Below, one piece after another: positions 1-64,000 of a stretch of DNA of 64,000 nt (the first letter of the stretch is position 1; the number at the start of each line of letters is the position of its first letter). This stretch comes from Kaistella sp. (GTDB lineage: Bacteria > Bacteroidota > Bacteroidia > Flavobacteriales > Weeksellaceae). Under the pieces are notes generated by a model, which searched no databases, was not told where the DNA came from, and saw only the letters and a list, made by a program, of their open reading frames with translations. The DNA lies in assembly GCA_019459085.1 (NCBI GenBank), contig JAIBEW010000029.1, positions 62,001-126,000 on the forward strand. The letters run 5' to 3'. The translations under genes and the position numbers were made by a program.

Positions 1-48
1 ATCCTGAACCACGACCGACTCATTAAATTGGGACACGTGATTATCTAA
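1..48 (+). CDS. possible 3' end of an upstream gene (partial)
   Basis: Frame 1 is open from the left edge to a TAA at 46-48, giving 15 residues ending LIKLGHVII. The other two plus frames stop within the first 25 bases. This may be the tail of a plus-strand gene beginning outside the window, but 15 residues are too few to name it or to be certain that it is coding. Confidence 0.3.
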   Translation: MLNHDRLIKLGHVII

Positions 49-121
49 ACTTTTTAGAATTGAACATCATTTATTTTCCGAAAACCATTTGGCCTTTGGG
101 TTTTAAAATAGTCTGAATTAA

Positions 122-163
122 GCTGCTGTGCTTCTAAATCCTTAAAACTGCGGTCACAGCAGC
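122..163. other. 9-bp inverted repeat upstream of panB
   Basis: The arms GCTGCTGTG (122-130) and CACAGCAGC (155-163) are perfect complements separated by 24 bases, in the non-coding stretch 49-227 before panB. No T-tract follows, so a simple terminator is unlikely. It could be an operator or chance. No clear TAnnTTTG promoter was seen in this stretch. Confidence 0.3.
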
Positions 164-227
164 ACTTTGATCTTTATCCCCCATTTCTAATTATTCTTCA
201 TAACTTTACCCGCTTAAAAGGAAAAAT

Positions 228-1043
228 ATGTCTGTTCATACCGAACTCAAAAAAATCACCACCGAAACTTTGCGGAAAATGAAATTCGACAAAGAAAAAA
301 TCACGATGCTTACCGCATATGATTTTACAACTGCAAAAATGGTGGATGCAGGCGGTGTAGATTCCATTCTGATTGGCGATTCTGCAGCAAATGTGATGGC
401 AGGTTTCGAAACAACGCTTCCGATTACGCTGGATCAGATGATTTATCACACGCAATGTGTGGTGCGCGGTGTAGAAAGGGCTTTGATCGTAGCAGATCTT
501 CCTTTCGGAACATACCAGAGTAATTCTGAAAAAGCGCTGGAATCTGCAGTGCGCATGATGAAAGAAGGCGGTGCACATGCGATTAAAATTGAAGGCGGTA
601 TTGAGATTGAAAAATCGATCCGGAAAATTGTAAACGCCGGAATTCCGGTGATGGGACATTTGGGACTTACGCCACAATCCATTTATCAGTTCGGAACCTA
701 TAAAGTAAGAGCCAAAGAAGATGCGGAAGCTGAGAAGTTAATGAGCGATGCCAAACTTTTGGAAGAATTGGGATGTTTTGCACTGGTTCTGGAGAAAATT
801 CCTGCCGATCTGGCGAAAAAAGTTTCCGAAAGCATTTCAATTCCAACCATCGGAATCGGAGCCGGCCCCGACTGTGATGGACAGGTGTTGGTATATCACG
901 ATATGGTGGGAATGAACAAAGGATTTTCACCAAAATTTTTAAGAAGATACCTCGACCTTTATACGGAAATTACGGGAGCCGTGTCGCAGTATGTAAAAGA
1001 CGTAAAAAGTTCCGATTTCCCTAACAAAAACGAAAGTTACTGA
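228..1043 (+). CDS. panB: 3-methyl-2-oxobutanoate hydroxymethyltransferase
   Basis: Transfers a hydroxymethyl group from 5,10-methylene-tetrahydrofolate to 2-oxoisovalerate to make ketopantoate, the first committed step of pantothenate and CoA synthesis (cytosol). At 271 residues it is full length for PanB. Recognisable family blocks are [19 protein letters not shown] near residue 26, the metal-binding [13 protein letters not shown] just after it, the ADLPFGTYQ block near residue 88, KIEGG near residue 120, and GHLGLTPQS near residue 143. The ATG at 228 follows an A-rich AAAAGGAAAA stretch. Its stop overlaps the next start (TGATG), so translation is probably coupled. No other pantothenate gene is in the window. 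Confidence 0.95.
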
Positions 1044-1369
1044 TGAAAAACACACAATCTATACAGGGCATTTTATCCCTTGCCGCGCTGGTTTGCCTTA
1101 TTGTAGGCTGGTTCAATCTTTTTTCTCCGGAAATTAATGAACTTCTTTATCAGCGGGTCTTTTATATCCTGATCGGCGCAAGTTTCTTTTTCCAGGCGCC
1201 GGTTTTAGCCAATCCTAAAATGCAGTATCCGATGTATCTTGCTGCCGCATTCTGTGTGGTTGGAGCACTGCTTCCGGACAACTTGAATATGGGTTTTCTG
1301 AAAACTGCGGGTCTTTTTGGCGGCGTAATTCTGTCGATTTTCAACAGACCGCGTCAGGTCAGAAATTAA
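1043..1369 (+). CDS. small hydrophobic membrane protein, function unknown
   Basis: A 108-residue protein with about three to four hydrophobic segments (roughly residues 10-28, 36-54, 62-79 and 85-99) and a short basic C-terminus (NRPRQVRN). It is almost certainly an inner-membrane protein. The start overlaps the panB stop by one base, and its stop lies three bases before the pseudouridine synthase, so the three genes look co-transcribed. I recognise no family, and its neighbours give no clear clue to its role. Confidence 0.75.
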   Translation: MKNTQSIQGILSLAALVCLIVGWFNLFSPEINELLYQRVFYILIGASFFFQAPVLANPKMQYPMYLAAAFCVVGALLPDNLNMGFLKTAGLFGGVILSIFNRPRQVRN

Positions 1370-1372
1370 TTC

Positions 1373-2050
1373 ATGCAGGATCAAATTGTTTTTGAAGACA
1401 ACCATCTTCTGGTCATTAACAAAAAAACCGGGCAACTTGTTCAGGGCGACAAAACCGGTGATGCTTCTCTACTAGATCTTCTCAAAGATTTTATTAAAAA
1501 AAGAGACCACAAGCCCGGAAATGTTTTCCTTGGCCTTGTTCACCGGATCGACAGACCGACTTCCGGTCTCGTGATTTACGCAAAAACCTCCAAAGCACTT
1601 TCACGTTTGACTCAGATGGTGAAGAACCGGGAAATCAAAAAAACGTATTGGGCGGTAGTGGCTAAGGAAATGATTCCACACAGCGGAAGGCTGGTTCACT
1701 ATCTTCAGAAAAATGAAAAAACAAACAAAGCCACGGTTTTTATAAAAGTCACGGAAGGCGCAAAGGAATCTATCCTGAACTATCAGCTTATCAAAACCCT
1801 TGATAATTTTCATCTTCTGGAAATCGATCTGGAAACGGGGCGTCATCACCAGATCCGGGCGCAGTTGTCCAAAATCGGCATTCCGATAAAAGGAGATTTG
1901 AAATACGGCGCCGCGCGCTCCAATCCCAACGGCGGAATTCACCTTCATGCCCGAAAACTGGAATTCATTCATCCAGTAACCAACGAGAAAACGGAAATTG
2001 TAGCACCAGTTCCGGAAAATGATCCAGTGTGGAAAGCTTGTGAAGAATAA
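1373..2050 (+). CDS. RluA-family RNA pseudouridine synthase (short form)
   Basis: Isomerises uridine to pseudouridine in rRNA or tRNA. The catalytic motif HRIDRPTSGL, with the nucleophilic Asp, is near residues 57-66, followed by VIYAKTSKALSRL. The later LEIDLETGRHHQIRAQL block and IKGDLKYGA are also typical. At 225 residues it lacks the N-terminal S4 RNA-binding domain of RluC/RluD and begins directly with the catalytic fold, as in RluA/TruC-like enzymes. The RNA target cannot be read from sequence. It is the third gene of the panB operon. Confidence 0.9.
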   Translation: MQDQIVFEDNHLLVINKKTGQLVQGDKTGDASLLDLLKDFIKKRDHKPGNVFLGLVHRIDRPTSGLVIYAKTSKALSRLTQMVKNREIKKTYWAVVAKEMIPHSGRLVHYLQKNEKTNKATVFIKVTEGAKESILNYQLIKTLDNFHLLEIDLETGRHHQIRAQLSKIGIPIKGDLKYGAARSNPNGGIHLHARKLEFIHPVTNEKTEIVAPVPENDPVWKACEE

Positions 2051-2201
2051 TACGGTGATTCTGTTCGATAAAAAAACAACAATTTCCCGTGCTTCAGGAT
2101 TAAATTTTTAGGATTTCACATTATTAATTATATTTTAGTATAAATATAATAAGTAATCGACAAGAATGATGAATAATAGATTGTAGAAATGGACGGGCAA
2201 T

Positions 2202-2306
2202 GTTGCCGGACCATTTCTCACTGTTGCCGAACCATTTCTTACTGTTGCCGGATCATTTCTAAAGGTTACGGAACCAATTCCAACCCTTGCGGAATGATTT
2301 CTGAAG
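2202..2306. repeat. five degenerate tandem copies of a 21-bp unit
   Basis: Units begin at 2202, 2223, 2244, 2265 and 2286, each close to GTTGCCGGACCATTTCTCAC plus one base. The first three copies are nearly identical and the last two more diverged. The array lies in the 506-bp gap between the pseudouridine synthase and aconitase. On the minus strand it gives a 7-residue periodic open frame (RNxxATV-like), which I regard as a consequence of the repeat rather than a gene. Confidence 0.8.
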
Positions 2307-2315
2307 GCATCTATC

Positions 2316-2348
2316 ATTCCGTAGGAATCTCAGAGATGCTTGCAGCAT
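2316..2348. repeat. partial copy of the flavobacterial intergenic repeat
   Basis: The segment ATCATTCCGTAGGAATCTC followed by AGAGATGCTTGCAGCATGAC resembles the cluster at 23605-23841, which carries the complementary GAGATTCCTGCGGAATGACA. It is a dispersed intergenic repeat with no coding content. From 2349 to 2509 I see no further feature. Confidence 0.5.
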
Positions 2349-2509
2349 GACAAAAAGCGGCTTATAGCCAAGACAAACAGCGGATGACACGGCTAGCGTT
2401 TGCCATTAGTTGGAATTAAAGACAACAAATAAAAACTGTACAATAAAACATTTACGAAAGGAATAATGCGTGAGTAGGTTTCGAAGCACTCACTTGCTTA
2501 AATTAAACG

Positions 2510-2539
2510 AAAAAACCGCTCAGTTTCCTGAACGGTTTA
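2510..2539 (-). terminator. terminator of aconitase
   Basis: Read on the minus strand, the stem AAACCGttCAG/CTGAgCGGTTT with loop GAAA is followed by a T run. It starts 18 bases after the aconitase stop: a classic intrinsic terminator. Confidence 0.85.
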
Positions 2540-2556
2540 TAATAATTTGAAAAAAG

Positions 2557-4833
2557 TTAAGCGTTTCTTGCCGCTTCGGCAGCGATCAGATTTAAGGCTG
2601 AACCCGCTTTAAACCAATCGATTTGCTGTGTGTTATAGGTATGGTTTACGATAATCAGCTCTTTAGCACCGTCGGAATGAACCAATTCCAAAGTCAGTGG
2701 TTTTCCCGGAGCAAACTGATCCAAATCAAGGAAATTCACCGTATCATCTTCTCTGAATTTATCGTAATCTGTTTCGTTCTGGAAAGTCAGACCCAACATC
2801 CCCTGTTTTTTAAGATTCGTTTCGTGAATCCTTGCGAAGGATTTTACGAGAACGGCCTTCACACCAAGATGTCTCGGTTCCATTGCGGCATGTTCTCTGG
2901 AAGAACCTTCTCCATAATTCTGGTCTCCAACAACGATCGTCGGAACTCCCGCTGCTTTATAGGCTCTTGCTACTTTTGGAACTTCGCTGTATTCACCGGT
3001 CAATGCGTTTTTCACTTTATTGGTTTCCATATTGTAAGCGTTTATAGCGCCGATCAACATGTTATTTGAGATATTATCCAGGTGACCTCTGTATTTCAGC
3101 CACGGGCCCGCCATTGAAATATGGTCGGTCGTACATTTTCCGAAAGCTTTGATCAAAACTCTAGCTCCGGTAATATTCTGTCCGTCCCAAGGCTGGAAAG
3201 GTTCCAGCAATTGCAGTCTGTCCGAAGTCGGGCTCACCGCAACCTGAACGTGAGAACCGTCTGCTGAAGGCGCCTGATAACCGTTGTCATCTACCGCGAA
3301 TCCTTTTTCCGGAAGTTCAAAACCTTTCGGCTCGTTCAATCTGATCTGTTCACCGTTTTGATTGGTTAACGTATCGGTAATCGGGTTAAAATCAAGTCTT
3401 CCTGAAATTGCCACTGCGGCTACCATTTCCGGAGACGCTACAAAAGCGTGTGTATTCGGATTTCCGTCGGCTCTTTTTGCAAAGTTTCTGTTGAAGGAGT
3501 GAATGATGGAGTTTTTCTCGCCTTTTTCAGCACCTTCTCTGTCCCACTGTCCGATACAAGGTCCGCAAGCGTTCGTAAAGATTCTTGCAGATTCAAATTT
3601 CCTGAAGGAATCCATGAATCCGTCTCTTTCTGCAGTAAATTTCACTTGTTCAGAGCCTGGGTTGATTCCTAAAATAGCCTTTGGTTTCACACCTTTTGCC
3701 ACTGCATCTTCAACAATAGAGGCAGCTCTGGACAAATCTTCATAAGAGGAATTCGTACATGAACCGATTAAAGCCCATTCTACATCAAGTGGCCATCCGT
3801 TCGCTTCAGCTTTTGCTCTGAATTCAGAAACCGGAGTCGCCAAATCGGGAGTAAAAGGTCCGTTCAGATGCGGCGCCAGTTCATCAAGGTTGATTTCGAT
3901 GACCTGATCGAAATACAGTTCAGGATTTTCATATACTTCATGGTCACCGGTTAAATGTTCAGCGATTTTATCGGCAGCTTCCACAACATCCTGTCTTCCG
4001 GTTGCTGCTAAATATCTTCTCATGGAATCATCATATCCGAAAGTCGAAGTTGTTGCCCCGATTTCAGCACCCATGTTAGAAATAGTTCCTTTTCCTGTTG
4101 CAGAAAGGTTTTTTGCCCCTTCTCCAAAATATTCAACGATGCATCCGGTTCCCCCTTTTACAGTAAGGATTCCGGCAACTTTAAGAATCACATCTTTCGC
4201 AGAAGTCCATCCGTTCAGTTTTCCGGTTAATTTAACACCGATCAATTTCGGCATTTTCAGTTCCCACGCCATTCCGGCCATTACATCAACCGCATCTGCG
4301 CCACCCACTCCGATGGCCACCATTCCTAAACCTCCTGCATTTACGGTATGTGAATCAGTACCGATCATCATTCCTCCGGGAAAAGCATAATTTTCCAAAA
4401 CTACCTGATGAATGATTCCTGCACCCGGTTTCCAGAAGCCGATTCCGTATTTATCGCAAACTGAACTTAAAAAATTGAAAACTTCTGAATTTTTATTGAT
4501 TCCTTCCTGCAAATCTGCTTCAGCTCCAACTCTCGCCTGAATCAGGTGATCGGCATGAGCGGTAGAAGGAACCGCAACCTTAGATTTTCCGGCCTGCATA
4601 AACTGCAGGAGTGCCATTTGCGCTGTTGCATCCTGCATCGCTACACGATCCGGAGCAAAATCTACATAAGAATTCCCTCTTTCGTAAGATTGTGTTGCAT
4701 TGCCTTCCCAAAGGTGGGTATAAAGAATTTTTTCTGAAAGTGTCAATGGTTTTCCCACGGCTGCTCTTGCTGCTGCAACTCTTTCAGGATAACGCTCATA
4801 CACTTTTTTGATCATGTCGATGTCGAATGTCAT
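2557..4833 (-). CDS. acn: aconitate hydratase (mitochondrial-type aconitase)
   Basis: Interconverts citrate and isocitrate in the TCA cycle using a [4Fe-4S] cluster. The cluster ligands are visible: the Cys of [10 protein letters not shown] and the pair in [12 protein letters not shown]. Other aconitase blocks are [29 protein letters not shown], and the swivel-domain [22 protein letters not shown]. At 758 residues it matches mitochondrial-type aconitase rather than AcnA (about 890) or AcnB (about 865). The frame extends to a TTG at 4854, but the predicted transcription start is only a few bases upstream of it and the ATG at 4833 gives [19 protein letters not shown], so I use the ATG. It is a single-gene unit with its own promoter and terminator. 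Confidence 0.95.
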
Positions 4834-4866
4834 ATCTGTTCGTTTTAAGTTCAAAATTTAGAAGTT

Positions 4867-4874
4867 CAAAAATA
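4867..4874 (-). promoter_or_regulatory. -7 promoter box for aconitase
   Basis: TATTTTTG on the minus strand matches TAnnTTTG. Transcription would start near 4860, leaving about 27 bases before the ATG at 4833. Confidence 0.55.
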
Positions 4875-4983
4875 CGAATTTTTTGGGTTTCAGACCGCTT
4901 AAATTCATTTAGAATTCGTATAAATATAATGAAGCGCATCTATTTCTTCCCTGAATTCAGTTTTTGACTAAATGAAAAAAACT

Positions 4984-4991
4984 TATTTTTG
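4984..4991 (+). promoter_or_regulatory. -7 promoter box for the WG-repeat protein
   Basis: TATTTTTG lies inside the in-frame extension of the WG-repeat gene, placing the transcription start near 4998. The ATG at 4972 would therefore not be on the transcript, which supports the start at 5017. Confidence 0.55.
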
Positions 4992-5016
4992 GCAGAAATT
5001 TTGCAAACCGCCGGTT

Positions 5017-5772
5017 ATGAAGAACATTTTGATTTTTATCTTTTTAAGTTTTTTCCTGCTATTTTCAGCACAGAAAAAGGCAGTGGGGAAACCGGCGCCT
5101 GTAAAAAAAACCGAGCAGAAAACAACTACTCCTAAGACCAATCCCGATCTGGTAAAGATTAACGACTCAATTCCGGCTTTGATTCCACAGAAGACAGAAG
5201 GAAAATTCGGTTTTGTGAACCAGAAAGGAAAAATAGTCATCAAACCGGAATACACCAATGTCGGGTTCTTTGCGGAAGACTGCAATCTCCTCAATTCACC
5301 TAATGAAAAGGTTCAGAAATTTGGCTCAAAAAAATATGCTTCCGTCCGGCTGAACGGAATAGATTTCAGAATCGATGAAAACGGAAAAAGAGTCTATCAG
5401 TTCAAAGACACCGATTTAGGAAAATGCAAACCGCAATACAAAGCACAGCTTTTTCACGCCTTTGTCCTCGGAAATTATTACGGAATCATTGAAGATTCTA
5501 AGTTTGTAAATGCTGCTGATTACCGTCAGTATCATATTTACCCGCAGTATGATTATCTTCATATTCTGGAAGGCGACGATCTTAAAAACCCGATGATCAT
5601 TGCCTCGCGTGACAACCGTTTCGGAATTATTGATGTGAATAACCGCGTAATTGTACCTTTTATTTATTCTGACATCAAAAGAAATTTCGCCTGGAAACTC
5701 GCCCGTCTTTTTGAAGTGACCCAGGACGGCAAAAACTACTATTATATTGATCTCCAAAATAAAGGTTATTGA
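5017..5772 (+). CDS. exported WG-repeat protein
   Basis: Begins MKNILIFIFLSFFLLFSAQ, a clear signal peptide, followed by a Lys/Pro/Thr-rich linker (about residues 19-50). WG (beta-propeller-like) repeat units follow: GKFGFVNQKGKIVIKPEY near residue 66 and NRFGIIDVNNRVIVPFIYSDI near residue 206, with a more diverged unit (NYYGIIEDSKF) between them. The family is widespread in Bacteroidota and its function is unknown; binding is usually assumed. An upstream in-frame ATG at 4972 lies before the predicted -7 box, so the start at 5017, which also exposes the signal peptide at the N-terminus, is preferred. Confidence 0.8.
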   Translation: MKNILIFIFLSFFLLFSAQKKAVGKPAPVKKTEQKTTTPKTNPDLVKINDSIPALIPQKTEGKFGFVNQKGKIVIKPEYTNVGFFAEDCNLLNSPNEKVQKFGSKKYASVRLNGIDFRIDENGKRVYQFKDTDLGKCKPQYKAQLFHAFVLGNYYGIIEDSKFVNAADYRQYHIYPQYDYLHILEGDDLKNPMIIASRDNRFGIIDVNNRVIVPFIYSDIKRNFAWKLARLFEVTQDGKNYYYIDLQNKGY

Positions 5773-5783
5773 TTTAAAATTTG

Positions 5784-5791
5784 TATTTTTG
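5784..5791 (+). promoter_or_regulatory. -7 promoter box for the TPP riboswitch transcript
   Basis: TATTTTTG matches TAnnTTTG and predicts transcription from about 5798, just before the riboswitch aptamer. Confidence 0.6.
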
Positions 5792-5803
5792 CCATCAGAA
5801 ATT

Positions 5804-5870
5804 AAAGGGGTGCTGTGAAAAGCTGAGATTATACCCAATGAACCTGGAACAGGTAATGCTGTTTAGGGAG
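5804..5870 (+). ncRNA. TPP (THI-element) riboswitch
   Basis: All conserved THI blocks appear in order: GGGGTGC (5807-5813), CTGAGA (5823-5828), ATACCC (5831-5836), GAACCTG (5840-5846), GGTAATGC (5852-5859) and AGGGA (5865-5869). GGGGT pairs with ATACCC to form P2, GCT/AGC closes the P3 stem, and CCTG/CAGG forms P4/P5. The aptamer senses thiamin pyrophosphate. It lies 75 bases before the TonB-dependent receptor, which is therefore expected to be turned down when TPP is plentiful. Confidence 0.95.
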
Positions 5871-5917
5871 CGGTCTTCGGACTGATTTATTGTATAATTT
5901 TTTTTCGTTCCCCTTTT
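5871..5917 (+). promoter_or_regulatory. expression platform of the TPP riboswitch
   Basis: Directly after the aptamer, CGGTC-TTCG-GACTG (5871-5884) forms a 5-bp hairpin with a UUCG tetraloop. A run of eight T follows at 5898-5905. Then CCCCTTT (5910-5916) is complementary to AAAGGGG (5804-5810), the 5' strand of P2, so the two pairings are mutually exclusive. How these elements switch expression is inferred, not shown. Confidence 0.5.
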
Positions 5918-5944
5918 ATTCAATTAATCTTAAAAATTAAAAGA

Positions 5945-8047
5945 ATGAAAGGATTTGTTATTTTAGGACTTTGCGTAAGTCCACTCGTCTGTGCGCAGAA
6001 TTTGCCGCAGGATACCGCAAAAATTCATGAAATCGAAAGTGTAAATTTCACGAAAAGGTTGCCGGTTTCAAAAGAAATCATCAACGTTGAAAGAGATTTG
6101 GGTGCCAAAAATCTGGGGCAGGATTTACCGATTCTCCTGAAAAACCAGACTTCCGTTATTTCCACTTCAGATGCGGGAAACGGTGTTGGTTACACCGGAT
6201 TCCGGATTCGGGGAGTCGGCGGAAACGGCATTAACGTCATGATGAACGGGGTTCCTTATAATGATGCCGAATCGCAGGGAACTTTTTTTGTTGATGTTCC
6301 TGATTTAACGAGTTCTGCCTCACAGATCGTGATCCAGCGCGGCGTTGGAACTTCTTCGAACGGTGTTTCTGCTTTCGGAGCGAGCGTAAATGTGATTTCT
6401 AAAGATCCGGATGAAAAATTTTACCTGAAATCTGATAATTCACTCGGTTCCTTCAATACCTACAAATATTCTGCTGAAGTGGGAAGCGGAAAATTCTGGA
6501 ACAACCGGCTCAGTGTAATGGGACGTTACACGAAAATTTATTCTGACGGATTTATCGACCGGGCTTCAGCAGACCTTGATTCCTATAATTTTACCGCTCT
6601 TTTTGAGGAAGATAAAACCAAAATCCGCATTATCGCTTTCGGCGGAAAGGAAAAAACGTACCAGGCATGGAACGGCATCGACAAAGCAACCTGGGAAACC
6701 AACCCGAAATTCAATTATTCCGGCGCTATTTATGATGAAAACTGGGAAAATATCGTTAATTTCTACGATAACGAAACCGACAATTACCGACAAAATCACT
6801 ATCAGCTGTTGTGGGAACAGAATTTAAGTTCAAACTGGAATCTGGAAACTACTTTTCATTATACCAAAGGAAAAGGTTACTACGTAAACTATAAGCAGGG
6901 CGCTGAATTTTTGCAGTACAATTTACCGAATCAGGGTGCCGATGAATATTCCGATTTTATTCGGAAAAAGTGGCTCGACAATGATTTCTACGGTGGTGTA
7001 ACCACGCTTTACGGAAAATTAAACAATCTGGATCTCAATTTCGGATTGGTAGCCAACCAGTATTTCGGCAGACATTTCGGAAATGTATCCGGCGTTTTTT
7101 ATCCGCAGATTTCGGAGCACGAATATTACCGAAACCAATCGGTAAAAAATGAGACCGCAGGTTTTGCAAAAGCTATTTTCACCCTGAATAAATTTGAAAT
7201 TTTCGGTGATTTACAGCTCAGAAAAATCAGTTACGATACTGAAATCCTGATGCAGGGCGACGGTGAAGGCGCGAACCTAAACAAAACCTGGCTTTTCTTC
7301 AATCCGAAAGTGGGTTTCAATTACAGAATACATTCAGGGAAACTTTTCCTCTCCTACTCGCACGCTCACCGCGAACCGAACCGCGATGATCTTTTTGCGA
7401 ATCCCGAAACTCAGGCCGAGAAACTTCACGACTTGGAGGCAGGAATTGAAAAAACACTCGGGAATTTCTCTTTCACCGCCAACGGTTACTATATGAATTA
7501 TGTAAACCAGCTGGTTTTGAACGGGAAAATCAATAATATAGGAGAATTTATCAGAGAAAATTCTGGGAAAAGTTACCGTCTCGGACTTGAATTGGGCGCA
7601 TTGGCGAAACTTTCTGAAAAATGGAATCTTTCGGGGAATCTGACTTTAAGTACAAACGAAAATACCGATTTCAGAACCGAAAACCAGGGGCTGCAGAATC
7701 TCGGCAACACGCCAATTTCCTTCTCTCCTGAAATCATTGCGAATGCGCTCATCAGTTTCGCTCCGGCGAAGAACTTCAGCGTTGGTCTGCAGAATCAGTT
7801 TGTCGGAAGCCAGTATCTGGACAATACGCAGAATGAAAATTTAAAATTACCTGAATATTTTCTGACTGATTTCAACGCGAAATATACCCTCAACCTGAAA
7901 AGAACCGCTGTCGACTTTAAACTGCTCGTGAATAATGTTTTCGATAAAAAATATGTGAACAACGGATATGTTTATGACGAATCTCCTTATTATTTTTCGC
8001 AGGCGGGATTTAATTTCCTCTTTGGAGTAAGTCTGCTGTTTAAATAA
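5945..8047 (+). CDS. TonB-dependent outer-membrane receptor, probable thiamin uptake
   Basis: A 700-residue outer-membrane transporter with a signal peptide ending near VCAQ (residue 18). The plug domain spans about residues 40-155, with the TonB plug sequence GFRIRGVGGNGINVMMNGVPYNDAESQG and VIQRGVGTSSNGVSAFGASVNV. The rest is a beta-barrel ending in an aromatic-rich strand with C-terminal Phe-Lys. It has no N-terminal carboxypeptidase-like domain, unlike SusC. The substrate assignment comes from the TPP riboswitch in its leader: THI-regulated receptors in Bacteroidota are predicted to import thiamin or a precursor. No thiamin biosynthesis gene is adjacent. Confidence 0.9.
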   Translation: MKGFVILGLCVSPLVCAQNLPQDTAKIHEIESVNFTKRLPVSKEIINVERDLGAKNLGQDLPILLKNQTSVISTSDAGNGVGYTGFRIRGVGGNGINVMMNGVPYNDAESQGTFFVDVPDLTSSASQIVIQRGVGTSSNGVSAFGASVNVISKDPDEKFYLKSDNSLGSFNTYKYSAEVGSGKFWNNRLSVMGRYTKIYSDGFIDRASADLDSYNFTALFEEDKTKIRIIAFGGKEKTYQAWNGIDKATWETNPKFNYSGAIYDENWENIVNFYDNETDNYRQNHYQLLWEQNLSSNWNLETTFHYTKGKGYYVNYKQGAEFLQYNLPNQGADEYSDFIRKKWLDNDFYGGVTTLYGKLNNLDLNFGLVANQYFGRHFGNVSGVFYPQISEHEYYRNQSVKNETAGFAKAIFTLNKFEIFGDLQLRKISYDTEILMQGDGEGANLNKTWLFFNPKVGFNYRIHSGKLFLSYSHAHREPNRDDLFANPETQAEKLHDLEAGIEKTLGNFSFTANGYYMNYVNQLVLNGKINNIGEFIRENSGKSYRLGLELGALAKLSEKWNLSGNLTLSTNENTDFRTENQGLQNLGNTPISFSPEIIANALISFAPAKNFSVGLQNQFVGSQYLDNTQNENLKLPEYFLTDFNAKYTLNLKRTAVDFKLLVNNVFDKKYVNNGYVYDESPYYFSQAGFNFLFGVSLLFK

Positions 8048-8122
8048 TCCAAAAAATTAAGAAGAATTGGAGTTGATCTTTTTTAAATAACCCCGGGCTT
8101 TATAAAAGTCAGTAAAAAATTA

Positions 8123-8130
8123 TAAATTTG
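8123..8130 (+). promoter_or_regulatory. -7 promoter box for the HU-like gene
   Basis: TAAATTTG; transcription should start almost at the ATG (8137), so the mRNA may be leaderless. The TTG at 8128 overlaps the box and is not a plausible start codon. Confidence 0.6.
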
Positions 8131-8136
8131 CGGCAA

Positions 8137-8919
8137 ATGATCATTTCCAATTACCTTCTTGAATATCTGACTAAAAACGGAAAAGCCACGCTTTCAGGCT
8201 TCGGCAGTTTTGCTGGTGAAAATGCTGCTGCAGTGCTGAACCAGGAAAACAAAACGCTGCTCCCACCAGGCAAAAAAATCACTTTTTTAGCCGACTATGA
8301 GATTCAGAATGATGAGTTTGCCCAATTTCTAGCGGGTCGAAAAAACATTTCGGTGGAATCTGCTCTTGCAGAGCTTAAACAGCAGACCGATTTCTGGAAA
8401 AACAAAATCAATGAGGGAGAAAATTTCACCATCGAAAATCTTGGGGAATTTAAAATCTCAGGAGAATCGGTTAAGTTTATGGGAAATAGAATCGCTGCAG
8501 AAAATTCAGATTTCTATGGTCTTGAAGAGATTAACCTGAATGATTTAAGGAAAAACACGGGCATCCAACAGGTGAAAACTGAGGAAAATCCTGCTAAAAA
8601 ATACCGCTTCAGCAATGCTTTATTATGGATCTTACTTCTGACAATCCCGGTTTCGGGAATGGTGTATGTAGGGATTTATCAGCCTGAAATGCTGTTTGGG
8701 AAAAAATCTTTCCCCGCAGCTCCAAAGGAGAAGAAAATCATTAAAAAAGATACTGCGCAAACAAGAGTAAAACCAACTTTGGCAGATTCTTTAAAGACAG
8801 ATTCAGTTAAAACTGCCGCAGCAGTTGTTCCTACTAAAAAATGGACTAAAAAGTCCAACAGAAAATACACAAAAAACAAATGGCGCAAAGCAAAAAAGCG
8901 AGTGAATCGCTCACAATAA
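8137..8919 (+). CDS. HU/CCDC81-like membrane protein without a SPOR domain
   Basis: Residues 1-130 resemble the paired HU-type domains of the bacterial HU-CCDC81 family: ISNYLLEYLTKNGKATLSGFGSF, then a second copy with INEGENFTIENLGEFKISGE. One membrane segment follows near residues 165-185 (ALLWILLLTIPVSGMVYVGI). The region after it is Lys- and Ala-rich and ends in a strongly basic tail (KKWTKKSNRKYTKNKW...). Related proteins usually end in a peptidoglycan-binding SPOR domain, which I do not see here. The last 40 bases overlap the next gene in another frame. Predicted topology: N-terminus cytoplasmic, basic tail periplasmic. Confidence 0.7.
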   Translation: MIISNYLLEYLTKNGKATLSGFGSFAGENAAAVLNQENKTLLPPGKKITFLADYEIQNDEFAQFLAGRKNISVESALAELKQQTDFWKNKINEGENFTIENLGEFKISGESVKFMGNRIAAENSDFYGLEEINLNDLRKNTGIQQVKTEENPAKKYRFSNALLWILLLTIPVSGMVYVGIYQPEMLFGKKSFPAAPKEKKIIKKDTAQTRVKPTLADSLKTDSVKTAAAVVPTKKWTKKSNRKYTKNKWRKAKKRVNRSQ

Positions 8920-9398
8920 TGACGAATATCGTTCTTCCGAACGAAACCAATTCACTTAGAAATCTCTTCGGTGGTGAACTTCTTGCGAAAATGGACCGCT
9001 GTGCTTCAATCTCTGCTGCAAGACATTGTGAAAGACGTGTAGTAACCGCATCCGTAAACCATGTTTCCTTCAATTATCCTATTCCGGAAGGCGGAATTGT
9101 GGTGCTGGAATCCAAGGTTTCGCGCGCTTTTTCTACTTCTATGGAAATTTACGTGGATGTATGGCTCGATGATCCGATTAACCAGAAAAAAATACACACT
9201 AACGAAGGAATTTACACTTTTGTAGCGGTGGATGAATTCAACCGTCCCATCCCGATTCCCAAGATGGAACCGGAAACCGAAGAAGAGAAGTCAAGGTTCG
9301 ATGCGGCTTTAAGAAGAAAAGAACTTTCCCTTATCCTATCGGGACGAATGAAGGCGGCCGATTCGGTGGAACTGAAAAAACTGTTTCAGGAGTCGTAA
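8880..9398 (+). CDS. acyl-CoA thioesterase (hotdog fold)
   Basis: A single hotdog domain of the acyl-CoA hydrolase/YciA type, hydrolysing acyl-CoA to free acid and CoA in the cytosol. Family sequence: PNETNSLRNLFGGELLAKMDRCASISAARHC near residues 20-50, then ASVNHVSFNYPIPEGGIVVLESKVSRAFSTSMEIYVDVW. The 172-residue length fits. The start lies inside the end of the HU-like gene (40-base overlap), so the two are probably translationally coupled. The dehydrogenase follows after three bases. Chain-length preference is unknown. Confidence 0.88.
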   Translation: MAQSKKASESLTIMTNIVLPNETNSLRNLFGGELLAKMDRCASISAARHCERRVVTASVNHVSFNYPIPEGGIVVLESKVSRAFSTSMEIYVDVWLDDPINQKKIHTNEGIYTFVAVDEFNRPIPIPKMEPETEEEKSRFDAALRRKELSLILSGRMKAADSVELKKLFQES

Positions 9399-9401
9399 AA
9401 A

Positions 9402-10331
9402 ATGAAAATTCTCCAGCTTGATAAAAACCATCCCCTCATTACAGAACAGCTTTCTGCAAAAGGTTTCTATCTGGACGAAGATTTTACCTCTTCTTATGAT
9501 GAAGTTCTGAATAAAATCGGAAATTACGGCGGCATCATCATCCGCAGCCGAATCCCGCTCGACCGGAACTTTCTGGAACATGCGAAAAATCTCCGCTTCA
9601 TTGCCCGCGTTGGGGCAGGAATGGAAAATATTGATGTGGAAGCTGCTGCTGAAATCGGCATTACCCTGATCAATTCGCCGGAAGGCAACCGCGATTCGGT
9701 TGCGGAACATGTTCTCGGAATGCTGCTTATTTTAATGAACCGCCTGTTTATCGCCTCTAACGAAGTAAAAAACGGCATCTGGAAGCGTGAAGAAAACCGG
9801 GGAGACGAACTTTTTGGGAAAACATTCGGCATTATTGGCTACGGAAATATGGGAAAAGCCGTCGCCAAACGACTTTCCGGATTTGGAGTGAAGGTGATTT
9901 TTCATGACATCAAAGCCAATCTTTCTGATGAATTTGCAGCGCAGGTCACGCTCGAAAAACTGAAAGCCGAAGCCGATATCCTTAGCATGCACATTCCGCT
10001 TACAGCAGAAACCCATTATATGATTGATGAAACTTTTATTTCAGAAATGAAAAAAGACTTTTACTTCATCAACACCGCGCGCGGAAAAAACGTAAACACG
10101 AAGGCTTTAGTTGAAGCCATCAAAACCGGTAAAATAAAAGGCGCTGCACTGGATGTTCTGGAATTTGAAAAGGCTTCCTTTGAAACCCTGGAGACTGAAA
10201 ATGAATACCTGCAATATCTCCTGAATTCCGAAAAAACAATCGTGACACCCCATATCGCGGGCTGGACCCACCAAAGCCAGGAAAAACTCGCGCAGATTAT
10301 TGTGGATAAAATCTTAAAAGATTTTTCATAA
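9402..10331 (+). CDS. D-2-hydroxyacid dehydrogenase (SerA-like, no ACT domain)
   Basis: NAD-dependent dehydrogenase of the D-isomer family. It has the Rossmann motif TFGIIGYGNMGKAVAKRL near residue 141 and catalytic positions in NTARGKNVNTKAL (Arg), ALDVLEFEK (Glu) and TPHIAGWTHQSQEKL (His). The substrate region includes RVGAGMENIDVEAAAEIGI. At 309 residues it ends after the catalytic domain and lacks the ACT regulatory domain of larger phosphoglycerate dehydrogenases. It may be a 3-phosphoglycerate dehydrogenase, but no serC or serB is adjacent, so the substrate stays open. It is the last gene of a three-gene unit. Confidence 0.85.
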   Translation: MKILQLDKNHPLITEQLSAKGFYLDEDFTSSYDEVLNKIGNYGGIIIRSRIPLDRNFLEHAKNLRFIARVGAGMENIDVEAAAEIGITLINSPEGNRDSVAEHVLGMLLILMNRLFIASNEVKNGIWKREENRGDELFGKTFGIIGYGNMGKAVAKRLSGFGVKVIFHDIKANLSDEFAAQVTLEKLKAEADILSMHIPLTAETHYMIDETFISEMKKDFYFINTARGKNVNTKALVEAIKTGKIKGAALDVLEFEKASFETLETENEYLQYLLNSEKTIVTPHIAGWTHQSQEKLAQIIVDKILKDFS

Positions 10332-10443
10332 CTGCACAATATGATTCAGTCTGAATTTTGTTAAATTTCTCTTAAATCATAAGCGCTGTCCATTTCACTT
10401 TATATAAATTCCTAAATTGCCGTTTGAATTCTTAAAAAGATAG

Positions 10444-11706
10444 ATGAAGCAGCAGATTTTAGTACTCTTAGTGGTTTTTTTTGGTCTGTTTTCCTGCAAA
10501 AAAGAGGAAAGCAGGACTGAAGCACAGGAAACCGGCCTCCCGAATTTTGGAAATATTGAACTTGATGATGTTTTCACAAAAAAAGACAACCGTTTAGAAA
10601 ACAAAGATTCTGTTGTTGCGGTGCTCGACTGCTATTACACCACCGTCTGGGAAAAAGGTGACCTATGGGGCGGCTTTCTGGTAGCCAAAGGCGACGAAAT
10701 CCTGTATGAAAGTTACCGCGGTTTTGCCCAGGAAGGTGATAAAAATCCAATCACTGAAAACACTCCGCTGCATGTTGCTTCTGTAAGCAAAACCCTTACT
10801 GCCATGGCGGCCATGAAACTCGTGGAAGCCGGCAAACTGAAGTTGGAAGACCCAATTACCAAGTTTTACCCGAATTTTCCCTATCCTGACGTGACGGTTT
10901 TTACCCTTTTAAGTCAGCGCAGCGGCCTGCCGAAATACGAATACTTTATTGAGAAGATCGAGCCACAACCTGCTGAACTCTCAAAAAAATCTCTTACAAA
11001 TCAGGATGTCATCAATATGCTCATCCAATACAAACCGGAACTCTCCCGCCCTACAGATACCGGTTTTATGTACTGCAATACGAACTTTGCGCTTCTGGCT
11101 TTGATCATTGAAAAAGTGACGAAGACTCCATTTCCGGAAGCGATGCAGCAGATGGTTTTCCGGCCATTGAAAATGAAAAACACTTTCATCTTTCAGGAAA
11201 AAGATACCCTTACGGCTGCAAAATCTTTCTATCAGCGCGGACCGCGGGAATATCCACTCGACCGTCTCGATCTGATTTACGGGGACAAAAATGTGTATAC
11301 CACACCGAGAGATCTGCTGAATTTTTCAAAAGCGATTTATGCCAAGCATTTCCTGAAACCTGAACTCAGGGAAATGGTCTTCAGTCCGCACAGCAATGAG
11401 CGACCCGGAGTGAACAACTACGGACTCGGTTTCCGCATGAAAATTTTTGATAATGGCGAAAAACTTACTTATCACAACGGGTGGTGGCACGGCACCAATT
11501 CGGTGTTTGCGCACCTGCTGAAATCCAATGTTACCATTGTGGCTATCGGAAATAAATATTCGCAACGTGTTTATACAGCACTTTCTCTTTCCGGACTTTT
11601 CGAAAACTTTCCTCCGGAAGCTGACAGATTCAATAAAGTCATGGACAAAGATAAAGACGGGCCTGCGAATGGCACTTTGAAAGAGGATAGCGCTTTTGGG
11701 GAATAA
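10444..11706 (+). CDS. lipoprotein serine hydrolase (beta-lactamase/class C fold)
   Basis: A signal peptide with lipobox LFSC (Cys18) predicts a lipoprotein. The serine hydrolase motifs are SVSK (SxxK, Ser113-Lys116), YCN near residue 206 (YxN), and HNGWWHG near residue 346, in the place of the KTG-like box. The family covers class C beta-lactamases, D-Ala-D-Ala carboxypeptidases and esterases; nothing here separates them, so antibiotic resistance should not be inferred. Length is 420 residues. The gene lies upstream of an Ig-like lipoprotein that has its own promoter box six bases after this stop. Confidence 0.88.
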   Translation: MKQQILVLLVVFFGLFSCKKEESRTEAQETGLPNFGNIELDDVFTKKDNRLENKDSVVAVLDCYYTTVWEKGDLWGGFLVAKGDEILYESYRGFAQEGDKNPITENTPLHVASVSKTLTAMAAMKLVEAGKLKLEDPITKFYPNFPYPDVTVFTLLSQRSGLPKYEYFIEKIEPQPAELSKKSLTNQDVINMLIQYKPELSRPTDTGFMYCNTNFALLALIIEKVTKTPFPEAMQQMVFRPLKMKNTFIFQEKDTLTAAKSFYQRGPREYPLDRLDLIYGDKNVYTTPRDLLNFSKAIYAKHFLKPELREMVFSPHSNERPGVNNYGLGFRMKIFDNGEKLTYHNGWWHGTNSVFAHLLKSNVTIVAIGNKYSQRVYTALSLSGLFENFPPEADRFNKVMDKDKDGPANGTLKEDSAFGE

Positions 11707-11711
11707 TTCTT

Positions 11712-11719
11712 TAAATTTG
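11712..11719 (+). promoter_or_regulatory. -7 promoter box for the Ig-like lipoprotein
   Basis: TAAATTTG, six bases after the preceding stop. It predicts a start near 11726 and about 8 bases of leader before the ATG at 11734. It overlaps the alternative GTG at 11719, which is therefore rejected as the start. Confidence 0.55.
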
Positions 11720-11733
11720 TGCAAAATCCAGCC

Positions 11734-13458
11734 ATGAAAAAGCTTTTTTTTCTCTTTGTCCTCAATCTTCTGTTGCTTTCGTGCGCGCGGGTGGGTTCAC
11801 CGATTGGTGGCGACAAAGATACGCTGGCTCCAAAATTCTTAAGTTCAAATATTGACACTACACGCGTAAATGTACCGCAGAATATCAGGCAATTACGACT
11901 CGATTTTGATGAATATGTAACGCTGAAAGATGTTTCCAAAAACCTCATCATTTCGCCTCCGATAAAAAAAATTACAAAAATTCTTCCTTCGGGGCTAGCC
12001 AATAAATATGTTTTGATTCAGTGGGAAGATACGCTTCAGGCCAACACCACATACAATTTCAATTTTGGAAATGCCATTGCCGACCAGAATGAAGGCAACA
12101 CCGTTCCCTATTTTAATTTTGCATTTTCTACAGGGGATAAGATTGATGATCTCTACATCAGCGGGGAAGTGAAGGACGCTTTTAAGATAAAAGAAAACAC
12201 CACTAAAAAAAACATGGTGGTAGGACTCTATAAACAAAGCGACTCCGCAGATTACCGCCAGAAACCGTACTACATTACCAAAGTTGACGATGACGGATAC
12301 TATGAACTTAATTATCTTTCTCCCGGAAGCTATACCATTCTGGCTTTTGTAGATGAAAACGAGAATTCGGTGTACGATCCCGGAAAAGAAAACATTGGTT
12401 TCCAGAAAGAAACGGTGGTGCTCGAAAAATCCATTTCCGGACTCAACATTAAAACCTATCCTTCCAAAAAAGCGCTGAAATACAATGAAATGAAAGAAAT
12501 TCCGGGCGGAATCCTGATGACTTTTGAAGGAAATCCTCAGGACCTGAAGGTGCTTTCGATCAATGATCAGCTGAAAGACTATAAAGTGACTCATGTTCCG
12601 AAATCAGATTCTGCACGGATCTGGTTTGATGCGAAAGACCAGAAAGTGGGTCTGGAAGCCAATGAAAACTTGAAATTCAGTTATGATGCGGATGGAAAAA
12701 AAGACACGGTTTCCCTCTTTTACCGTTACAATACGAAGAACGAAATGACGATCAATAACCAGGATGGTAATTTGCTCGAACCTTTTAAAGATTTCCGTTT
12801 CGTTTCCAATTACCTCATTGATAAGATTGAACCTGAAAAATGGATCCTGAAAAGCGACAGCTTAACCACTGAAACTTTTACAGCGAGAATTTCTGCGGAA
12901 AATCCGTATCAGGTCTGGGTAAATTCAGATTTCAAAGCCGGAAAAAAATACCAGCTGACGGTACCGAAAGGCAGTGTTTCTTCGTTTTATGAAAGCACTG
13001 ACAGATCTTACCGCTTCGATTTTGAGTTGGATAAAGTGGAGAATTTCGGCAGCCTCACCCTTAAACTTATCAATAAACCGGCACAGAAATTCTGGCTCCA
13101 GCTCCTGAGTCCCGACGAAAAAATCATGTACAGCAAATTCACCGATGCTGCTGAAGTAAAGTTTGACATTCTGAAACCCGGCGATTATTTTGTCAGGATT
13201 CTGGTAGATAATAATGGGAACGGTTACTGGGATGAAGCCGATTTTAAAAACCGGATTTTCGCTGAAGACGCTTATACTTTCTATAAAAAAATAAACATCA
13301 AGGCACTTTGGGAAATTAAAGAAGACTGGGATCTTACCGATAAAAGAACGCTGGATAGCGTCACACAGCCCGCACAAACAGTTCCGAAAACGCCTGTTTC
13401 CAAAGAATTGGGAGAAATAAAAGGGGAAAACTCCATTCTTGTTCCCCAGAAAAAATAA
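11734..13458 (+). CDS. lipoprotein with bacterial Ig-like (SbsA-type) domain
   Basis: MKKLFFLFVLNLLLLSCARVGSPIGG is a signal peptide with lipobox LLSC. An Ig-like domain of the SbsA/Big_5 type follows at about residues 30-130: LAPKFLSSNIDTTRV, FDEYVTLKDVSKNLIISP, NTTYNFNFGNAIADQNEGN and YFNFAFSTGD. Further on there are beta-rich segments with carboxypeptidase-regulatory-like motifs (GYYELNYLSPGSYTILAFVDENENSVYDPGKE and later PGDYFVRILVDNNGNGYWDEADF), whose Asp/Asn-rich loops look calcium-binding. It is probably anchored in the outer membrane; its function is unknown. The haem-binding-domain gene begins three bases after the stop. Confidence 0.82.
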   Translation: MKKLFFLFVLNLLLLSCARVGSPIGGDKDTLAPKFLSSNIDTTRVNVPQNIRQLRLDFDEYVTLKDVSKNLIISPPIKKITKILPSGLANKYVLIQWEDTLQANTTYNFNFGNAIADQNEGNTVPYFNFAFSTGDKIDDLYISGEVKDAFKIKENTTKKNMVVGLYKQSDSADYRQKPYYITKVDDDGYYELNYLSPGSYTILAFVDENENSVYDPGKENIGFQKETVVLEKSISGLNIKTYPSKKALKYNEMKEIPGGILMTFEGNPQDLKVLSINDQLKDYKVTHVPKSDSARIWFDAKDQKVGLEANENLKFSYDADGKKDTVSLFYRYNTKNEMTINNQDGNLLEPFKDFRFVSNYLIDKIEPEKWILKSDSLTTETFTARISAENPYQVWVNSDFKAGKKYQLTVPKGSVSSFYESTDRSYRFDFELDKVENFGSLTLKLINKPAQKFWLQLLSPDEKIMYSKFTDAAEVKFDILKPGDYFVRILVDNNGNGYWDEADFKNRIFAEDAYTFYKKINIKALWEIKEDWDLTDKRTLDSVTQPAQTVPKTPVSKELGEIKGENSILVPQKK

Positions 13459-13461
13459 ATC

Positions 13462-13926
13462 ATGAAGATTTTTATAAAAATTGTTTTCGGTCTTTTAATC
13501 CTGTTTGCACTTATTCAGTTTATTCCGTTGGACAGAACCCTGAAACCAATAGACCGTAAACTGAATTTTGTGGAGGTGAAGCAAACACCAAATGAAATCA
13601 CCAAAATCCTTAAAACTTCATGCTACGACTGCCACTCCAATGAGACGGTGTATCCGGATTATGCTTATGTAGCGCCAATTTCATGGTCGGTTAACCACCA
13701 CATTAAGGAAGGCCGGGAACATCTGAATTTTTCGGAATGGGGAAGCTATAATGCTGATCTGAAAAAAGACATGCTGGAAAATGCAGTAAAGGCTGTTCAG
13801 GAAAGAGAAATGCCCCTTCCGGGTTATATTGCTTATCATCCGGAAGCCAACTTGTCTGCTGCCGACCGGAAAATACTCACAGCATATTTTCAACAGCAGC
13901 TGGAGCACTATGTTTCGGCGAAATAA
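13462..13926 (+). CDS. membrane-anchored haem-binding-domain protein
   Basis: An N-terminal membrane segment (residues 4-20) is followed by a domain with one CxxCH haem attachment motif, SCYDCHSNETVYPDYAYVAPISW. This matches the Haem_bd family of single-haem exported proteins common in Bacteroidota. Conserved histidines in SVNHHIKEGREHLNFSEW may supply the second axial ligand. At 154 residues it is full length. It is in one transcription unit with the Ig-like lipoprotein. It is likely a periplasmic c-type cytochrome-like protein; its redox partner is unknown. Confidence 0.85.
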   Translation: MKIFIKIVFGLLILFALIQFIPLDRTLKPIDRKLNFVEVKQTPNEITKILKTSCYDCHSNETVYPDYAYVAPISWSVNHHIKEGREHLNFSEWGSYNADLKKDMLENAVKAVQEREMPLPGYIAYHPEANLSAADRKILTAYFQQQLEHYVSAK

Positions 13927-13988
13927 GAAGCAAATTCTTCCTTTTCAAAATAATAGCCGTCCTGATTCTGCACGTGGTTTTATTTTTT

Positions 13989-13996
13989 TAAATTTG
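13989..13996 (+). promoter_or_regulatory. -7 promoter box for prs
   Basis: TAAATTTG; predicted transcription start near 14003, 13 bases before the ATG. Confidence 0.6.
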
Positions 13997-14015
13997 CACA
14001 TCTAAAAAAGTAAAA

Positions 14016-14954
14016 ATGTCTGAGCAAGCAAGTTATTTGTTTTCCACGCGAACCAGCAAGGTTTTAGCGGAAAAAATCGCCCTTCATTACGGGCAGGAAA
14101 TGGGGAAAATCAATTTCCAGGAATTCAGCGACGGTGAATTTGAGCCTGTTCTGGACCAGTCGGTGAGAGGTGGCAGGGTTTTTTTAATTGCCTCTACATT
14201 TCCCCCAGCAGACAATTTACTGGAATTACTGCTGATGATTGATGCCTCAAAAAGAGCTTCAGCAAAAAGCATTACGGTGGTACTTCCTTATTACGGTTTG
14301 GCAAGACAGGACAGAAAAGACCAGCCAAGGGCACCGATCGGAGCCAAGCTCGTAGCCAATCTCCTTACCGCAGCCGGCGCAACCCGAATTATGACGATGG
14401 ATCTTCACGCAGACCAGATTCAGGGATTTTTCGAAATTCCGGTTGATCATCTTTATGCCTCCACCATTTTTATTGAATACATTCAGTCTTTAAAATTAGA
14501 CAATCTTACCATTGCCTCTCCGGATATGGGCGGCGCGAAACGTGCGAAGAATTACGCCGGACATCTGGGTGCAGAGGTGGTAATCTGCTATAAAGAAAGA
14601 AAAAAAGCCAATGTGATTGAGGAAATGTTCCTTATTGGTGATGTGGAAGGGAAAAATGTCATTCTGATTGATGATATGATCGATACGGCCGGAACGCTTT
14701 GCAAAGCAGCCGACATTCTGATGGCCAACGGTGCAAAAAGCGTCCGTGCAATGGCAACCCACGGTGTGCTTTCCGGTAAAGCTTATGAAAACATTCAGAA
14801 TTCAAAACTTTCGGAAGTAATTGTTACGGATACCATTCCGGTGAAAACCGAACTCACCCCGAAAATAAAAGTGCTTTCGTGCGCTTCGCTCTTTGCCGAT
14901 GTGATGAAAATGGTGCACGAGCACAAATCCATCAGCGACAAATTCATTATTTAG
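14016..14954 (+). CDS. prs: ribose-phosphate pyrophosphokinase
   Basis: Makes PRPP from ribose 5-phosphate and ATP, feeding nucleotide, His, Trp and NAD synthesis. Diagnostic blocks are FSDGEFEPVLDQSVRG (residues 28-43), the flexible-loop motif YYGLARQDRKDQPR near residue 92, MDLHADQIQGFF near residue 129, and the PRPP-binding loop VILIDDMIDTAGTL near residue 216. Length (312) is typical. It is followed after 45 bases by rplY, which has its own promoter box. Confidence 0.96.
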   Translation: MSEQASYLFSTRTSKVLAEKIALHYGQEMGKINFQEFSDGEFEPVLDQSVRGGRVFLIASTFPPADNLLELLLMIDASKRASAKSITVVLPYYGLARQDRKDQPRAPIGAKLVANLLTAAGATRIMTMDLHADQIQGFFEIPVDHLYASTIFIEYIQSLKLDNLTIASPDMGGAKRAKNYAGHLGAEVVICYKERKKANVIEEMFLIGDVEGKNVILIDDMIDTAGTLCKAADILMANGAKSVRAMATHGVLSGKAYENIQNSKLSEVIVTDTIPVKTELTPKIKVLSCASLFADVMKMVHEHKSISDKFII

Positions 14955-14964
14955 AAAAATATTG

Positions 14965-14972
14965 TATATTTG
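14965..14972 (+). promoter_or_regulatory. -7 promoter box for rplY
   Basis: TATATTTG; predicted start near 14979, leaving about 21 A/T-rich bases before the ATG at 15000. Confidence 0.6.
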
Positions 14973-14999
14973 CACCCTTAAAATTTTTATATAACTATA

Positions 15000-15632
15000 A
15001 TGAAATCAATTACAATTCAAGGTACAAAAAGAGAAAGCGTGGGCAAAAAGTCTACTAAAGCTTTACGTGATGCTGAATTAGTTCCTTGTGTTGTTTACGG
15101 AGGTACTGAAACCCTAAATTTTTCTGCTGAAGAAAAATCTTTCAAAGGTTTGGTATATACTCCTGAAGCACACACGGTATCTATTGAGGTTGACGGACAA
15201 ACCATTCCTGCCGTTCTTCAGGACATCCAGTTCCACCCACTAACGGACAAGATCCTTCACGCAGACTTCTTCCAACTGGCAGAAGACAAACCTGTTGTTA
15301 TGGAAGTTCCGGTAAGACTTACCGGCCGATCTAAAGGGGTTGTTGCAGGTGGTGCACTAAGACAGTCTTTCAGAAAACTTAAACTGAAAGCGCTTCCGGC
15401 AAATTTACCGGATGAAATCGTGGTAGATGTAACTCCGCTTAAAATCGGAAGCAAACTGAATGTTGGTGATATCGAAACCAAAAACTTTACTTTCATGCAT
15501 CCGGACAACGCAGTTGTAGTGGCTGTTAAGATGTCCAGAACTGCTATGAAAGGTGGTGCAGCTATTGAAGATGATGAAGAAACTCCGGCTGAAGGTGAAG
15601 CTCCAGCAGCTGAAGCAGCATCTGCAGAATAA
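15000..15632 (+). CDS. rplY: 50S ribosomal protein L25/general stress protein Ctc
   Basis: 5S rRNA-binding large-subunit protein. The two-domain Ctc form is visible: an N-terminal L25 domain (residues 1-90: [26 protein letters not shown] and [18 protein letters not shown]) and a C-terminal beta domain ([42 protein letters not shown]). It ends in an acidic Glu/Ala-rich tail ([21 protein letters not shown]), as is usual for this form. The prs-rplY pairing is common across bacteria. An intrinsic terminator follows. Confidence 0.95.
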
Positions 15633-15654
15633 TTTTACAGAAAATATTCAATAT

Positions 15655-15688
15655 AATTTCCCGTCAACTGAGTTGGCGGGAAATTTTT
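15655..15688 (+). terminator. terminator after rplY
   Basis: A 14-bp stem (one G-U pair) with loop TGA, followed by TTTTT, 22 bases past the rplY stop. Confidence 0.9.
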
Positions 15689-15760
15689 ATTATAGCCGTA
15701 CCGGTTTATTCTTATTGATAAAAGCAACCGCTGACTTTCTAACTTTCCCTTTAATTTCCG

Positions 15761-15768
15761 TAAATTTG
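15761..15768 (+). promoter_or_regulatory. -7 promoter box for sufS
   Basis: TAAATTTG; predicted start near 15775, 14 bases before the sufS ATG. Confidence 0.6.
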
Positions 15769-15788
15769 AACCATTCTAAATAATTGCA

Positions 15789-17009
15789 ATGTTCGACCTT
15801 CAAAATATCCGCAGTCAGTTTCCCATACTTAACAGGCAGATCAACGGCAAACCGCTGGTTTATCTTGATAATGCCGCGACTTCCCAAAAACCGGCTTCGG
15901 TTCTGGAATCGTGGCAGAAATACTATACCGAAATCAATGCGAATGTTCACCGCGGAATCCACACCTTAAGTCAACTCGCAACTGAAGAAATGGAACTTTC
16001 GAGGAAAAAAATCCAGAAGTTCATCAATGCTAAAAATGATTTCGAAGTTATTTTTACGAAAGGAACGACGGAAGGCATCAACCTTCTGGCGTATGCACTC
16101 ACTTCCTCAATTAAATCAGGAGACGAAATCATTATTTCGTATTTGGAGCACCATTCCAACATCGTTCCGTGGCAAATGCTCTGCGAAAGAACCGGCGCGA
16201 AACTCAAAGTGATCCCGATGGACGAAGACGGCATCCTTCAGCTCGATTTTCTGGATGAAAATTTATCCGAAAAAACCAGAATTGTATCCGTCAACCAGGT
16301 TTCGAATGCTTTGGGCGTCGTAAATCCTGTGGAAGAGATTATTTCGAAAACGAGAAAAAACTCGGATGCAATCATCGTTATCGATGGTGCACAGTCGGCT
16401 CCGCATTTTAAAATTGATGTGCAGAAAATGGACTGTGATTTTTTCATTTTTTCCGGCCACAAAATGTACGCACCGATGGGAACCGGCATTCTGTACGGAA
16501 AAGAAGAACTCCTGAGAAAAATACAGCCTTTCCACGGCGGCGGCGAGATGATCGCCACCTGCTCTTTCGACAAAACCACTTACGCAGATCTGCCTTTTAA
16601 ATTCGAAGCGGGAACGCCCAACGTGGGTGGAAATATCGCTTTGGGAGCCGCAATAGACTTCATCGAAGGGATTGGTCACGAAAATATTCAGAACCACGAA
16701 AATGCGCTGCTTGAATACGCTCAAAAACAGCTGCTCGAAATAGAAAACCTTAAAATTTACGGTGAAAAAGCTCGCAGAACCGGCGTGGTTTCTTTTAACA
16801 TTGCGAGCATCGGGATTGCATCGGATGTCGGAATGATTCTGGATAAACTTGGGATTGCTGTAAGAACCGGTCATCACTGCACGCAGCCCATCATGGATTT
16901 CTTTAATATCGCCGGAACTGTCCGCGCGAGTTTTGCAGTATACAATACGATGGAGGAGATCGACATTCTGGTGAACGGCGTAAAAAAAGCGCAGAAAATG
17001 CTGCTTTAA
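15789..17009 (+). CDS. sufS: cysteine desulfurase, SufS type
   Basis: PLP-dependent removal of sulfur from cysteine for Fe-S cluster assembly. The PLP lysine lies in FIFSGHKMYAPMGTG (about residue 226) and the catalytic cysteine in RTGHHCTQPIMDFF (about residue 363). This is the short-loop form of group II (SufS/CsdA) enzymes. IPMDEDGILQL and VNQVSNALGVVNP are also typical. Length (406) fits. No sufB, sufC, sufD or sufE lies in the window, so the partners are elsewhere. It is transcribed alone. Confidence 0.93.
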   Translation: MFDLQNIRSQFPILNRQINGKPLVYLDNAATSQKPASVLESWQKYYTEINANVHRGIHTLSQLATEEMELSRKKIQKFINAKNDFEVIFTKGTTEGINLLAYALTSSIKSGDEIIISYLEHHSNIVPWQMLCERTGAKLKVIPMDEDGILQLDFLDENLSEKTRIVSVNQVSNALGVVNPVEEIISKTRKNSDAIIVIDGAQSAPHFKIDVQKMDCDFFIFSGHKMYAPMGTGILYGKEELLRKIQPFHGGGEMIATCSFDKTTYADLPFKFEAGTPNVGGNIALGAAIDFIEGIGHENIQNHENALLEYAQKQLLEIENLKIYGEKARRTGVVSFNIASIGIASDVGMILDKLGIAVRTGHHCTQPIMDFFNIAGTVRASFAVYNTMEEIDILVNGVKKAQKMLL

Positions 17010-17098
17010 TCTCAGTACCTAAAGACCAATCTCTTTTACCGAAACATCAAAAAGTTAAAGGTTTCAATGTCAACTGATTAATGACGACAAACCTCCAG

Positions 17099-17710
17099 TT
17101 ATTTCTTTTCATATTTCCAGTTCCGTCCTTTTCCTTCGGCAATCCACTCGAGGGCCTGTTCCATGCGTTTAATTCTCGTAGCTTCGGTTTTGGCACCGGT
17201 AATCCAGAGAATATATTCCTTCCGGAAAGAGGGTGACGCTTTCATAAAGAATTGCTGTGCTGTCGTATTCATTTCAAGCGCTTCGGCAAAATCTGACGGA
17301 ATTTCAGTTTCGGTTTTCGAAACCGGTGTTTTTTTTATCGTAACGCCCATGTCGGTTAATTCCATTGCTTCTTTAATGGCCGCTTTCAGCTGAGGTTTTG
17401 AGGGCAGATCTTCTAATTTTGCGATTTTTCCTAAACTGAACATACCGCTTGTTCCAACATTCAGTTCAAGATCCTTTATGGTTTTCATTTCCGAATGAAG
17501 CCAGAATCCCATGCTGCAGTACTGTTTAAAGGCGGCGAGAGAACACAGGATTTTCCCATTGTACATAAAATGCGGAAAGCTCCATTTCCATCCTTCTTCT
17601 ACTTCCGGGCATGTTTCGTGGATGATTTCACGGAGATAACTGAGAACCGGCTGTGCGAAATTCGGTGAATTTTCAATATACGTGTCGATTCTTGGTTCTG
17701 TTGCTGACAT
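17099..17710 (-). CDS. DUF1801 / YdeI-OmdA domain protein
   Basis: An N-terminal DUF1801-like domain (about residues 1-110: RIDTYIENSPNFAQPVLSYLREIIHETCPEVEEGWKWSFPHF...) is joined to a C-terminal OmdA/YdeI-type segment (PSDFAEALEMNTTAQQFFMKASPSFRKEYILWITGAKTEATRIKRM). OmdA-like proteins have been linked to bacteriocin or stress protection, but the role here is unknown. I use the ATG at 17710: the alternative at 17740 lies only two bases past the -7 box, before the expected transcription start. Confidence 0.82.
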   Translation of the reverse strand: MSATEPRIDTYIENSPNFAQPVLSYLREIIHETCPEVEEGWKWSFPHFMYNGKILCSLAAFKQYCSMGFWLHSEMKTIKDLELNVGTSGMFSLGKIAKLEDLPSKPQLKAAIKEAMELTDMGVTIKKTPVSKTETEIPSDFAEALEMNTTAQQFFMKASPSFRKEYILWITGAKTEATRIKRMEQALEWIAEGKGRNWKYEKK

Positions 17711-17741
17711 ATTTTTAAATTTAAGAAGAACTGCGTTCATG

Positions 17742-17749
17742 CAAAAGTA
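17742..17749 (-). promoter_or_regulatory. -7 promoter box for the DUF1801 gene
   Basis: TACTTTTG on the minus strand, predicting a start near 17736. The box directly abuts the glyS terminator stem. Confidence 0.55.
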
Positions 17750-17780
17750 AAAAAGTTCCGGACTGCTCCGAAACTTTTTA
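17750..17780 (-). terminator. terminator of glyS
   Basis: On the minus strand, a 12-bp stem (one G-U pair) with loop AGCAGT ends in a T-run, 17 bases past the glyS stop. Confidence 0.85.
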
Positions 17781-17796
17781 TATACTATTTAAAAAA

Positions 17797-19338
17797 TTAG
17801 ATTTTTGAAAGCAGATTTCTGAAATTTGTTTTCTCATCAATAATCCTCCGCAAATCAGCAACAGCCACTCTTTCCTGCTTCATCGTATCTCGGTCTCTTA
17901 AAGTGACCGTATCATCGGTTAGGGAATCGTGATCAATCGTGATACAGAACGGCGTCCCAATCGCATCCTGACGGCGGTAACGTTTCCCGATGCTGTCTTT
18001 TTCTTCATAAATCAGGTTAAAATCGTACTTCAAATCATTGAAGATTTTTTCGCCGTATTCACCCAGACCGTCTTTTTTCATTAAAGGCAAAATTGCAGCT
18101 TTTACCGGAGCCAAAGCCGGAGGAAGGGAAAGAACTGTTCTTTCAGAACCGTCTTCCAACACCTCATCCTTCAGAGAATTGGCAAAAATCGCGAGGAATA
18201 ATCGGTCTAAACCAACCGAAGTTTCAACAACGAAAGGAACATAGCTTTCGTTTCTTTCCGCATCGAAATACTGGAGTTTTCGGCCGGAGAATTTTTCATG
18301 CGCACTCAAATCGAAATCGGTTCTGGAGTGGATTCCTTCCAGTTCCTTAAATCCGAACGGGAATTTAAATTCAATATCTGCGGCAGCATTGGCGTAATGC
18401 GCAAGTTTTTCGTGATCGTGGAATTTATAGTTTTCATCACCCAAACCCAAAGCCAAATGCCAGTTCAACCGTTTCTGTTTCCATTCTTCATAGAAACCGA
18501 GTTCCGTTCCCGGCGGCACAAAAAACTGCATTTCCATCTGTTCGAATTCACGCATTCTGAAGATGAACTGTCTTGCAACGATTTCATTTCTAAAGGCTTT
18601 ACCGATTTGGGCAATCCCGAAAGGCAATTTATGACGTGAGGTTTTCTGAACATTTAAAAAATTCACAAAAATTCCCTGAGCGGTTTCCGGACGAAGATAT
18701 AAATCTGTCGCACTGTCGGCGGAAGCACCTAACTTCGTTCCGAACATAAGGTTAAACTGACGAACATCTGTCCAGTTCTTGGAACCGGTGTCGGGATCAG
18801 CGATTTCCAGTTCTTCAATCAACGCTTTCACGTCGCCAAGATCTTCTGCTTCCAGAGATCTTGCCATTCTCGAAAGGATGGTTTTCTGTTTTTCCCGGTA
18901 TTCTAAAACGCGTGGATTTGTAGATTCAAATTCGTTTTTATCAAAGGCATCACCGAATCTTTTCGCGGCTTTATCAATTTCTTTCTGGGCTTTTTCTTCG
19001 AGTTTTGCGCAGTAATCTTCAAGCAGAACATCGGCTCTGAAACGTTTTTTGGAGTCTTTATTGTCAATTAAGGGATCATTGAAGGCATCAACATGGCCGG
19101 AAGCTTTCCAGATGGTTGGGTGCATAAAAATCGCGGTGTCGATGCCCACAATATTGTCGTTCAGCTGCACCATTGCTTTCCACCAGTACTGTTTGATGTT
19201 GTTTTTCAGTTCTACCCCGTTCTGTCCGTAATCGTAAATTGCTGAAAGTCCGTCGTAAATCTCACTCGAAGGAAAAATAAAGCCATATTCTTTCGCATGT
19301 GAAATGAGTTTTTTGAAAACATCTTCCTGTTTAGCCAT
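17797..19338 (-). CDS. glyS: glycine--tRNA ligase (dimeric type)
   Basis: Charges tRNA-Gly; the single-chain class II enzyme (eukaryote/Thermus-like), not the two-subunit GlyQ/GlyS. Class II motifs are visible: YLRPETAQGIFVNF (motif 2 region), FRNEIVARQFIFRMREFEQMEMQFF, and PFVVETSVGLDRLFLAI (motif 3). A C-terminal anticodon-binding domain starts near APVKAAILPLMKKDG. The frame runs up to 19410, but the ATG at 19338 (MAKQEDVFKKLISHAKEYGFIFPSSEIY) matches the family N-terminus and lies just after the promoter box. Length is 513 residues. Confidence 0.95.
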   Translation of the reverse strand: MAKQEDVFKKLISHAKEYGFIFPSSEIYDGLSAIYDYGQNGVELKNNIKQYWWKAMVQLNDNIVGIDTAIFMHPTIWKASGHVDAFNDPLIDNKDSKKRFRADVLLEDYCAKLEEKAQKEIDKAAKRFGDAFDKNEFESTNPRVLEYREKQKTILSRMARSLEAEDLGDVKALIEELEIADPDTGSKNWTDVRQFNLMFGTKLGASADSATDLYLRPETAQGIFVNFLNVQKTSRHKLPFGIAQIGKAFRNEIVARQFIFRMREFEQMEMQFFVPPGTELGFYEEWKQKRLNWHLALGLGDENYKFHDHEKLAHYANAAADIEFKFPFGFKELEGIHSRTDFDLSAHEKFSGRKLQYFDAERNESYVPFVVETSVGLDRLFLAIFANSLKDEVLEDGSERTVLSLPPALAPVKAAILPLMKKDGLGEYGEKIFNDLKYDFNLIYEEKDSIGKRYRRQDAIGTPFCITIDHDSLTDDTVTLRDRDTMKQERVAVADLRRIIDEKTNFRNLLSKI

Positions 19339-19356
19339 CTTAATTTTGAATTTATG

Positions 19357-19364
19357 CAAAAATA
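19357..19364 (-). promoter_or_regulatory. -7 promoter box for glyS
   Basis: TATTTTTG on the minus strand, giving a predicted start near 19351 and 13 bases of leader before the ATG at 19338. Confidence 0.6.
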
Positions 19365-19440
19365 GGGAAATTAATGGTGATTTAAAATACGAAAAGACAG
19401 ATGTTGCCACCTGTCCTGATATTATTTGACTCTGTTTTTT

Positions 19441-19920
19441 CTAGAAATTATAGCTTAAAGCCAATCCGTTTCCGGTAGTTTCCAGTTTAAAATAAGGTTG
19501 GAACGCTGTGGCTTCACCATTCTCCAAAGCCATCGCTTTTTCTGCATTTTTGTTTGCGGCAATCGCAAAAGGAATGCCGATTCCCACCAATCCTGCTCCA
19601 ATGCCTACAACAGCCCAGCCTTTCGATGGTTGATTTTCGTAAACAATTCCGTTTCTTACTTCCTGTTTTTTTCCGCTGAGCGCAGGAATAATTCCAAATC
19701 CAATGGCAAAACCACCGGTGTAGGCAAAAATCTGCCCAACAGTGGCATTGGTTCGTGCTTTTTTGAAAAGCGACACTGCTTCTGGGTTTTTAAAAACCGC
19801 GTTGTACTGCGACATTTTATAAGTCTGCCCATCTTTCACCAATTTATTCTTCTCCATGGTGACCTGCGAAAAAACACTTTGTGCACAAAACAGTACCGTA
19901 AACAATAAAATTTTCTTCAT
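19441..19920 (-). CDS. small secreted protein with Gly-rich hydrophobic segments
   Basis: A 159-residue protein with a clear signal peptide (MKKILLFTVLFCAQSVFSQ). It has two glycine-rich hydrophobic stretches (about residues 62-82 and 99-123: AVVGIGAGLVGIGIPFAIAANK) and ends YFKLETTGNGLALSYNF, an aromatic C-terminus seen in many outer-membrane-associated proteins. I recognise no named family. The N-terminal QVTMEKNKLVKDGQTYKMSQY segment reads like those of other exported Bacteroidota proteins. It is monocistronic between glyS and ktrA. Confidence 0.75.
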   Translation of the reverse strand: MKKILLFTVLFCAQSVFSQVTMEKNKLVKDGQTYKMSQYNAVFKNPEAVSLFKKARTNATVGQIFAYTGGFAIGFGIIPALSGKKQEVRNGIVYENQPSKGWAVVGIGAGLVGIGIPFAIAANKNAEKAMALENGEATAFQPYFKLETTGNGLALSYNF

Positions 19921-19990
19921 GATTATTTTTTTGCTAAAATAAACAAATATTCGATTTTCAGAAATATTTTTACTGTGAATGGAATATTAT

Positions 19991-20689
19991 TTATTCCGCA
20001 GAATTGTTTTCTTTAATGAAATTTTTAATGTCGTCATTGTCTCCGTATAAAACCAAAATATCGCCTTTATCAAAAGGAGTTTCGCTGTTTACGACACCCT
20101 GCACTTCGTTTACTCTTTTTACTTTCCCAAAGATGCTTTTTTCCGCAGTCATTTTCATAACGGTCACCAAAACCAGATTGTACTTTGCACGGAATTCTAT
20201 TTCTTCTGGAGATTTCCCAATAAAATTTTGGGGAAGCCTGATTTCTACAATGCTGTATTTTCCGCTGAGTTCATAAGATTCCACCAAGCCTTTTAAGGAT
20301 AGTTTTTTCGCCCATTTTTCAGCAGTTTCCTCCTCCGGATGGATGATCGTTCGAATGTCCATAGCTTCCAAAATGGTTTCGTGAAGCGGATCGATGGCTC
20401 TGCTGATGATCCGGTTTGGGTGCAGTTTTTTAATGATGGCGGTTGCCATAATGTTGGCTCCGGTGTTCTCTCCGATCGCGATCACTACTACATCCGTGTC
20501 CTTATAAGGCAGTCCGCCCATCGTGTACTCATCGGTGGCGTCCAGACAAATGGCATGCGAGATTTTCTCTTTCACTGATTCTACTTTTGTCATGGAGCTG
20601 TCGACTCCTATCACTTCGTTACCGAGCTTTGTAAGTTTTTCGGCGAGCGCAAGTCCGAAATTTCCTAATCCTATGACGATATATTTCAT
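19991..20689 (-). CDS. ktrA: KtrA/TrkA-family potassium channel regulatory subunit
   Basis: Cytosolic RCK protein that gates the partner K+ channel by binding nucleotides. The RCK_N Rossmann domain starts at residue 1 (YIVIGLGNFGLALAEKL, with GxGxxG) and includes ICLDATDEYTMGGLP. RCK_C follows from about residue 135. At 232 residues it has a single RCK unit, as in KtrA, rather than the doubled unit of TrkA. It lies 14 bases downstream of ktrB, so the two form an operon. Confidence 0.9.
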   Translation of the reverse strand: MKYIVIGLGNFGLALAEKLTKLGNEVIGVDSSMTKVESVKEKISHAICLDATDEYTMGGLPYKDTDVVVIAIGENTGANIMATAIIKKLHPNRIISRAIDPLHETILEAMDIRTIIHPEEETAEKWAKKLSLKGLVESYELSGKYSIVEIRLPQNFIGKSPEEIEFRAKYNLVLVTVMKMTAEKSIFGKVKRVNEVQGVVNSETPFDKGDILVLYGDNDDIKNFIKENNSAE

Positions 20690-20703
20690 GTTGATGTCTT
20701 TTA

Positions 20704-22455
20704 TTAATTGATCATTATCTCCTCTTTCGGATAACGGTAGCTGAAGTATTTTTCGCGTTTTACAATGGCGATCAGCAGCGATAGCATACTTACTCTGCCT
20801 ATAAACATCACCGCAATAATGATGATTTTTCCAGCCGGTGTAAGCGTTGGTGTTAAATTTAAACTAAGACCTACAGTGGAATAGGCCGAAAATACCTCGA
20901 AAGCCAAACTCATCAAATCTTTATTTTTTTCTGTCAGAACGAGCAGAAATATGGCAATTCCTATGATAACCAAAGACAGTACGATAATGGCGAAGGCACG
21001 TTTTACTGAATTATCACTGATTTCTCTGCGGTAAATTTCTGTTCTGTTTTTGCCTTTTGCAAACGCAAGAATGTTGAGAATTGCAATGGCAAAAGTACTG
21101 GTCTTGATACCACCCCCGGTTGAAGCAGGCGAAGCTCCGATCCACATCAACAGCAGACAGATCATTAAGGTGGGACCACTTAAACTGATCATGTTTACGG
21201 TATTGAAACCGGCGGTTCGGTTAGATGCTGAGATAAAAAAAGCCTCTACTGCCGTCCCGAAATAACTGTGGTTCTTCAGAGATCCATCTTTTTCGAACAA
21301 ATAAATTAAAAGGGTTCCCGAGATTAAAAGTATCGCGGTAGTGATCAATATAATTCTGGTGTTGATGCTGATTACCCAAGGTGTAAATTTGGTCGGTTCT
21401 TTTGTAATTTTCGAAAGCAGAACGTTTTGAAAAATATGACGGATGTATTTGTACACATTATATACAATAGGAAAGCCCAATCCTCCAAAAATAAAGAGGA
21501 AAGCAATAATGAGGTGAAGTGCGTAATTAAATTCGTAACCGGGTTCGCTCAAACCGCCGGTCAGAGTTGAAAATCCGGCGTTACAGAACGACGAAATCGA
21601 ATGAAAAACCGAAAAAAGAATCCCCTTGCTGATGGAGTTCCCAAGAAGGCTCAAATCGAGGGACAGGAAAATCAAAGCCGCACCCACTGTTTCAATAGAA
21701 ATGGTAATCACCAAAACCCGTTTCAAGGTGTTGAAAACATCACCGAGTTTATCTGAACTGGTCATTTCGCTGATGCTGAGCTGATTTTCATACGAAGAGT
21801 CGCCGCGAAAAAAATAGCTGAAATAACTTGCAAAAGTCATGATTCCCAAACCGCCCGTCTGTATTAGAGCCAGAATAATAATTTTACCGAACGCCGTGAA
21901 ATCTTTCGCGGTATCCAGAGTAATTAAACCGGTTACACATACGGCACTGGTCGACGTAAAAAGCGCGTCTAAAACACTAATTCCTTTCGTTGTAGCATTC
22001 GGCATCAGGAGCATCGCGGTGCCGAGAAAAATAATTCCGACAAAACTTAAGATAAACAGCTGCGCAGGATTAATAAACGTTCTTTTAAAATTGATCCGCA
22101 GACTCGAAAAATCTCGGATAAAACAAAGGGTAATGAGCAGATAAAGCAGTCGCACGTTTACGAATCGTAAGTTTCGGGACTCGAAGAAAGTGAATTCCAG
22201 TCTCGCTGCGTAATATAAAATGACCAGCAGAACAATAAGAATTTCCAGCGGCCAGAGCTTTCGTGTAGCCGTGTTTTTTTTGTAAATGTTATAATAAACG
22301 ATGTTGAAAATGGTAAGCAGAAAACTTAAATCATAAAAGAAAATCAATTCCGAACGATACAGCCGCCCCGTGAAAAATCCCGCTTCCAAAATCATAAGAC
22401 CGAAAGCAATCAAACTGGTATAAAACGAAATGGTATTAAGTCTGTTATTCCACAT
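20704..22455 (-). CDS. ktrB: KtrB/TrkH-family potassium transporter
   Basis: Integral K+ translocating subunit. The four pore loops with selectivity-filter glycines can be seen: TSTSAVCVTGL, SISSFCNAGFS, ASNRTAGFNTV and FSAYSTVGLSL. An N-terminal extension of about 100-130 residues with several membrane spans precedes the core, as in many Bacteroidota homologues. The frame begins at a TTG (22476) lying within the -7 box, so I use the ATG at 22455 (583 residues). Partner of ktrA. It probably serves K+ uptake in osmotic adaptation; whether it couples to Na+ is not visible. Confidence 0.9.
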   Translation of the reverse strand: MWNNRLNTISFYTSLIAFGLMILEAGFFTGRLYRSELIFFYDLSFLLTIFNIVYYNIYKKNTATRKLWPLEILIVLLVILYYAARLEFTFFESRNLRFVNVRLLYLLITLCFIRDFSSLRINFKRTFINPAQLFILSFVGIIFLGTAMLLMPNATTKGISVLDALFTSTSAVCVTGLITLDTAKDFTAFGKIIILALIQTGGLGIMTFASYFSYFFRGDSSYENQLSISEMTSSDKLGDVFNTLKRVLVITISIETVGAALIFLSLDLSLLGNSISKGILFSVFHSISSFCNAGFSTLTGGLSEPGYEFNYALHLIIAFLFIFGGLGFPIVYNVYKYIRHIFQNVLLSKITKEPTKFTPWVISINTRIILITTAILLISGTLLIYLFEKDGSLKNHSYFGTAVEAFFISASNRTAGFNTVNMISLSGPTLMICLLLMWIGASPASTGGGIKTSTFAIAILNILAFAKGKNRTEIYRREISDNSVKRAFAIIVLSLVIIGIAIFLLVLTEKNKDLMSLAFEVFSAYSTVGLSLNLTPTLTPAGKIIIIAVMFIGRVSMLSLLIAIVKREKYFSYRYPKEEIMIN

Positions 22456-22473
22456 TTTTCTGCAAATAGAAGG

Positions 22474-22481
22474 CAAATGTA
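22474..22481 (-). promoter_or_regulatory. -7 promoter box for ktrBA
   Basis: TACATTTG on the minus strand; predicted start near 22467, 12 bases before the ATG. Divergent from the pyrD promoter about 45 bases away. Confidence 0.55.
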
Positions 22482-22523
22482 TTCAAAATTTAACTGGGGC
22501 AATTAACTTTCCGGGAAAAAAGG

Positions 22524-22531
22524 TAAATTTG
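22524..22531 (+). promoter_or_regulatory. -7 promoter box for pyrD
   Basis: TAAATTTG; predicted start near 22538, 12 bases before the pyrD ATG. Confidence 0.6.
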
Positions 22532-22549
22532 TAAAACCCCATTTTTCAG

Positions 22550-23557
22550 ATGTACAAAACCCTCATCCGCCCGATTCTTTTCAAATTCGATCCTGAAGAA
22601 GTTCATTATTTTACTTTTTCAATGCTTAAAATGTTTCCTTTTTTAACTAAAACTTTTTTTCCAAAACCCATTGAGGACAAAAGGCTGGAACGCGAAGTTT
22701 TCGGGCTGAAATTTAAAAATCCCGTAGGTTTGGCGGCGGGTTTCGATAAAGATGCGAAAATGTTCACCGAACTTTCCGATCTAGGCTTCGGGTTTATTGA
22801 AATCGGGACTTTAACTCCTAAAGCTCAGGACGGAAATCCAAAGAAAAGGCTTTTCAGGCTGAAGGAAGATTCCGCGATCATCAACCGGATGGGTTTTAAC
22901 AATGGCGGTGTGGATGCAGCGGTTGAAAGACTGAAAAAAAACAAAAACGTTCTCATCGGCGGAAACATCGGTAAAAATAAGGTGACCTCAAACGAAGAGG
23001 CAGTAAATGACTATATCATCTGTTTCGAAAAACTTTTTCCGTACGTCGATTATTTTGTGGTGAATGTAAGTTCGCCGAATACTCCGAATTTACGGGCTTT
23101 GCAGGAAAAGGAACCCTTAACGCGGCTTTTGGGAACTTTGCAGCAGCTGAATTCAAAAAAAGAAAAATCCAAACCGATACTTCTGAAAATTGCGCCCGAT
23201 TTAACGGATGAACAGCTTCTGGACATCATTGATATTGTAAAAGAGACTCAAATTGCGGGCGTTATCGCCACGAATACCACTCTTTCGCGTGAAGGACTGA
23301 TTTCTGAAAACAAAGAAGAAACCGGCGGACTTTCAGGGAAACCTTTAACGAAACGGTCAACAGAAGTGATCCGTTTTCTTTCCGAAAAAAGCGGAAAAGC
23401 CTTCCCCATTATCGGAGTCGGCGGCATTCATTCTGCAGACGACGCGCTTGAAAAACTGGAAGCCGGCGCAAGTTTGGTTCAGCTTTACACCGGTTTTATA
23501 TATGAAGGACCGGAACTGATTCGTGAAATCAACGAAAGGCTTTTGGAGCGTTGTTAG
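22550..23557 (+). CDS. pyrD: dihydroorotate dehydrogenase, quinone-dependent (class 2)
   Basis: Oxidises dihydroorotate to orotate in pyrimidine synthesis, passing electrons to quinone. The N-terminal membrane-associating helices ([27 protein letters not shown]) mark class 2. FMN and substrate motifs are [45 protein letters not shown], and [11 protein letters not shown] with the catalytic Ser. Late blocks include [12 protein letters not shown] and [29 protein letters not shown]. Length (335) is typical. Its stop codon lies inside a perfect 16-bp inverted repeat. Confidence 0.95.
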
Positions 23558-23580
23558 CGCTAAAAGCGCTAACAACGCTC
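23546..23580. repeat. perfect 16-bp inverted repeat spanning the pyrD stop codon
   Basis: Arms GAGCGTTGTTAGCGCT (23546-23561) and its exact complement (23565-23580) are separated by AAA. The pyrD TAG (23555-23557) is inside the left arm. No T-tract follows, so this is not a classical intrinsic terminator. It may still protect the mRNA end or stop transcription. Confidence 0.85.
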
Positions 23581-23604
23581 AGTTGTAAAAATGTTTGTAA
23601 TTTC

Positions 23605-23841
23605 GAGATTCCTGCGGAATGACAAAAGTGGATTCCTTTGGAATGAGATTCTTCATTTCACTTCGTTCCATTCAGAATGACAAGGGGCATTTTTTTATGT
23701 AATACCGTTTTAGAAGACTGCGTTTGTCATTCTGAGCGGAATGAAATGGAGCGAAGAATCTCTTAAGAAGGTTCCGCCTATTCAAGGGTTTTCTTTTTCT
23801 ATAGAGATTCTTCACTGCGCTTTGCTCCGTTCAGAATGACA
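23605..23841. repeat. cluster of flavobacterial intergenic palindromic repeats
   Basis: Several related elements fill the 297-bp pyrD/DUF445 gap. A short GAGATTCCTGCGGAATGACA is at 23605. GAGATTCTTC...TTCAGAATGACA is at 23645-23682, with a closely similar direct copy at 23804-23841. An inverted copy TGTCATTCTGAGCGGAATG...GAAGAATCTC is at 23725-23762. Each full unit is about 38 bases with complementary ends, like the dispersed repeats found between many Bacteroidota genes. No gene is seen here. Confidence 0.8.
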
Positions 23842-23854
23842 AGACCGAACACTT

Positions 23855-25099
23855 TTATATAAAAAACTCCGTTACGGTGTAAATAATCAATCCCACTAAA
23901 CCACCGACTAAAGTGCCGTTCACCCGAATAAACTGCAGGTCTTTGCCTACTTCAAGCTCGAGTTTTTCGCTAAGTTCTTTACCTTTCCAGTTTCCTACCG
24001 TGGAACTGATAAGATTTCCCGCCTGATGCGTGTTTTTCAGAATGTATTTGTACGCCGTCACGCGAACCCAATGGTCAATTTTGTGCTGAAGTTTTTCATC
24101 GGTCTTCAGATTTTCTGAAAGTTCGGTGAGATTTTTACCGAGATAGTTTTTCAGGGATGAATTTTCCTCTTCAAGTTCTTTTGTCAAAGATTTTTTTATC
24201 GAATTCCAGATATCCCGCGAATATTGGGTGAGTTTTTCCTCCTTCAGAAAGTCATTTTTAATGGAACGGAATTCTTCTGCCCATTTTTCCTCAGTCTGAA
24301 TTTCGGCGGAGAAAGCGTACAGTTTCTTTGTGATTTCCACCCTTAACGAATGATTAGGATCGTTTTCGACTTCCTCAAAGAATTTTGAAAGCCCACCCGT
24401 AATTTTTTCTGCAATAGAATTATCCACAAACTTCGGAATCAGGAAAAAACTTTCCTTTTTCACGCGCTCTTTCACAATTTCCTGGTTATTTACAACATAA
24501 TCTTTGATCTGTTTCGAAAGGTTGGTGATGATTTTCTGATGGTCGTTTTTATCCAGCACATATTCAATTCCGTTGCCGACAATCTGGTTGATCTTGAGGT
24601 CATCCGTCATTTCTTTTGCTTTGTTTCCGATAAAATTCACCACGGCAGCATCATCGAGTTTATGCAGAATATCGAGCACAATACTCGAAAGCTCTTTCAC
24701 TAAAACATCCTGATTCCTCTTTTTGGAAAGCCAGTCTCCCACGAAATGGGAAATTTTTATTTTCTGAATATAAGGACGGATGTTTTGTGGCGACAGAAAA
24801 TTGGAAACCACAAAATTCCCCAGATTATCACCGATTCGTTCTTTGCTGTTTTCGATAAGATTCGTGTGCGGAATCTTGATACCAAGCGGGTAATTGAAAA
24901 GCGCTGTAACGGCGAACCAGTCGGCGAGCGCGCCCACCATTGCCGCTTCAGAAAATGCACGAAGATATCCGATCCAGTGAGCGGGATTTCTCTTTTCGAG
25001 AATCGTCATCAGAACAAAAACGACCGCCATCAGAACAAAAAGTCCTGTGGCAAACATTTTATATTTCCGGAGCTGTATTTTTTTTTCTTCGTCGTTCAT
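23855..25099 (-). CDS. DUF445 family membrane protein
   Basis: A 414-residue member of the DUF445 (YjiN-like) family. An N-terminal membrane span (about residues 13-29) precedes the family signature WIGYLRAFSEAAMVGALADWFAVTALFNYPLGIKIPHTNLIENSKERIGDNLGNFVVSNFLSP. A long charged helical region follows, with a hydrophobic C-terminal segment (GLVGLIIYTVTEFFI). The function is not established. It has no adjacent co-directional partner: it is separated from the next minus-strand gene by 63 bases. Confidence 0.88.
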   Translation of the reverse strand: MNDEEKKIQLRKYKMFATGLFVLMAVVFVLMTILEKRNPAHWIGYLRAFSEAAMVGALADWFAVTALFNYPLGIKIPHTNLIENSKERIGDNLGNFVVSNFLSPQNIRPYIQKIKISHFVGDWLSKKRNQDVLVKELSSIVLDILHKLDDAAVVNFIGNKAKEMTDDLKINQIVGNGIEYVLDKNDHQKIITNLSKQIKDYVVNNQEIVKERVKKESFFLIPKFVDNSIAEKITGGLSKFFEEVENDPNHSLRVEITKKLYAFSAEIQTEEKWAEEFRSIKNDFLKEEKLTQYSRDIWNSIKKSLTKELEEENSSLKNYLGKNLTELSENLKTDEKLQHKIDHWVRVTAYKYILKNTHQAGNLISSTVGNWKGKELSEKLELEVGKDLQFIRVNGTLVGGLVGLIIYTVTEFFI

Positions 25100-25162
25100 T
25101 CTTTCTAATTTAGGAAATCTAATATAAGGAGAAAAGCAGGGATATTCAACTGTTTACTTCAT

Positions 25163-27367
25163 TTAATTCACCCATATTTCATCGCAGGCCAGCAAAGGTT
25201 CTTTATTTTTACTGAAGATAAATGCGGGAAGTGCAGCCTGGTTTTCAGCGGTGATGCGCAAGTAGCGGGCCTTAATATTTAAATTTTTAAAAATTTTTTT
25301 AATTTTTTGTACGGTATAATCCTCTTCCGGCGGCGCAAGTTGCTCGAAACCAACTGTTTTGTAGTTTTTACCGTCGAGGCTGTATTCGATTTTTACTGTT
25401 TTCGGTCTTAAAATCCGGTGGCGGATGTCTTCCAGAAAATTCATTTCCACTCCCTCCACGTTCGTCATTTTTCCCAAATCAAGCGTGGCAATCATGGGTT
25501 TTCCGTAGAAACAGAGCCAGTTGAAGCTGAAATCACTGTAACCGGGGGTACCGTCGGTCAAGGTTTTTAAACCGTTCGCAGGAAATTCCGGAGCAAAAGG
25601 ATATTCAAACTGAACTTCAGCATTTAAAGCAAGGTTGTCGCGCACTCCTGTATTGAATATCATTTGCCATTGTTCGCCATATTTTTTTGGGGAAATACCT
25701 CCTTCGGAAAGTTCTTTAATTCGTGAAAGCTCTGACAGCTGAACAAACCGTTCCACGCGGTCCGCAAATCCATCTCTAACCTTCCATTCTGCACCGTGTT
25801 TTGTAAATATCCCGTGTTTTCTGGTGCCGTAGAATTTTGCCTGCTGCAGATAAGTGTAATCCATGGAAAGTCTAAGTTTTTGTATTCTCTTTGAAAAAAC
25901 TGCCTGCGTTTCAACCGATTCCTGAGCCTTGTCCATGATGTTACTCAATTCTTCGAGGTTTTCAGGAGTCAGAAAATCATTATAATTATTCACCGGATTG
26001 CCGTAAATATCGAGATTTGTTCCCGAAGCGACTACAAAACCGTATAATTTATTCATATAAGATTTCACAAACGGCGCGGCTTTTTGATAATAGCCTTTTA
26101 AAAAATCATCAGTTATCTGTTCCGCGTTGAGGTTGGGATTCCAAAGCAATTTGGCCAAAAGATAAGTTTTCAGTTCGGCAAACTCTCCGTATTCAGGACC
26201 GTTAAGCTGGGCAAAAACGCCCGCAACTTTTTTGTTTTGATAATATTTCAGATTGGGCGGAAAAGTTGAATAATTCGGAAAAGGTGCTAAAAAATTAGTG
26301 AATTGGGTGTAATAATCCCAGATAAAAATCCGGTCTGTTTTCGCTGACCAGCCTTCAAGATTTCGGCGGAATGCTTTTGCTGAAGCCTCCTCATCCACCG
26401 CAAATGTTCGGGTAATTTCAATATTGCTTAAAAATATAATGACATTTTTCTCCGGTTTTGTCACCAATGGCGGTCTCTCCGTCGCGTTGTAAGCCAGTGT
26501 TGTAAAAGTTCTTTCCGGAAAACGCTTTGCAATTCTGTTCACGAATTTCAGGAGAGATCCCTGATTTCCGCCGTCTTTTAAATCTGCAGCTCGGCATAAG
26601 CTGCATTCACAAAAACCGCTGTTGTCATTTGGGCTTACCGACCAGTATTCGGCATCCGGATTTTCTTTAAAAGCTTCTTCAAGGTTTTTGACAGAGATTT
26701 CAAAAACATCTTCATTACTCATACAGAGTTGTGTTGAATGTCTTTCACCGTTATAGTAAGCAAAATATTCAGGATGCGTATTAAACAAACTTTCGGGAAC
26801 CAGCCGGTCAAAACTGTGACCCCAAATTCCCCAAAGATCTTCCAGATTGTGAAGTTTGTGCCAGTTCAGGTATTCCCTGTCGGTTTCGGCCATCGAATAG
26901 ACTTCCCTAAAAAGAAATGAAGGTTCTTTCTCTATTTTAAGAGGTAACGGAATTTTTAGTCGCCGAAGAGGAGGGCAATATGCTTCTTCGCCGGGATTGA
27001 ACTTTCTGCAACCTAAAATTTCTTCTGCCAAGGAATACGCCGCATAAACAAGTCCCTTTTTATTGCCTTCAATGATTATATCATTTCCCTTGTTTACGAT
27101 TTTAAAAGATTCAGGAGAAATCCGGTCTCCGACATCCTTTAACTGAATGCTGAATTTTCCACCGGTATTTTTTAATGAAATTCCGCTGACTCTGCTGAAA
27201 TACTGACGGATGATTTCCGCTGACTCTTTTTCAAACGGAGATCCGGAGCCTGATGTAGAAATAACATAATCGCTCTTCTTTTCTGAAAAAAGAATGAGGG
27301 ATTTTGGAGTTTGTGCTTGCATTTGAAGACCTTTAATAAGCAGAAAAAAGAGAAACAGTTTCTTCAT
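25163..27367 (-). CDS. exported DUF4838 protein with C-terminal discoidin-like domain
   Basis: Signal peptide MKKLFLFFLLIKGLQMQAQ. An N-terminal alpha-glucuronidase-like segment (about residues 20-115: ESAEIIRQYFSRVSGI and NKGLVYAAYSLAEEILGCRKF) is followed by the DUF4838 catalytic-like domain (about 150-460: HSFDRLVPESLFNTHPEYFAYYNG, SVSPNDNSGFCECSLCRAAD, WDYYTQF). The last 150 residues form an F5/8 type C-like carbohydrate-binding domain (KIEYSLDGKNYKTV and ARYLRITAENQAALP). It probably acts on a glycan in the envelope or outside the cell; no substrate is known. The ATG at 27367 gives the signal peptide; the longer frame to 27418 would start at the predicted transcription start. Confidence 0.85.
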   Translation of the reverse strand: MKKLFLFFLLIKGLQMQAQTPKSLILFSEKKSDYVISTSGSGSPFEKESAEIIRQYFSRVSGISLKNTGGKFSIQLKDVGDRISPESFKIVNKGNDIIIEGNKKGLVYAAYSLAEEILGCRKFNPGEEAYCPPLRRLKIPLPLKIEKEPSFLFREVYSMAETDREYLNWHKLHNLEDLWGIWGHSFDRLVPESLFNTHPEYFAYYNGERHSTQLCMSNEDVFEISVKNLEEAFKENPDAEYWSVSPNDNSGFCECSLCRAADLKDGGNQGSLLKFVNRIAKRFPERTFTTLAYNATERPPLVTKPEKNVIIFLSNIEITRTFAVDEEASAKAFRRNLEGWSAKTDRIFIWDYYTQFTNFLAPFPNYSTFPPNLKYYQNKKVAGVFAQLNGPEYGEFAELKTYLLAKLLWNPNLNAEQITDDFLKGYYQKAAPFVKSYMNKLYGFVVASGTNLDIYGNPVNNYNDFLTPENLEELSNIMDKAQESVETQAVFSKRIQKLRLSMDYTYLQQAKFYGTRKHGIFTKHGAEWKVRDGFADRVERFVQLSELSRIKELSEGGISPKKYGEQWQMIFNTGVRDNLALNAEVQFEYPFAPEFPANGLKTLTDGTPGYSDFSFNWLCFYGKPMIATLDLGKMTNVEGVEMNFLEDIRHRILRPKTVKIEYSLDGKNYKTVGFEQLAPPEEDYTVQKIKKIFKNLNIKARYLRITAENQAALPAFIFSKNKEPLLACDEIWVN

Positions 27368-27424
27368 ATTCGGTGGTGAAATTTCGATAATAAAACATTT
27401 CGTGTTTCCTTGAATCACCGTCTA

Positions 27425-27432
27425 CAAATATA
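27425..27432 (-). promoter_or_regulatory. -7 promoter box for the DUF4838 gene
   Basis: TATATTTG on the minus strand; predicted start near 27418, about 50 bases before the ATG. Confidence 0.5.
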
Positions 27433-27514
27433 CCAATAGTCAAACTTAATCATCCCGATTTAAAACAAACATCGAAAATGAAGATTTCAAATCTGTTTTT
27501 TAAGCCATTATGTT

Positions 27515-27522
27515 TAATTTTG
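27515..27522 (+). promoter_or_regulatory. -7 promoter box for msrB
   Basis: TAATTTTG; predicted start near 27529, 15 bases before the msrB ATG. Confidence 0.55.
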
Positions 27523-27543
27523 ACTCAATCAATTTAAAGAAAA

Positions 27544-28074
27544 ATGAAATTCTTAATTTACCTGTCCGTTTTCATGTCTTTGCAAATGTGTTCGCAGGTG
27601 AAACACCCCGAAAAAGTTCAAACTATGGAAAATTTAACGTCAAAAACCAACCCTTACTATTCCCGAACCGACCGTACAAAACTTACGGTTACGAACGCAG
27701 AATGGAAAAAAATCCTTCCGGCAGACTTATATGCAATTGCGCGAGAAGCCGATACCGAAAGGCCTTTCACCGGAAAATACAATCAATTCGATGAACTTGG
27801 CGAATATCACTGCGCGGTCTGTGGAAATCATCTTTTCCGTTCAGATTCCAAATTTTCCTCCACCTGCGGTTGGCCGAGTTTTTTCGAAGCCGATAAAGAA
27901 GGAGTCGCTTACAACCGGGATTCCACACTCGGAATGGAGAGAACTGAAGTGGTCTGCAAACGCTGCGATTCTCACCTCGGCCACATTTTCAATGACGGTC
28001 CCGAACCTACCGGAATGCGGTACTGCATGAATTCAGTGAGCCTGGAATTTGTTGGAGATTCAGAGAAAAAATAA
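27544..28074 (+). CDS. msrB: peptide-methionine (R)-S-oxide reductase, exported
   Basis: Repairs methionine R-sulfoxide in proteins. The zinc cysteines are the CAVC and CKRC pairs, the catalytic cysteine is in GMRYCMNSVSL, and the fold motifs SSTCGWPSFF and SHLGHIFNDGP are intact. Length is 176 residues. The N-terminus (MKFLIYLSVFMSLQMCSQ) is a signal peptide with a possible lipobox, LQMC, so the enzyme is predicted to be an envelope lipoprotein rather than cytosolic. It is a single-gene unit; reductant supply in the periplasm is not visible here. Confidence 0.93.
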   Translation: MKFLIYLSVFMSLQMCSQVKHPEKVQTMENLTSKTNPYYSRTDRTKLTVTNAEWKKILPADLYAIAREADTERPFTGKYNQFDELGEYHCAVCGNHLFRSDSKFSSTCGWPSFFEADKEGVAYNRDSTLGMERTEVVCKRCDSHLGHIFNDGPEPTGMRYCMNSVSLEFVGDSEKK

Positions 28075-28157
28075 GCTGAAAATTGCTCTATTTGTGTTAA
28101 ACTCTCTTAAATTGCGTTAAACTTTTCGATTTTAACTCGTTGATTTATAAAGTTTTG

Positions 28158-28165
28158 TAAATTTG
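28158..28165 (+). promoter_or_regulatory. -7 promoter box for the L,D-transpeptidase-like gene
   Basis: TAAATTTG, with a TTG about 15 bases upstream; predicted start near 28172, 21 bases before the ATG. Confidence 0.6.
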
Positions 28166-28192
28166 CTGAACCAAATTTATTTAACATAATAT

Positions 28193-28942
28193 ATGAACAG
28201 ATTATTTCTTGCGCTTTCTGCCACTTTTGTATTGTCGACATCGTTCTACAAAAGTCCCGAAACGCACCTCAACAAAATAAACACTATCCCTGAAAATAAG
28301 AGTTCTGTTTACCCCATTGCCGACCTGAAAACTGAAACCAACTCCGCAGCGGAGATTTATAAGTCCATTGATTTCAGTTCCGGACATATCTTAAATTCCG
28401 ACGTTTTTGAAAAGGCCTTCCTCGGTTTTAACAATCTGAAAAAAGCTGCAAAACTGGATGAATCCGCAAACCTGCTGACGGTTATCGATTTTTCACTTTC
28501 TTCAACCCAAAAAAGACTCTGGGTCATTGATCTGGATACGAAAAAAGTGCTTTATAATTCCCTCGTTGCACACGGTAAGAACACGGGCGATGAATTTGCA
28601 AAAAACTTTTCGAACACTGAAAGTTCTTTGCAGTCGAGCATGGGATTTTATATTACAAAAAGCACTTACACCGGAGAAAACGGCTACTCCCTGAAACTTT
28701 TGGGAATGGATCCCGGTTTTAACGACAATGCCTATAAAAGAGCTGTGGTAATGCACGGCGCCGATTATGTGAGCGATGATTTCATTAAATCTCAGCACCG
28801 GATCGGCAGAAGTTGGGGCTGCCCGGCGGTTCCACGCGAACTTGCGCAACCCATCATCAATACCATCAAAGGGAAAAACTGCCTTTTCATTTATTTTCCC
28901 GATCAGGATTACCTGAATAGTTCCCAATGGCTTAAAGCATAA
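28193..28942 (+). CDS. murein L,D-transpeptidase-like catalytic domain protein
   Basis: A 249-residue exported protein (hydrophobic N-terminus MNRLFLALSATFVLSTSF). Its catalytic region resembles the second L,D-transpeptidase family: IDFSLSSTQKRLWVIDLDTKKVLYNSLVAHGKNTGDEFA, then VVMHGADYVSDDF and HRIGRSWGCPAVPRELAQPII, with the catalytic Cys in WGCPAV and the conserved His in MHGA. It is predicted to act on peptidoglycan crosslinks or on a related periplasmic peptide. It is monocistronic with a bidirectional terminator after it. Confidence 0.88.
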   Translation: MNRLFLALSATFVLSTSFYKSPETHLNKINTIPENKSSVYPIADLKTETNSAAEIYKSIDFSSGHILNSDVFEKAFLGFNNLKKAAKLDESANLLTVIDFSLSSTQKRLWVIDLDTKKVLYNSLVAHGKNTGDEFAKNFSNTESSLQSSMGFYITKSTYTGENGYSLKLLGMDPGFNDNAYKRAVVMHGADYVSDDFIKSQHRIGRSWGCPAVPRELAQPIINTIKGKNCLFIYFPDQDYLNSSQWLKA

Positions 28943-28965
28943 AATAATTGATACATTTTTAGAAG

Positions 28966-29000
28966 AAAAAGGATTTCAAAACAATTTGAAATCCTTTTTT
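28966..29000. terminator. bidirectional terminator between converging genes
   Basis: The stem AAAAAGGATTTCAAA/TTTGAAATCCTTTTT with loop ACAA has A and T runs on both sides. It serves the L,D-transpeptidase-like gene (plus) and the HMA TonB receptor (minus). Confidence 0.9.
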
Positions 29001-29021
29001 GATGCATTTTTTTGAAGGTTT

Positions 29022-31679
29022 TTAAAACTTAAGATCTACTCCAACATAAAAGTTGGCGGGCATAATGGGTGCGTAAACCATTCCGCCATCAAAATAATTG
29101 CTGAAAGGATTCTGAGCATCAATGATAACATTTTCCTGCGTATAACCCGTCAGGTTTTCGCCACCGGCATACACGCGGATGTTTTTGTTGAAATCTTTTG
29201 AAACCTGAGCATTCAGCGTTACATAAGAATCCGAATATTCCGGAAGCTGAAATTCTGCAGGATTCCCATTTAAATTCGGGAGTTTCTGTTGGCCGACATA
29301 CTGCAAAGTCGTGTCGAAAGACCAAAATCCTTCTCTTTTATCTTTCGCTGTTGCATACGAAGCGTTGAAGAATCCACGGTTTTTCGCCATGAAAGGAATT
29401 TCTCTTCTGCCTTCCATAAAATTGGCCTGCACATCATAATATTTGTAGGCCATTCTGAATTCAAGATTTTTGATAACCGAAAAGTCCAGCTGGGTTTGAA
29501 AACTGTTGGCAAAGGATTTCCCTGCAAGGTTATAAAAGACGATTTTCTGGGGCGAAACGTCGAGATCGGCTAAAACCTGATCCTGAAAATCGGTTCTGAA
29601 AAAATCGGCCACTAAAGTAGCTTTTTTGCTGAAAAGTTTGAATTCCTGTTGCAAACTGATACCGTAATTCCAGGCAATTTCAGGTTTTAAGTGATAGATC
29701 TCGCCACCGTTTCCGAGAATTTCTATTTTCCTGTTGGATGCAAAATACTGCTGGTTTTCGGCAAAAACGTTCGCAGTTCGGAATCCTCTTCCGGCAGAAA
29801 GCCGGACAATGGTTTTCGGCGTGAAATCATATTTGAAATTAAGCCGCGGTGTGAACTGCGTTCCGGCGAGATTATGAAAATCGGCTCTGGCTCCTGCAAC
29901 CAAAGTGTATTTAAGACCGGTGTGGGTGTATTCGAGAAAGAGACCGGGAACGGTTTCAGTTCTTTTAAAATTTTCGGTCAGATAATCTTCATCAAATTTA
30001 TCATACATAAAGCTCGCTCCGGTTTTGTATTTATGATTTGTATTTCCAATGATGCTTTCGAATATCAGATTGGAATAAAATGTATTTTGATTCCCTGAAT
30101 AATCCCTTAAACCAAAGAAACTGTTTTGCTGATGGTAAGTGAACTGATTCATCCAGCCAATGCTTTGGTAAGGTTTTCCTTTAAACACATGTCCGGTTTT
30201 GTTCCAGACCTGAAATCTGGAAATGTCAATTCCAACGCCGTAAAGACTTTGCTCAGACTGATCGAGTTTTTTATCATATCCCATCTGACCGGCATTTCTG
30301 GTATCCTTCAGAAAATTAATTCCGAAATGCGACGCCCAGCCTTTGTGTTCCAAATCGCTGTAATTCAGCAAATAAGCAACGTTCAACTGGTTACCGGTAG
30401 GCTGATCCATAAAACCGTCATCGTTCGTATCCATTTCATTTAAAGTGGCATTTCCGTGAAGCAGTAAGGTCTGGTTCCAGTGTTCTGAAAGCATTGCTGT
30501 ACTCGTAATATTCATTTCCGTTCTTGAATTGGCATCTGCAAAAACATTCAAACCTGTTTCCGGTGCGGTATCCAATTTTAAAAGTTCGGTGTTAATCTGT
30601 CCGGTGATGCTTTCATAACCGTTTGTTACGGTGCTTCCGCCTTTGGTAAGCTGAATTCCGCCAATCCATCTTCCGGGAATGAAATTCAGGCCGTAAGCCG
30701 AAGCCAAGCCCCGGATTTCAGGCAGAAGTTCTTTGGTAAGACTCGTATATTTCTGATCCAAACCCAACATTTTAAGCTGCTTGGTTCCCGTAACTGCATT
30801 GCTGAAAGAAACATCAACCGTTGCATTGGTTTCAAAACTTTCCGACAAATTACAGCAGGCCGCTTTCAGCAGTTCTTTTGAACTGATATTGAAGGTCAAG
30901 GCGGCATTTTTTTTACTTAAAGCAGTAGCTTCTTCCAGTTTCGTCAGCGTAACGCCTTCAATAGTATTCACTGAATGGGAATCGTGATCTACAGGCCCAC
31001 CGTCCTGATGCACCAAACCGCTTTTTACTCCCAATGGCAATGAGCGGTCATAAAGACAGCAGCCCGGAAGATTTTTATAAATTTCATCGGTCGCTTTGTA
31101 TTTTTCGTTATCATGACCTACTTCAGCAATTTTTTTCAGAATGGCATCAGCTGATGTTTTTTCCGGGCTGAAATCCAAAATAACCGTCTGGGTTTCGGCG
31201 TCCCAATTCGCAGATACCGCACCCGCATCTTTTGCGGCCTTTTCAATTCGTGTTTTGCACATGCCGCAATTTCCCTTTACAAAAAACCGGTTTTCAGTTT
31301 TCGAAGGATTTAAAATTTCAGATGTGGTCTCATTTATCAAAAAAGAAGGAGTCCGCTCATAATGGCAACAGGCCGGAAGATTATCGTAAACCGAATCGGA
31401 TGAGGTAAATTTTTCGTTGTCGTGACCTACTTCCGCAATTTTTTTAAGCAGATGATCAGTACTCACTTTTTCAGCGTCGTACGCAACTGAAAGCTGCTGA
31501 GTTTCCGCATTCCAGTTGGCGTAGGTTGCACCGGATTCTTTGGCAGTGGTTTCGATCCTTTCCTTACACATACCGCATTCCCCTTTTACTTTAAAAGTGG
31601 ACTTGGCGATGGTTTGGGCAAAAATATTTTGAACAGTGAAAAGAAGGAGAATAAAAAGACTTTTAAATAAAGTTTTCAT
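29022..31679 (-). CDS. TonB-dependent receptor with two N-terminal heavy-metal-associated modules
   Basis: An 885-residue outer-membrane receptor. After a signal peptide (to about AQ22) come two tandem HMA modules, residues 26-109 and 129-212. Each has the metal motif CGMCKxRIE (Cys35/38 and Cys138/141) and ends with VGHDNEK...YxNLPxCCxY (Cys104-105 and 207-208). A short His/Asp-rich linker follows (about 224-235). The plug starts near residue 268 with a further Cys pair (AACCNLSESFETN, 275-276) and NFIPGRWIGGIQLTKGGSTVTNGYESITGQINTEL. The C-terminal barrel ends FYVGVDLKF. HMA domains bind soft metals such as Cu(I), so transport or sensing of copper or a similar metal is inferred. It is last in a five-gene minus-strand run. 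Confidence 0.93.
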   Translation of the reverse strand: MKTLFKSLFILLLFTVQNIFAQTIAKSTFKVKGECGMCKERIETTAKESGATYANWNAETQQLSVAYDAEKVSTDHLLKKIAEVGHDNEKFTSSDSVYDNLPACCHYERTPSFLINETTSEILNPSKTENRFFVKGNCGMCKTRIEKAAKDAGAVSANWDAETQTVILDFSPEKTSADAILKKIAEVGHDNEKYKATDEIYKNLPGCCLYDRSLPLGVKSGLVHQDGGPVDHDSHSVNTIEGVTLTKLEEATALSKKNAALTFNISSKELLKAACCNLSESFETNATVDVSFSNAVTGTKQLKMLGLDQKYTSLTKELLPEIRGLASAYGLNFIPGRWIGGIQLTKGGSTVTNGYESITGQINTELLKLDTAPETGLNVFADANSRTEMNITSTAMLSEHWNQTLLLHGNATLNEMDTNDDGFMDQPTGNQLNVAYLLNYSDLEHKGWASHFGINFLKDTRNAGQMGYDKKLDQSEQSLYGVGIDISRFQVWNKTGHVFKGKPYQSIGWMNQFTYHQQNSFFGLRDYSGNQNTFYSNLIFESIIGNTNHKYKTGASFMYDKFDEDYLTENFKRTETVPGLFLEYTHTGLKYTLVAGARADFHNLAGTQFTPRLNFKYDFTPKTIVRLSAGRGFRTANVFAENQQYFASNRKIEILGNGGEIYHLKPEIAWNYGISLQQEFKLFSKKATLVADFFRTDFQDQVLADLDVSPQKIVFYNLAGKSFANSFQTQLDFSVIKNLEFRMAYKYYDVQANFMEGRREIPFMAKNRGFFNASYATAKDKREGFWSFDTTLQYVGQQKLPNLNGNPAEFQLPEYSDSYVTLNAQVSKDFNKNIRVYAGGENLTGYTQENVIIDAQNPFSNYFDGGMVYAPIMPANFYVGVDLKF

Positions 31680-31707
31680 TTATATAAATTAATTAAATTA
31701 AATATTG

Positions 31708-31731
31708 AGCTGAAAGAACATTCTTTCGGCT
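31708..31731. promoter_or_regulatory. 11-bp inverted repeat upstream of the HMA TonB receptor
   Basis: AGCTGAAAGAA (31708-31718) pairs with TTCTTTCGGCT (31721-31731) around a 2-base centre, with one G-U pair. It lies between the Cys-rich gene and the receptor, 29 bases before the receptor ATG. No strong T-run follows on the minus strand. It could be an operator, an attenuator hairpin or a processing site. Confidence 0.5.
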
Positions 31732-31744
31732 ATACATCAATCAA

Positions 31745-32113
31745 TTAACCTATTTTGGGCGGTTGCCAGATTTTAGAATCGGAAGTGGAAAATTCGGGCG
31801 TGAGATAAGTATATTTCTCTTTTTTTAATGAAATGAAATTTAACAGCTGTGTGGTTTTACCTCCAGATGTGATTCCGAAAAAAACAAAAGATATGGTGCA
31901 GGTGTGGCACTTCGTGCAGTTTCCTTCACAGGAATTTTCTTCGTTTTCATGACAGGGTTTTTTGGGCTCTTTCTCTGTTTTACAGCAGTCTTTTTGCGAA
32001 GACTCTTTTTCGCAGCAGGAAATTTCAGGAGTTTGGGCATCGACAATCTGTTTAGGAAGAATAAATATTCCTAAACAGAGCATCAACAAAAGTATTTGAA
32101 ATTTTTTCGCCAT
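31745..32113 (-). CDS. small Cys-rich exported protein, probable metal binding
   Basis: 122 residues. A hydrophobic signal segment (residues 5-20, cleavage near DAQ) is followed by a dense cluster of nine cysteines between residues 33 and 72: CC33-34, CC43-44, C54, C62, C66, C69, C72, interspersed with His. Next comes a hydrophobic stretch (SFVFFGITSG) and a C-terminal tail ending WQPPKIG. The layout is loosely like the HYC_CC_PP-type proteins of Bacteroidota, but the HYC motif itself is absent, so I leave it unnamed. It lies between the His/Cys-repeat lipoprotein and the HMA receptor, and its -7 box makes the mRNA nearly leaderless. Confidence 0.75.
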   Translation of the reverse strand: MAKKFQILLLMLCLGIFILPKQIVDAQTPEISCCEKESSQKDCCKTEKEPKKPCHENEENSCEGNCTKCHTCTISFVFFGITSGGKTTQLLNFISLKKEKYTYLTPEFSTSDSKIWQPPKIG

Positions 32114-32121
32114 TTATGTAG

Positions 32122-32129
32122 CAAATTTA
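32122..32129 (-). promoter_or_regulatory. -7 promoter box for the Cys-rich gene
   Basis: TAAATTTG on the minus strand. The transcription start would be about 32115, within a few bases of the ATG at 32113, suggesting a nearly leaderless mRNA that probably includes the HMA receptor. Confidence 0.5.
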
Positions 32130-32145
32130 CAAAAAAACGCGGAAT

Positions 32146-32766
32146 CTAAGGAAGCGGATCTCCTACCTGTAAATCGCAACGGTGAAAAGGTGCGCCGTGC
32201 GCTGGATTTTTTGCCGGTTTTTCGCCGCTAGCTACGGCATTTTGAGCAGGTACCGGTGATGGAGTTGGCTGTGGAGTTACTGCAGAAGTTTGCGCTTTTG
32301 GTGAACTCAACGGAGCTCCCACTGCGATATCGCAACGGTGGCCGGGTTCGCCATGCGCAGGATTCATTCCCGGAGCGGTTTTGCCTGTTGTTGTGGGTTT
32401 TACAGTTGTTTGCTGCGGTACAATATTCACCGACTGCTGGTTTGATACAGGCACCGGCTGTTTTACAGGAGCAGGCGCTGCGGTTTTCATCGGGCTGGTA
32501 TCAAATCCTGAAAAAGCACCTTGATTCGTTGCCGAAACACTCTGTGCAGGAGTACCGTTCAGCGGCGCTCCTACCGCAATATCGCAGCGGTGACCCGGTT
32601 TGCCGTGTTCCGGATTAAGAGCCCCGGTTTCACCGGACTTTGCTGTATTTGCAGTGCCGGAAACGGCAGTCTTGGATGCTTTGTCGCTTACTTTATCTGT
32701 TTTCTGCTCTTTCGTACACGAAAAAACCAAAAAACTTAAAGCGATTACTGGAATTATATTTTTCAT
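32146..32766 (-). CDS. lipoprotein with three NPxHGxPxHRCDxxVGxPL repeats
   Basis: 206 residues with lipobox LVFSC (Cys17). Three copies of a 19-residue motif, NPxHGxPxHRCDxxVGxPL, occur at residues 51-69, 135-153 and 187-205, separated by Thr/Pro/Gln/Ala-rich linkers that look disordered. Each copy has two invariant His and one invariant Cys, suggesting a metal or haem ligand set; this is inference. The third copy ends one residue before the C-terminus. I do not know an established name for this repeat. It has its own -7 box and sits directly upstream of the Cys-rich protein and the HMA receptor. Confidence 0.8.
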   Translation of the reverse strand: MKNIIPVIALSFLVFSCTKEQKTDKVSDKASKTAVSGTANTAKSGETGALNPEHGKPGHRCDIAVGAPLNGTPAQSVSATNQGAFSGFDTSPMKTAAPAPVKQPVPVSNQQSVNIVPQQTTVKPTTTGKTAPGMNPAHGEPGHRCDIAVGAPLSSPKAQTSAVTPQPTPSPVPAQNAVASGEKPAKNPAHGAPFHRCDLQVGDPLP

Positions 32767-32784
32767 TCTTTATTCTTTAAAAAT

Positions 32785-32792
32785 CAAAAGTA
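32785..32792 (-). promoter_or_regulatory. -7 promoter box for the repeat lipoprotein
   Basis: TACTTTTG on the minus strand; predicted start near 32779, 13 bases before the ATG. Confidence 0.5.
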
Positions 32793-32842
32793 GCAAAAAC
32801 ATTTGACATGATTTGCCTCGTTCTCTATGGTTTTGGCAGCTT

Positions 32843-33529
32843 CTAGTTTTTCACCAAAAGTCTGAACCCTTCGCCGTGAACATTGATGATTTCAAGACCA
32901 TCATCTTCTCTCAGCAGTTTACGGAGTTTTGCGATATATACATCCATACTTCTTGCGGTGAAATAATTTTCTTTTTTCCAGATTTTTCTCAAAGCAAGAT
33001 CTCGCGGCATAAAATCATTGCGGTGCTGGCAAAGCAATTTCAACAATTCATTTTCTTTTGGTGAAAGTTTGTAATCTGTATCATTTACTCTGAGCTGTCT
33101 CAACATCGAATCAAAGAAAATATTGCTGATCTTGAACTGTTCCTGATCTTCATCTTCCAGTGAAGTACTTCTCTGGAGAATTGCTTTTATTTTGTACAGC
33201 AGAAGTTCCGTATCAAAAGGTTTGGTGATATAATCATCTGCCCCCAACTGATAGCCTTTCAGGATATCTTCGCGCATATTCCTTGCGGTAAGGAATATAA
33301 TCGGGGTGTTTTTATCGATTTTCTTCACATCTTCCGCTAGTGAAAATCCGTCTTTTTTCGGCATCATCACATCGAAAATACAGATGTCGAATTCATTTTC
33401 GGTGAATTCTTTCAGACCCTGTTCTCCGTCTGTTGCCAAAGTCACTTCAAAATTATTGATGGATAAATAATCTTTAAGCACTGCGCCGAAACTTTGGTCA
33501 TCTTCTACTAATAAGATTCTGTTGCTCAT
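32843..33529 (-). CDS. OmpR-family response regulator (RprY-like)
   Basis: 228 residues: a receiver domain (1-120) with the acidic pocket VEDD near residue 8, the phospho-acceptor Asp in CIFDVMMPKKDGF (about residue 53), and the conserved Lys in TKPFD (about residue 104). A winged-helix DNA-binding domain follows (about 130-226: YKLSPKENELLKLLCQHRNDFMPRDLALRKIW and VYIAKLRKLLRED). It resembles RprY of Bacteroides. It lies 66 bases downstream of the sensor kinase and upstream of the metal-type lipoprotein, in the same orientation. Confidence 0.92.
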   Translation of the reverse strand: MSNRILLVEDDQSFGAVLKDYLSINNFEVTLATDGEQGLKEFTENEFDICIFDVMMPKKDGFSLAEDVKKIDKNTPIIFLTARNMREDILKGYQLGADDYITKPFDTELLLYKIKAILQRSTSLEDEDQEQFKISNIFFDSMLRQLRVNDTDYKLSPKENELLKLLCQHRNDFMPRDLALRKIWKKENYFTARSMDVYIAKLRKLLREDDGLEIINVHGEGFRLLVKN

Positions 33530-33595
33530 AATATTGGTTTTTGTAGATTTATTGGACTGATAAAGATCTTTCGATCTTTAGTTTTTTATTAAATT

Positions 33596-35143
33596 TTAAT
33601 GGATCATCGGGATTTTCAGCGTGAAAGTGCTTCCCTTTCCTTTGTGGGATTCCACGATCACCTGACCTTTGTGAAGTTCGATGATTTTTTTCACATAAGA
33701 CAAACCGAGACCCTGTCCTTTTACATTATGGATGTTCCCGGTTTCTTCGCGAAAGAATTTTTCAAAGATCTTCAGTTTATTGTCGGTTTCCATTCCCATT
33801 CCCTTATCCGAAATTTCCAGAACGTAAAAATTGCCTTCGTTTCTGGTGGTAATCGTGATCTCAGGCGCGTCAGGGGAATATTTATTGGCATTGTCGAGCA
33901 GATTTACGAGCGCATTTGAGATGTGAAACTCATCGATCTTGAAAATATATTCTTCGGCAGTAAAATTCTGGATCAGTTTGCCGTTCCGCTGTGCAACAAT
34001 CAGGATAAACGATTGCGTAATCCCTTTGATCAATTCGCGGACATTGGTTTCCTTCAGGAATAATTTCACTTCATTTCTTTCGAGTTTCGACATATTCAAA
34101 ACATTCTCAACCTGTTTTTTCATGCGCTGGTTCTCCTGCTTGATGAGGTGCGAATAGTACTTCACTTTCTCGGGATTTGTCGCAATTTTATCGTTCGCAA
34201 GTGAATCGGTAGCCACAGAAATGGTCGCAAGCGGCGTCTTGAATTCATGCGACATGTTGTTGATGAAATCCGTCTTCACTTCCGCAATTTTTTTCTGGCG
34301 CATCATGTAATTGATGGAAATAATATAAATCCCTAAAATGGTGAGCAGTGACATGAATGTTCCCAAAAGCATCGGCAGATTGTTTTTCGCCAGCAACGAA
34401 TCCTTTCTCGGGAAAACGAGCGCGAGGGAATATAAAGTTCGGTCATTTCTATCGGTAAAAAGCGGATAGGTATAATTCGACTTGTCTTTCTGGTCAAGAT
34501 AAACTCCGTTGACGATTTTTGTCGGTTTGTTATTCTTGTCAAGCACTGCAAAACCGAATTTCGTATTCAACCCTTTCATTTTCAGCTCTTTTGTAAGAAC
34601 AGAATCCAGAATTCTGCTTTCAACTCTTTTCGCAATAGGAATGTTTTCGCCAACCAGCTGTACAAACGATCTTGAATTAAATTCACCATTGTCGATAGAC
34701 TGGCTCAGTTCAGCAGTTAAAGCTTCCGGAGTATTCGCGTTTTTTTTAATCTGAATCAACGCTTCATCCGTGTACATATTGGTAAGCTTCAAACTGTCAC
34801 CGGTTTTCGAAATGGGAATGTCTTTTTTCTCAATAATACTTTTTGAATAGGTGATCTGCCTTTTAGAAGCAGAATCCTCGACCTGCGAAATAACGGTTAG
34901 CGACGGCTGACTGCTGTTTTCCTTGATCGTTTTATCTATATTATTATATTTCGCATAGTATTTGTCGATCTCTAAATCTCCAACCTTTTTTGTAGAAGTT
35001 TCCATCGCTGCATACACCTTATTCGAAAAATCCTGGTCGAGCGCACTGTATAGTTCCTTAATCCAATACAGCTGTAACGTGACGAAAACCACCATGGAAA
35101 TCGTCATCAATACTGATATTATCGGAATAAATTTGTTATTCAT
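33596..35143 (-). CDS. sensor histidine kinase (RprX-like)
   Basis: 515 residues. Two membrane spans (about residues 7-28 and 255-278) flank a sensor domain of about 225 residues predicted to be periplasmic. The phospho-acceptor His is in NNMSHEFKTPLATISVATDSL (about residue 300). The ATPase boxes are N (LVNLLDNANKYSPDAP), G1 (EISDKGMGMETDN) and G2 (KGQGLGLSYVKKII). No HAMP domain is obvious between span 2 and the H box. It is the first gene of the pair with the RprY-like regulator. The signal sensed is unknown. Confidence 0.92.
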   Translation of the reverse strand: MNNKFIPIISVLMTISMVVFVTLQLYWIKELYSALDQDFSNKVYAAMETSTKKVGDLEIDKYYAKYNNIDKTIKENSSQPSLTVISQVEDSASKRQITYSKSIIEKKDIPISKTGDSLKLTNMYTDEALIQIKKNANTPEALTAELSQSIDNGEFNSRSFVQLVGENIPIAKRVESRILDSVLTKELKMKGLNTKFGFAVLDKNNKPTKIVNGVYLDQKDKSNYTYPLFTDRNDRTLYSLALVFPRKDSLLAKNNLPMLLGTFMSLLTILGIYIISINYMMRQKKIAEVKTDFINNMSHEFKTPLATISVATDSLANDKIATNPEKVKYYSHLIKQENQRMKKQVENVLNMSKLERNEVKLFLKETNVRELIKGITQSFILIVAQRNGKLIQNFTAEEYIFKIDEFHISNALVNLLDNANKYSPDAPEITITTRNEGNFYVLEISDKGMGMETDNKLKIFEKFFREETGNIHNVKGQGLGLSYVKKIIELHKGQVIVESHKGKGSTFTLKIPMIH

Positions 35144-35297
35144 TTTCTGGATTTTCGTTTTGAAATGTTAAAATTAGTCATTTTAAGACTATCATAACAA
35201 TAAAATATTGAAATTATTACATCCGATTTGTTAAAAAAACTCGTTTTAACAGATTATATATTTTTATACTTCTGCTCTTCCATCAAAATAATTCCTT

Positions 35298-35305
35298 TAA
35301 ATTTG
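35298..35305 (+). promoter_or_regulatory. -7 promoter box for the SRPBCC gene
   Basis: TAAATTTG; predicted start near 35312, nine bases before the ATG at 35321. Confidence 0.55.
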
Positions 35306-35320
35306 TTGAAAATAGCGGTT

Positions 35321-35815
35321 ATGAATACAACAATTGTCTTTAATAAAGATTTCGATGCTTTCAGTGTTTTTGTGATGAAGGTTTTTCCTGCAGACGTTAC
35401 TGATGTCTGGGAACATTTCACGAAAGCAGATTTGCTCGACGAATGGTGGGCTCCACAACCCTGGAAATGCGAAACTGTGAACATGGATTTCCGTGAAGGC
35501 GGAACCTGGAATTATGCGATGCTAGGGCCGCAAAACGAGAAACAATTTGCCGGTGCTAATTATCATGAGATCACTTTCCACAGAAGTTTTGACTGGACTG
35601 ATTATTTTACCGATGAAAACGGGCAAATGAACAGCGAACTGCCGACCGTGAAATGGCTTTTCGGGTTTACCGGTGTTGAAGAAGGCACAAAACTCACCGT
35701 CAATATTCATTTTAATTCTGCAGAAGATCTGAACCAGCTTCTGGAACTGGGCTTTGAAGAAGGCTTCAGCACGGCGCTGAATCAATTGGAAGGAGTTTTA
35801 AGCAAAAAAGACTGA
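35321..35815 (+). CDS. SRPBCC (AHSA1-type) domain protein
   Basis: A 164-residue single-domain protein of the START/Bet v1-like fold. Typical family sequence: VFPADVTDVWEHFTKADLLDEWWAPQPWKCETVNMDFREGGTWNYAMLGP, then FTGVEEGTKLTVNIHFNSAEDLNQLLELGFEEGFSTALNQLEGVL. These proteins bind hydrophobic ligands or modulate Hsp90-like chaperones; this one's ligand is unknown. The frame is open upstream to 35228, but that region lies before the promoter box, so the ATG at 35321 is used. The stop codon is inside the following terminator stem. Confidence 0.88.
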   Translation: MNTTIVFNKDFDAFSVFVMKVFPADVTDVWEHFTKADLLDEWWAPQPWKCETVNMDFREGGTWNYAMLGPQNEKQFAGANYHEITFHRSFDWTDYFTDENGQMNSELPTVKWLFGFTGVEEGTKLTVNIHFNSAEDLNQLLELGFEEGFSTALNQLEGVLSKKD

Positions 35816-35832
35816 TTTGAATCAGTCTTTTT
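35805..35832. terminator. bidirectional terminator between converging genes
   Basis: The stem AAAAAGACTGAT/ATCAGTCTTTTT has loop TTGA. It contains the SRPBCC stop codon and ends just before the stop of the minus-strand 117-aa gene. Confidence 0.88.
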
Positions 35833-35835
35833 CAT

Positions 35836-36189
35836 TTAAGCGAACAATTCTTCATCCAAGAAATACTGAATGATGGCTTTCTTCATCAAAATCTGCTGCT
35901 CATTGGGTTTAAGATCAGGGAGTTTTTCCACTTCCTCGAAATGCGGATAACCGTCATCATCGTAATGCGAAAATTTATAATAACCGAAAGGTTCTAAAAG
36001 TCTGCAGACTGCAATATGCAGAATATTGAGCTTGTCGTCTTTCGTATATTTCTGCTGACCGCTGCCCAGTTCCTGAACCCCGATCAGGAATAAAATCGTG
36101 TCGATCTGCGGATTTTTCTCCGTATCGAAATTTTGGACAAAAAATTCTTCAACTTTGGTCCAAAGTTCACCTTCTGTAATGTTTTCCAT
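35836..36189 (-). CDS. conserved-looking 117-aa protein, function unknown
   Basis: An acidic, soluble, mostly helical protein: MENITEGELWTKVEEFF, then FLIGVQELGSGQQKYTKDDKLNILHIAVCRLLEPFGYY and a mixed-charge segment HYDDDGYPHFEEVEKLPDL. No signal peptide or membrane span. I do not recognise a named domain. The start ATG overlaps the stop of the oligopeptidase gene by one base (TAATG), so translation is probably coupled to it. Confidence 0.75.
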   Translation of the reverse strand: MENITEGELWTKVEEFFVQNFDTEKNPQIDTILFLIGVQELGSGQQKYTKDDKLNILHIAVCRLLEPFGYYKFSHYDDDGYPHFEEVEKLPDLKPNEQQILMKKAIIQYFLDEELFA

Positions 36190-38234
36190 TAAATTTTTTC
36201 TTCTAATTTTAATAAAAAGGCATATTCCAACGCGTCTTCTTTCAGGCTTTCGAATCTTCCCGAAGCGCCGCCGTGTCCGGAACTCATATCGGTTTTAAAA
36301 ACCAGGATATTGGAGTCGGTTTTCAGTTCGCGGAGTTTTGCCGTCCATTTTGCGGGTTCCCAATACTGTACCTGAGAATCGTGCAAACCGGTCGTAATCA
36401 ACATATGCGGGTAATCTTTGGCAGTTATATTGTCGTACGGAGAATATGATTTCATATAATCGTAGTATTTTTTGTTTTTCGGATTTCCCCACTCGTCGAA
36501 TTCTCCGGTCGTTAAAGGAATGGTTTCATCGAGCATCGTTGTAACCACATCTACAAAAGGAACCTGCGCCACAATTCCGTTGAAAAGTCCCGGTTCTTCG
36601 TTGATGACCGCGCCGAGTAAAAGTCCGCCAGCGGAACCGCCCATCGCATAAAGATGCTTTTCGGAAGTGTAATTTTCAACAATTAAAAATTTTCCGGCAT
36701 CAATAAAATCAAAAAAAGTGTTTTTCTTGTTCAGCATTTTGCCGTCTTCATACCATTCTCTTCCCAAATATTCACCGCCGCGGATGTGTGCGATTGCATA
36801 AATGAATCCGCGATCCAAAATGGAAAGACGCACATTCGAAAAACTCGCATCAACCGTATGTCCGTAACTTCCGTAACCGTACAAAAGGAGTGGAGTTTCG
36901 GTCGATTTTTCAGTGTTTTTGTGATAAACCAGAGAAATGGGAATTCTGTTCTTTCCGTCGCGCGAAGGAGCCCAGATCCGTTCCGAAACATAATCTTCCT
37001 GTACAAAACCGCCGCCCAAAACTTCCTGTTCCTTCAGGATTTTGGTGGTCTTTTCCTTCATATCGTATTCCAGCGTGGAATTGGGTTTCGTGAGCGAGGT
37101 ATAACCAAAACGCAGTTTTTGCGTATCGAATTCCAGATTCAAACCGATATAGGCCGTGTAAGTGGGATCTGAAAAATTGAGATATTGCGATTCACCCGTT
37201 TGGTTATCGATGATTTTGATATAAAGCAGTCCTTCGGTTCTCTCTTCAATAACGAAATAATTATTAAAGATTTCAAAGCCTTCCAATAAAGTTTCTTCCC
37301 GGTGCGGAATCACATCTACCCAGTGTTCCATACCGGGATTTTCAACTTTCGTTTTTACGATTTTGAAATTCGTGGCGTCATCAGCATTCGTAATGATATA
37401 AAATTCATCTTTATAATGTTCTACGGCATATTCCAGATCATCGATTCGGGACTGAACCATTTTCCAAGGAGCCATCACATCATTTGCCGGAATAAACTGG
37501 TGTTCATCTGAAATCGTGCTGGAACTTGCAATGAAAATATATTCCAGAGATTTGGTTTTAAAAACGTTTACATCAAAAGTTTCATCTTTTTCGTGAAAAA
37601 CCAAGAGATCCTGAGAAGAATCGGTTCCGAGCTGATGCATATACACCTGAAACGCACGGAGACTGTCGTCTTTCCGGATGTAGAAAACATGCTCATTGTC
37701 ATTTGCCCAAACTGCTTTTCCGGTCGTATTGGGAATCTGATCCTGATAAATTTCGCCGGTTACGAGGTTTTTGAACTGAATGGAATAAATTCTTCTGCCG
37801 ATTTCGTCGGAAGAAAAACTCATGAGTTTGTTGTCCGGAGACACGGCCACACTGCCGACTTCGAAAAAACTCTTGCCATCAGCCAGAATATTTACATCCA
37901 GAAGTATTTCCTCACTGTTTTCAAGACTCTGAAATTTTCTGCTGAAAACGGGATATTCTTTCCCCGTCTCGAACCTAACGATATACCAGTATCCGTTGAA
38001 AAAGTAAGGCAGACTTTCGTCGTCTTCCTTGTATCTGGCTTTCATTTCAAGGAATAGCTTTTCCTGAAGCTCTTCGGTATCCTTCATCAACAAATCGCAG
38101 TAAGCATTTTCGGCTTCAAGATACTGGATCACTTCCGGATTTTCTCTTTCGTTCATCCAGAAGTAATGGTCGATACGTTTATCGCCATGGGTTTCCAATA
38201 TTTTTTCTGTTTTTTTTGCTTTCGGGATGTTCAT
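36189..38234 (-). CDS. ptrB: S9A peptidase, oligopeptidase B-like
   Basis: Serine oligopeptidase: an N-terminal seven-bladed propeller (about residues 60-400) gates a C-terminal alpha/beta-hydrolase domain. The nucleophile is in MGGSAGGLLLG (about residue 525) and the catalytic His in MSSGHGGASGRF near the C-terminus. LLLYGYGSYGHTVDASFSNVRLSILDRGFIYAIAHIRGGEYLGREWYEDGK is typical of the family. It cleaves short peptides, usually after basic residues. No signal peptide. The frame begins at a TTG within the -7 box; the ATG at 38234 gives 681 residues. Confidence 0.92.
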   Translation of the reverse strand: MNIPKAKKTEKILETHGDKRIDHYFWMNERENPEVIQYLEAENAYCDLLMKDTEELQEKLFLEMKARYKEDDESLPYFFNGYWYIVRFETGKEYPVFSRKFQSLENSEEILLDVNILADGKSFFEVGSVAVSPDNKLMSFSSDEIGRRIYSIQFKNLVTGEIYQDQIPNTTGKAVWANDNEHVFYIRKDDSLRAFQVYMHQLGTDSSQDLLVFHEKDETFDVNVFKTKSLEYIFIASSSTISDEHQFIPANDVMAPWKMVQSRIDDLEYAVEHYKDEFYIITNADDATNFKIVKTKVENPGMEHWVDVIPHREETLLEGFEIFNNYFVIEERTEGLLYIKIIDNQTGESQYLNFSDPTYTAYIGLNLEFDTQKLRFGYTSLTKPNSTLEYDMKEKTTKILKEQEVLGGGFVQEDYVSERIWAPSRDGKNRIPISLVYHKNTEKSTETPLLLYGYGSYGHTVDASFSNVRLSILDRGFIYAIAHIRGGEYLGREWYEDGKMLNKKNTFFDFIDAGKFLIVENYTSEKHLYAMGGSAGGLLLGAVINEEPGLFNGIVAQVPFVDVVTTMLDETIPLTTGEFDEWGNPKNKKYYDYMKSYSPYDNITAKDYPHMLITTGLHDSQVQYWEPAKWTAKLRELKTDSNILVFKTDMSSGHGGASGRFESLKEDALEYAFLLKLEEKI

Positions 38235-38252
38235 CGGTATAATAAAAGAGTT

Positions 38253-38260
38253 CAAATTTA
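38253..38260 (-). promoter_or_regulatory. -7 promoter box for the oligopeptidase operon
   Basis: TAAATTTG on the minus strand, about 18 bases before the ATG at 38234. Confidence 0.55.
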
Positions 38261-38267
38261 ATGAAAA

Positions 38268-38303
38268 TAAAAAACCGGCTTTCCTGAGGTGAAAAGACGG
38301 TTT
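38268..38303 (-). terminator. terminator of hemD
   Basis: On the minus strand AAACCG...CGGTTT forms the base of a stem with an inner CTTTTC/GAAAG section, followed by TTTTTATTTTC. It starts about 20 bases after the hemD stop. Confidence 0.65.
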
Positions 38304-38323
38304 AATGTATGTTTTTTAACGAA

Positions 38324-39064
38324 TTATTTTCCCATATTTCTGATGTATTTTTCAATAGCCATCGTCATTGAAGGAGTTTCTTTACTTGGTGCCATTACAT
38401 CAACACGTAAACCTGCATCAATCGCTGCCTGCTCGGTGGTTGCTCCGAAAACGGCAATTTTGGTGTCATTCTGCACAAAATCTTCGAAATTTTTACCCAA
38501 AGATCTTATCCCCTGCGGGCTGAAGAAGACGAGCATGTCGTAATCCTTAATGTTCACACCGCTCAAATCACTGCTTACGGTACGGTACATCGTTGCTCTG
38601 GTCCATTCAATACTCGCAGTTTCCAGAATTTTAAGAATATCCGGACTCAGCATGTCAGAAGATGGGAGCAGATATTTTTCGGTTGGGAACTTTTTGAAAA
38701 GCGGCAAAAGATCTGCAAAGGTCTTTTCCCCGAAGGAGATTTTTCTTTTTCGGTAAACAATATGTTTCTGCAGGTAGTTGGCAATCGCTTCAGACTGGCA
38801 GATGTAACGCATGGAATCGGGAACTGTGAAACGCATTTCTTCCGCCAGACGGAAATAATGATCCACCGCATTTTTACTGGTGAAAATAATTCCAGTGTAC
38901 TGACCAAGATCGATTTTCTGGGTTCTGAGTTCTTTGGCTTCTACCCCTTCAACATGAATAAAAGGTTTGAAATCTATTTTGATTTTTTCCTTTTTTGCAA
39001 TTTCCATGTAAGGAGATGACTCGTTGGGAGGCGGTTGAGAGACCAGAATAGATTTTATTTTCAT
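38324..39064 (-). CDS. hemD: uroporphyrinogen-III synthase
   Basis: Cyclises hydroxymethylbilane to uroporphyrinogen III for haem and sirohaem. The family is poorly conserved; supporting sequence is SILVSQPPPNESSPYMEIAKK, IIFTSKNAVDHYFRLAEE (the switch between the two domains), MLSPDILKILE, and DMLVFFSPQGIRSLGKNF with AVFGATTEQAAIDAGLRVDV. At 246 residues from the ATG at 39064 it is normal length. The DUF4271 gene directly upstream is a usual neighbour of hemD in Bacteroidota. A -7 box inside the DUF4271 gene suggests a second, internal promoter. Confidence 0.9.
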   Translation of the reverse strand: MKIKSILVSQPPPNESSPYMEIAKKEKIKIDFKPFIHVEGVEAKELRTQKIDLGQYTGIIFTSKNAVDHYFRLAEEMRFTVPDSMRYICQSEAIANYLQKHIVYRKRKISFGEKTFADLLPLFKKFPTEKYLLPSSDMLSPDILKILETASIEWTRATMYRTVSSDLSGVNIKDYDMLVFFSPQGIRSLGKNFEDFVQNDTKIAVFGATTEQAAIDAGLRVDVMAPSKETPSMTMAIEKYIRNMGK

Positions 39065-39075
39065 CACTGTTTTTA

Positions 39076-39717
39076 TTAGAGAAATAATAATTTCCAAAGT
39101 ACCAGCACTGGTAAAATTTGGAGCGTGCAAATATACAAAATTTTATAATACCATTGGTATGGCAAAATACGGTTCTTATGAAATAAATAATAGATTAGCT
39201 TAAAAATGAGAATTATAATGAATAATAATACATAATTATTTAATAATTCCATAGCGGAAGTCATAAAGTAATAATGACCTAAACACAGAAAAATGAGGAG
39301 CAATGAAACACAGAAATAAAACTTGGTGGCCGTAAAATAAAAGACATTCCATTTCCGGATATTGCCCACACTCGCATAATAAATATATCCGAGCAGTGCT
39401 TTCAGCAGGTAAAAAGCTGACACGCCAAGAAACGTAAATCCAAATTTATTCAGTTCATAACCAAACAACTGAAGAGCAGCTGTTTTAGGAGGAATGAATG
39501 GAATAAACTGAGAAAAAAGGACAGACACCAGCGTACAGTAAATAACGGAAGTGGTGCCCCACGTTAAAAAACTGTTGGAAGAATCGGCAAAATCTTTTGC
39601 AAGAAATTCCGCGATGCTGGAGTCCCGCTGCAGAAAAAAAAGCATGGCCAGGTAAACCAAAATACAGGCGATAACAATGATGATCACCCAATCGTTTTGA
39701 GGCGCAAATCTTAGCAC
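39076..39717 (-). CDS. DUF4271 integral membrane protein
   Basis: 213 residues with six or more hydrophobic segments. NDWVIIIVIACILVYLAMLFFLQRD at the N-terminus and FLGVSAFYLLKALLGYIYYASVG in the middle match DUF4271 proteins of Bacteroidota. It starts with GTG at 39717, four bases after the predicted transcription start; no in-frame ATG follows before residue 25, which would remove the first membrane span. The role is unknown; its pairing with hemD suggests a link to tetrapyrrole supply, but this is only context. Confidence 0.85.
   Translation of the reverse strand: MLRFAPQNDWVIIIVIACILVYLAMLFFLQRDSSIAEFLAKDFADSSNSFLTWGTTSVIYCTLVSVLFSQFIPFIPPKTAALQLFGYELNKFGFTFLGVSAFYLLKALLGYIYYASVGNIRKWNVFYFTATKFYFCVSLLLIFLCLGHYYFMTSAMELLNNYVLLFIIILIFKLIYYLFHKNRILPYQWYYKILYICTLQILPVLVLWKLLFL
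39128..39135 (-). promoter_or_regulatory. -7 promoter box for hemD inside the DUF4271 gene
   Basis: TATATTTG on the minus strand, within the DUF4271 coding region. The predicted start near 39121 gives a leader of about 57 bases before the hemD ATG. Confidence 0.45.
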
Positions 39718-39727
39718 AATTTTTTTG

Positions 39728-39735
39728 CAAAAATA
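39728..39735 (-). promoter_or_regulatory. -7 promoter box for DUF4271-hemD
   Basis: TATTTTTG on the minus strand. The predicted start near 39721 is four bases from the GTG start codon, i.e. a nearly leaderless mRNA. Confidence 0.55.
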
Positions 39736-39807
39736 GCAATATTAATCTTCTAAAATCAAATAATTTTAATGGGAAAACAAAGCCGTAACATATAAACCCG
39801 AAAAGTT

Positions 39808-39815
39808 TATCTTTG
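39808..39815 (+). promoter_or_regulatory. -7 promoter box for the mannosyltransferase operon
   Basis: TATCTTTG; predicted start near 39822, ten bases before the ATG at 39832. Confidence 0.6.
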
Positions 39816-39831
39816 CACCTCAAATTCCTGA

Positions 39832-40548
39832 ATGAAGAAACTCGTCATCATCCCAACCTATAACGAAAAGGAAAATATAGAAAACATTGTTTCTGCGGTT
39901 TTTGCCCTGGACAATGATTTTCATGTATTGGTCGTGGATGATTCTTCGCCCGATGGAACCGCAGAAATTGTAAGAGATCTTCAGAAAAAATTCATCCACA
40001 ACCTCCATTTATGTGTAAGGAAAGTTAAGGATGGTCTCGGAAAAGCTTATATCCACGGATTTAAATGGGCTTTGCAGAACGAATACGACTATATTTTTGA
40101 GATGGATGCCGATTTTTCGCACAATCCAAACGATCTGAATAAACTGTACGCGGCCTGCAAAACGGCTGACATCAGCATCGGCTCGCGATATTCCACTGGA
40201 GTAAATGTTGTGAACTGGCCAATGGGACGGGTTTTGCTTTCGTATTTCGCCTCGCGGTATGTGAGAACCGTTTTGGGACTTCCAATTCACGATACAACAG
40301 CAGGATTTGTCTGTTTTTCAAAAAAAGCACTTCAGGAAATAGGACTTGATGATGTTGAACTTAAAGGCTACGGATTTCAGATCGAAATGAAATTCCGGGC
40401 CTATAAAAAAGGATTTAAAATCGTGGAAGTTCCCATTATTTTTACCAACCGTGAACTCGGAGTGAGCAAAATGAACGGCGGCATTATTCACGAAGCCGTT
40501 TTCGGCGTTTTAAAATTAAAATGGAAATCTATAATCAACCGGTTATGA
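39832..40548 (+). CDS. polyprenol monophosphomannose synthase-like GT2 glycosyltransferase
   Basis: A 238-residue family 2 glycosyltransferase of the dolichyl-phosphate mannose synthase group. The nucleotide-sugar fold starts LVIIPTYNEKENIENIVSAV. The DxD-type motif is in YIFEMDADFSHNPNDL (about residue 88), and GSRYSTGVNVVNWPMGRVLLSYFASRYVRTVLGLPIHDTTAGFVCF is typical of the family. It transfers a sugar, usually mannose from GDP-mannose, to a polyprenol phosphate for later use in the envelope. There is no C-terminal membrane domain. Its stop overlaps the start of the DUF4296 lipoprotein (ATGA). Confidence 0.88.
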   Translation: MKKLVIIPTYNEKENIENIVSAVFALDNDFHVLVVDDSSPDGTAEIVRDLQKKFIHNLHLCVRKVKDGLGKAYIHGFKWALQNEYDYIFEMDADFSHNPNDLNKLYAACKTADISIGSRYSTGVNVVNWPMGRVLLSYFASRYVRTVLGLPIHDTTAGFVCFSKKALQEIGLDDVELKGYGFQIEMKFRAYKKGFKIVEVPIIFTNRELGVSKMNGGIIHEAVFGVLKLKWKSIINRL

Positions 40549-40919
40549 AATGGTTAATTAGCTGCTGCATTTTTTTCTTTCTCTTATCCTGTTCAGATTC
40601 CAGCGTCATCGACAGGCCGAAAAACCTGATTCCAAAAGACGAAATGGCCGAGATTTTGGCTGAAATGGCCCTGAACGAACAGGCATTCGCCGCCAACCAA
40701 AAAGGAAATGTGGAGAGCGGCACCCGGTTTATCCTGAAAAAACATTCAATAAAAGCTCAGGATTTCAGCGAAAGCTATAAATATTATTCAATCACCAAAA
40801 AAATGAGCGGAATTCTTGATGAATCGATGCAGATCATTAAAGATAAAGATCCTGCCGCAGAGGCATACATTGAGAAAAAACTGAAAACAGGCACCAATTT
40901 GCCACCATTGGAACGATAG
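40545..40919 (+). CDS. DUF4296 lipoprotein
   Basis: 124 residues beginning MKWLISCCIFFFLLSCSDSS, a signal peptide with lipobox LLSC. The remainder is helical (LIPKDEMAEILAEMALNEQAFAANQKG, SIKAQDFSESYKYYSITKKMSGILDESMQIIKDKDP), matching DUF4296 of Bacteroidota. The function is unknown. The ATG at 40545 overlaps the preceding stop by four bases and directly gives the signal peptide, so it is preferred over the ATG at 40521. tgt starts three bases after its stop. Confidence 0.85.
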   Translation: MKWLISCCIFFFLLSCSDSSVIDRPKNLIPKDEMAEILAEMALNEQAFAANQKGNVESGTRFILKKHSIKAQDFSESYKYYSITKKMSGILDESMQIIKDKDPAAEAYIEKKLKTGTNLPPLER

Positions 40920-40922
40920 ATC

Positions 40923-42056
40923 ATGCAGAAATTCTTTGAAATAGAAAAAAATTCCCCCGGAAAAGCCAGAGCAGGAGTCCTGAACACCGATCACGGGCAG
41001 ATAAAAACACCGATATTTATGCCGGTAGGAACCGTTGCTTCGGTGAAAACCGTGCATCAAAGGGAATTGAAAGATGATATTAAAGCCCAGATCATTTTAG
41101 GCAACACTTACCACCTTTATCTCCGCCCGAAAATGGAGATTATGCAGGGAGCAGGAGGTTTGCACAAATTTATGAACTGGGAATTGCCGATTCTCACCGA
41201 TTCGGGAGGTTACCAGGTTTTTTCACTTTCTGCGAGCAGAAAAATGAGTGAAGAAGGCGTGAAATTCAAATCGCATATCGACGGAAGCATGCATTTTATC
41301 TCCCCGGAAAAATCGATGGAAATCCAGCGCCAGATCGGAGCCGATATTTTCATGGCTTTTGATGAATGTACACCTTATCCTTGTGAATACAATCAGGCCA
41401 AAACTTCCATGGAACTTACCCACCGCTGGCTGAAAAGATGCATCGACTGGACTAATGAAAATCCTGAATTATACGGGCATCAGCAAAGACTTTTCCCAAT
41501 CGTTCAGGGTTCCACTTATGCTGATTTGAGAAAAATTTCAGCCGAAGTGATTTCCGAAGCCAATGCTGAAGGAAACGCAATCGGCGGACTTTCGGTAGGC
41601 GAACCTGAGGAAGAAATGTACCGCATCACCGATATTGTTACCGATGTTTTGCCGAAAGAAAAACCCCGGTATTTAATGGGCGTCGGAACTCCCTGGAACA
41701 TTATTGAAGCCATCGGTCTCGGAATCGATATGATGGACTGCGTAATGCCTACCCGTAATGCCCGCAACGCCATGCTTTTCACGTGGAACGGTGTGATGAA
41801 CATGAAAAACGAAAAGTGGAAAAACGATTATTCAGCCTTGGATGAATTCGGAACAAGTTTTGTGGACCGTGAATATTCGAAGGCATATGTCCGACATTTG
41901 TTTGTCTCAAAAGAATACCTGTCCAAACAGATTGCGTCCATTCACAACCTCGCGTTTTACCTGGATTTGGTGAAAGTTGCACGGGAACATATTGTGGCAG
42001 GCGATTTTTATGAGTGGAAACAGAGTGTACTTCCCAACCTGAGACAGCGACTTTAG
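40923..42056 (+). CDS. tgt: tRNA-guanine transglycosylase (queuine/preQ1)
   Basis: Exchanges guanine 34 for preQ1 in tRNAs with GUN anticodons. Family sequence is strong: KTPIFMPVGTVASVKTVHQRELK, LGNTYHLYLRPK, the catalytic Asp in LTDSGGYQVFSLS (about residue 93), MAFDECTPYPC, IGGLSVGEPEEEMYRI, YLMGVGTPWNIIEAIGLGIDMMDCVMPTRNARN. Oddly, the C-terminal zinc site (CxCxxC...H in E. coli) is not intact: the corresponding stretch reads DEFGTSFVDREYSKAYVRH, without cysteines, although the later His of IHNL is kept. Length is 377 residues. It is third in the mannosyltransferase operon. Confidence 0.93.
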   Translation: MQKFFEIEKNSPGKARAGVLNTDHGQIKTPIFMPVGTVASVKTVHQRELKDDIKAQIILGNTYHLYLRPKMEIMQGAGGLHKFMNWELPILTDSGGYQVFSLSASRKMSEEGVKFKSHIDGSMHFISPEKSMEIQRQIGADIFMAFDECTPYPCEYNQAKTSMELTHRWLKRCIDWTNENPELYGHQQRLFPIVQGSTYADLRKISAEVISEANAEGNAIGGLSVGEPEEEMYRITDIVTDVLPKEKPRYLMGVGTPWNIIEAIGLGIDMMDCVMPTRNARNAMLFTWNGVMNMKNEKWKNDYSALDEFGTSFVDREYSKAYVRHLFVSKEYLSKQIASIHNLAFYLDLVKVAREHIVAGDFYEWKQSVLPNLRQRL

Positions 42057-42071
42057 ATGAGTTTAAGAATT

Positions 42072-43166
42072 ATGAAAATAATCGACGCCTATATCATCAA
42101 AAAATACCTCGGAACCTTCGTGTTCATGCTGGCTTTGCTGTCGATTGTGGTTTTGGTTATTGATGTTCAGCAAAAAGCGCCGCGGATTGAGCAGAACGGA
42201 TTTACCGTTTCTTATTTCCTCGTGCATTATTATCCGTTCTGGATCATTTATCTCGTCGTCACCTTCCTTTCGATTTTGGTTTTTATCTCGGTGATTTTTT
42301 TCACTTCCAGAATGGCAAACAATACAGAAATCGTTGCGATCATCAGCAGTGGCGCCAGTTTTCACCGGTTTGCCAAACCCTATCTTCTGGCTTCGCTATT
42401 CATTGCGGTTCTTTCTCTTGGCATCAATCATTATGTGCTGCCGTGGGCAAATATTAAAAAAAATACGCTGGAAGCTTACACGTACAATGATACCAACCGC
42501 GAAAAAATCCTCGGAAGCGCCTCAGTCTCCACGCAACTAAGCAGCAATGAGTATATTTTCATCAGCAGCTACAACAAAAAGGAAAAAAGAGGTTCCGGTT
42601 TTGCGTATCAGAAATTCGATAAAAACGGGCGGTTGGTGTATCAACTCTCTTCGAATGAGGTAAGCTGGGATAAAACAAAGAAAACTTTTGTGCTGAATAA
42701 TTTTTTGGAGAAAACCGTTAAGAAAGATGATACTGAAATCCTCGCGAACGGCCCCGAAAGAAACAAAAGCTTCGGGTTGCCGCCTGAAGAACTCTTCCCC
42801 GACGAACTTCTGGGTCAGAACAAAACCACTCCAAATCTGATCAAGTTTATTAAAAACGAACGCGAAAAAGGAAACGGAAATCTGAATACCTACCTGAATG
42901 AGCTGCATCAGAGAACCTCAATGCCGCTATCGATTATTATTTTAACGTTTTTAGCGCTTTCTCTTTCATCTCAGAAAAAACGGGGCGGTCTGGGATTAAA
43001 TCTGGCACTCGGAATATCACTTGCCTTTATTTTTGTTTTTTCTTTCGAAATGTTGAAGGTGGTTTCGGAGAATAACACCCTTAGTCCTGCAGTTGCCATG
43101 TGGCTGCCGAACGTGTTTTTCGGAGTCATTGCTTTAATTTTATACGTAAAAAGGGCAAATCAGTAA
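42072..43166 (+). CDS. LptF/LptG-family permease (YjgP/YjgQ)
   Basis: Membrane component of the LptBFG transporter that extracts lipopolysaccharide from the inner membrane. The N-terminus MKIIDAYIIKKYLGTFVFML, three early spans, a large periplasmic beta domain (about residues 120-260) and three C-terminal spans (SLSIIILTFLALSLSSQ, GLGLNLALGISLAFIFVFSFEML, VAMWLPNVFFGVIALILYV) fit the family. An ATG at 42057 directly after the tgt stop adds five residues, but the start at 42072 matches homologue N-termini better. LptF and LptG cannot be told apart. Its end overlaps the end of birA tail to tail by 7 bases. Confidence 0.88.
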   Translation: MKIIDAYIIKKYLGTFVFMLALLSIVVLVIDVQQKAPRIEQNGFTVSYFLVHYYPFWIIYLVVTFLSILVFISVIFFTSRMANNTEIVAIISSGASFHRFAKPYLLASLFIAVLSLGINHYVLPWANIKKNTLEAYTYNDTNREKILGSASVSTQLSSNEYIFISSYNKKEKRGSGFAYQKFDKNGRLVYQLSSNEVSWDKTKKTFVLNNFLEKTVKKDDTEILANGPERNKSFGLPPEELFPDELLGQNKTTPNLIKFIKNEREKGNGNLNTYLNELHQRTSMPLSIIILTFLALSLSSQKKRGGLGLNLALGISLAFIFVFSFEMLKVVSENNTLSPAVAMWLPNVFFGVIALILYVKRANQ

Positions 43167-43876
43167 AGCAATTCAATTTCCTTGTGAAAGAATTTTTGCA
43201 AACCGTCGTTTTCCAGTTCTACGTGCAGAAATCCCTCTTCATCAGCAAACTGAATGATGCCATTCTGTCGCACTCCCTGAATTTCAAAAACGGATATTTT
43301 ACCTTTTCTGAATAAGTGACTGTTAAATTCTTCAAGTATTTCGTGATCCAGAGCCGTTTTTTGTAAACCTTCAGTCAGATAAACATGCAATTTCAGGCTC
43401 ATTTCCTCAAGCTCAAAGCGTTGCCCTGTCTGGGAAAAAAGGGATCCTGCCTTCGGTAAATCCTGAAAAGTGCTCTGCAGCAGATTGATTCCGATGCCGA
43501 TGATGAGGTAATTTTCATCTTTAACTTTTTTTGCTTCAATCAGAATACCGCTTACTTTTTTACTGTTGATGATGAGGTCATTTGGCCATTTTATCTCGAC
43601 TTCAGTTTTTGTCAATTTGGCAAGAAAATCACGCAAAAGCAACGCGGTACGAAAATTGAACAGTTGGTGGGAGCGTTGCGAATCCTCATTTTTCACAGCC
43701 AGCGAATATGAAATATTTAAATTTTTCGGTGCTTCCCACGAATTCCCGTACTGACCTTTACCACGGGTTTGGTTAAAGGTATAAACTCCAAGAAAAGACA
43801 AAGTATTCTCCTGAAGAAAATTCACGATTTCTTCATTGGTGGAAGTCGATTTTTTTAAGTAATAAAGGGAATCCAT
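43160..43876 (-). CDS. birA: biotin--[acetyl-CoA-carboxylase] ligase
   Basis: Attaches biotin to the carboxyl-carrier protein. The 238-residue protein has the catalytic domain: STNEEIVNFL, the biotinyl-AMP loop in FNQTRGKGQYGNSWEAPKNLNISYSL, EIKWPNDLIINSKKVSGILIEA, and GIGINLLQ. There is no N-terminal winged-helix domain, so it is a non-regulating (group I) ligase. It converges on the LptF/G permease and is transcribed away from rsfS, an arrangement often seen in flavobacteria. Confidence 0.92.
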   Translation of the reverse strand: MDSLYYLKKSTSTNEEIVNFLQENTLSFLGVYTFNQTRGKGQYGNSWEAPKNLNISYSLAVKNEDSQRSHQLFNFRTALLLRDFLAKLTKTEVEIKWPNDLIINSKKVSGILIEAKKVKDENYLIIGIGINLLQSTFQDLPKAGSLFSQTGQRFELEEMSLKLHVYLTEGLQKTALDHEILEEFNSHLFRKGKISVFEIQGVRQNGIIQFADEEGFLHVELENDGLQKFFHKEIELLY

Positions 43877-43934
43877 TAAGAAAACTTTAAGAGTTTAAAG
43901 GCTTAAAAATAAGGGGAAAGTAAATAAAAAACAA

Positions 43935-43942
43935 TAAATTTG
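43935..43942 (+). promoter_or_regulatory. -7 promoter box for rsfS-ftsH
   Basis: TAAATTTG; predicted start near 43949, 12 bases before the rsfS ATG. Confidence 0.6.
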
Positions 43943-43960
43943 CAGATTATATAAATTTTA

Positions 43961-44326
43961 ATGAATAAATCGACAGAAAAAGAACAGCTAATCCAGAAAA
44001 TAGTTGAGTCAATACAAGATACAAAGGGTGAAGATATCATGATTTTCGACCTTTCAAATATAGAAAATTCCGTGGCAGAAACATTTGTGATCTGCAGCGG
44101 TAATTCCAATACGCAGGTTTCTGCGATTTCGGGAAATATCGAAAAAAAGGTAAGAAACGATCTTAAAGACCGTCCATGGCATGTTGAAGGAAACGAAAAC
44201 GCCATGTGGATTCTTCTTGATTATGTTTCTGTGGTGGTACACGTGTTTCAGAAAGAGATTCGGGAATATTACGATATCGAAGAACTTTGGGGAGACGCGA
44301 AAATCACTAAAATCGCGAACTTATAA
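43961..44326 (+). CDS. rsfS: ribosome silencing factor
   Basis: RsfS/Iojap protein that binds L14 and blocks subunit joining when nutrients are scarce. At 121 residues it has the family pattern: IVESIQDTKGEDIMIFDLSNIENSVAETFVICSGNSNTQVSAISGNIEKKVRNDL, then PWHVEGNENAMWILLDYVSVVVHVFQKEIREYYDIEELWGDA. It sits 19 bases upstream of ftsH, probably in one operon. Confidence 0.94.
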   Translation: MNKSTEKEQLIQKIVESIQDTKGEDIMIFDLSNIENSVAETFVICSGNSNTQVSAISGNIEKKVRNDLKDRPWHVEGNENAMWILLDYVSVVVHVFQKEIREYYDIEELWGDAKITKIANL

Positions 44327-44345
44327 TTTTTTTTAAAAAGTCTAA

Positions 44346-46325
44346 ATGAATAATAAAGGATTTAACTGGTTCTTTCCAATAGCTATTGTCGGCTTGCTTT
44401 TTCTGGTCTTCGGAAACGGACTGATGAGCAATTCTGCACCGGCAACATTAAATGAAGAAGGTTTTTTCAACCTCATGAATAAAGGCACTGTTGAAAAAGT
44501 AGTGGTGTATACCGATACTAAAGAGGCCGATGTGTTTCTTTCAAAAGTTGCACAAAGCGCAACAGCAGATAAAACAAAACCCTCCCTTTTTCCGGGCATG
44601 ACTGCAGCACCTGCACCTGACTACAGTTTAAAATTTGCAGATCTGAAATATTTTCAGGAAAAATTCGAAGCATTAAAAAAGGAAAACCCGCAGATCAAAA
44701 CACAGATGAATCTGGATGAGAAAGGATCTGCAATGCAGAGCATTCTGCTTCAGGCCCTCATGTGGTTTGCCATTATGTTTGCGCTGTATTTCATATTTTT
44801 CAGAAAAATGGGCGGTCCCGGCGGACCTGGCGGACAGATATTCTCCATTGGGAAGTCCCGCGCCAAACTGTTTGACGAAAAAGAAAAAATTCAGATCACA
44901 TTTAAAGATGTTGCCGGATTAGAAGGCGCAAAAGAAGAGGTTCAGGAAGTCGTAGATTTCCTTAAAAACTCCGAAAAATATACAAAATTAGGTGGAAAGA
45001 TCCCGAAAGGAGTTCTTTTGGTAGGTCCTCCGGGAACAGGAAAAACCCTTTTGGCCAAAGCTGTTGCAGGCGAAGCGAAAGTTCCGTTTTTCTCCCTTTC
45101 AGGTTCTGATTTTGTTGAAATGTTCGTTGGCGTTGGAGCTTCCAGAGTTCGTGATCTATTTGCACAGGCTAAAGCAAAATCTCCTGCAATCATTTTTATT
45201 GATGAGATTGATGCCATTGGTAGAGCCAGAGGCGGAAAAAACTTCACCGGTGGAAACGACGAAAGAGAAAATACCCTCAACCAATTGCTTACAGAAATGG
45301 ACGGTTTCGGAACCGACACGAACGTAATTGTGATGGGAGCGACCAACCGTGCAGATATTCTGGACAAAGCATTAATGAGAGCCGGCCGTTTCGACCGCTC
45401 GATTTATGTTGATTTGCCGGAACTTCATGAAAGAAGAGAAATCTTCGATGTGCATTTATCAAAAATAAAACTCGATCCGAATATCGACCGTGAATTTTTA
45501 GCAAAACAGACTCCCGGTTTCAGTGGAGCCGATATTGCAAATGTTTGTAACGAAGCAGCTTTAATCGCGGCGAGAAACGACCATGAAACCGTAACCAAAC
45601 AGGATTTTCTTGATGCTGTCGACCGTATCATTGGTGGACTTGAAAAGAAAAACAAAGCCATCAAACCTTCTGAAAAAAGAAGAGTTGCATATCACGAAGC
45701 GGGTCATGCTACCATTTCATGGCTTGTAGAACATGCTGCGCCACTTCTGAAAGTAACTATTGTACCGAGAGGCCGTTCTTTGGGAGCAGCGTGGTATCTT
45801 CCGGAAGAAAGACAACTGACGACGACAGAACAGATGTACGATGAACTTTGTGCGACTTTAGGCGGAAGAGCTGCAGAACAGACCATTTTCGGCAATATTT
45901 CCACCGGAGCACTTTCTGATCTTGAGAGAGTGACGAAACAGGCGCAGGCGATGGTAACGATTTATGGCCTTAACGAAAAACTCGGAAATATTTCATACTA
46001 CGACAGCTCCGGACAGGGTGAATACAGTTTCGGAAAGCCATACTCGGAGAATACAGCTAAAATGATTGATGAAGAAATTTCAAAAATCATTGAGACCCAA
46101 TATCAGAGAGCACTCGAAATCCTGGCTTCCAATAAAGACAAACTGGACGCTTTAGCCGCAAAACTTCTCGAAAAAGAAGTGATTTTCCGGGAAGATCTTG
46201 AAGAGATTTTCGGAAAAAGAGCATGGGATCCTGAACTTACGGAACATCCTGTTTCGAATACCCAAACACAGGAAGCACCGCCGCCGGAAACAATACAGGC
46301 TCCAGAAAGCAACACCCAGATTTAA
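44346..46325 (+). CDS. ftsH: ATP-dependent zinc metalloprotease FtsH
   Basis: Membrane-bound AAA+ protease for quality control of membrane and some soluble proteins. Two spans (about residues 8-26 and 133-152) flank the exported domain. The AAA module has Walker A GPPGTGKT (about residue 227), Walker [12 protein letters not shown], and arginine-finger region [14 protein letters not shown]. The zinc site is HEAGH (about residue 450), with the third ligand in the later [15 protein letters not shown] helix. The C-terminal tail (about 635-659) is rich in Gln, Thr and Pro. Length is 659 residues. A terminator follows. Confidence 0.96.
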
Positions 46326-46333
46326 TAAATAAG

Positions 46334-46375
46334 AAACCTGACAGAAAATACCAATAAAACTGTCAGGTTTTTTTA
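46334..46375 (+). terminator. terminator after ftsH
   Basis: The stem AAACCTGACAG/CTGTCAGGTTT with a 15-base loop is followed by TTTTTATT, nine bases past the ftsH stop. Confidence 0.88.
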
Positions 46376-46404
46376 TTATATTAAGCCTATTCATAATAAT
46401 TTTA

Positions 46405-46412
46405 TATTTTTG
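46405..46412 (+). promoter_or_regulatory. -7 promoter box for the LUD gene
   Basis: TATTTTTG; predicted start near 46419, 18 bases before the TTG start codon at 46437. Confidence 0.55.
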
Positions 46413-46436
46413 TATCAATCATCATAGCCCGGTAAA

Positions 46437-47018
46437 TTGAGTTTATTTAAAAAAATTGTTGGAAAATTACTGAATCAGCCTGATGCTGAAGAGACTCAGG
46501 ATTTCATTAAATTAGGGGACCAGCTGAAAAATGCTGATCTCGACTATAAATTTGCCCAGCTTTTTACCCTTTCCGGAGGATTTTTTAATTATTGTGCCGA
46601 CGAAGCGGAAGCGCTGCAGACCCTGAACCAGATTCTTAAAATAGAAGATGTGAAATCGGTTTTCTGCTGGGATCACGATTTACAAAACTTTTTGGACGTT
46701 GTAAAAATTCCGTACACCAAAGATTTGGAACTTTTTAACGACTGTGCATTTATCACCTGTGAATATCTGATCGCTTTTGACGGCAGAATCATGCTTTCCC
46801 ACAACAATATTCTACATTACCATTCTTCAAGACTGCCCGAAAAGATAGTCATTATGGCGAATGTTTCGCAGATTGTAAGCAATCTGGGCGATGCCATGAT
46901 GAAAATCAAGCGCAGTGGCAATATCCGCAATCTTACATCGATCAGCGGCAGCAATTCAAAGTTGGATACGCCAAGCAAAGACAATACAAAACTTTTCTTA
47001 CTTTTGCTGGAAGATTAA
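46437..47018 (+). CDS. LUD (LutC-like) domain protein
   Basis: 193 residues of the LutC/YkgG family, which in other bacteria takes part in lactate oxidation. Here lutA and lutB are absent, so the role is unclear. Family-like sequence: FAQLFTLSGGFFNYCADEAEALQTLNQIL, DCAFITCEYLIAFDGRIMLSHNNI and LPEKIVIMANVSQIVSNLGDAM. The start codon is TTG (46437): it gives the SLFKKIVGKLLNQ N-terminus expected for flavobacterial homologues and follows the promoter box, and no usable ATG lies nearby. It lies in the ftsH-LUD-cdsA-psd cluster typical of flavobacteria. Confidence 0.82.
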   Translation: MSLFKKIVGKLLNQPDAEETQDFIKLGDQLKNADLDYKFAQLFTLSGGFFNYCADEAEALQTLNQILKIEDVKSVFCWDHDLQNFLDVVKIPYTKDLELFNDCAFITCEYLIAFDGRIMLSHNNILHYHSSRLPEKIVIMANVSQIVSNLGDAMMKIKRSGNIRNLTSISGSNSKLDTPSKDNTKLFLLLLED

Positions 47019-47060
47019 CTTCATTCTTACCGAAGCATCTCAAAATGTAAATCTAACCTC

Positions 47061-47936
47061 TTGGATAAAAATCTAGTTCAACGCCTTTTCGGAGGAGCAA
47101 TGTACGGTTTGCTCATTATTTTCTGCACCACACCCCTGGGTTCTGAACTTGTTAACAGCATTTCCCCTGATCTCACACAGCAGCATTATCTCTATTACGG
47201 CCTTATCACGTTCTGCCTTTTTATGGGCGTTTGGGAATGCATGAAAATCATGAAATTCGATCCTAAAAGCTGGGAAAAATGGGCAATCTTCCCTGTCGTA
47301 ATTTTTGTTTTTTACCGGTATTCCAAAAGGTATTTCAATCATGGTTTCATCTTCGACTTTAATGTTTCGGAATTTCTTGCACTCTGTTTAATCGGAATCG
47401 CGGTCGTTACGCTTTTCAGATTTTCGAAAGAATTGTATTACGATAACGGAAAACTGATCTTTACAGTGATCTACACGGCACTGCCATTCAGTTTTGCACT
47501 GGGTCTGCCGAAGTTTTCGTCGATTGACAATACATTCAGTCTTGAAGTGTTCTTTCTCTTCATTTTGCTTTGGAGCAGCGACACGTTTGCTTATTTCACC
47601 GGCAAAATGTTTGGAAAACATAAAATGGCTCCTAAAATTTCACCCAATAAAACCTGGGAAGGTTTTGCCGGCGGAGTTGTGCTGACGTTGATCCTCTCTT
47701 TTTTTATTGAAAGATTTTATCCTGATCTGCGCGGAAACTGGATCATTGTCGGGCTTTTGGTTGCCGTATTCGCACCGTTCGGAGACCTTGTAGAAAGCAA
47801 GCTGAAAAGAACTTTTGGGGTAAAGGATTCCGGAAACATCATTCCGGGGCACGGCGGAATCTTAGACCGGCTCGACAGTTTTATTATTTGTGTTCCTGTT
47901 GTATATTTGTACTTTATTTTAGAAAAAATTATTTAA
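47061..47936 (+). CDS. cdsA: phosphatidate cytidylyltransferase
   Basis: Makes CDP-diacylglycerol, the precursor of all phospholipids, in the inner membrane. Several spans and the C-terminal CdsA signature are present: GDLVESKLKRTFGVKDSGNIIPGHGGILDRLDS. KISPNKTWEGFAGG is also conserved. Length is 291 residues. The start is a TTG (47061), giving DKNLVQRLFGGAMYG as in related proteins; the next ATG (47100) would lose 13 of these residues. psd follows six bases after the stop. Confidence 0.93.
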   Translation: MDKNLVQRLFGGAMYGLLIIFCTTPLGSELVNSISPDLTQQHYLYYGLITFCLFMGVWECMKIMKFDPKSWEKWAIFPVVIFVFYRYSKRYFNHGFIFDFNVSEFLALCLIGIAVVTLFRFSKELYYDNGKLIFTVIYTALPFSFALGLPKFSSIDNTFSLEVFFLFILLWSSDTFAYFTGKMFGKHKMAPKISPNKTWEGFAGGVVLTLILSFFIERFYPDLRGNWIIVGLLVAVFAPFGDLVESKLKRTFGVKDSGNIIPGHGGILDRLDSFIICVPVVYLYFILEKII

Positions 47937-47942
47937 AAATTC

Positions 47943-48596
47943 ATGAAACTCCACAAAGAATCCACCGGAACCATCTTGGTTGCAAGTATTGTATTTGCAC
48001 TTGTTGCACTTGTTTCCGTTTATTATCTGCACATGTGGTCGCTCCTGATCATTGTTCCGCTGCTGTTGATTTACGGACTTGTTTTCTGGTTTTTCCGGGT
48101 TCCGAACCGCGACATCCAGGATCATAAAGAGAATGTAATCGCTCCGGTTGACGGAAAAGTGGTGATGATTAAAGAAGTGGAGGAAACTGAATTTCTGAAA
48201 GAAAAATCGATACAGATTTCCATTTTCATGTCGCCGCTCAATGTTCATATCTGTCGCTATCCCGTTTCCGGAAAAGTGATTTATAAAAAATACCATCCCG
48301 GAAAATATCTGGTTGCATGGCACGAGAAATCCTCCACTGAAAACGAAAGAACAACCATTGCTGTTGAAAGTTTAACGCATCATAAAGTCGTGTTCCGCCA
48401 AATTGCCGGTTATGTTGCCCGAAGAATTGTCTTCTATTGTAATGAAGGCGACGACGCAAAAGCAGGTCACGAATTCGGTTTCATAAAATTCGGTTCCCGA
48501 ATGGATATTTTTCTCCCTTTAGACACCGAAATCATCTGCAAAATTGGCGACCGCACGACAGGCGGAATGGATGTGATTGCCAAAATGAAGGAGTAA
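47943..48596 (+). CDS. psd: phosphatidylserine decarboxylase, short (pyruvoyl) form
   Basis: Decarboxylates phosphatidylserine to phosphatidylethanolamine. At 217 residues it is the short, archaeal/Bacteroidota-type enzyme: two N-terminal spans (about residues 9-50), VIAPVDGKVVMIKEV, SIQISIFMSPLNVHICRYPVSGKVIYKKYHPGKYL, ERTTIAVES, and the self-cleaving region FGFIKFGSRMDIFLP, where the GS serine should become the pyruvoyl group. It lies directly downstream of cdsA, its pathway partner; pssA is not in the window. Confidence 0.92.
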   Translation: MKLHKESTGTILVASIVFALVALVSVYYLHMWSLLIIVPLLLIYGLVFWFFRVPNRDIQDHKENVIAPVDGKVVMIKEVEETEFLKEKSIQISIFMSPLNVHICRYPVSGKVIYKKYHPGKYLVAWHEKSSTENERTTIAVESLTHHKVVFRQIAGYVARRIVFYCNEGDDAKAGHEFGFIKFGSRMDIFLPLDTEIICKIGDRTTGGMDVIAKMKE

Positions 48597-48669
48597 ACCC
48601 GCTGATTCCAGCTGCTCTGGATTTGCGTTTCAGATTTTATTATTATATTTAAAAAATAAAAATCTGTAA

Positions 48670-49230
48670 ATGAGAAGTTTTCTGCTGATTATTATTGTTT
48701 TAGGAATTTCAATTTCGTGCAATCCAAAAAAAACTGAAGAAATTACCGAAAGGGAAAGAGTGCTTTCTGAAAAAGAAAAAGCTTTTGAACTGAAAGCCGC
48801 TGATTACGAAGCGCTGAAAAAAATACGGGACAGTCTTCAGGAAATCAAAAATGCTCCCGAAATAGCGCCGGTACTGCCCGAAAATTTACTCGGAACCTGG
48901 GTCGGCAAAATAGTCTGCACCGAATCTAATTGCAAGGAACATGTGATCGGCGACCAAAGGACAGATGATTTCGAACTTTTCAGAAGCAATAATCAACTCA
49001 GTGCAAAACTCAGCAACAAAACAGGCAGTTCAAGAATCTATACAGGATCCTATGACGGCGAAGAAATCAAACTTATTTACCAGTCAGACTCTACTGCGGT
49101 AAAACCTACCAAAACGGTTTTTATTTTCAGGGAAATTGCCCCTGATCGTATTTCGGGAATCCGGGAAACCATTGGAAAAAAAGATTGTGTTGCCAAATTT
49201 TCTGTCGAACTCGTTCGACCAAAAAGTTAA
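48670..49230 (+). CDS. lipoprotein with coiled-coil, function unknown
   Basis: 186 residues: a signal peptide with lipobox SISC (Cys17) and a charged helical region likely to form a coiled coil (about residues 22-60: ITERERVLSEKEKAFELKAADYEALKKIRDSLQEI). A beta-rich domain follows (LGTWVGKIVCTESNCKEHVIGDQRTDDFELFRSNNQLSAKL...). I do not recognise a named family. It lies four bases before the antiporter and is probably co-transcribed with it. Confidence 0.78.
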   Translation: MRSFLLIIIVLGISISCNPKKTEEITERERVLSEKEKAFELKAADYEALKKIRDSLQEIKNAPEIAPVLPENLLGTWVGKIVCTESNCKEHVIGDQRTDDFELFRSNNQLSAKLSNKTGSSRIYTGSYDGEEIKLIYQSDSTAVKPTKTVFIFREIAPDRISGIRETIGKKDCVAKFSVELVRPKS

Positions 49231-49233
49231 CTG

Positions 49234-51363
49234 ATGTTTATTACTTTACTAAGCCTGTCTCACACCACCCTACCTTTAGAGGATCCTATACTTAAATTTC
49301 TGGTGGTTTTAATAATCATCCTTTTTGCACCTCTTCTTTTAAATAAGATCAAAATTCCGCATCTTTTAGGACTTATCATTGCAGGAGCGGTGATAGGACC
49401 CAACGGATTTAATATACTTTCCCGAGACAGTAATATTGTGGTAACAGGAACTACAGGCCTGCTATATATCATGTTTCTGGCAGGACTTGAAATCGATATA
49501 GCGGAATTCAAGAAAAACAAATGGAAGAGTCTGGGATTTGGAGCTTATACGTTTATTATTCCGTTTATTTTAGGAATCACTGTTGCACATTATTTACTGG
49601 ATTACAACTGGCTCACTTCCTTCCTCTTTGCGAGTTTATTTTCCTCCCACACGCTGATTTCATACCCAATCATCAGCAAATTTGGGATCGTAAAAAACCG
49701 CGCGGTAAATGTAACTGTGGGCGGAACTGTGATTACCGACATTCTGGCATTACTCGTACTCGCAGTGGTAGTGGGAATGACGACCGGCGAAGTAAATGCT
49801 GCATTCTGGACAAAACTTTCAATTTCCATCCTGGTTTTCGGCGCAGTGGTTCTATTTGGATTTCCCATTATCGGAAGATGGTTCTTTAAAAAGGTAGACG
49901 ACAAAATTTCACAGTATATTTTTGTTTTGGTCATGATTTATCTAGCCTCACTTCTGGCTGAACTTGCGGGCGTTGAGGCAATTATCGGTGCATTCCTCGC
50001 CGGTCTTGCACTCAACCGTCTCATTCCGCATACATCAGCACTCATGAACAGAGTGGAATTTGTGGGCAATGCGATTTTTATTCCCTTTTTCCTGATTAGT
50101 GTTGGAATGCTGGTTGATTTCAAGGTATTTTTTAATGATTTTGACACCATTAAGGTGGCGTTATTGATGATTGGCATTTCTATTGGCGGAAAATATCTGG
50201 CTTCCATTGCCACACAGAAATCTTTTAAATACACGAAAGAAGAAGGCATGATTATTTTTGGTTTAAGTTCTGCCTCTGCAGCGGCAACATTGGCCACCGT
50301 GATGGTAGGTTACAATATTATTTTAGGGGAAAATGATGCTGGAGAACCAATCAGGCTCCTGAACGAAAGTGTATTGAACGGAAGCATTCTTCTTATTCTG
50401 ATTTCCTGTACGATCTCATCTTTAGTCAGCCAGAAAAATGCGCAGGCCATTCATGATACCGATAACGAAAACATGGTTACCGACACCAACCCTAACGAGG
50501 AAAGGCTGCTGATGGCCTTGAACTATGAGGAGACAATCGCGCCGATGACGAACCTGATTCTGGTACTTAAAGCCAAAAAAAATACGGACAATATTTATGC
50601 TTTAAATATCATCAATAAAGAAAGGAATGAATCCTCAGAAAAGAAAGCAGAAAAAATATTGGATGCCGCGCTTAAAATTGGCGCCTCGGCTGATGTGCAA
50701 ATAAAGCCCCTTAAAAGATTTGACAATGATGTACACAACGGTATTTCGAATGTATTAAAAGAACATAAAATTACGGACCTTTTAATCGGAATCAGTCCCG
50801 AAAGAGGCTTCACTCCAAGTTTTGTGTACAATCTGTATAACAATTATCTGGAGAATTTCAGCACGAATGTTTTGGTCTATCATGCTGTTCAGCCCCTGTC
50901 GACCATTAAGCGGTATTTGGTGATTTTCGCCGCCAATGCACACCGCGAACCGGGCTTTTTCCATTCTCTTTTGAAGATCTGGAATATTGGCAGAAATACC
51001 GGTGCAATGGTGGTTTTTCACGGACATGAAGACACCATTGCCATTATTGAAAAAATCAAGAAAAAAGTAAATATTGAAGCTGAATTCATAATCTTCAACA
51101 ATTGGGAAAACCTGGCTGTGATCGAAAAAACGATGAAAGATAATGATGCACTGATCCTGATGATGGCAAAACGCGGCATGATCTCCTATCATTTCTCAAT
51201 GAACGAAGTTCCGACGTTCCTGAATATTCATTTTAGTACACGAAATTATCTGATTATTTACCCGTTTGCGCTCGAAGATGAACAGATTCTCGCAGACCGT
51301 AATGTGAATAATCCGGAGGACTTCACCGAGATTGGAAACATCATTCAGAAAATCTTTAAATAA
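49234..51363 (+). CDS. CPA2-family cation:proton antiporter with C-terminal USP-like domains
   Basis: 709 residues. An N-terminal antiporter domain (about residues 1-395) has some 11-13 spans: IPHLLGLIIAGAVIGPNGFNIL, YIMFLAGLEIDIAEFKKNKW, FASLFSSHTLISYPIISKFG, and AGVEAIIGAFLAGLALNRLIPHTS. The cytosolic C-terminal half holds two universal-stress-like segments (about 420-560 and 570-700). It exchanges K+ or Na+ for H+; the ion cannot be read from sequence. The stop lies 8 bases from the end of the converging ABC exporter. Confidence 0.88.
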   Translation: MFITLLSLSHTTLPLEDPILKFLVVLIIILFAPLLLNKIKIPHLLGLIIAGAVIGPNGFNILSRDSNIVVTGTTGLLYIMFLAGLEIDIAEFKKNKWKSLGFGAYTFIIPFILGITVAHYLLDYNWLTSFLFASLFSSHTLISYPIISKFGIVKNRAVNVTVGGTVITDILALLVLAVVVGMTTGEVNAAFWTKLSISILVFGAVVLFGFPIIGRWFFKKVDDKISQYIFVLVMIYLASLLAELAGVEAIIGAFLAGLALNRLIPHTSALMNRVEFVGNAIFIPFFLISVGMLVDFKVFFNDFDTIKVALLMIGISIGGKYLASIATQKSFKYTKEEGMIIFGLSSASAAATLATVMVGYNIILGENDAGEPIRLLNESVLNGSILLILISCTISSLVSQKNAQAIHDTDNENMVTDTNPNEERLLMALNYEETIAPMTNLILVLKAKKNTDNIYALNIINKERNESSEKKAEKILDAALKIGASADVQIKPLKRFDNDVHNGISNVLKEHKITDLLIGISPERGFTPSFVYNLYNNYLENFSTNVLVYHAVQPLSTIKRYLVIFAANAHREPGFFHSLLKIWNIGRNTGAMVVFHGHEDTIAIIEKIKKKVNIEAEFIIFNNWENLAVIEKTMKDNDALILMMAKRGMISYHFSMNEVPTFLNIHFSTRNYLIIYPFALEDEQILADRNVNNPEDFTEIGNIIQKIFK

Positions 51364-51370
51364 TCACAGC

Positions 51371-53209
51371 TTAATCAAAATTCTGCAGATCGACTAGCTT
51401 TCGGTAGGTGCCGTTTTTGTCGAAAAGTTCCTGATGGGTTCCCTGTTCTACAATTAAACCGCGTTCCATCACCACAATCCAGTCGGCTTTCTGGATGGTT
51501 GATAGTCGGTGCGCAATGACCAGCGAAGTTCGGTTTTCCATCATTTTTTCCAAAGCATCCTGCACGAATCTCTCAGACTCGGTATCCAAAGAAGAGGTGG
51601 CTTCGTCCAGAATCATAATCGGCGGGTTTTTGAGAACGGCCCTTGCGATCGATACGCGTTGTTTTTGTCCGCCCGAAAGCTTGTTTCCGTCATCTCCGAT
51701 ATTACTGAAATATTTTTCCGGTAATCTTTCGATGAACTGATGCGCATTCGCAATGTTCGAGGCTGCAATCACTTCCGCTTCAGTAGCGTCGGGTTTCCCC
51801 ATCAAAATATTATTAAAAACCGAATCGTTAAATAAGACTGATTCCTGGGTAACCATTCCCAAAAGGTGGCGGTAATCTTTGAGTTTTAAATTTTTGATGT
51901 TTTCCCCGTCAATCAGGATTTCCCCTTCCGACACATCATAAAAACGTGCGAGAAGATTGGCGATGGTTGTTTTTCCGGAACCCGACTGCCCTACCAGTGC
52001 CACGGTTTTCCCTTTCGGAATGGTGATGCTGAAATTTTTCAGAATCGTATGATCTTTATCGTAGAAAAAGCCAATGTTCTTAAATTCAATTTTATCTTCC
52101 AAATCGGTGATCGCAACAGGATTTTCGATTTCTTCCACTTTAAGATCATAATCCAAAACCTCTGAGACCCGTTCCAGACTGGCCATTCCGCCCTGAATAC
52201 TCGATACGGCGTTTGAAAGTTTTTTAGCAGGCTCCAAAATCTGAAAAAACATGGCGATAAATACAAGGAAAGTCTCCGGTTCCATCGATTGTTCCTCCAG
52301 AATCTGAACTCCTGCAAACCAGGTAATGATTAATATTGTTACAGAGCCTAAAAATTCACTCATCGGTGATGCCATTTCCCGTCTGCGGCTCATGCCAATT
52401 GCATATTTCTGCCAGTTATCGGTGGTCGTGTTGAACCTGTTTTTCAGGATTTTATCAGCGTTGAAGATCTTGATGACTTTGGAAGATTTCAGTGTTTCAT
52501 CAACCAAAGAAAAAAGATTCGCGAGTTCTTCCTGCGCTGCTGTTGCCTGTCTTTTCAGACTTTTCCCGACCCAAGAAATCAACCAACCCATAATCGGAAA
52601 TACCAGCAGCGAAAACAAAGTAAGCTTTGGGGAAAGGATAAACAAGGTGATGAGTGATGAAATTATCATAAATGGAGCATTGATCACATCCACCAGACTT
52701 CCCATAATTCCGCCTTCAACGCCGCCGATGTCATTGGAAATCCGGCTCATCATATCTCCTTTTCTTTTTTCGGTGAAGAACGAAACCGGCAGCTTCAGAA
52801 ACTTGTTGTACATGGCTGTCCGCAGGTCTTTGGTAATTCCCACTCTGTAATTCACCAAAAGGTAGCCTCCCAAATACCGGAAAATATTTCTGAGTAAAAA
52901 CGCCACCGCAGTTACCGCACAGAGGACCGCCAGAACTTTTACCGAACCGTGTTCATCGATGTTTTTTTGAATCGAATAATAGGCCATGTCTTTGGCATAA
53001 CCGAAAAAATCTACCAGTTTGCCGGTGTTCACAGGAGGTGTAGTGGTGCTGACTTTTTCAACTGTTCCAAACATCAAACCTAAGATAGGCAGCATTGTGG
53101 CAACCGAAAATATATTCAGCAGAGAATACATGATGTTAAAGAACATGCTTCCAAAAAGGTATTTTTTGTGAGGTTTTGCAAAAAAAAGGATTCGTTGTAA
53201 TGGTTTCAT
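51371..53209 (-). CDS. ABC exporter, MsbA-like (fused permease and ATPase)
   Basis: 612-residue half-transporter that works as a homodimer. Six membrane spans (residues 20-330) carry the ABC exporter coupling sequence SFFTEKRKGDMMSRISNDIGGVEGGIM. The nucleotide-binding domain has Walker A GQSGSGKTT (about residue 400), signature LSGGQKQRVSIARAVL, Walker B IMILDEATSSLD, and the switch His in VIAHRLSTI. It may flip lipid A-core or another lipid; drug export is possible, and the substrate cannot be set. It is a single-gene unit with a -7 box just upstream. Confidence 0.9.
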   Translation of the reverse strand: MKPLQRILFFAKPHKKYLFGSMFFNIMYSLLNIFSVATMLPILGLMFGTVEKVSTTTPPVNTGKLVDFFGYAKDMAYYSIQKNIDEHGSVKVLAVLCAVTAVAFLLRNIFRYLGGYLLVNYRVGITKDLRTAMYNKFLKLPVSFFTEKRKGDMMSRISNDIGGVEGGIMGSLVDVINAPFMIISSLITLFILSPKLTLFSLLVFPIMGWLISWVGKSLKRQATAAQEELANLFSLVDETLKSSKVIKIFNADKILKNRFNTTTDNWQKYAIGMSRRREMASPMSEFLGSVTILIITWFAGVQILEEQSMEPETFLVFIAMFFQILEPAKKLSNAVSSIQGGMASLERVSEVLDYDLKVEEIENPVAITDLEDKIEFKNIGFFYDKDHTILKNFSITIPKGKTVALVGQSGSGKTTIANLLARFYDVSEGEILIDGENIKNLKLKDYRHLLGMVTQESVLFNDSVFNNILMGKPDATEAEVIAASNIANAHQFIERLPEKYFSNIGDDGNKLSGGQKQRVSIARAVLKNPPIMILDEATSSLDTESERFVQDALEKMMENRTSLVIAHRLSTIQKADWIVVMERGLIVEQGTHQELFDKNGTYRKLVDLQNFD

Positions 53210-53226
53210 CTAAAGAAATTTCGGGG

Positions 53227-53234
53227 CAAAATTA
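53227..53234 (-). promoter_or_regulatory. -7 promoter box for the ABC exporter
   Basis: TAATTTTG on the minus strand; predicted start near 53220, 11 bases before the ATG. Confidence 0.5.
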
Positions 53235-53321
53235 CGGATTTCACTTGGATTAATTTAAAACAGAAATAATTACTTGATCGGCAGATTTTAGTTGAATGAA
53301 GCAGGCGAGTAAACCTCAAAT

Positions 53322-53349
53322 AAAAAACAGCCCCAACAAAGGGCTGTTT
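53322..53349 (-). terminator. terminator of the DUF4293 gene
   Basis: On the minus strand the stem AAACAGCCC/GGGCTGTTT is followed by TTTTTTATTTG, about 24 bases past the DUF4293 stop. Confidence 0.85.
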
Positions 53350-53372
53350 CACTCAAAAAAAATCGTTGAAGT

Positions 53373-53762
53373 TTAGCGGAGTCTGTCTACAGATTTCACG
53401 AGCCTGTCGTCTTTCCGGATAAAAATGTTTGCAATAAGCAGACATACAATCGAAATAAACGGGAAAAGCGGCTCAATACCTTTCTCAGGAAATTGCATTC
53501 CTCCAGATAATGTTAGTATCCAATACGCCAATAAACCGAGCAACAAAACGTTTATATAAATGCTGATTCTGTTCAGCAAAATTTGTCTTTTTCTGTTCGA
53601 ATAACTCAGTATACTGATGAAACCGAGAAATGCCAGAACAACACAAACCACTGATATAAAAGGAACCGGCCCGAAAACGGAAAAATCCTGTCCTGTAACG
53701 AACAGCGAAATAGCTCCTATAATCGCTAAAAATATCCAGATGGTCTGTATTCTTTGTAACAT
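53373..53762 (-). CDS. DUF4293 membrane protein
   Basis: 129 residues with four hydrophobic spans: MLQRIQTIWIFLAIIGAISLFVTG, a second from VPFISVVCVVLAFLGFISIL, a third near INVLLLGLLAYWILTL, and a fourth near PLFPFISIVCLLIANIFI. It ends in a basic tail (KDDRLVKSVDRLR). This is the DUF4293 family, regularly encoded next to rho in Bacteroidota. The function is unknown. The ATG at 53762 lies about 11 bases after the predicted transcription start, whereas the longer frame (53804) would begin upstream of the promoter box. Confidence 0.87.
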   Translation of the reverse strand: MLQRIQTIWIFLAIIGAISLFVTGQDFSVFGPVPFISVVCVVLAFLGFISILSYSNRKRQILLNRISIYINVLLLGLLAYWILTLSGGMQFPEKGIEPLFPFISIVCLLIANIFIRKDDRLVKSVDRLR

Positions 53763-53779
53763 ATGAAGGGTGTAAGGTG

Positions 53780-53787
53780 CAAAAATA
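53780..53787 (-). promoter_or_regulatory. -7 promoter box for the DUF4293 gene
   Basis: TATTTTTG on the minus strand, predicted start near 53773. The rho promoter is divergent and only about 34 bases away. Confidence 0.6.
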
Positions 53788-53820
53788 ACAATAATTTTTT
53801 GCAATATTCAGAAAATAGTG

Positions 53821-53828
53821 TAGATTTG
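53821..53828 (+). promoter_or_regulatory. -7 promoter box for rho
   Basis: TAGATTTG, with TTG at 53799-53801 about 19 bases upstream as the -33 element. The predicted start near 53835 gives an 80-base leader, long for this window, which may allow Rho autoregulation. Confidence 0.6.
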
Positions 53829-53915
53829 CAATACAATTGACCTATATAGAAAAGTCGCCCGACTTAACTTTCTTACTTACACTTACTTATAAAATACTTT
53901 TTTACATAAAAATTT

Positions 53916-55700
53916 ATGTTCAACATTGAAACGTTACGGTCAAAATCCGATACGGAATTGACTAAAATCACGAAAGATTTAGGCGTTAAACTTGCTAGAG
54001 ACAGCTCAGATAATGATAAAATCTTTGCAATCCTGGACTTTCAGGCCTCTAATTCGCAAGTTGCAAAAGATTACTTCAGCGCCACAGAACCCATTATGAA
54101 TACAGAAGAAAATTCAGCTCCGGCTCCCAAAAAGCCAGCGGCAAAGAAACCTGCTCCTAAAAAGAAAATCGAAAAACCTGCAGAAGTTTCTGCTGAAATT
54201 CCATTTGAAAAGGCGGCAGCTCCTGTTGAGGAGGTGCAGGAAACCCCTTCTGAAAATCCATCAGAGCCAGAGCAAAAGCCCTCCAACCAGAACCAGAACC
54301 AACAGAATAAAAAAAGAAGAGAACGTATGCCGGCTGCAAAGCCGAAAGAAAATACGGAAGAACCTTCCCCTGTTCCTGTGGCTGAAACTGAAGTTAAAGA
54401 AACCGAGACCAAATCGGAACAGCCGAAAAACCAGAATACTCCTCAAAATCAGGCTCAAAGCGGCAATCAGAACAGGCAGCCTCATCACCAAAATAAAAAT
54501 CAGAACAAAAACCAGAATCCGAATCAGCAGAGAAATCAGCAAAATTCCGAAAATCAGGAAGAAAATTCCCGAAAAGAGTTTAATTTCGACGGGTTGGTCA
54601 CTATTGAAGGCGTATTGGAAATTTTACCGGATAACTACGGCTTCCTGCGTTCCTCCGATTTTTCATACATTTCTTCTCCGGATGATGTATATGTTTCCAC
54701 CAATCAGATCCGCAATTTCGGCCTGAAAACAGGAGATACCGTAAGAGGAATCGTCCGCTTGCCAAAAGAAGGCGAAAAATATTTTTCGTTGTTGAAACCG
54801 ACTGAAGTAAATGGCAGAGATCTGGAGTTTATAAAAGACAGAGTTGCTTTTGAGTTCCTTACCCCTTTATTTCCCGAGGAAAAATTCAATTTAGCAGGTA
54901 AAAACGCAACCCTTTCAACAAGAATTGTTGATTTGTTTACGCCGATCGGTAAAGGCCAGCGTGCGATGATCGTTGCACAACCCAAAACCGGTAAAACAAT
55001 GCTGCTGAAGGATATCGCCAATTCAATTTCGGCCAATCATCCTGAAGCGTATATGATGATTCTTCTGATCGATGAACGGCCGGAAGAAGTTACAGACATG
55101 GAAAGAAGCGTAAATGCTGAAGTAATTGCTTCAACATTCGATGAACCTGCCGACAAACATGTTAAAGTGGCGAATCTGGTGCTTTCAAAAGCGCAGAGAA
55201 TGGTGGAATGCGGACATGATGTTGTCATTTTACTCGATTCCATCACACGTCTTGCACGGGCTTACAATACGGTAACACCTGCTTCAGGGAAAATTCTTTC
55301 AGGAGGTGTGGATGCAAATGCGCTTCACAAACCGAAAAGATTTTTCGGTGCGGCCAGAAATATAGAAGGCGGTGGTTCTTTAACCATCATCGCAACAGCA
55401 CTGATCGATACCGGCTCTAAAATGGACGAGGTTATTTTTGAAGAATTCAAAGGTACCGGAAACATGGAACTTCAGCTCGACAGAAAAATCGCCAACAAAA
55501 GGATTTATCCTGCGATCGACCTGGTTTCTTCCAGCACAAGACGGGATGATCTTCTTCTTGATGATTTAACACAACAGCGAATGTGGATTCTGAGGAAATA
55601 CCTTTCCGATATGAATCCAATGGAAGCCATGGAATTTGTTGAAAAAAGCATTAAAAGGACTTTAAATAACGATGAGTTCTTAATGTCGATGAATAAATAG
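53916..55700 (+). CDS. rho: transcription termination factor Rho with long disordered insert
   Basis: Hexameric RNA-dependent ATPase that ends transcription. An N-terminal Rho_N helix bundle (residues 1-60) is followed by an insert of about 160 residues (about 62-221), very rich in Asn, Gln, Lys, Pro and Glu ([35 protein letters not shown]). Then come the cold-shock RNA-binding domain ([23 protein letters not shown]...) and the ATPase core: Walker [12 protein letters not shown] (about residue 355), Walker [17 protein letters not shown], and the R-loop [34 protein letters not shown]. Length 594, against about 419 in E. coli. A terminator follows. Confidence 0.96.
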
Positions 55701-55721
55701 ATTTATTTTCGAAATAATATT

Positions 55722-55750
55722 AAACCGTTCAGCAATGAGCGGTTTTTTTT
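55722..55750 (+). terminator. terminator after rho
   Basis: The stem AAACCGTTC/GAGCGGTTT (one G-U pair) with loop AGCAAT is followed by a run of T, 21 bases past the stop. Confidence 0.88.
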
Positions 55751-55798
55751 GCCTTGAACTCAAGTCAAAACTTAAATAAAGTGATTTTTATTGACACG

Positions 55799-55818
55799 AC
55801 CCCCTAATTTTTTGGGGT
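55799..55818. promoter_or_regulatory. candidate operator upstream of the glnA promoter
   Basis: ACCCC (55799-55803) and GGGGT (55814-55818) form a symmetric element around an A/T-rich centre, ending 26 bases before the glnA -7 box. It is the only GC-rich symmetric element in an A/T-rich leader. Binding by a nitrogen regulator is a guess. Confidence 0.4.
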
Positions 55819-55844
55819 AAATGTTTTTGTTTTAATATTTTTTG

Positions 55845-55852
55845 TATTTTTG
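55845..55852 (+). promoter_or_regulatory. -7 promoter box for glnA
   Basis: TATTTTTG, with a TTTG at 55826-55829 as a possible -33 element. Predicted start near 55859, 15 bases before the ATG at 55874. Confidence 0.6.
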
Positions 55853-55873
55853 ACCCACAAAATATTACCAATT

Positions 55874-58078
55874 ATGTCATCACTACGATTTAAAGCGTTA
55901 GAAACGCTTTCCTTTAAAAATTTTAGACAGGATAACGCGGTAGAGGTACCCGCAAAACTTTCAGAACTTTTTTGTCAGAATGTTTTCTCTGAGGAAACCA
56001 TGAGAGAATATTTAACGAAAGATGCATTCACTTCGATACTGGATGCGATGAAGAAAGGTTCAAAGATCCAGAGACATATTGCCGATCAGGTAGCGGTAGC
56101 CATGAAAGACTGGGCTTTAGCCAAAGGCGCTACGCATTACACCCACTGGTTTCAGCCTTTAACCGGTTCAACTGCAGAAAAACACGACTCTTTTTTTACT
56201 CCTATTGAAGGCGGCGGCGGAAGAGCAATCGAAAGATTCAGCGGCAGCATGCTTATTCAGCAGGAGCCGGATGCTTCCTCATTCCCGAACGGCGGCATCA
56301 GAAACACCTTTGAAGCACGTGGTTATACCGCCTGGGATCCTACTTCTCCGGCATTTATTATGGGAACAACACTTTGTATTCCATCAATTTTCATTTCATA
56401 TACAGGGGAAACTTTAGATTATAAAGCGCCATTATTAAGAGCTCTTCACGCTGTTGATGAGGCTGCAACTGAAGTTTGCAGATCATACTTCGATAAAAAT
56501 GTAACAAAAGTAATCCCGACTTTAGGCTGGGAACAGGAATATTTTTTGGTAGATTCTGCGCTTTATCAGTCGAGACCCGATTTGGTGATAACCGGTAAAA
56601 CTTTATTGGGACATTCTCCGGCGAAAGGACAGCAGCTCGACGATCATTACTTCGGTTCGATCCCGACAAGAGTCATGAATTTCATGAAAGAACTCGAAAT
56701 CGAATGCATGAAACTGGGAATTCCGGTAACCACCCGTCACAATGAAGTAGCTCCGAATCAGTTTGAGCTTGCTCCGATGTACGAAGAAGCCAATGTTGCG
56801 GTTGACCACAACTCTCTGTTAATGGATATCATGGCGCGGGTTGCACATAAGCATCATTTCCATATCCTTTTCCACGAAAAGCCATTTGCCGGCGTAAACG
56901 GAAGCGGAAAACACAATAACTGGTCTTTGGCCACAGATACCGGTGAAAATCTTTTGAGTCCGGGAAAAAATCCTAAAAAAAATCTTCAGTTTTTAACTTT
57001 TTTTGTTAATACGTTGAAAGCGGTGCACGAATATGCAGATTTGTTGAGAGCAAGCATTGCGTCGGCGAGTAACGATCACCGTCTCGGTGCAAATGAAGCG
57101 CCACCCGCAATTATTTCAGCTTTTATCGGAACACAGCTCTTCGGAGTTCTGGAAGAACTGGAAAAAGTAAAGGACGGAAAACTTTCCCCAGAAGAAAAAA
57201 CAGAACTGAAACTGAATGTTGTTGGTAAAATCCCTGAAATTTTGCTGGATAATACCGACAGGAACAGAACTTCGCCTTTCGCATTCACCGGAAATAAATT
57301 CGAGATCAGAGCGGTGGGCTCTTCTGCCAATTGTGCTGAAGTGATGACGGTGATGAATGCGATTGTTGCCAAACAGTTGCAGACTTTCAAAAAAGAAGTG
57401 GATGTTTTAATTGAAAAAGGTCTGAAAAAAGACGAGGCTATTTTTAATATCCTGAGAGAATACATCAAAGTTTCCAAAAACATCATGTTTGAAGGCGACG
57501 GATATTCGGACGATTGGGCAGAAGAAGCAAAAAAACGCGGCCTGAACAATCTGAAAACGACTCCGGAAGCATTGAAAAAAGAACTGGATCAGAAATTCGT
57601 TGACCTTTACGAAGAGCTGGGAATTTATACCCACCGCGAAATTGAAGCCAGAAATGAAATTAAACTTGAAAAATATTCAACCGTTATCACGATAGAAGCT
57701 ACGGTTTTGGCGGATATTGCAAGAAACCACATTATTCCATGTGCGTTGAATTATCAGAACAGGCTCATCGAAAATGTAAAAGGACTGAAAGAAATTTTTG
57801 GGGACAAAGAATTCAGGACGCTTGCCAAAGAGCAAATGAACATGATAACAGAGATTTCCTCCCATGTTTCCATTATTAAAGTGGAAGTTGACGGTTTGCT
57901 TGCAGCCATTCAAAAAGCAAAGTCGGCGAAGGATTCACAAACCATGGCAGAACTGTTTTGTAATGATGTGAAGCCTTTGTTCGATAAAATCAGAGATTCT
58001 TCGGATGCACTGGAAATGATGGTGGATGATGAACTTTGGCCAATGACAAAATACAGGGAACTGCTTTTTACCAGATAA
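55874..58078 (+). CDS. glnA: glutamine synthetase type III
   Basis: Condenses glutamate and ammonia to glutamine with ATP; the large GSIII class (sometimes called GlnN) typical of Bacteroidota. The GSIII signature FEARGYTAWDPTSPAFI (about residue 145) is present, with active-site blocks GWEQEYFLVD, TTRHNEVAPNQFELAPMYEEANVAVDHN, GSGKHNNWS, SASNDHRLGANEAPPAI and NTDRNRTSPFAFTGNKFEIRAVGSSANCAEVM. At 734 residues it is normal for GSIII and much longer than GSI (about 470). The frame reaches a TTG at 55850 inside the -7 box; the ATG at 55874 is the start. It is transcribed alone. Confidence 0.95.
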   Translation: MSSLRFKALETLSFKNFRQDNAVEVPAKLSELFCQNVFSEETMREYLTKDAFTSILDAMKKGSKIQRHIADQVAVAMKDWALAKGATHYTHWFQPLTGSTAEKHDSFFTPIEGGGGRAIERFSGSMLIQQEPDASSFPNGGIRNTFEARGYTAWDPTSPAFIMGTTLCIPSIFISYTGETLDYKAPLLRALHAVDEAATEVCRSYFDKNVTKVIPTLGWEQEYFLVDSALYQSRPDLVITGKTLLGHSPAKGQQLDDHYFGSIPTRVMNFMKELEIECMKLGIPVTTRHNEVAPNQFELAPMYEEANVAVDHNSLLMDIMARVAHKHHFHILFHEKPFAGVNGSGKHNNWSLATDTGENLLSPGKNPKKNLQFLTFFVNTLKAVHEYADLLRASIASASNDHRLGANEAPPAIISAFIGTQLFGVLEELEKVKDGKLSPEEKTELKLNVVGKIPEILLDNTDRNRTSPFAFTGNKFEIRAVGSSANCAEVMTVMNAIVAKQLQTFKKEVDVLIEKGLKKDEAIFNILREYIKVSKNIMFEGDGYSDDWAEEAKKRGLNNLKTTPEALKKELDQKFVDLYEELGIYTHREIEARNEIKLEKYSTVITIEATVLADIARNHIIPCALNYQNRLIENVKGLKEIFGDKEFRTLAKEQMNMITEISSHVSIIKVEVDGLLAAIQKAKSAKDSQTMAELFCNDVKPLFDKIRDSSDALEMMVDDELWPMTKYRELLFTR

Positions 58079-58097
58079 CCCGATAATTTTATACTCT

Positions 58098-58127
58098 AAT
58101 TCCCGCTTTAACAAGCGGGAATTTTTT
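58098..58127 (+). terminator. terminator after glnA
   Basis: The stem AATTCCCGCTT/AAGCGGGAATT with loop TAAC is followed by a T-run, 20 bases past the glnA stop. Confidence 0.9.
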
Positions 58128-58416
58128 ATCAAAAACTTCAAAAAAAGCCTTCAGACGTTCGATATGATGTCAAATCGCGATGACCGTGATAGATTATTTA
58201 AATCAAATGTTAAAAAATCATAATAAAAAATAAACCGCAAACACCTAAATAAAGGGTTTGCGGCAACTTTTTCTTTAACATACCGAAAAAATATGTTAAA
58301 ATGTGTTAAAAAGGAAAGTCTGAAAAGAGATTTGAAAGGCTTCTCCTCAGGTATTCTCTACTTTTGTCATGCGTTTGAAAAGAAGTATTATATTTTAACA
58401 CAGAAATCAAATATAT
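58128..58416. other. non-coding stretch with a second hairpin
   Basis: About 290 bases between the glnA terminator and the NlpC/P60 gene with no convincing ORF. CCGCAAAC (58235-58242) and GTTTGCGG (58256-58263) form an 8-bp stem followed by CAACTTTTTCTT, a second terminator-like element. Past it, AACATA...TATGTT is a weaker inverted repeat. A small transcript ending at the first hairpin is possible, but I see no strong promoter for it. Confidence 0.4.
58359..58366 (+). promoter_or_regulatory. -7 promoter box for the NlpC/P60 lipoprotein
   Basis: TACTTTTG; predicted start near 58373, 44 bases before the ATG. Confidence 0.5.
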
Positions 58417-59085
58417 ATGAAGAAAAGAGTTTTAGTTTATATGGTTGCTGTTGTGTCCACTCTGTCTCTACAGTCATGTGTTACAAACTACAGCGTTTCC
58501 GAGCCTGTTGCCTACAATCATCAATACAAAACAGATGCCAAACTTATTTCATTGGAAAATAAAAAACTGGCAGAAAATAAGAAAGAACTTATCAGCACAT
58601 TTTTAGCTGAAAAAACAGCGAAAATCGCGAGCATCAACAATTCGCTGAAAAACAGTGAAATCGCTAAAGCGCTTAAACACACCAAAAAGATCGATGATCT
58701 GTTAAATGAGGCGGTGACTTATCTTGGAACTCCATACCGTTACGGCGGCATGACCAGAAAAGGAATCGACTGTTCTGCATTTGTACTGTCTGTTTTCGGT
58801 GTAGCTGCAGGTAAAAATTTACCAAGAGTTGCAGCAGCACAAGCCCAGGAAGGCGACCGGGTAGAAAAAGAAGATCTTCAAAAAGGAGATTTGGTTTTCT
58901 TCTCTCATGGCAGAGGAAAAATTTCACACGTAGGAATTGTAGAAGAAGTTACACCGGAAGGAGATATCAAATTCATTCACGCTGCGACCTCGAAAGGCGT
59001 TATGATTTCGTCACTGGATGATTCTTATTGGGGACCCAGATACAGGTTTGCGAAAAGAATTATTTCTGAAAATACCGACAGCTAA
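58417..59085 (+). CDS. NlpC/P60 (C40) peptidase lipoprotein
   Basis: 222 residues. A signal peptide with lipobox LSLQSC (Cys22) predicts an outer-membrane lipoprotein. A helical Lys/Glu-rich stretch (about residues 45-90) leads to the NlpC/P60 domain: LLNEAVTYLGTPYRYGGMTRKGIDCSAFVLSVF, with the catalytic Cys in GIDCSAF, then GDLVFFSHGRGKISHVGIVEEV (catalytic His) and FIHAATSKGVMISSL (third polar residue). It is predicted to cut peptide stems of peptidoglycan. It is encoded beside the elongasome operon but converges on it. Confidence 0.93.
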   Translation: MKKRVLVYMVAVVSTLSLQSCVTNYSVSEPVAYNHQYKTDAKLISLENKKLAENKKELISTFLAEKTAKIASINNSLKNSEIAKALKHTKKIDDLLNEAVTYLGTPYRYGGMTRKGIDCSAFVLSVFGVAAGKNLPRVAAAQAQEGDRVEKEDLQKGDLVFFSHGRGKISHVGIVEEVTPEGDIKFIHAATSKGVMISSLDDSYWGPRYRFAKRIISENTDS

Positions 59086-59113
59086 AATTGAAATAAATAA
59101 TTGATTCAAAATA

Positions 59114-59147
59114 AAAACCATCAGATTCTGATGGTTTTATTTTTTTT
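59114..59147. terminator. bidirectional terminator between the NlpC/P60 gene and rodA
   Basis: The stem AAAACCATCAG/CTGATGGTTTT with loop ATT is followed by a T-run on the plus strand and has an A/T-rich partner on the other side. Confidence 0.88.
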
Positions 59148-59186
59148 ATGGTTTAGTGAACTTACTTATATGTAGAAGCTAAACTT

Positions 59187-60416
59187 CTATACCAGACTGT
59201 TTTTGTCGGTATAATTCAGTTTAAAGAAGATGAAGGTCATGATTGAAAAGGCAAGAAACGAGCTTCCACCGTAACTGAAATAAGGAAGAGGAATCCCAAC
59301 CGTTGGGAAAAGCCCCATTACCATTCCTAAATTGATCGAAAAATGCATGAAAAGGATGGAAGCAAAGCAATAACCGAAAACACGGTTAAATGCCGATTTC
59401 TGCTGTTCAGATAAATAATAAATCCTGCCGATAAACAGAGCATAGAAAATTACCAGAAGTGCAGCTCCAAAAAAGCCCCATTCTTCGCCAACGGTACAGA
59501 AAATATAATCAGTCTCTTGTTCAGGAACAAATTTTCCCTGAGTTACTGAACCTTCCTGATAACCTTTGCCGAAGAATCCGCCGGAACCGATGGCGGTTTT
59601 AGAATAAAGCAGGTTGTAACCGGAAGTATCCCGGAATGCCTTTTCGCCTTTATAAAGAACTTCAATCCGCTCGCGCTGGTGTTTCGGCATTTTTTCAAGA
59701 ATCTTTGGGCCCGCAAAAGCAATACCTGACAAAAGGATGAACGCTCCGACAAAACTCAGCACCGACATAATATTCCAGTGAATTCTGTGAAAATTAAACA
59801 AAACCAATAACGCCATGATGACACCAATACCAATCATCACATAAAGTGGATCCACTGCAAGCGACACAAGGAAAACAGCAGCCAAAATTCCTCCGACACC
59901 AAAAAGCCAACCATTCAGTCCTTCGCGGAACAGCGCAATAAAAAAAGCGGTAAAAACCAGGAGAGAACCTACATCAGGAATAATCAAAACCACAATTGCA
60001 GGAACAATGATGATGGCAAGTGTCGTGAGCAAAGATTTCCGGATCTTCAGATCAAATTCCGGCCCGGAAACATAGTTTGAGAGGAGTAACGCAACACCAA
60101 TCTTGGCAAACTCAACCGGCTGCATGGTAAATCCACCTACTTTGTACCAGTTTTTCTGCCCCAAAATCTCCGTACCGAAAGGAAAAAGACCAATCAACAG
60201 AAGTACTCCGAAAACATAAATAATGCCGGCAAAATTTTCAAAAAATTTTGTTCTGGTCAGGAAAATGATAATTCCCACCACAAGCGATATACAGAAAAAA
60301 ATGAACTGCTTTGTACCCAAACCCTCATCAACACTGTAAATATTGGCCACAGCAAAGAGCGAAATGGCGAGATAGAGAAAAATGCTGAGTTTATCTAATC
60401 CTTCTGTCCATTTCAT
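59187..60416 (-). CDS. rodA: rod-shape SEDS glycosyltransferase RodA
   Basis: Polymerises lipid II into glycan strands during elongation. 409 residues with about ten spans and SEDS family sequence: GTEILGQKNWYKVGGFTMQPVEFAKIGVALLLSNYVSG, IPDVGSLLVFTAFFIALFREGLNGW, YNLLYSKTAIGSGGFFGKGYQEGSVTQGKFVPEQETDYIFCTVGEEWGF, and the C-terminal GLFPTVGIPLPYFSYGGSSFLAFSIM. The start overlaps the mrdA stop by four bases (ATGA), matching its functional pairing with PBP2. It is the last gene of the mre operon. Confidence 0.96.
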   Translation of the reverse strand: MKWTEGLDKLSIFLYLAISLFAVANIYSVDEGLGTKQFIFFCISLVVGIIIFLTRTKFFENFAGIIYVFGVLLLIGLFPFGTEILGQKNWYKVGGFTMQPVEFAKIGVALLLSNYVSGPEFDLKIRKSLLTTLAIIIVPAIVVLIIPDVGSLLVFTAFFIALFREGLNGWLFGVGGILAAVFLVSLAVDPLYVMIGIGVIMALLVLFNFHRIHWNIMSVLSFVGAFILLSGIAFAGPKILEKMPKHQRERIEVLYKGEKAFRDTSGYNLLYSKTAIGSGGFFGKGYQEGSVTQGKFVPEQETDYIFCTVGEEWGFFGAALLVIFYALFIGRIYYLSEQQKSAFNRVFGYCFASILFMHFSINLGMVMGLFPTVGIPLPYFSYGGSSFLAFSIMTFIFFKLNYTDKNSLV

Positions 60417-62434
60417 TTTGCAAGCATTTTTAATTTAAGGGAATCTCTTTTCCTGAGCAAGCCGGCTTTAACTGCAGGATCTTTCACAAATTTGAGGCTG
60501 TCTTCAATCGTGATAATTTTTAAAGAATCAGAACTAGGCTCTTTGTACCAGCCTTTGCGTTTCAGTCTTTCAATTTCCTGGCGGCGGTATTCACCCATGA
60601 AACTTGAAGTAATCATTTTTTTGTACAGATGTTCACGTTTCAGGTCACCGGTTAAAAATTTCTCGGCAATCACCGTGCACGCCGGACCGGCCCATGTTGC
60701 GCCAAAACCTGCATGTTCCATCACCGCTACAACCACAATTTTCGGTTTATCGGCCGGAGCGGCCAAAACAAAGATTGAATTGTCTTTCCCCTGTGGAACC
60801 TGCGCTGTACCGGTTTTGGCCAGCTGTGTAAAATCATTTGATTTCAGACCCCGGGCTGTTCCGTGGAGCACTACCGCTTCCATCCCTTTTATAATCGGGT
60901 CAAAATACTTCGGGTTGACAAGTGTTTTATGTTTTATTTTAAATCTTGGGTCCGGATTTGGTTTACCGTCGATCGATTTAACAATGTGTGGAGTATAAAA
61001 CCATCCTTTGTTTACAATGGCAGCGGTTGCATTCGCCATTTGAATTGGAGTTAAAAGCACATCGCCCTGTCCCATTCCGTTGAAAACCGCTCCGGTTGAA
61101 AGTGGGTCCCAGTTTTTAGTAGGTTTTTTACCGATTGCCTTGTTGATGATCGCCATTCTTTTTTCATAAAATGCACCGCTTGGAATCTGCCCTTTTGAAC
61201 CTACCGCCAAATCATTGTTTAGAAATTCTCCCACGCCGAAACTGCTCATGATCTTCTTCCACTCATCCACTCCTTTGCTCGGATTTCCCGGATATTTGTT
61301 CATGATGGCGAGATAAGCATAGGAAAAATAACAATTGCTGGAAACCTGAATCGCCGGAATCAAAGGATCTGCACCGCCATGACCTTTAATTCTCAATCCT
61401 TTATAATTAAAACCGCCGCCGCACGGGAACACTGTATTTTCATCCATTACACCCATCTGCATCGCTGCGGCCGCTGTTAAAAGCTTAAACGTGGAACCTG
61501 GCGGATAAGCTGCCTGAATTGACCGGTCAAAAGTCGGCATATTAAAACTGTCTTTCTGAAGTTTATAAATTTCTTTGGACTTGTCGGGACCGGTGAAAAT
61601 ATTGGGATCAATATCCGGACCGGTAGCCAAAACCAAAATTTCGCCTGTGTTGGGGTCAATCGCTACGATCGCACCTCTTTTATTCACGAGCATTTCTTCC
61701 GCCATTCTCTGCAGGTCATAATCAATGGTCAGAGTAAGATCCTTGCCGGTCACCACTTCCTTGTCGAGGGTTCCGTTTTTGTACGACCCGATGCTTCTGA
61801 GTTTGATATCTTTCTGGATGTAGTTCATCCCTTTAATTCCTCGGAGTTCATTTTCATAGGCTTTCTCTATGCCCGATTTCCCTATAAAATCTCCCGGCAA
61901 ATAATAAAGCGAATCTTTTTTGATTTCCCTGTCGTTCACTTCGTTCGTGTACCCCAAAAGATTCCCGGACGTGGAAACTTCATACTGACGCTGCGGTCTT
62001 GATACGATGCTGAAAGCCGGATATTTAAAGATGATTTCCTGAATCCTGGCAATATCTTCCCGGCTTAAGCCCTTCATAAAAGTCATTGGGGTAAGTTTCG
62101 AATAATACTTTTGCTGTTTGATTTCGTTAACCGTTTTAATAAAATCGGATTTTGAAATTTTCATCAAGCTGCAGAATCCCAGGGTATCGAAATCCGGTTT
62201 CAAGAGTGCATGAGTGAGAGAAATTTCGTAAGCCGGCTGGTTTCCTACAATAATTTTTCCGTTCCGGTCGAAGATCACGCCCCGTTGCGGAATCACATAT
62301 TCAATTTTAATGGAAGTATTGGCTGCGTTCAGCGCGTAACGGTCGGTAAACAGCTGCAAATAGGCAAGTCTCGCTATAAATATTACAGCAATAAGGCCCA
62401 AAATGAGTGTTATTTTCAGGAATTGAGGTTTCAA
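60413..62434 (-). CDS. mrdA: penicillin-binding protein 2 (elongation transpeptidase)
   Basis: Class B PBP that crosslinks peptidoglycan with RodA. A membrane anchor (residues 8-27) is followed by a dimerisation domain and the transpeptidase domain with SxxK at Ser314 (PPGSTFK), SxN at SSN365-367 and KTG in LAKTGTAQVP (about residue 545). Its length (673 residues) is close to that of E. coli PBP2. Start and stop overlap the mreD end and rodA start by four bases each, so the operon is tightly coupled. Confidence 0.95.
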   Translation of the reverse strand: MKPQFLKITLILGLIAVIFIARLAYLQLFTDRYALNAANTSIKIEYVIPQRGVIFDRNGKIIVGNQPAYEISLTHALLKPDFDTLGFCSLMKISKSDFIKTVNEIKQQKYYSKLTPMTFMKGLSREDIARIQEIIFKYPAFSIVSRPQRQYEVSTSGNLLGYTNEVNDREIKKDSLYYLPGDFIGKSGIEKAYENELRGIKGMNYIQKDIKLRSIGSYKNGTLDKEVVTGKDLTLTIDYDLQRMAEEMLVNKRGAIVAIDPNTGEILVLATGPDIDPNIFTGPDKSKEIYKLQKDSFNMPTFDRSIQAAYPPGSTFKLLTAAAAMQMGVMDENTVFPCGGGFNYKGLRIKGHGGADPLIPAIQVSSNCYFSYAYLAIMNKYPGNPSKGVDEWKKIMSSFGVGEFLNNDLAVGSKGQIPSGAFYEKRMAIINKAIGKKPTKNWDPLSTGAVFNGMGQGDVLLTPIQMANATAAIVNKGWFYTPHIVKSIDGKPNPDPRFKIKHKTLVNPKYFDPIIKGMEAVVLHGTARGLKSNDFTQLAKTGTAQVPQGKDNSIFVLAAPADKPKIVVVAVMEHAGFGATWAGPACTVIAEKFLTGDLKREHLYKKMITSSFMGEYRRQEIERLKRKGWYKEPSSDSLKIITIEDSLKFVKDPAVKAGLLRKRDSLKLKMLAK

Positions 62435-62937
62435 ATCCGTTGTTTGATTTTAAATGCAATGGTATAAATCAGCATAAATATAAAGGAAATCGCACTGGTT
62501 GCCAAAACATTCAAAAAGATTTCAAGTACCCGACTCAGTTTGAAAAACTCCAGGTACTGAACTATAAACTGATGAAGAAAGATGCTTGTAACGATAAAAA
62601 ATATAAACTGAGACCACTGTAAGGAATGAAAGGAAAAAAAATCGGTGGAGGTATCGGTAGAAGTCCTGAAAATGAGCGTACGGAAATAAGCGATGGCGGT
62701 TGTCGCAAAAGCATTGATTCCCCAGGTTCCCAAAAAAGCATCAATTCCGAGTCCCAACGCAAAACTTAAAAAAAGAAACTGAAACCTGTTCCTGAAAAAC
62801 GGATAGAACATAACAAAGACAGGATAAATAACCGGCGTGAATTTCCCGAAAACGGTGATTCTATTCAGCACAAAAACCTGCAGCGCAATAAGCACAACAA
62901 TCATTAAAATGTCGGTAACCAGAGTTCTGCTAATCAT
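62431..62937 (-). CDS. mreD: rod-shape-determining protein MreD
   Basis: Small polytopic component of the elongasome. 168 residues with about five spans: ILMIVVLIALQVFVLNRI, FTPVIYPVFVMFYPFF, FQFLFLSFALGLGIDAFLGTWGINAFATTAIAYFRTLIF and a C-terminal pair ending FIFMLIYTIAFKIKQRI. The family is weakly conserved; the position between mreC and mrdA decides the call. It overlaps mreC by 8 bases. Confidence 0.92.
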   Translation of the reverse strand: MISRTLVTDILMIVVLIALQVFVLNRITVFGKFTPVIYPVFVMFYPFFRNRFQFLFLSFALGLGIDAFLGTWGINAFATTAIAYFRTLIFRTSTDTSTDFFSFHSLQWSQFIFFIVTSIFLHQFIVQYLEFFKLSRVLEIFLNVLATSAISFIFMLIYTIAFKIKQRI

Positions 62938-63784
62938 TTTCTCTTTCTATTGTTGTCTGCAAAGTATCCTGAATTTGCTGCACTTCTACTTTTTTCAGGT
63001 TTTTAACCACATAAATCTTGCTGAGTTTCCCCATTCTTTCGCTGAGTTCTACCGAAATATCCCAGAAACCGGTCTTGCTGTCGACTTCGTAGCCGGCCAC
63101 TTTACCGACCATAATTCCCTGGGGAAAAATAGACGATTTTCCGTCGGTAACAACGGTGTCGCCTACCTGTAAAGGCACATATTTCGGAATGTCTGAAAGA
63201 TGCATGATTCGTGAGTTGTCGCCGTTCCAGGTTAATGTTCCGAAATATCCTGATTTTTTCAGAGAAGCATTGATCCTGATTTTATTCACACTCAGCACCG
63301 ACTGAACCAGCGCATAGGAATCGGTGGTGTTGATGACAATTCCGGCAATTCCTGAGGGCGCCATAACGCCCATTTTTGGCATCACGCCGTCGCGTTTTCC
63401 ACGGTTTATCGTAAAATAATTATCTTTTCTGTTGATGCTGTTGAAAACGATTTCGCCGTCAACGAAAGTATAGATCTGTCCGCCGCCGATCGTGTCGTGA
63501 ACTTTGCGGAACTGCGGAATCTTTTTGGCGTCTTTACCATAAACTTCCTCCATCAGCAGTTTGTTCTGGGCAATCAGGTCTTCATTGATCTGTTTGAGTT
63601 TCAGATAAGAAGTTCCCTCATCAATATAACCGGAAACTTGCGAATTGAAAGCCGCCGTTTGTGCGGCAAGCCACGACTGCTGCATTGAATTTCTGCTGAA
63701 AATCAATACCAAACTCACGAGCTGCAGGAATATAAAGAAGACGAACAGACCGTTCTTCGAAAATAGTCGCAGCAAAAATCCCAT
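62930..63784 (-). CDS. mreC: rod-shape-determining protein MreC
   Basis: Periplasmic scaffold linking MreB to the synthases. 284 residues: a membrane span (about residues 13-31), a coiled coil (SYLKLKQINEDLIAQNKLLMEEVY) and the beta-barrel core (ITNRGKRDGV-like FTINRGKRDGVMPKMGVMAPSGIAGIVINTTDSYALVQSVLSVNKIRINASLKKSGYFGTLTWNG..., PLQVGDTVVTDGKSSIFPQGIMVGKVAGYEV). It follows mreB after 31 bases. Confidence 0.95.
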   Translation of the reverse strand: MGFLLRLFSKNGLFVFFIFLQLVSLVLIFSRNSMQQSWLAAQTAAFNSQVSGYIDEGTSYLKLKQINEDLIAQNKLLMEEVYGKDAKKIPQFRKVHDTIGGGQIYTFVDGEIVFNSINRKDNYFTINRGKRDGVMPKMGVMAPSGIAGIVINTTDSYALVQSVLSVNKIRINASLKKSGYFGTLTWNGDNSRIMHLSDIPKYVPLQVGDTVVTDGKSSIFPQGIMVGKVAGYEVDSKTGFWDISVELSERMGKLSKIYVVKNLKKVEVQQIQDTLQTTIEREND

Positions 63785-63815
63785 CGGTTAAGTGTGTCGT
63801 AAAAGTTAAAAAAAA

Positions 63816-64000
63816 TTATTTAATCAGGAAGTTGAATTTATCCATGTTTTTAAGGGCAATTCCTGTTCCGCGAACAACGGCTCTCAACGGATCTTCCGCC
63901 ACAAATACCGGAAGTCCAGTTTTCTTGTGAAGTCTGTCGGCAAGTCCTCTGAGTAAAGCTCCTCCGCCTGCAAGGTAAATTCCTGTTTTGTAGATGTCTG
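63816..64000 (-). CDS. mreB: rod-shape-determining protein MreB, C-terminal 60 residues (partial)
   Basis: Minus-strand frame open to the right edge, stop TAA at 63816-63818. The visible tail reads IYLAGGGALLRGLADRLHKKTGLP and then FVAEDPLRAVVRGTGIALKN, the actin-fold end of MreB with its phosphate/adenosine-binding glycines. The first three quarters of the gene lie beyond the window. MreB polymerises below the membrane and steers the elongasome. It is the upstream gene of the mreC-mreD-mrdA-rodA operon. Confidence 0.95.
   Translation of the reverse strand, partial: DIYKTGIYLAGGGALLRGLADRLHKKTGLPVFVAEDPLRAVVRGTGIALKNMDKFNFLIK

Follow-up and report, generated by a model that had tools for sequence, protein, structure and literature searches.

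Do five co-oriented genes of a Kaistella sp. genome, encoding a sensor kinase, a response regulator and three exported proteins, form a single pathway for handling metal, and what would control it? The genes follow one another on the minus strand of the window (the whole stretch of DNA analysed, 64,000 nucleotides) with gaps of 66, 76, 32 and 65 bases from the kinase to the receptor, and the ORF coordinates place all five genes and all four gaps where the original prediction had them.

33596–35143, minus strand: sensor histidine kinase, partner of the regulator and neighbour of the module (HisKA and HATPase_c, Pfam)
32843–33529, minus strand: OmpR-family response regulator, RprY-like, neighbour of the module (Response_reg and Trans_reg_C, Pfam)
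32146–32766, minus strand: lipoprotein with lipobox Cys17 and three HGxPxHRC micro-repeats (ORF, repeat comparison)
31745–32113, minus strand: Cys-rich, probably exported protein, 122 amino acids, C-terminus IWQPPKIG; proposed copper-sensing leader (CutF/CruR-like)
31709–31730, minus strand: intercistronic stem-loop, bases 15–36 past the stop of the Cys-rich gene (covariation, shuffles)
29022–31679, minus strand: TonB-dependent receptor, 885 amino acids, with two N-terminal HMA domains (HMA and TonB barrel, Pfam)
28965–29000, plus strand: possible transcription end, a long inverted repeat in the gap between the convergent receptor and YkuD genes (terminator-like scan)

The inverted repeat has a 16-pair stem and is a consensus match only, in a region that holds 10 such sites against 6.2 expected. 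Positions 26000–38000 of the window matched no Rfam family.

A conserved module and its two-component neighbours

The genes for the lipoprotein, the Cys-rich protein and the receptor are conserved as a module, beyond what chance would give. First, 35 of 35 same-genus genomes have the lipoprotein and receptor genes on one strand and no more than about 500 bases apart, and the Cys-rich gene adjoins both in each of the 18 same-genus loci fetched. Second, the five-gene order of the window recurs in 49 of 49 Chryseobacterium loci, so that the gene order, whose conservation had been named as a check on the original prediction, is kept beyond close strains; the named loci used were the best 80 of 489, selected for encoding the lipoprotein. 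In Flavobacterium the lipoprotein gene is not close to the receptor, and another Weeksellaceae genome (G036, locus L081) carries the module without it.

Third, the module has a Bacteroidota-wide core: a TonB receptor whose plug carries a Cys-Cys pair, accompanied by a small Cys-rich protein and an HMA protein that is exported. Among 16 receptor loci from other families, read by eye, all three occur in 9 (with the HMA domain fused in one of these), the Cys-rich protein and receptor in 3, the HMA protein and receptor in 2, and the receptor alone in 2. The trio is also present in records from Parabacteroides and Bernardetia (3 of 4 named matches opened). The HMA protein is a separate gene in most of the other Bacteroidota loci read; in the window, the receptor carries two HMA domains as a fusion. 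Among the papers listed in literature searches, none was evidently on this module in Bacteroidota.

The kinase and regulator are probably not part of this module. Each has a single copy in 35 of 35 same-genus genomes (limits E ≤ 1e-100 and 1e-70, respectively). In 34 of these the kinase stands next to the regulator with the module elsewhere; only in G021 does the pair adjoin the module. The regulator occurs without a receptor match in five relatives (G039, G044, G045, G052 and G057), and nine relatives have a receptor match and no regulator match. These distributions count against the proposal that the adjacent pair senses for, and switches, one envelope pathway, which we regard as very unlikely even though the five-gene order is shared by the window, G021 and every Chryseobacterium locus. 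The best NCBIfam model for the regulator is RprY (NF051850; 297.2 bits, under the cut-off of 370), and a Porphyromonas RprY study does list a putative TonB receptor, PG2008, with values of 1.03-fold and 3.11-fold (P = 0.062) in two columns; the subject of that paper is sodium and oxidative stress, and its text uses neither the word copper nor the word metal (PMC3646045). The pair is probably a general regulator that has come to lie next to the module by chance in this lineage and in Chryseobacterium.

A further argument against two-component control is that the lipoprotein and Cys-rich genes keep promoter boxes of their own. Both match the Bacteroidota-type −7 consensus, which we take to be TAnnTTTG.

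32785–32792, minus strand: TACTTTTG, −7 box of the lipoprotein gene (consensus match)
32122–32129, minus strand: TAAATTTG, Bacteroidota-type −7 box of the Cys-rich gene (consensus match)

These separate boxes, noticed in the original prediction, are conserved in Chryseobacterium, preceding the lipoprotein gene in 46 and the Cys-rich gene in 44 of the 49 loci, against a background in which 2.8–2.9% of random 60-mers from the window contain one. Upstream of the receptor gene the count is 0 of 49, with receptor starts taken as the first in-frame start codon and possibly too early in some loci. GTTAAA/TTTAAC repeats, seen by eye between the YkuD and Cys-rich genes in many same-genus loci where these diverge, were considered as a shared operator and rejected: the window's YkuD promoter, which stands apart from the Cys-rich gene, retains a similar element, so the repeats more likely belong to YkuD.

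The receptor and the lipoprotein

The sequence of the receptor points to copper-like metals, as its HMA/Cys signature had suggested. HMA (PF00403) matches in two stretches at 40.2 bits (cut-off 24.8), with a CxxC in both (35–38 and 138–141) and CC pairs following at 104–105 and 207–208. Against solved structures, the two domains score highest with copper ATPase and CopZ chains and match mercury and zinc HMA proteins weakly. The plug carries a conserved pair, Cys275–Cys276, within AACCNLSESF. Because an earlier set of distant receptors had been chosen partly through the Cys-Cys pattern itself, the comparison was repeated with a choice by BLAST alone (n = 20, one fragment short of the plug site left out), and all the receptors from outside the genus that reach this site, 19 of 19, have the pair. 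In the predicted structure, built with 31 close homologues as input, both HMA domains are modelled at pLDDT mostly 79–91 and are the usable part; the receptor as a whole has a mean pLDDT of 45.9, at which no metal site could be placed.

In TonB receptors the region N-terminal to the plug is on the periplasmic side. The HMA domains precede the plug and should therefore be periplasmic, where they would receive metal rather than capture it. TonB receptors are importers, which argues against a module for metal detoxification or efflux, as does the result that no metal efflux pump was seen by eye near the window locus, five Chryseobacterium loci or a locus of a further genus (L135). Such a role is very unlikely, although in Haliscomenobacter a related receptor, preceded by an HMA-like protein, is followed 3.6 kb later by a CusA/CzcA system, and CutF-like proteins mostly precede outer-membrane efflux genes in the survey that describes them (PMC9973294).

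The lipoprotein contains three copies of a 19-residue repeat at amino acids 51–69, 135–153 and 187–205, which bears out the three His/Cys repeats first read in it.

32557–32622, minus strand: repeat 1, ALNPEHGKPGHRCDIAVGAPLN (repeat comparison)
32305–32370, minus strand: repeat 2, GMNPAHGEPGHRCDIAVGAPLS (repeat comparison)
32149–32214, minus strand: repeat 3, AKNPAHGAPFHRCDLQVGDPLP (repeat comparison)

A search of the phylum with the repeat gave 35 matches, of which three are weak (E 0.0019–0.0098) and probably due to chance. A pattern search fixed most positions and left the Cys free; in both searches all convincing matches have 2–3 copies per protein. The repeat has nothing above cut-off in Pfam or NCBIfam, its profile matched no solved structure up to E 10, and a search for the lipoprotein in plasmids found none. 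In the predicted structure the motif blocks reach pLDDT 73–91 and most of the remainder is below 50; single bridge residues at both ends of each motif are suggestive only. The repeat is probably metal-binding, and the lipoprotein may be an accessory metal binder.

The Bacteroidota signal for surface lipoproteins is given as C-x-K-(D/E)2 after the lipid-bearing Cys (PMC5080379). The window lipoprotein, with CTKEQ, has half of this signal; all 49 Chryseobacterium homologues read C[KN]KDE, and no other predicted lipoproteins were found in these 49 loci to give a background for it.

The Cys-rich protein and the hairpin after its gene

Neither the Cys-rich protein nor the lipoprotein has a Pfam match above cut-off. 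After an initial KK, the N-terminus of the Cys-rich protein reads as hydrophobic. In a 16-row alignment its invariant residues are C43, C44, C62, C66, C69 and I115–K120, and conservation runs longest at the very C-terminus, IWQPPK. This tail was followed through 74 sequences, 73 of them distinct, with some genomes counted twice; they include the window and one locus from each of two further genera (L081 and L135). The genes were selected by BLAST or by a QPPK ending, and each locus with the module yielded one; L169, whose genes read as broken pieces, was left out as a 75th. All 74 end in IW[QE]PPK plus two residues (IWQPPK in 72, IWEPPK in 2), with the PP exactly three residues from the end (P118–P119 of 122 in the window). 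The last CxxC stands 40–45 residues before the W (41 in 52 of the 74; 43 in the window); counted by hand from the preceding CxxC, C66–C69, the distance in the window is 46. Among 564 other ORFs of 60–160 amino acids, only 4 carry PP at this position, three of which encode the Cys-rich proteins of other modules. Distant modules supplied 14 small Cys-rich proteins for comparison: a CxxC occurs in only 4 of them and a PP at the three-residue distance from the end in only 3, and L098 lacks PP altogether.

The hairpin that follows the gene is supported by covariation. Changes on both sides occur in 6 of its 9 pairs, 88.3% of cells are paired, and the covariation score was reached by 0 of 500 shuffles; the value for further pair types was attained in 67 of the 500. 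A stem of at least 7 pairs stands at this place, which was fixed after the data had been seen, in 57 of 74 loci (8.8% in shuffles) and is missing from the other 17. Among the 64 loci with a stem, 32 have the hairpin beginning at the 15th base past the stop, and this preferred distance is kept with two unrelated sequences. By codon count, about 32 bases separate the first base of the first Pro codon from the start of the hairpin, a distance at which a ribosome stalled on that codon could not melt it directly; the hairpin could also be a DNA operator or a processing site. No Shine–Dalgarno sequence was seen by eye between the hairpin and the receptor start.

By analogy with CutF and CruR, the Cys-rich protein is probably a copper-sensing leader rather than a capture protein. 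Of the single envelope pathway originally proposed, the conserved unit of three exported genes stands, and capture by the Cys-rich protein gives way to a leader as the better explanation.

Copper-sensing leaders in other bacteria and a proposed mechanism

Among the known arrangements closest to that of the window is CruR–BfrG/CrtA of Bordetella pertussis, in which a small exported CxxC protein also lies directly upstream of a TonB-dependent receptor, with PP three residues from the C-terminus and a similar CxxC-to-PP spacing (PMC9426467, PMC12914433). The spacing given for the CruR family, a CxxC about 45 residues before PP and conserved, is found in the window family. A C>G bubble, as in CruR, is mildly positive across most of the Cys-rich gene (maximum 0.167 over 78 bases), an uncontrolled value that carries no weight here. 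By contrast, the CruR tail described there is RAPP, against WQPPK in the window, and CruR belongs to DUF2946 (PF11162), which has no match in the window protein, in the relatives scanned or, at E ≤ 10, in the window's own genome. In the same sources, the gap from CruR to the receptor is 162 bases, compared with 65 bases and a hairpin in the window (PMC9426467, PMC12914433), and HMA domains and the plug Cys pair are features of the window receptor and not of the one in the CruR operon. CrtA receptors are described as having no conserved Cys and as followed by a PepSY_TM gene in >75% of loci (PMC12914433); the window locus differs in both respects, a scan of eight window proteins having given no PepSY match.

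CutF–CutO of Rhodobacter capsulatus has an exported Cys-motif protein (CxxxC) with a proline-rich tail and a stem-loop ahead of the regulated gene (PMC9973294). The window shares this order, stem-loop included, and its protein of 122 amino acids falls below the 150-residue limit of the CutF-like filter in that source (PMC9973294). There, however, the downstream gene encodes a multicopper oxidase, copper raises expression and the hairpin hides a Shine–Dalgarno sequence, for which no counterpart is seen by eye between the hairpin and the receptor gene of the window. CutF-like proteins in Bacteroidota and before TonB genes had already been predicted in the same work (PMC9973294). OprC-type receptors are, like the window receptor, TonB receptors proposed for copper import; their CxxxM–HxM copper motif (PMC11213822) is absent from the window receptor, which has the plug Cys-Cys pair.

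On balance, we lean towards a copper-acquisition module formed by lipoprotein, Cys-rich protein and receptor, in which the Cys-rich gene is a built-in copper sensor. A single transcript would run from the −7 box of the Cys-rich gene into the receptor gene. The nascent Cys-rich protein would be exported and its Cys cluster would encounter copper; the ribosome would be slowed at the C-terminal IWQPPK, and this slowing, together with the hairpin after the stop, would set the amount of receptor. By analogy with Bordetella CruR, receptor expression is expected to fall in response to copper. Powered by TonB, the receptor would bring in a copper species, and the ion would pass to its periplasmic HMA domains and Cys pairs. 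The lipoprotein, expressed from a promoter of its own, would bind this metal too, through the H-x4-H-x-C of its micro-repeats, either on the cell surface or on the inner side of the outer membrane.

It is rather unlikely, in our estimate, that the Cys-rich protein is instead a plain periplasmic carrier or sponge handing copper (or zinc, silver or mercury) to the HMA domains, with the hairpin merely an element of mRNA stability or processing. Five invariant Cys and a hydrophobic N-terminus would suit a carrier, as would the gene's own promoter box and the weak HMA matches to mercury and zinc proteins, and its WQPPK tail differs from the RAPP/RGPP motifs shown to arrest ribosomes. But the longest conservation lies in IWQPPK, for which a carrier has no obvious need; the three-residue end is fixed in 74 of 74; and the hairpin keeps its preferred distance despite two unrelated sequences.

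A broader reading of the copper-sensor module, which we consider less likely than not, is that one locus combines a new class of Bacteroidota nascent-chain metal sensors, with IWQPPK as arrest motif, and a new metal-binding micro-domain, NPxHGxPxHRC[DE][IL]xVGxP[LI]. Together, the arrest motif and the hairpin at its preferred post-stop distance would govern a TonB importer of copper whose HMA domains are built in, and the micro-domain of about 20 residues, two or three per lipoprotein, would feed this importer, in Chryseobacterium probably from the cell surface. To our knowledge, copper uptake through the Bacteroidota outer membrane has been little studied; if the reading is right, a widespread, unnamed receptor family with its own copper-sensing leader would explain it, and the repeat of the lipoprotein would provide a new metal-binding peptide that is easy to synthesise. 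A RAPP/RGPP motif search would miss WQPPK; in one survey of RAPP/RGPP leaders, TonB-related ones occur throughout Gram-negatives and other copper-related ones are lacking in Bacteroidota (PMC12992588).

Small Cys-rich proteins of the HYC_CC_PP family (NF047658) occupy the same position in modules of other Bacteroidota, where 4 of 10 proteins scanned exceed the cut-off of 28 (L085 very strongly, L090, L096 and L098). The window protein has no match to this model, and similarity of the two was set aside, the profile comparison being weak (probability 22.9) and in Cys-rich low-complexity sequence. Alignment of a second group, of which one member (L089) matches DUF6660 below cut-off, with the window family covers the C-terminal 23 columns (probability 94.6). 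Separately, a relative at L066 shows a weak CzcI match of 16.7 bits against a cut-off of 100.

Gene order and the neighbouring two-component pair

As the original prediction described, five minus-strand genes follow one another with gaps of 66, 76, 32 and 65 bases:

33,596–35,143, minus strand, sensor kinase
32,843–33,529, minus strand, RprY-like response regulator
32,146–32,766, minus strand, lipoprotein with an unnamed repeat
31,745–32,113, minus strand, Cys-rich protein
29,022–31,679, minus strand, TonB receptor

Family profile searches identified the kinase, an OmpR-type regulator and two HMA domains within the receptor. Neither the lipoprotein nor the Cys-rich protein matched a Pfam or NCBIfam family above cut-off. 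The last three genes, hereafter the module, are adjacent and co-oriented in 18/18 fetched same-genus loci, 17 of which have the order Cys-rich, receptor, lipoprotein, with YkuD and MsrB genes flanking the module in 13 of those 17. Match coordinates place the lipoprotein next to the receptor in 35/35 same-genus genomes. In all 35 the kinase and regulator sit side by side, each as a single copy under the E-value limits applied, and they lie beside the module in G021 only, which is likewise the only one of the 18 same-genus loci with the window's full order.

Conservation of this order beyond close strains, which had been proposed as a check, was found in Chryseobacterium, a different genus of the window's family, Weeksellaceae: among 80 named lipoprotein loci (the best 80 of 489), all 49 from that genus, including one with broken frames (L169), carry kinase, regulator, lipoprotein, Cys-rich protein and receptor. 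In the remaining 31 (29 from Flavobacterium or Flavobacteriaceae and 2 from Sphingobacteriales), the fetched stretch contains the lipoprotein gene but not the module. Locus L135, from a third genus of the window's family (genome G387), is an intermediate form with a Cys-rich protein, a separate HMA protein, an HMA-receptor and the lipoprotein. Of the original proposal, the grouping of the three exported genes as one unit is supported; specific control by the adjacent two-component pair is not supported. The pair lies away from the module in 34/35 same-genus genomes and is probably a neighbour.

An MsrB gene encoding a lipoprotein-like N terminus (window 27,544–28,074) is near the module in 16/18 fetched same-genus loci, and a redox connection with copper can be imagined. 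The sequence preceding the YkuD gene has GTTAAAC repeats spaced by about 20 bases (window 28,096–28,122), an arrangement resembling the direct-repeat sites bound by OmpR-type regulators; visual inspection of the intergenic region next to YkuD showed similar TTTAAC elements in many same-genus loci.

The Cys-rich protein as a candidate leader

Relatives of the Cys-rich protein vary widely in the middle and keep their Cys and last residues, with all 74 family members (73 distinct sequences, the broken L169 left out) ending in IW[QE]PPK plus two residues. PP at exactly this C-terminal place occurs in 4/564 other ORFs of similar size, three of them the Cys-rich proteins of modules L089, L097 and L102. 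The small Cys-rich proteins of distant modules have PP within the last 20 residues in 13/14 cases, in two tail classes with 3 or 12–17 residues after PP, and CxxC in only 4/14. In the long-tail class (L085, L087, L090–L094, L096, L235 and L236), the 12–17 residues are rich in aromatic or hydrophobic side chains. A −7 box, the Bacteroidota-type promoter element, precedes the Cys-rich gene in 44/49 Chryseobacterium loci and the receptor gene in 0/49.

A stem-loop sits between the Cys-rich and receptor genes. In the window's genus (19 loci), 6 of its 9 pairs changed on both sides, with a covariation score reached by 0/500 shuffles; slid versions gave at most one such pair, and a measure of further pair types was reached by 67/500 shuffles. 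Chryseobacterium has a stem at the same place from different sequence (GTTCATTA...TAATGAAC), and a stem at this place, which was set after the data were seen, is found in 57/74 loci versus 8.8% of shuffles. A DNA palindrome would covary likewise, so the covariation does not establish RNA.

CruR is an exported copper-sensing leader with a Cys motif and a proline-rich end, and a TonB transporter is under its control (PMC9426467). PMC9973294 describes CutF as another exported copper-sensing leader with a Cys motif and a proline-rich end, lists 5,334 CutF-like proteins with a Bacteroidota share of 19% (40% after normalisation) and places TonB-like genes among their most frequent neighbours. The kind of system is thus known in outline; what this analysis adds to it is the variant ending in IWQPPK, a hairpin at a set place and a receptor with fused HMA domains. 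Formal DUF2946 membership does not extend to the window's Cys-rich protein. The module is likely a copper import system with its own leader sensor, and the lipoprotein likely an accessory to it.

The receptor and its probable metal

Receptor homologues were found in 53/60 relatives at E ≤ 1e-30, a limit that can take in other receptors. Sixteen receptor loci from other families, read by eye, hold a Cys-rich protein, an HMA protein and a receptor together in 9 (the HMA fused in one, L089), Cys-rich protein and receptor in 3, HMA and receptor in 2 (of which one lies at the end of a contig) and the receptor alone in 2. A plug Cys-Cys is present in 19/19 receptors outside the genus that cover the site, picked by BLAST alone, and His516 of the window receptor aligns with His in 18/20 receptors. 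Four records of a plasmid collection matched. Three were opened: those from Parabacteroides and Bernardetia contain the trio, named only as hypothetical protein, TonB-dependent receptor and heavy-metal-associated domain protein, and that from Haliscomenobacter has an HMA-like small protein before the receptor and CusA/CzcA genes 3.6 kb downstream.

The HMA domains, the Cys pairs and the parallels with CruR and CutF together suggest copper as the metal. Among solved structures, the HMA domains match a copper ATPase and CopZ best and, more weakly, proteins such as a zinc ATPase and MerP; other soft metals may be carried instead. Receptor Cys fall into five pairs only (C35/C38, C104/C105, C138/C141, C207/C208 and C275/C276), and the OprC copper motif is absent from the window receptor.

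Roughly 1–6 kb left of the window start (L084, 177–5,247), ORFs resembling cbb3 oxidase, CcoS and a FixI-type copper ATPase were recognised by eye, with an HMA match; they would represent a copper client on the window's contig. A second heavy-metal cluster in the same genome (L103, 5,182–10,118, contig C27) contains a small Cys-rich ORF of 138 aa, possibly another leader, which precedes an ORF starting MILYIKNMVCNRCK; the cluster also includes an HMA-transporter-like ORF and a 923-aa protein with the heavy-metal-binding start CPMHPQV...CPICGM.

The lipoprotein and its repeat

The lipoprotein repeat was found in 35/395 Bacteroidota genomes, 32 of them convincing, and in these 32 it always occurs two or three times, at one genome place. 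A pattern that left the Cys position free returned 324 units in 116 proteins. All 324 have the Cys, whereas the Arg is variable in 56 of them and the acidic position in 54. Relaxing the scan on eight key residues, both His and the Cys included, revealed no copies without one to three of them. The invariant Cys and the lack of such copies favour H-x4-H-x-C as a putative metal site. AlphaFold scores the motif blocks at 73–91 and the linkers low. In L137, which belongs to another family, the lipoprotein gene and a CopZ-like gene converge, with about 20 bases between them. The surface signal C-x-K-(D/E)2 is present in 49/49 Chryseobacterium homologues, and the window lipoprotein has only half of it (CTKEQ). 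Because the Flavobacterium gene lies apart from the receptor, a role outside the module is possible.

In one Chryseobacterium locus (L148, 7,800–8,399), the third repeat stops in frame just after H-N, where relatives carry the repeat's Cys.
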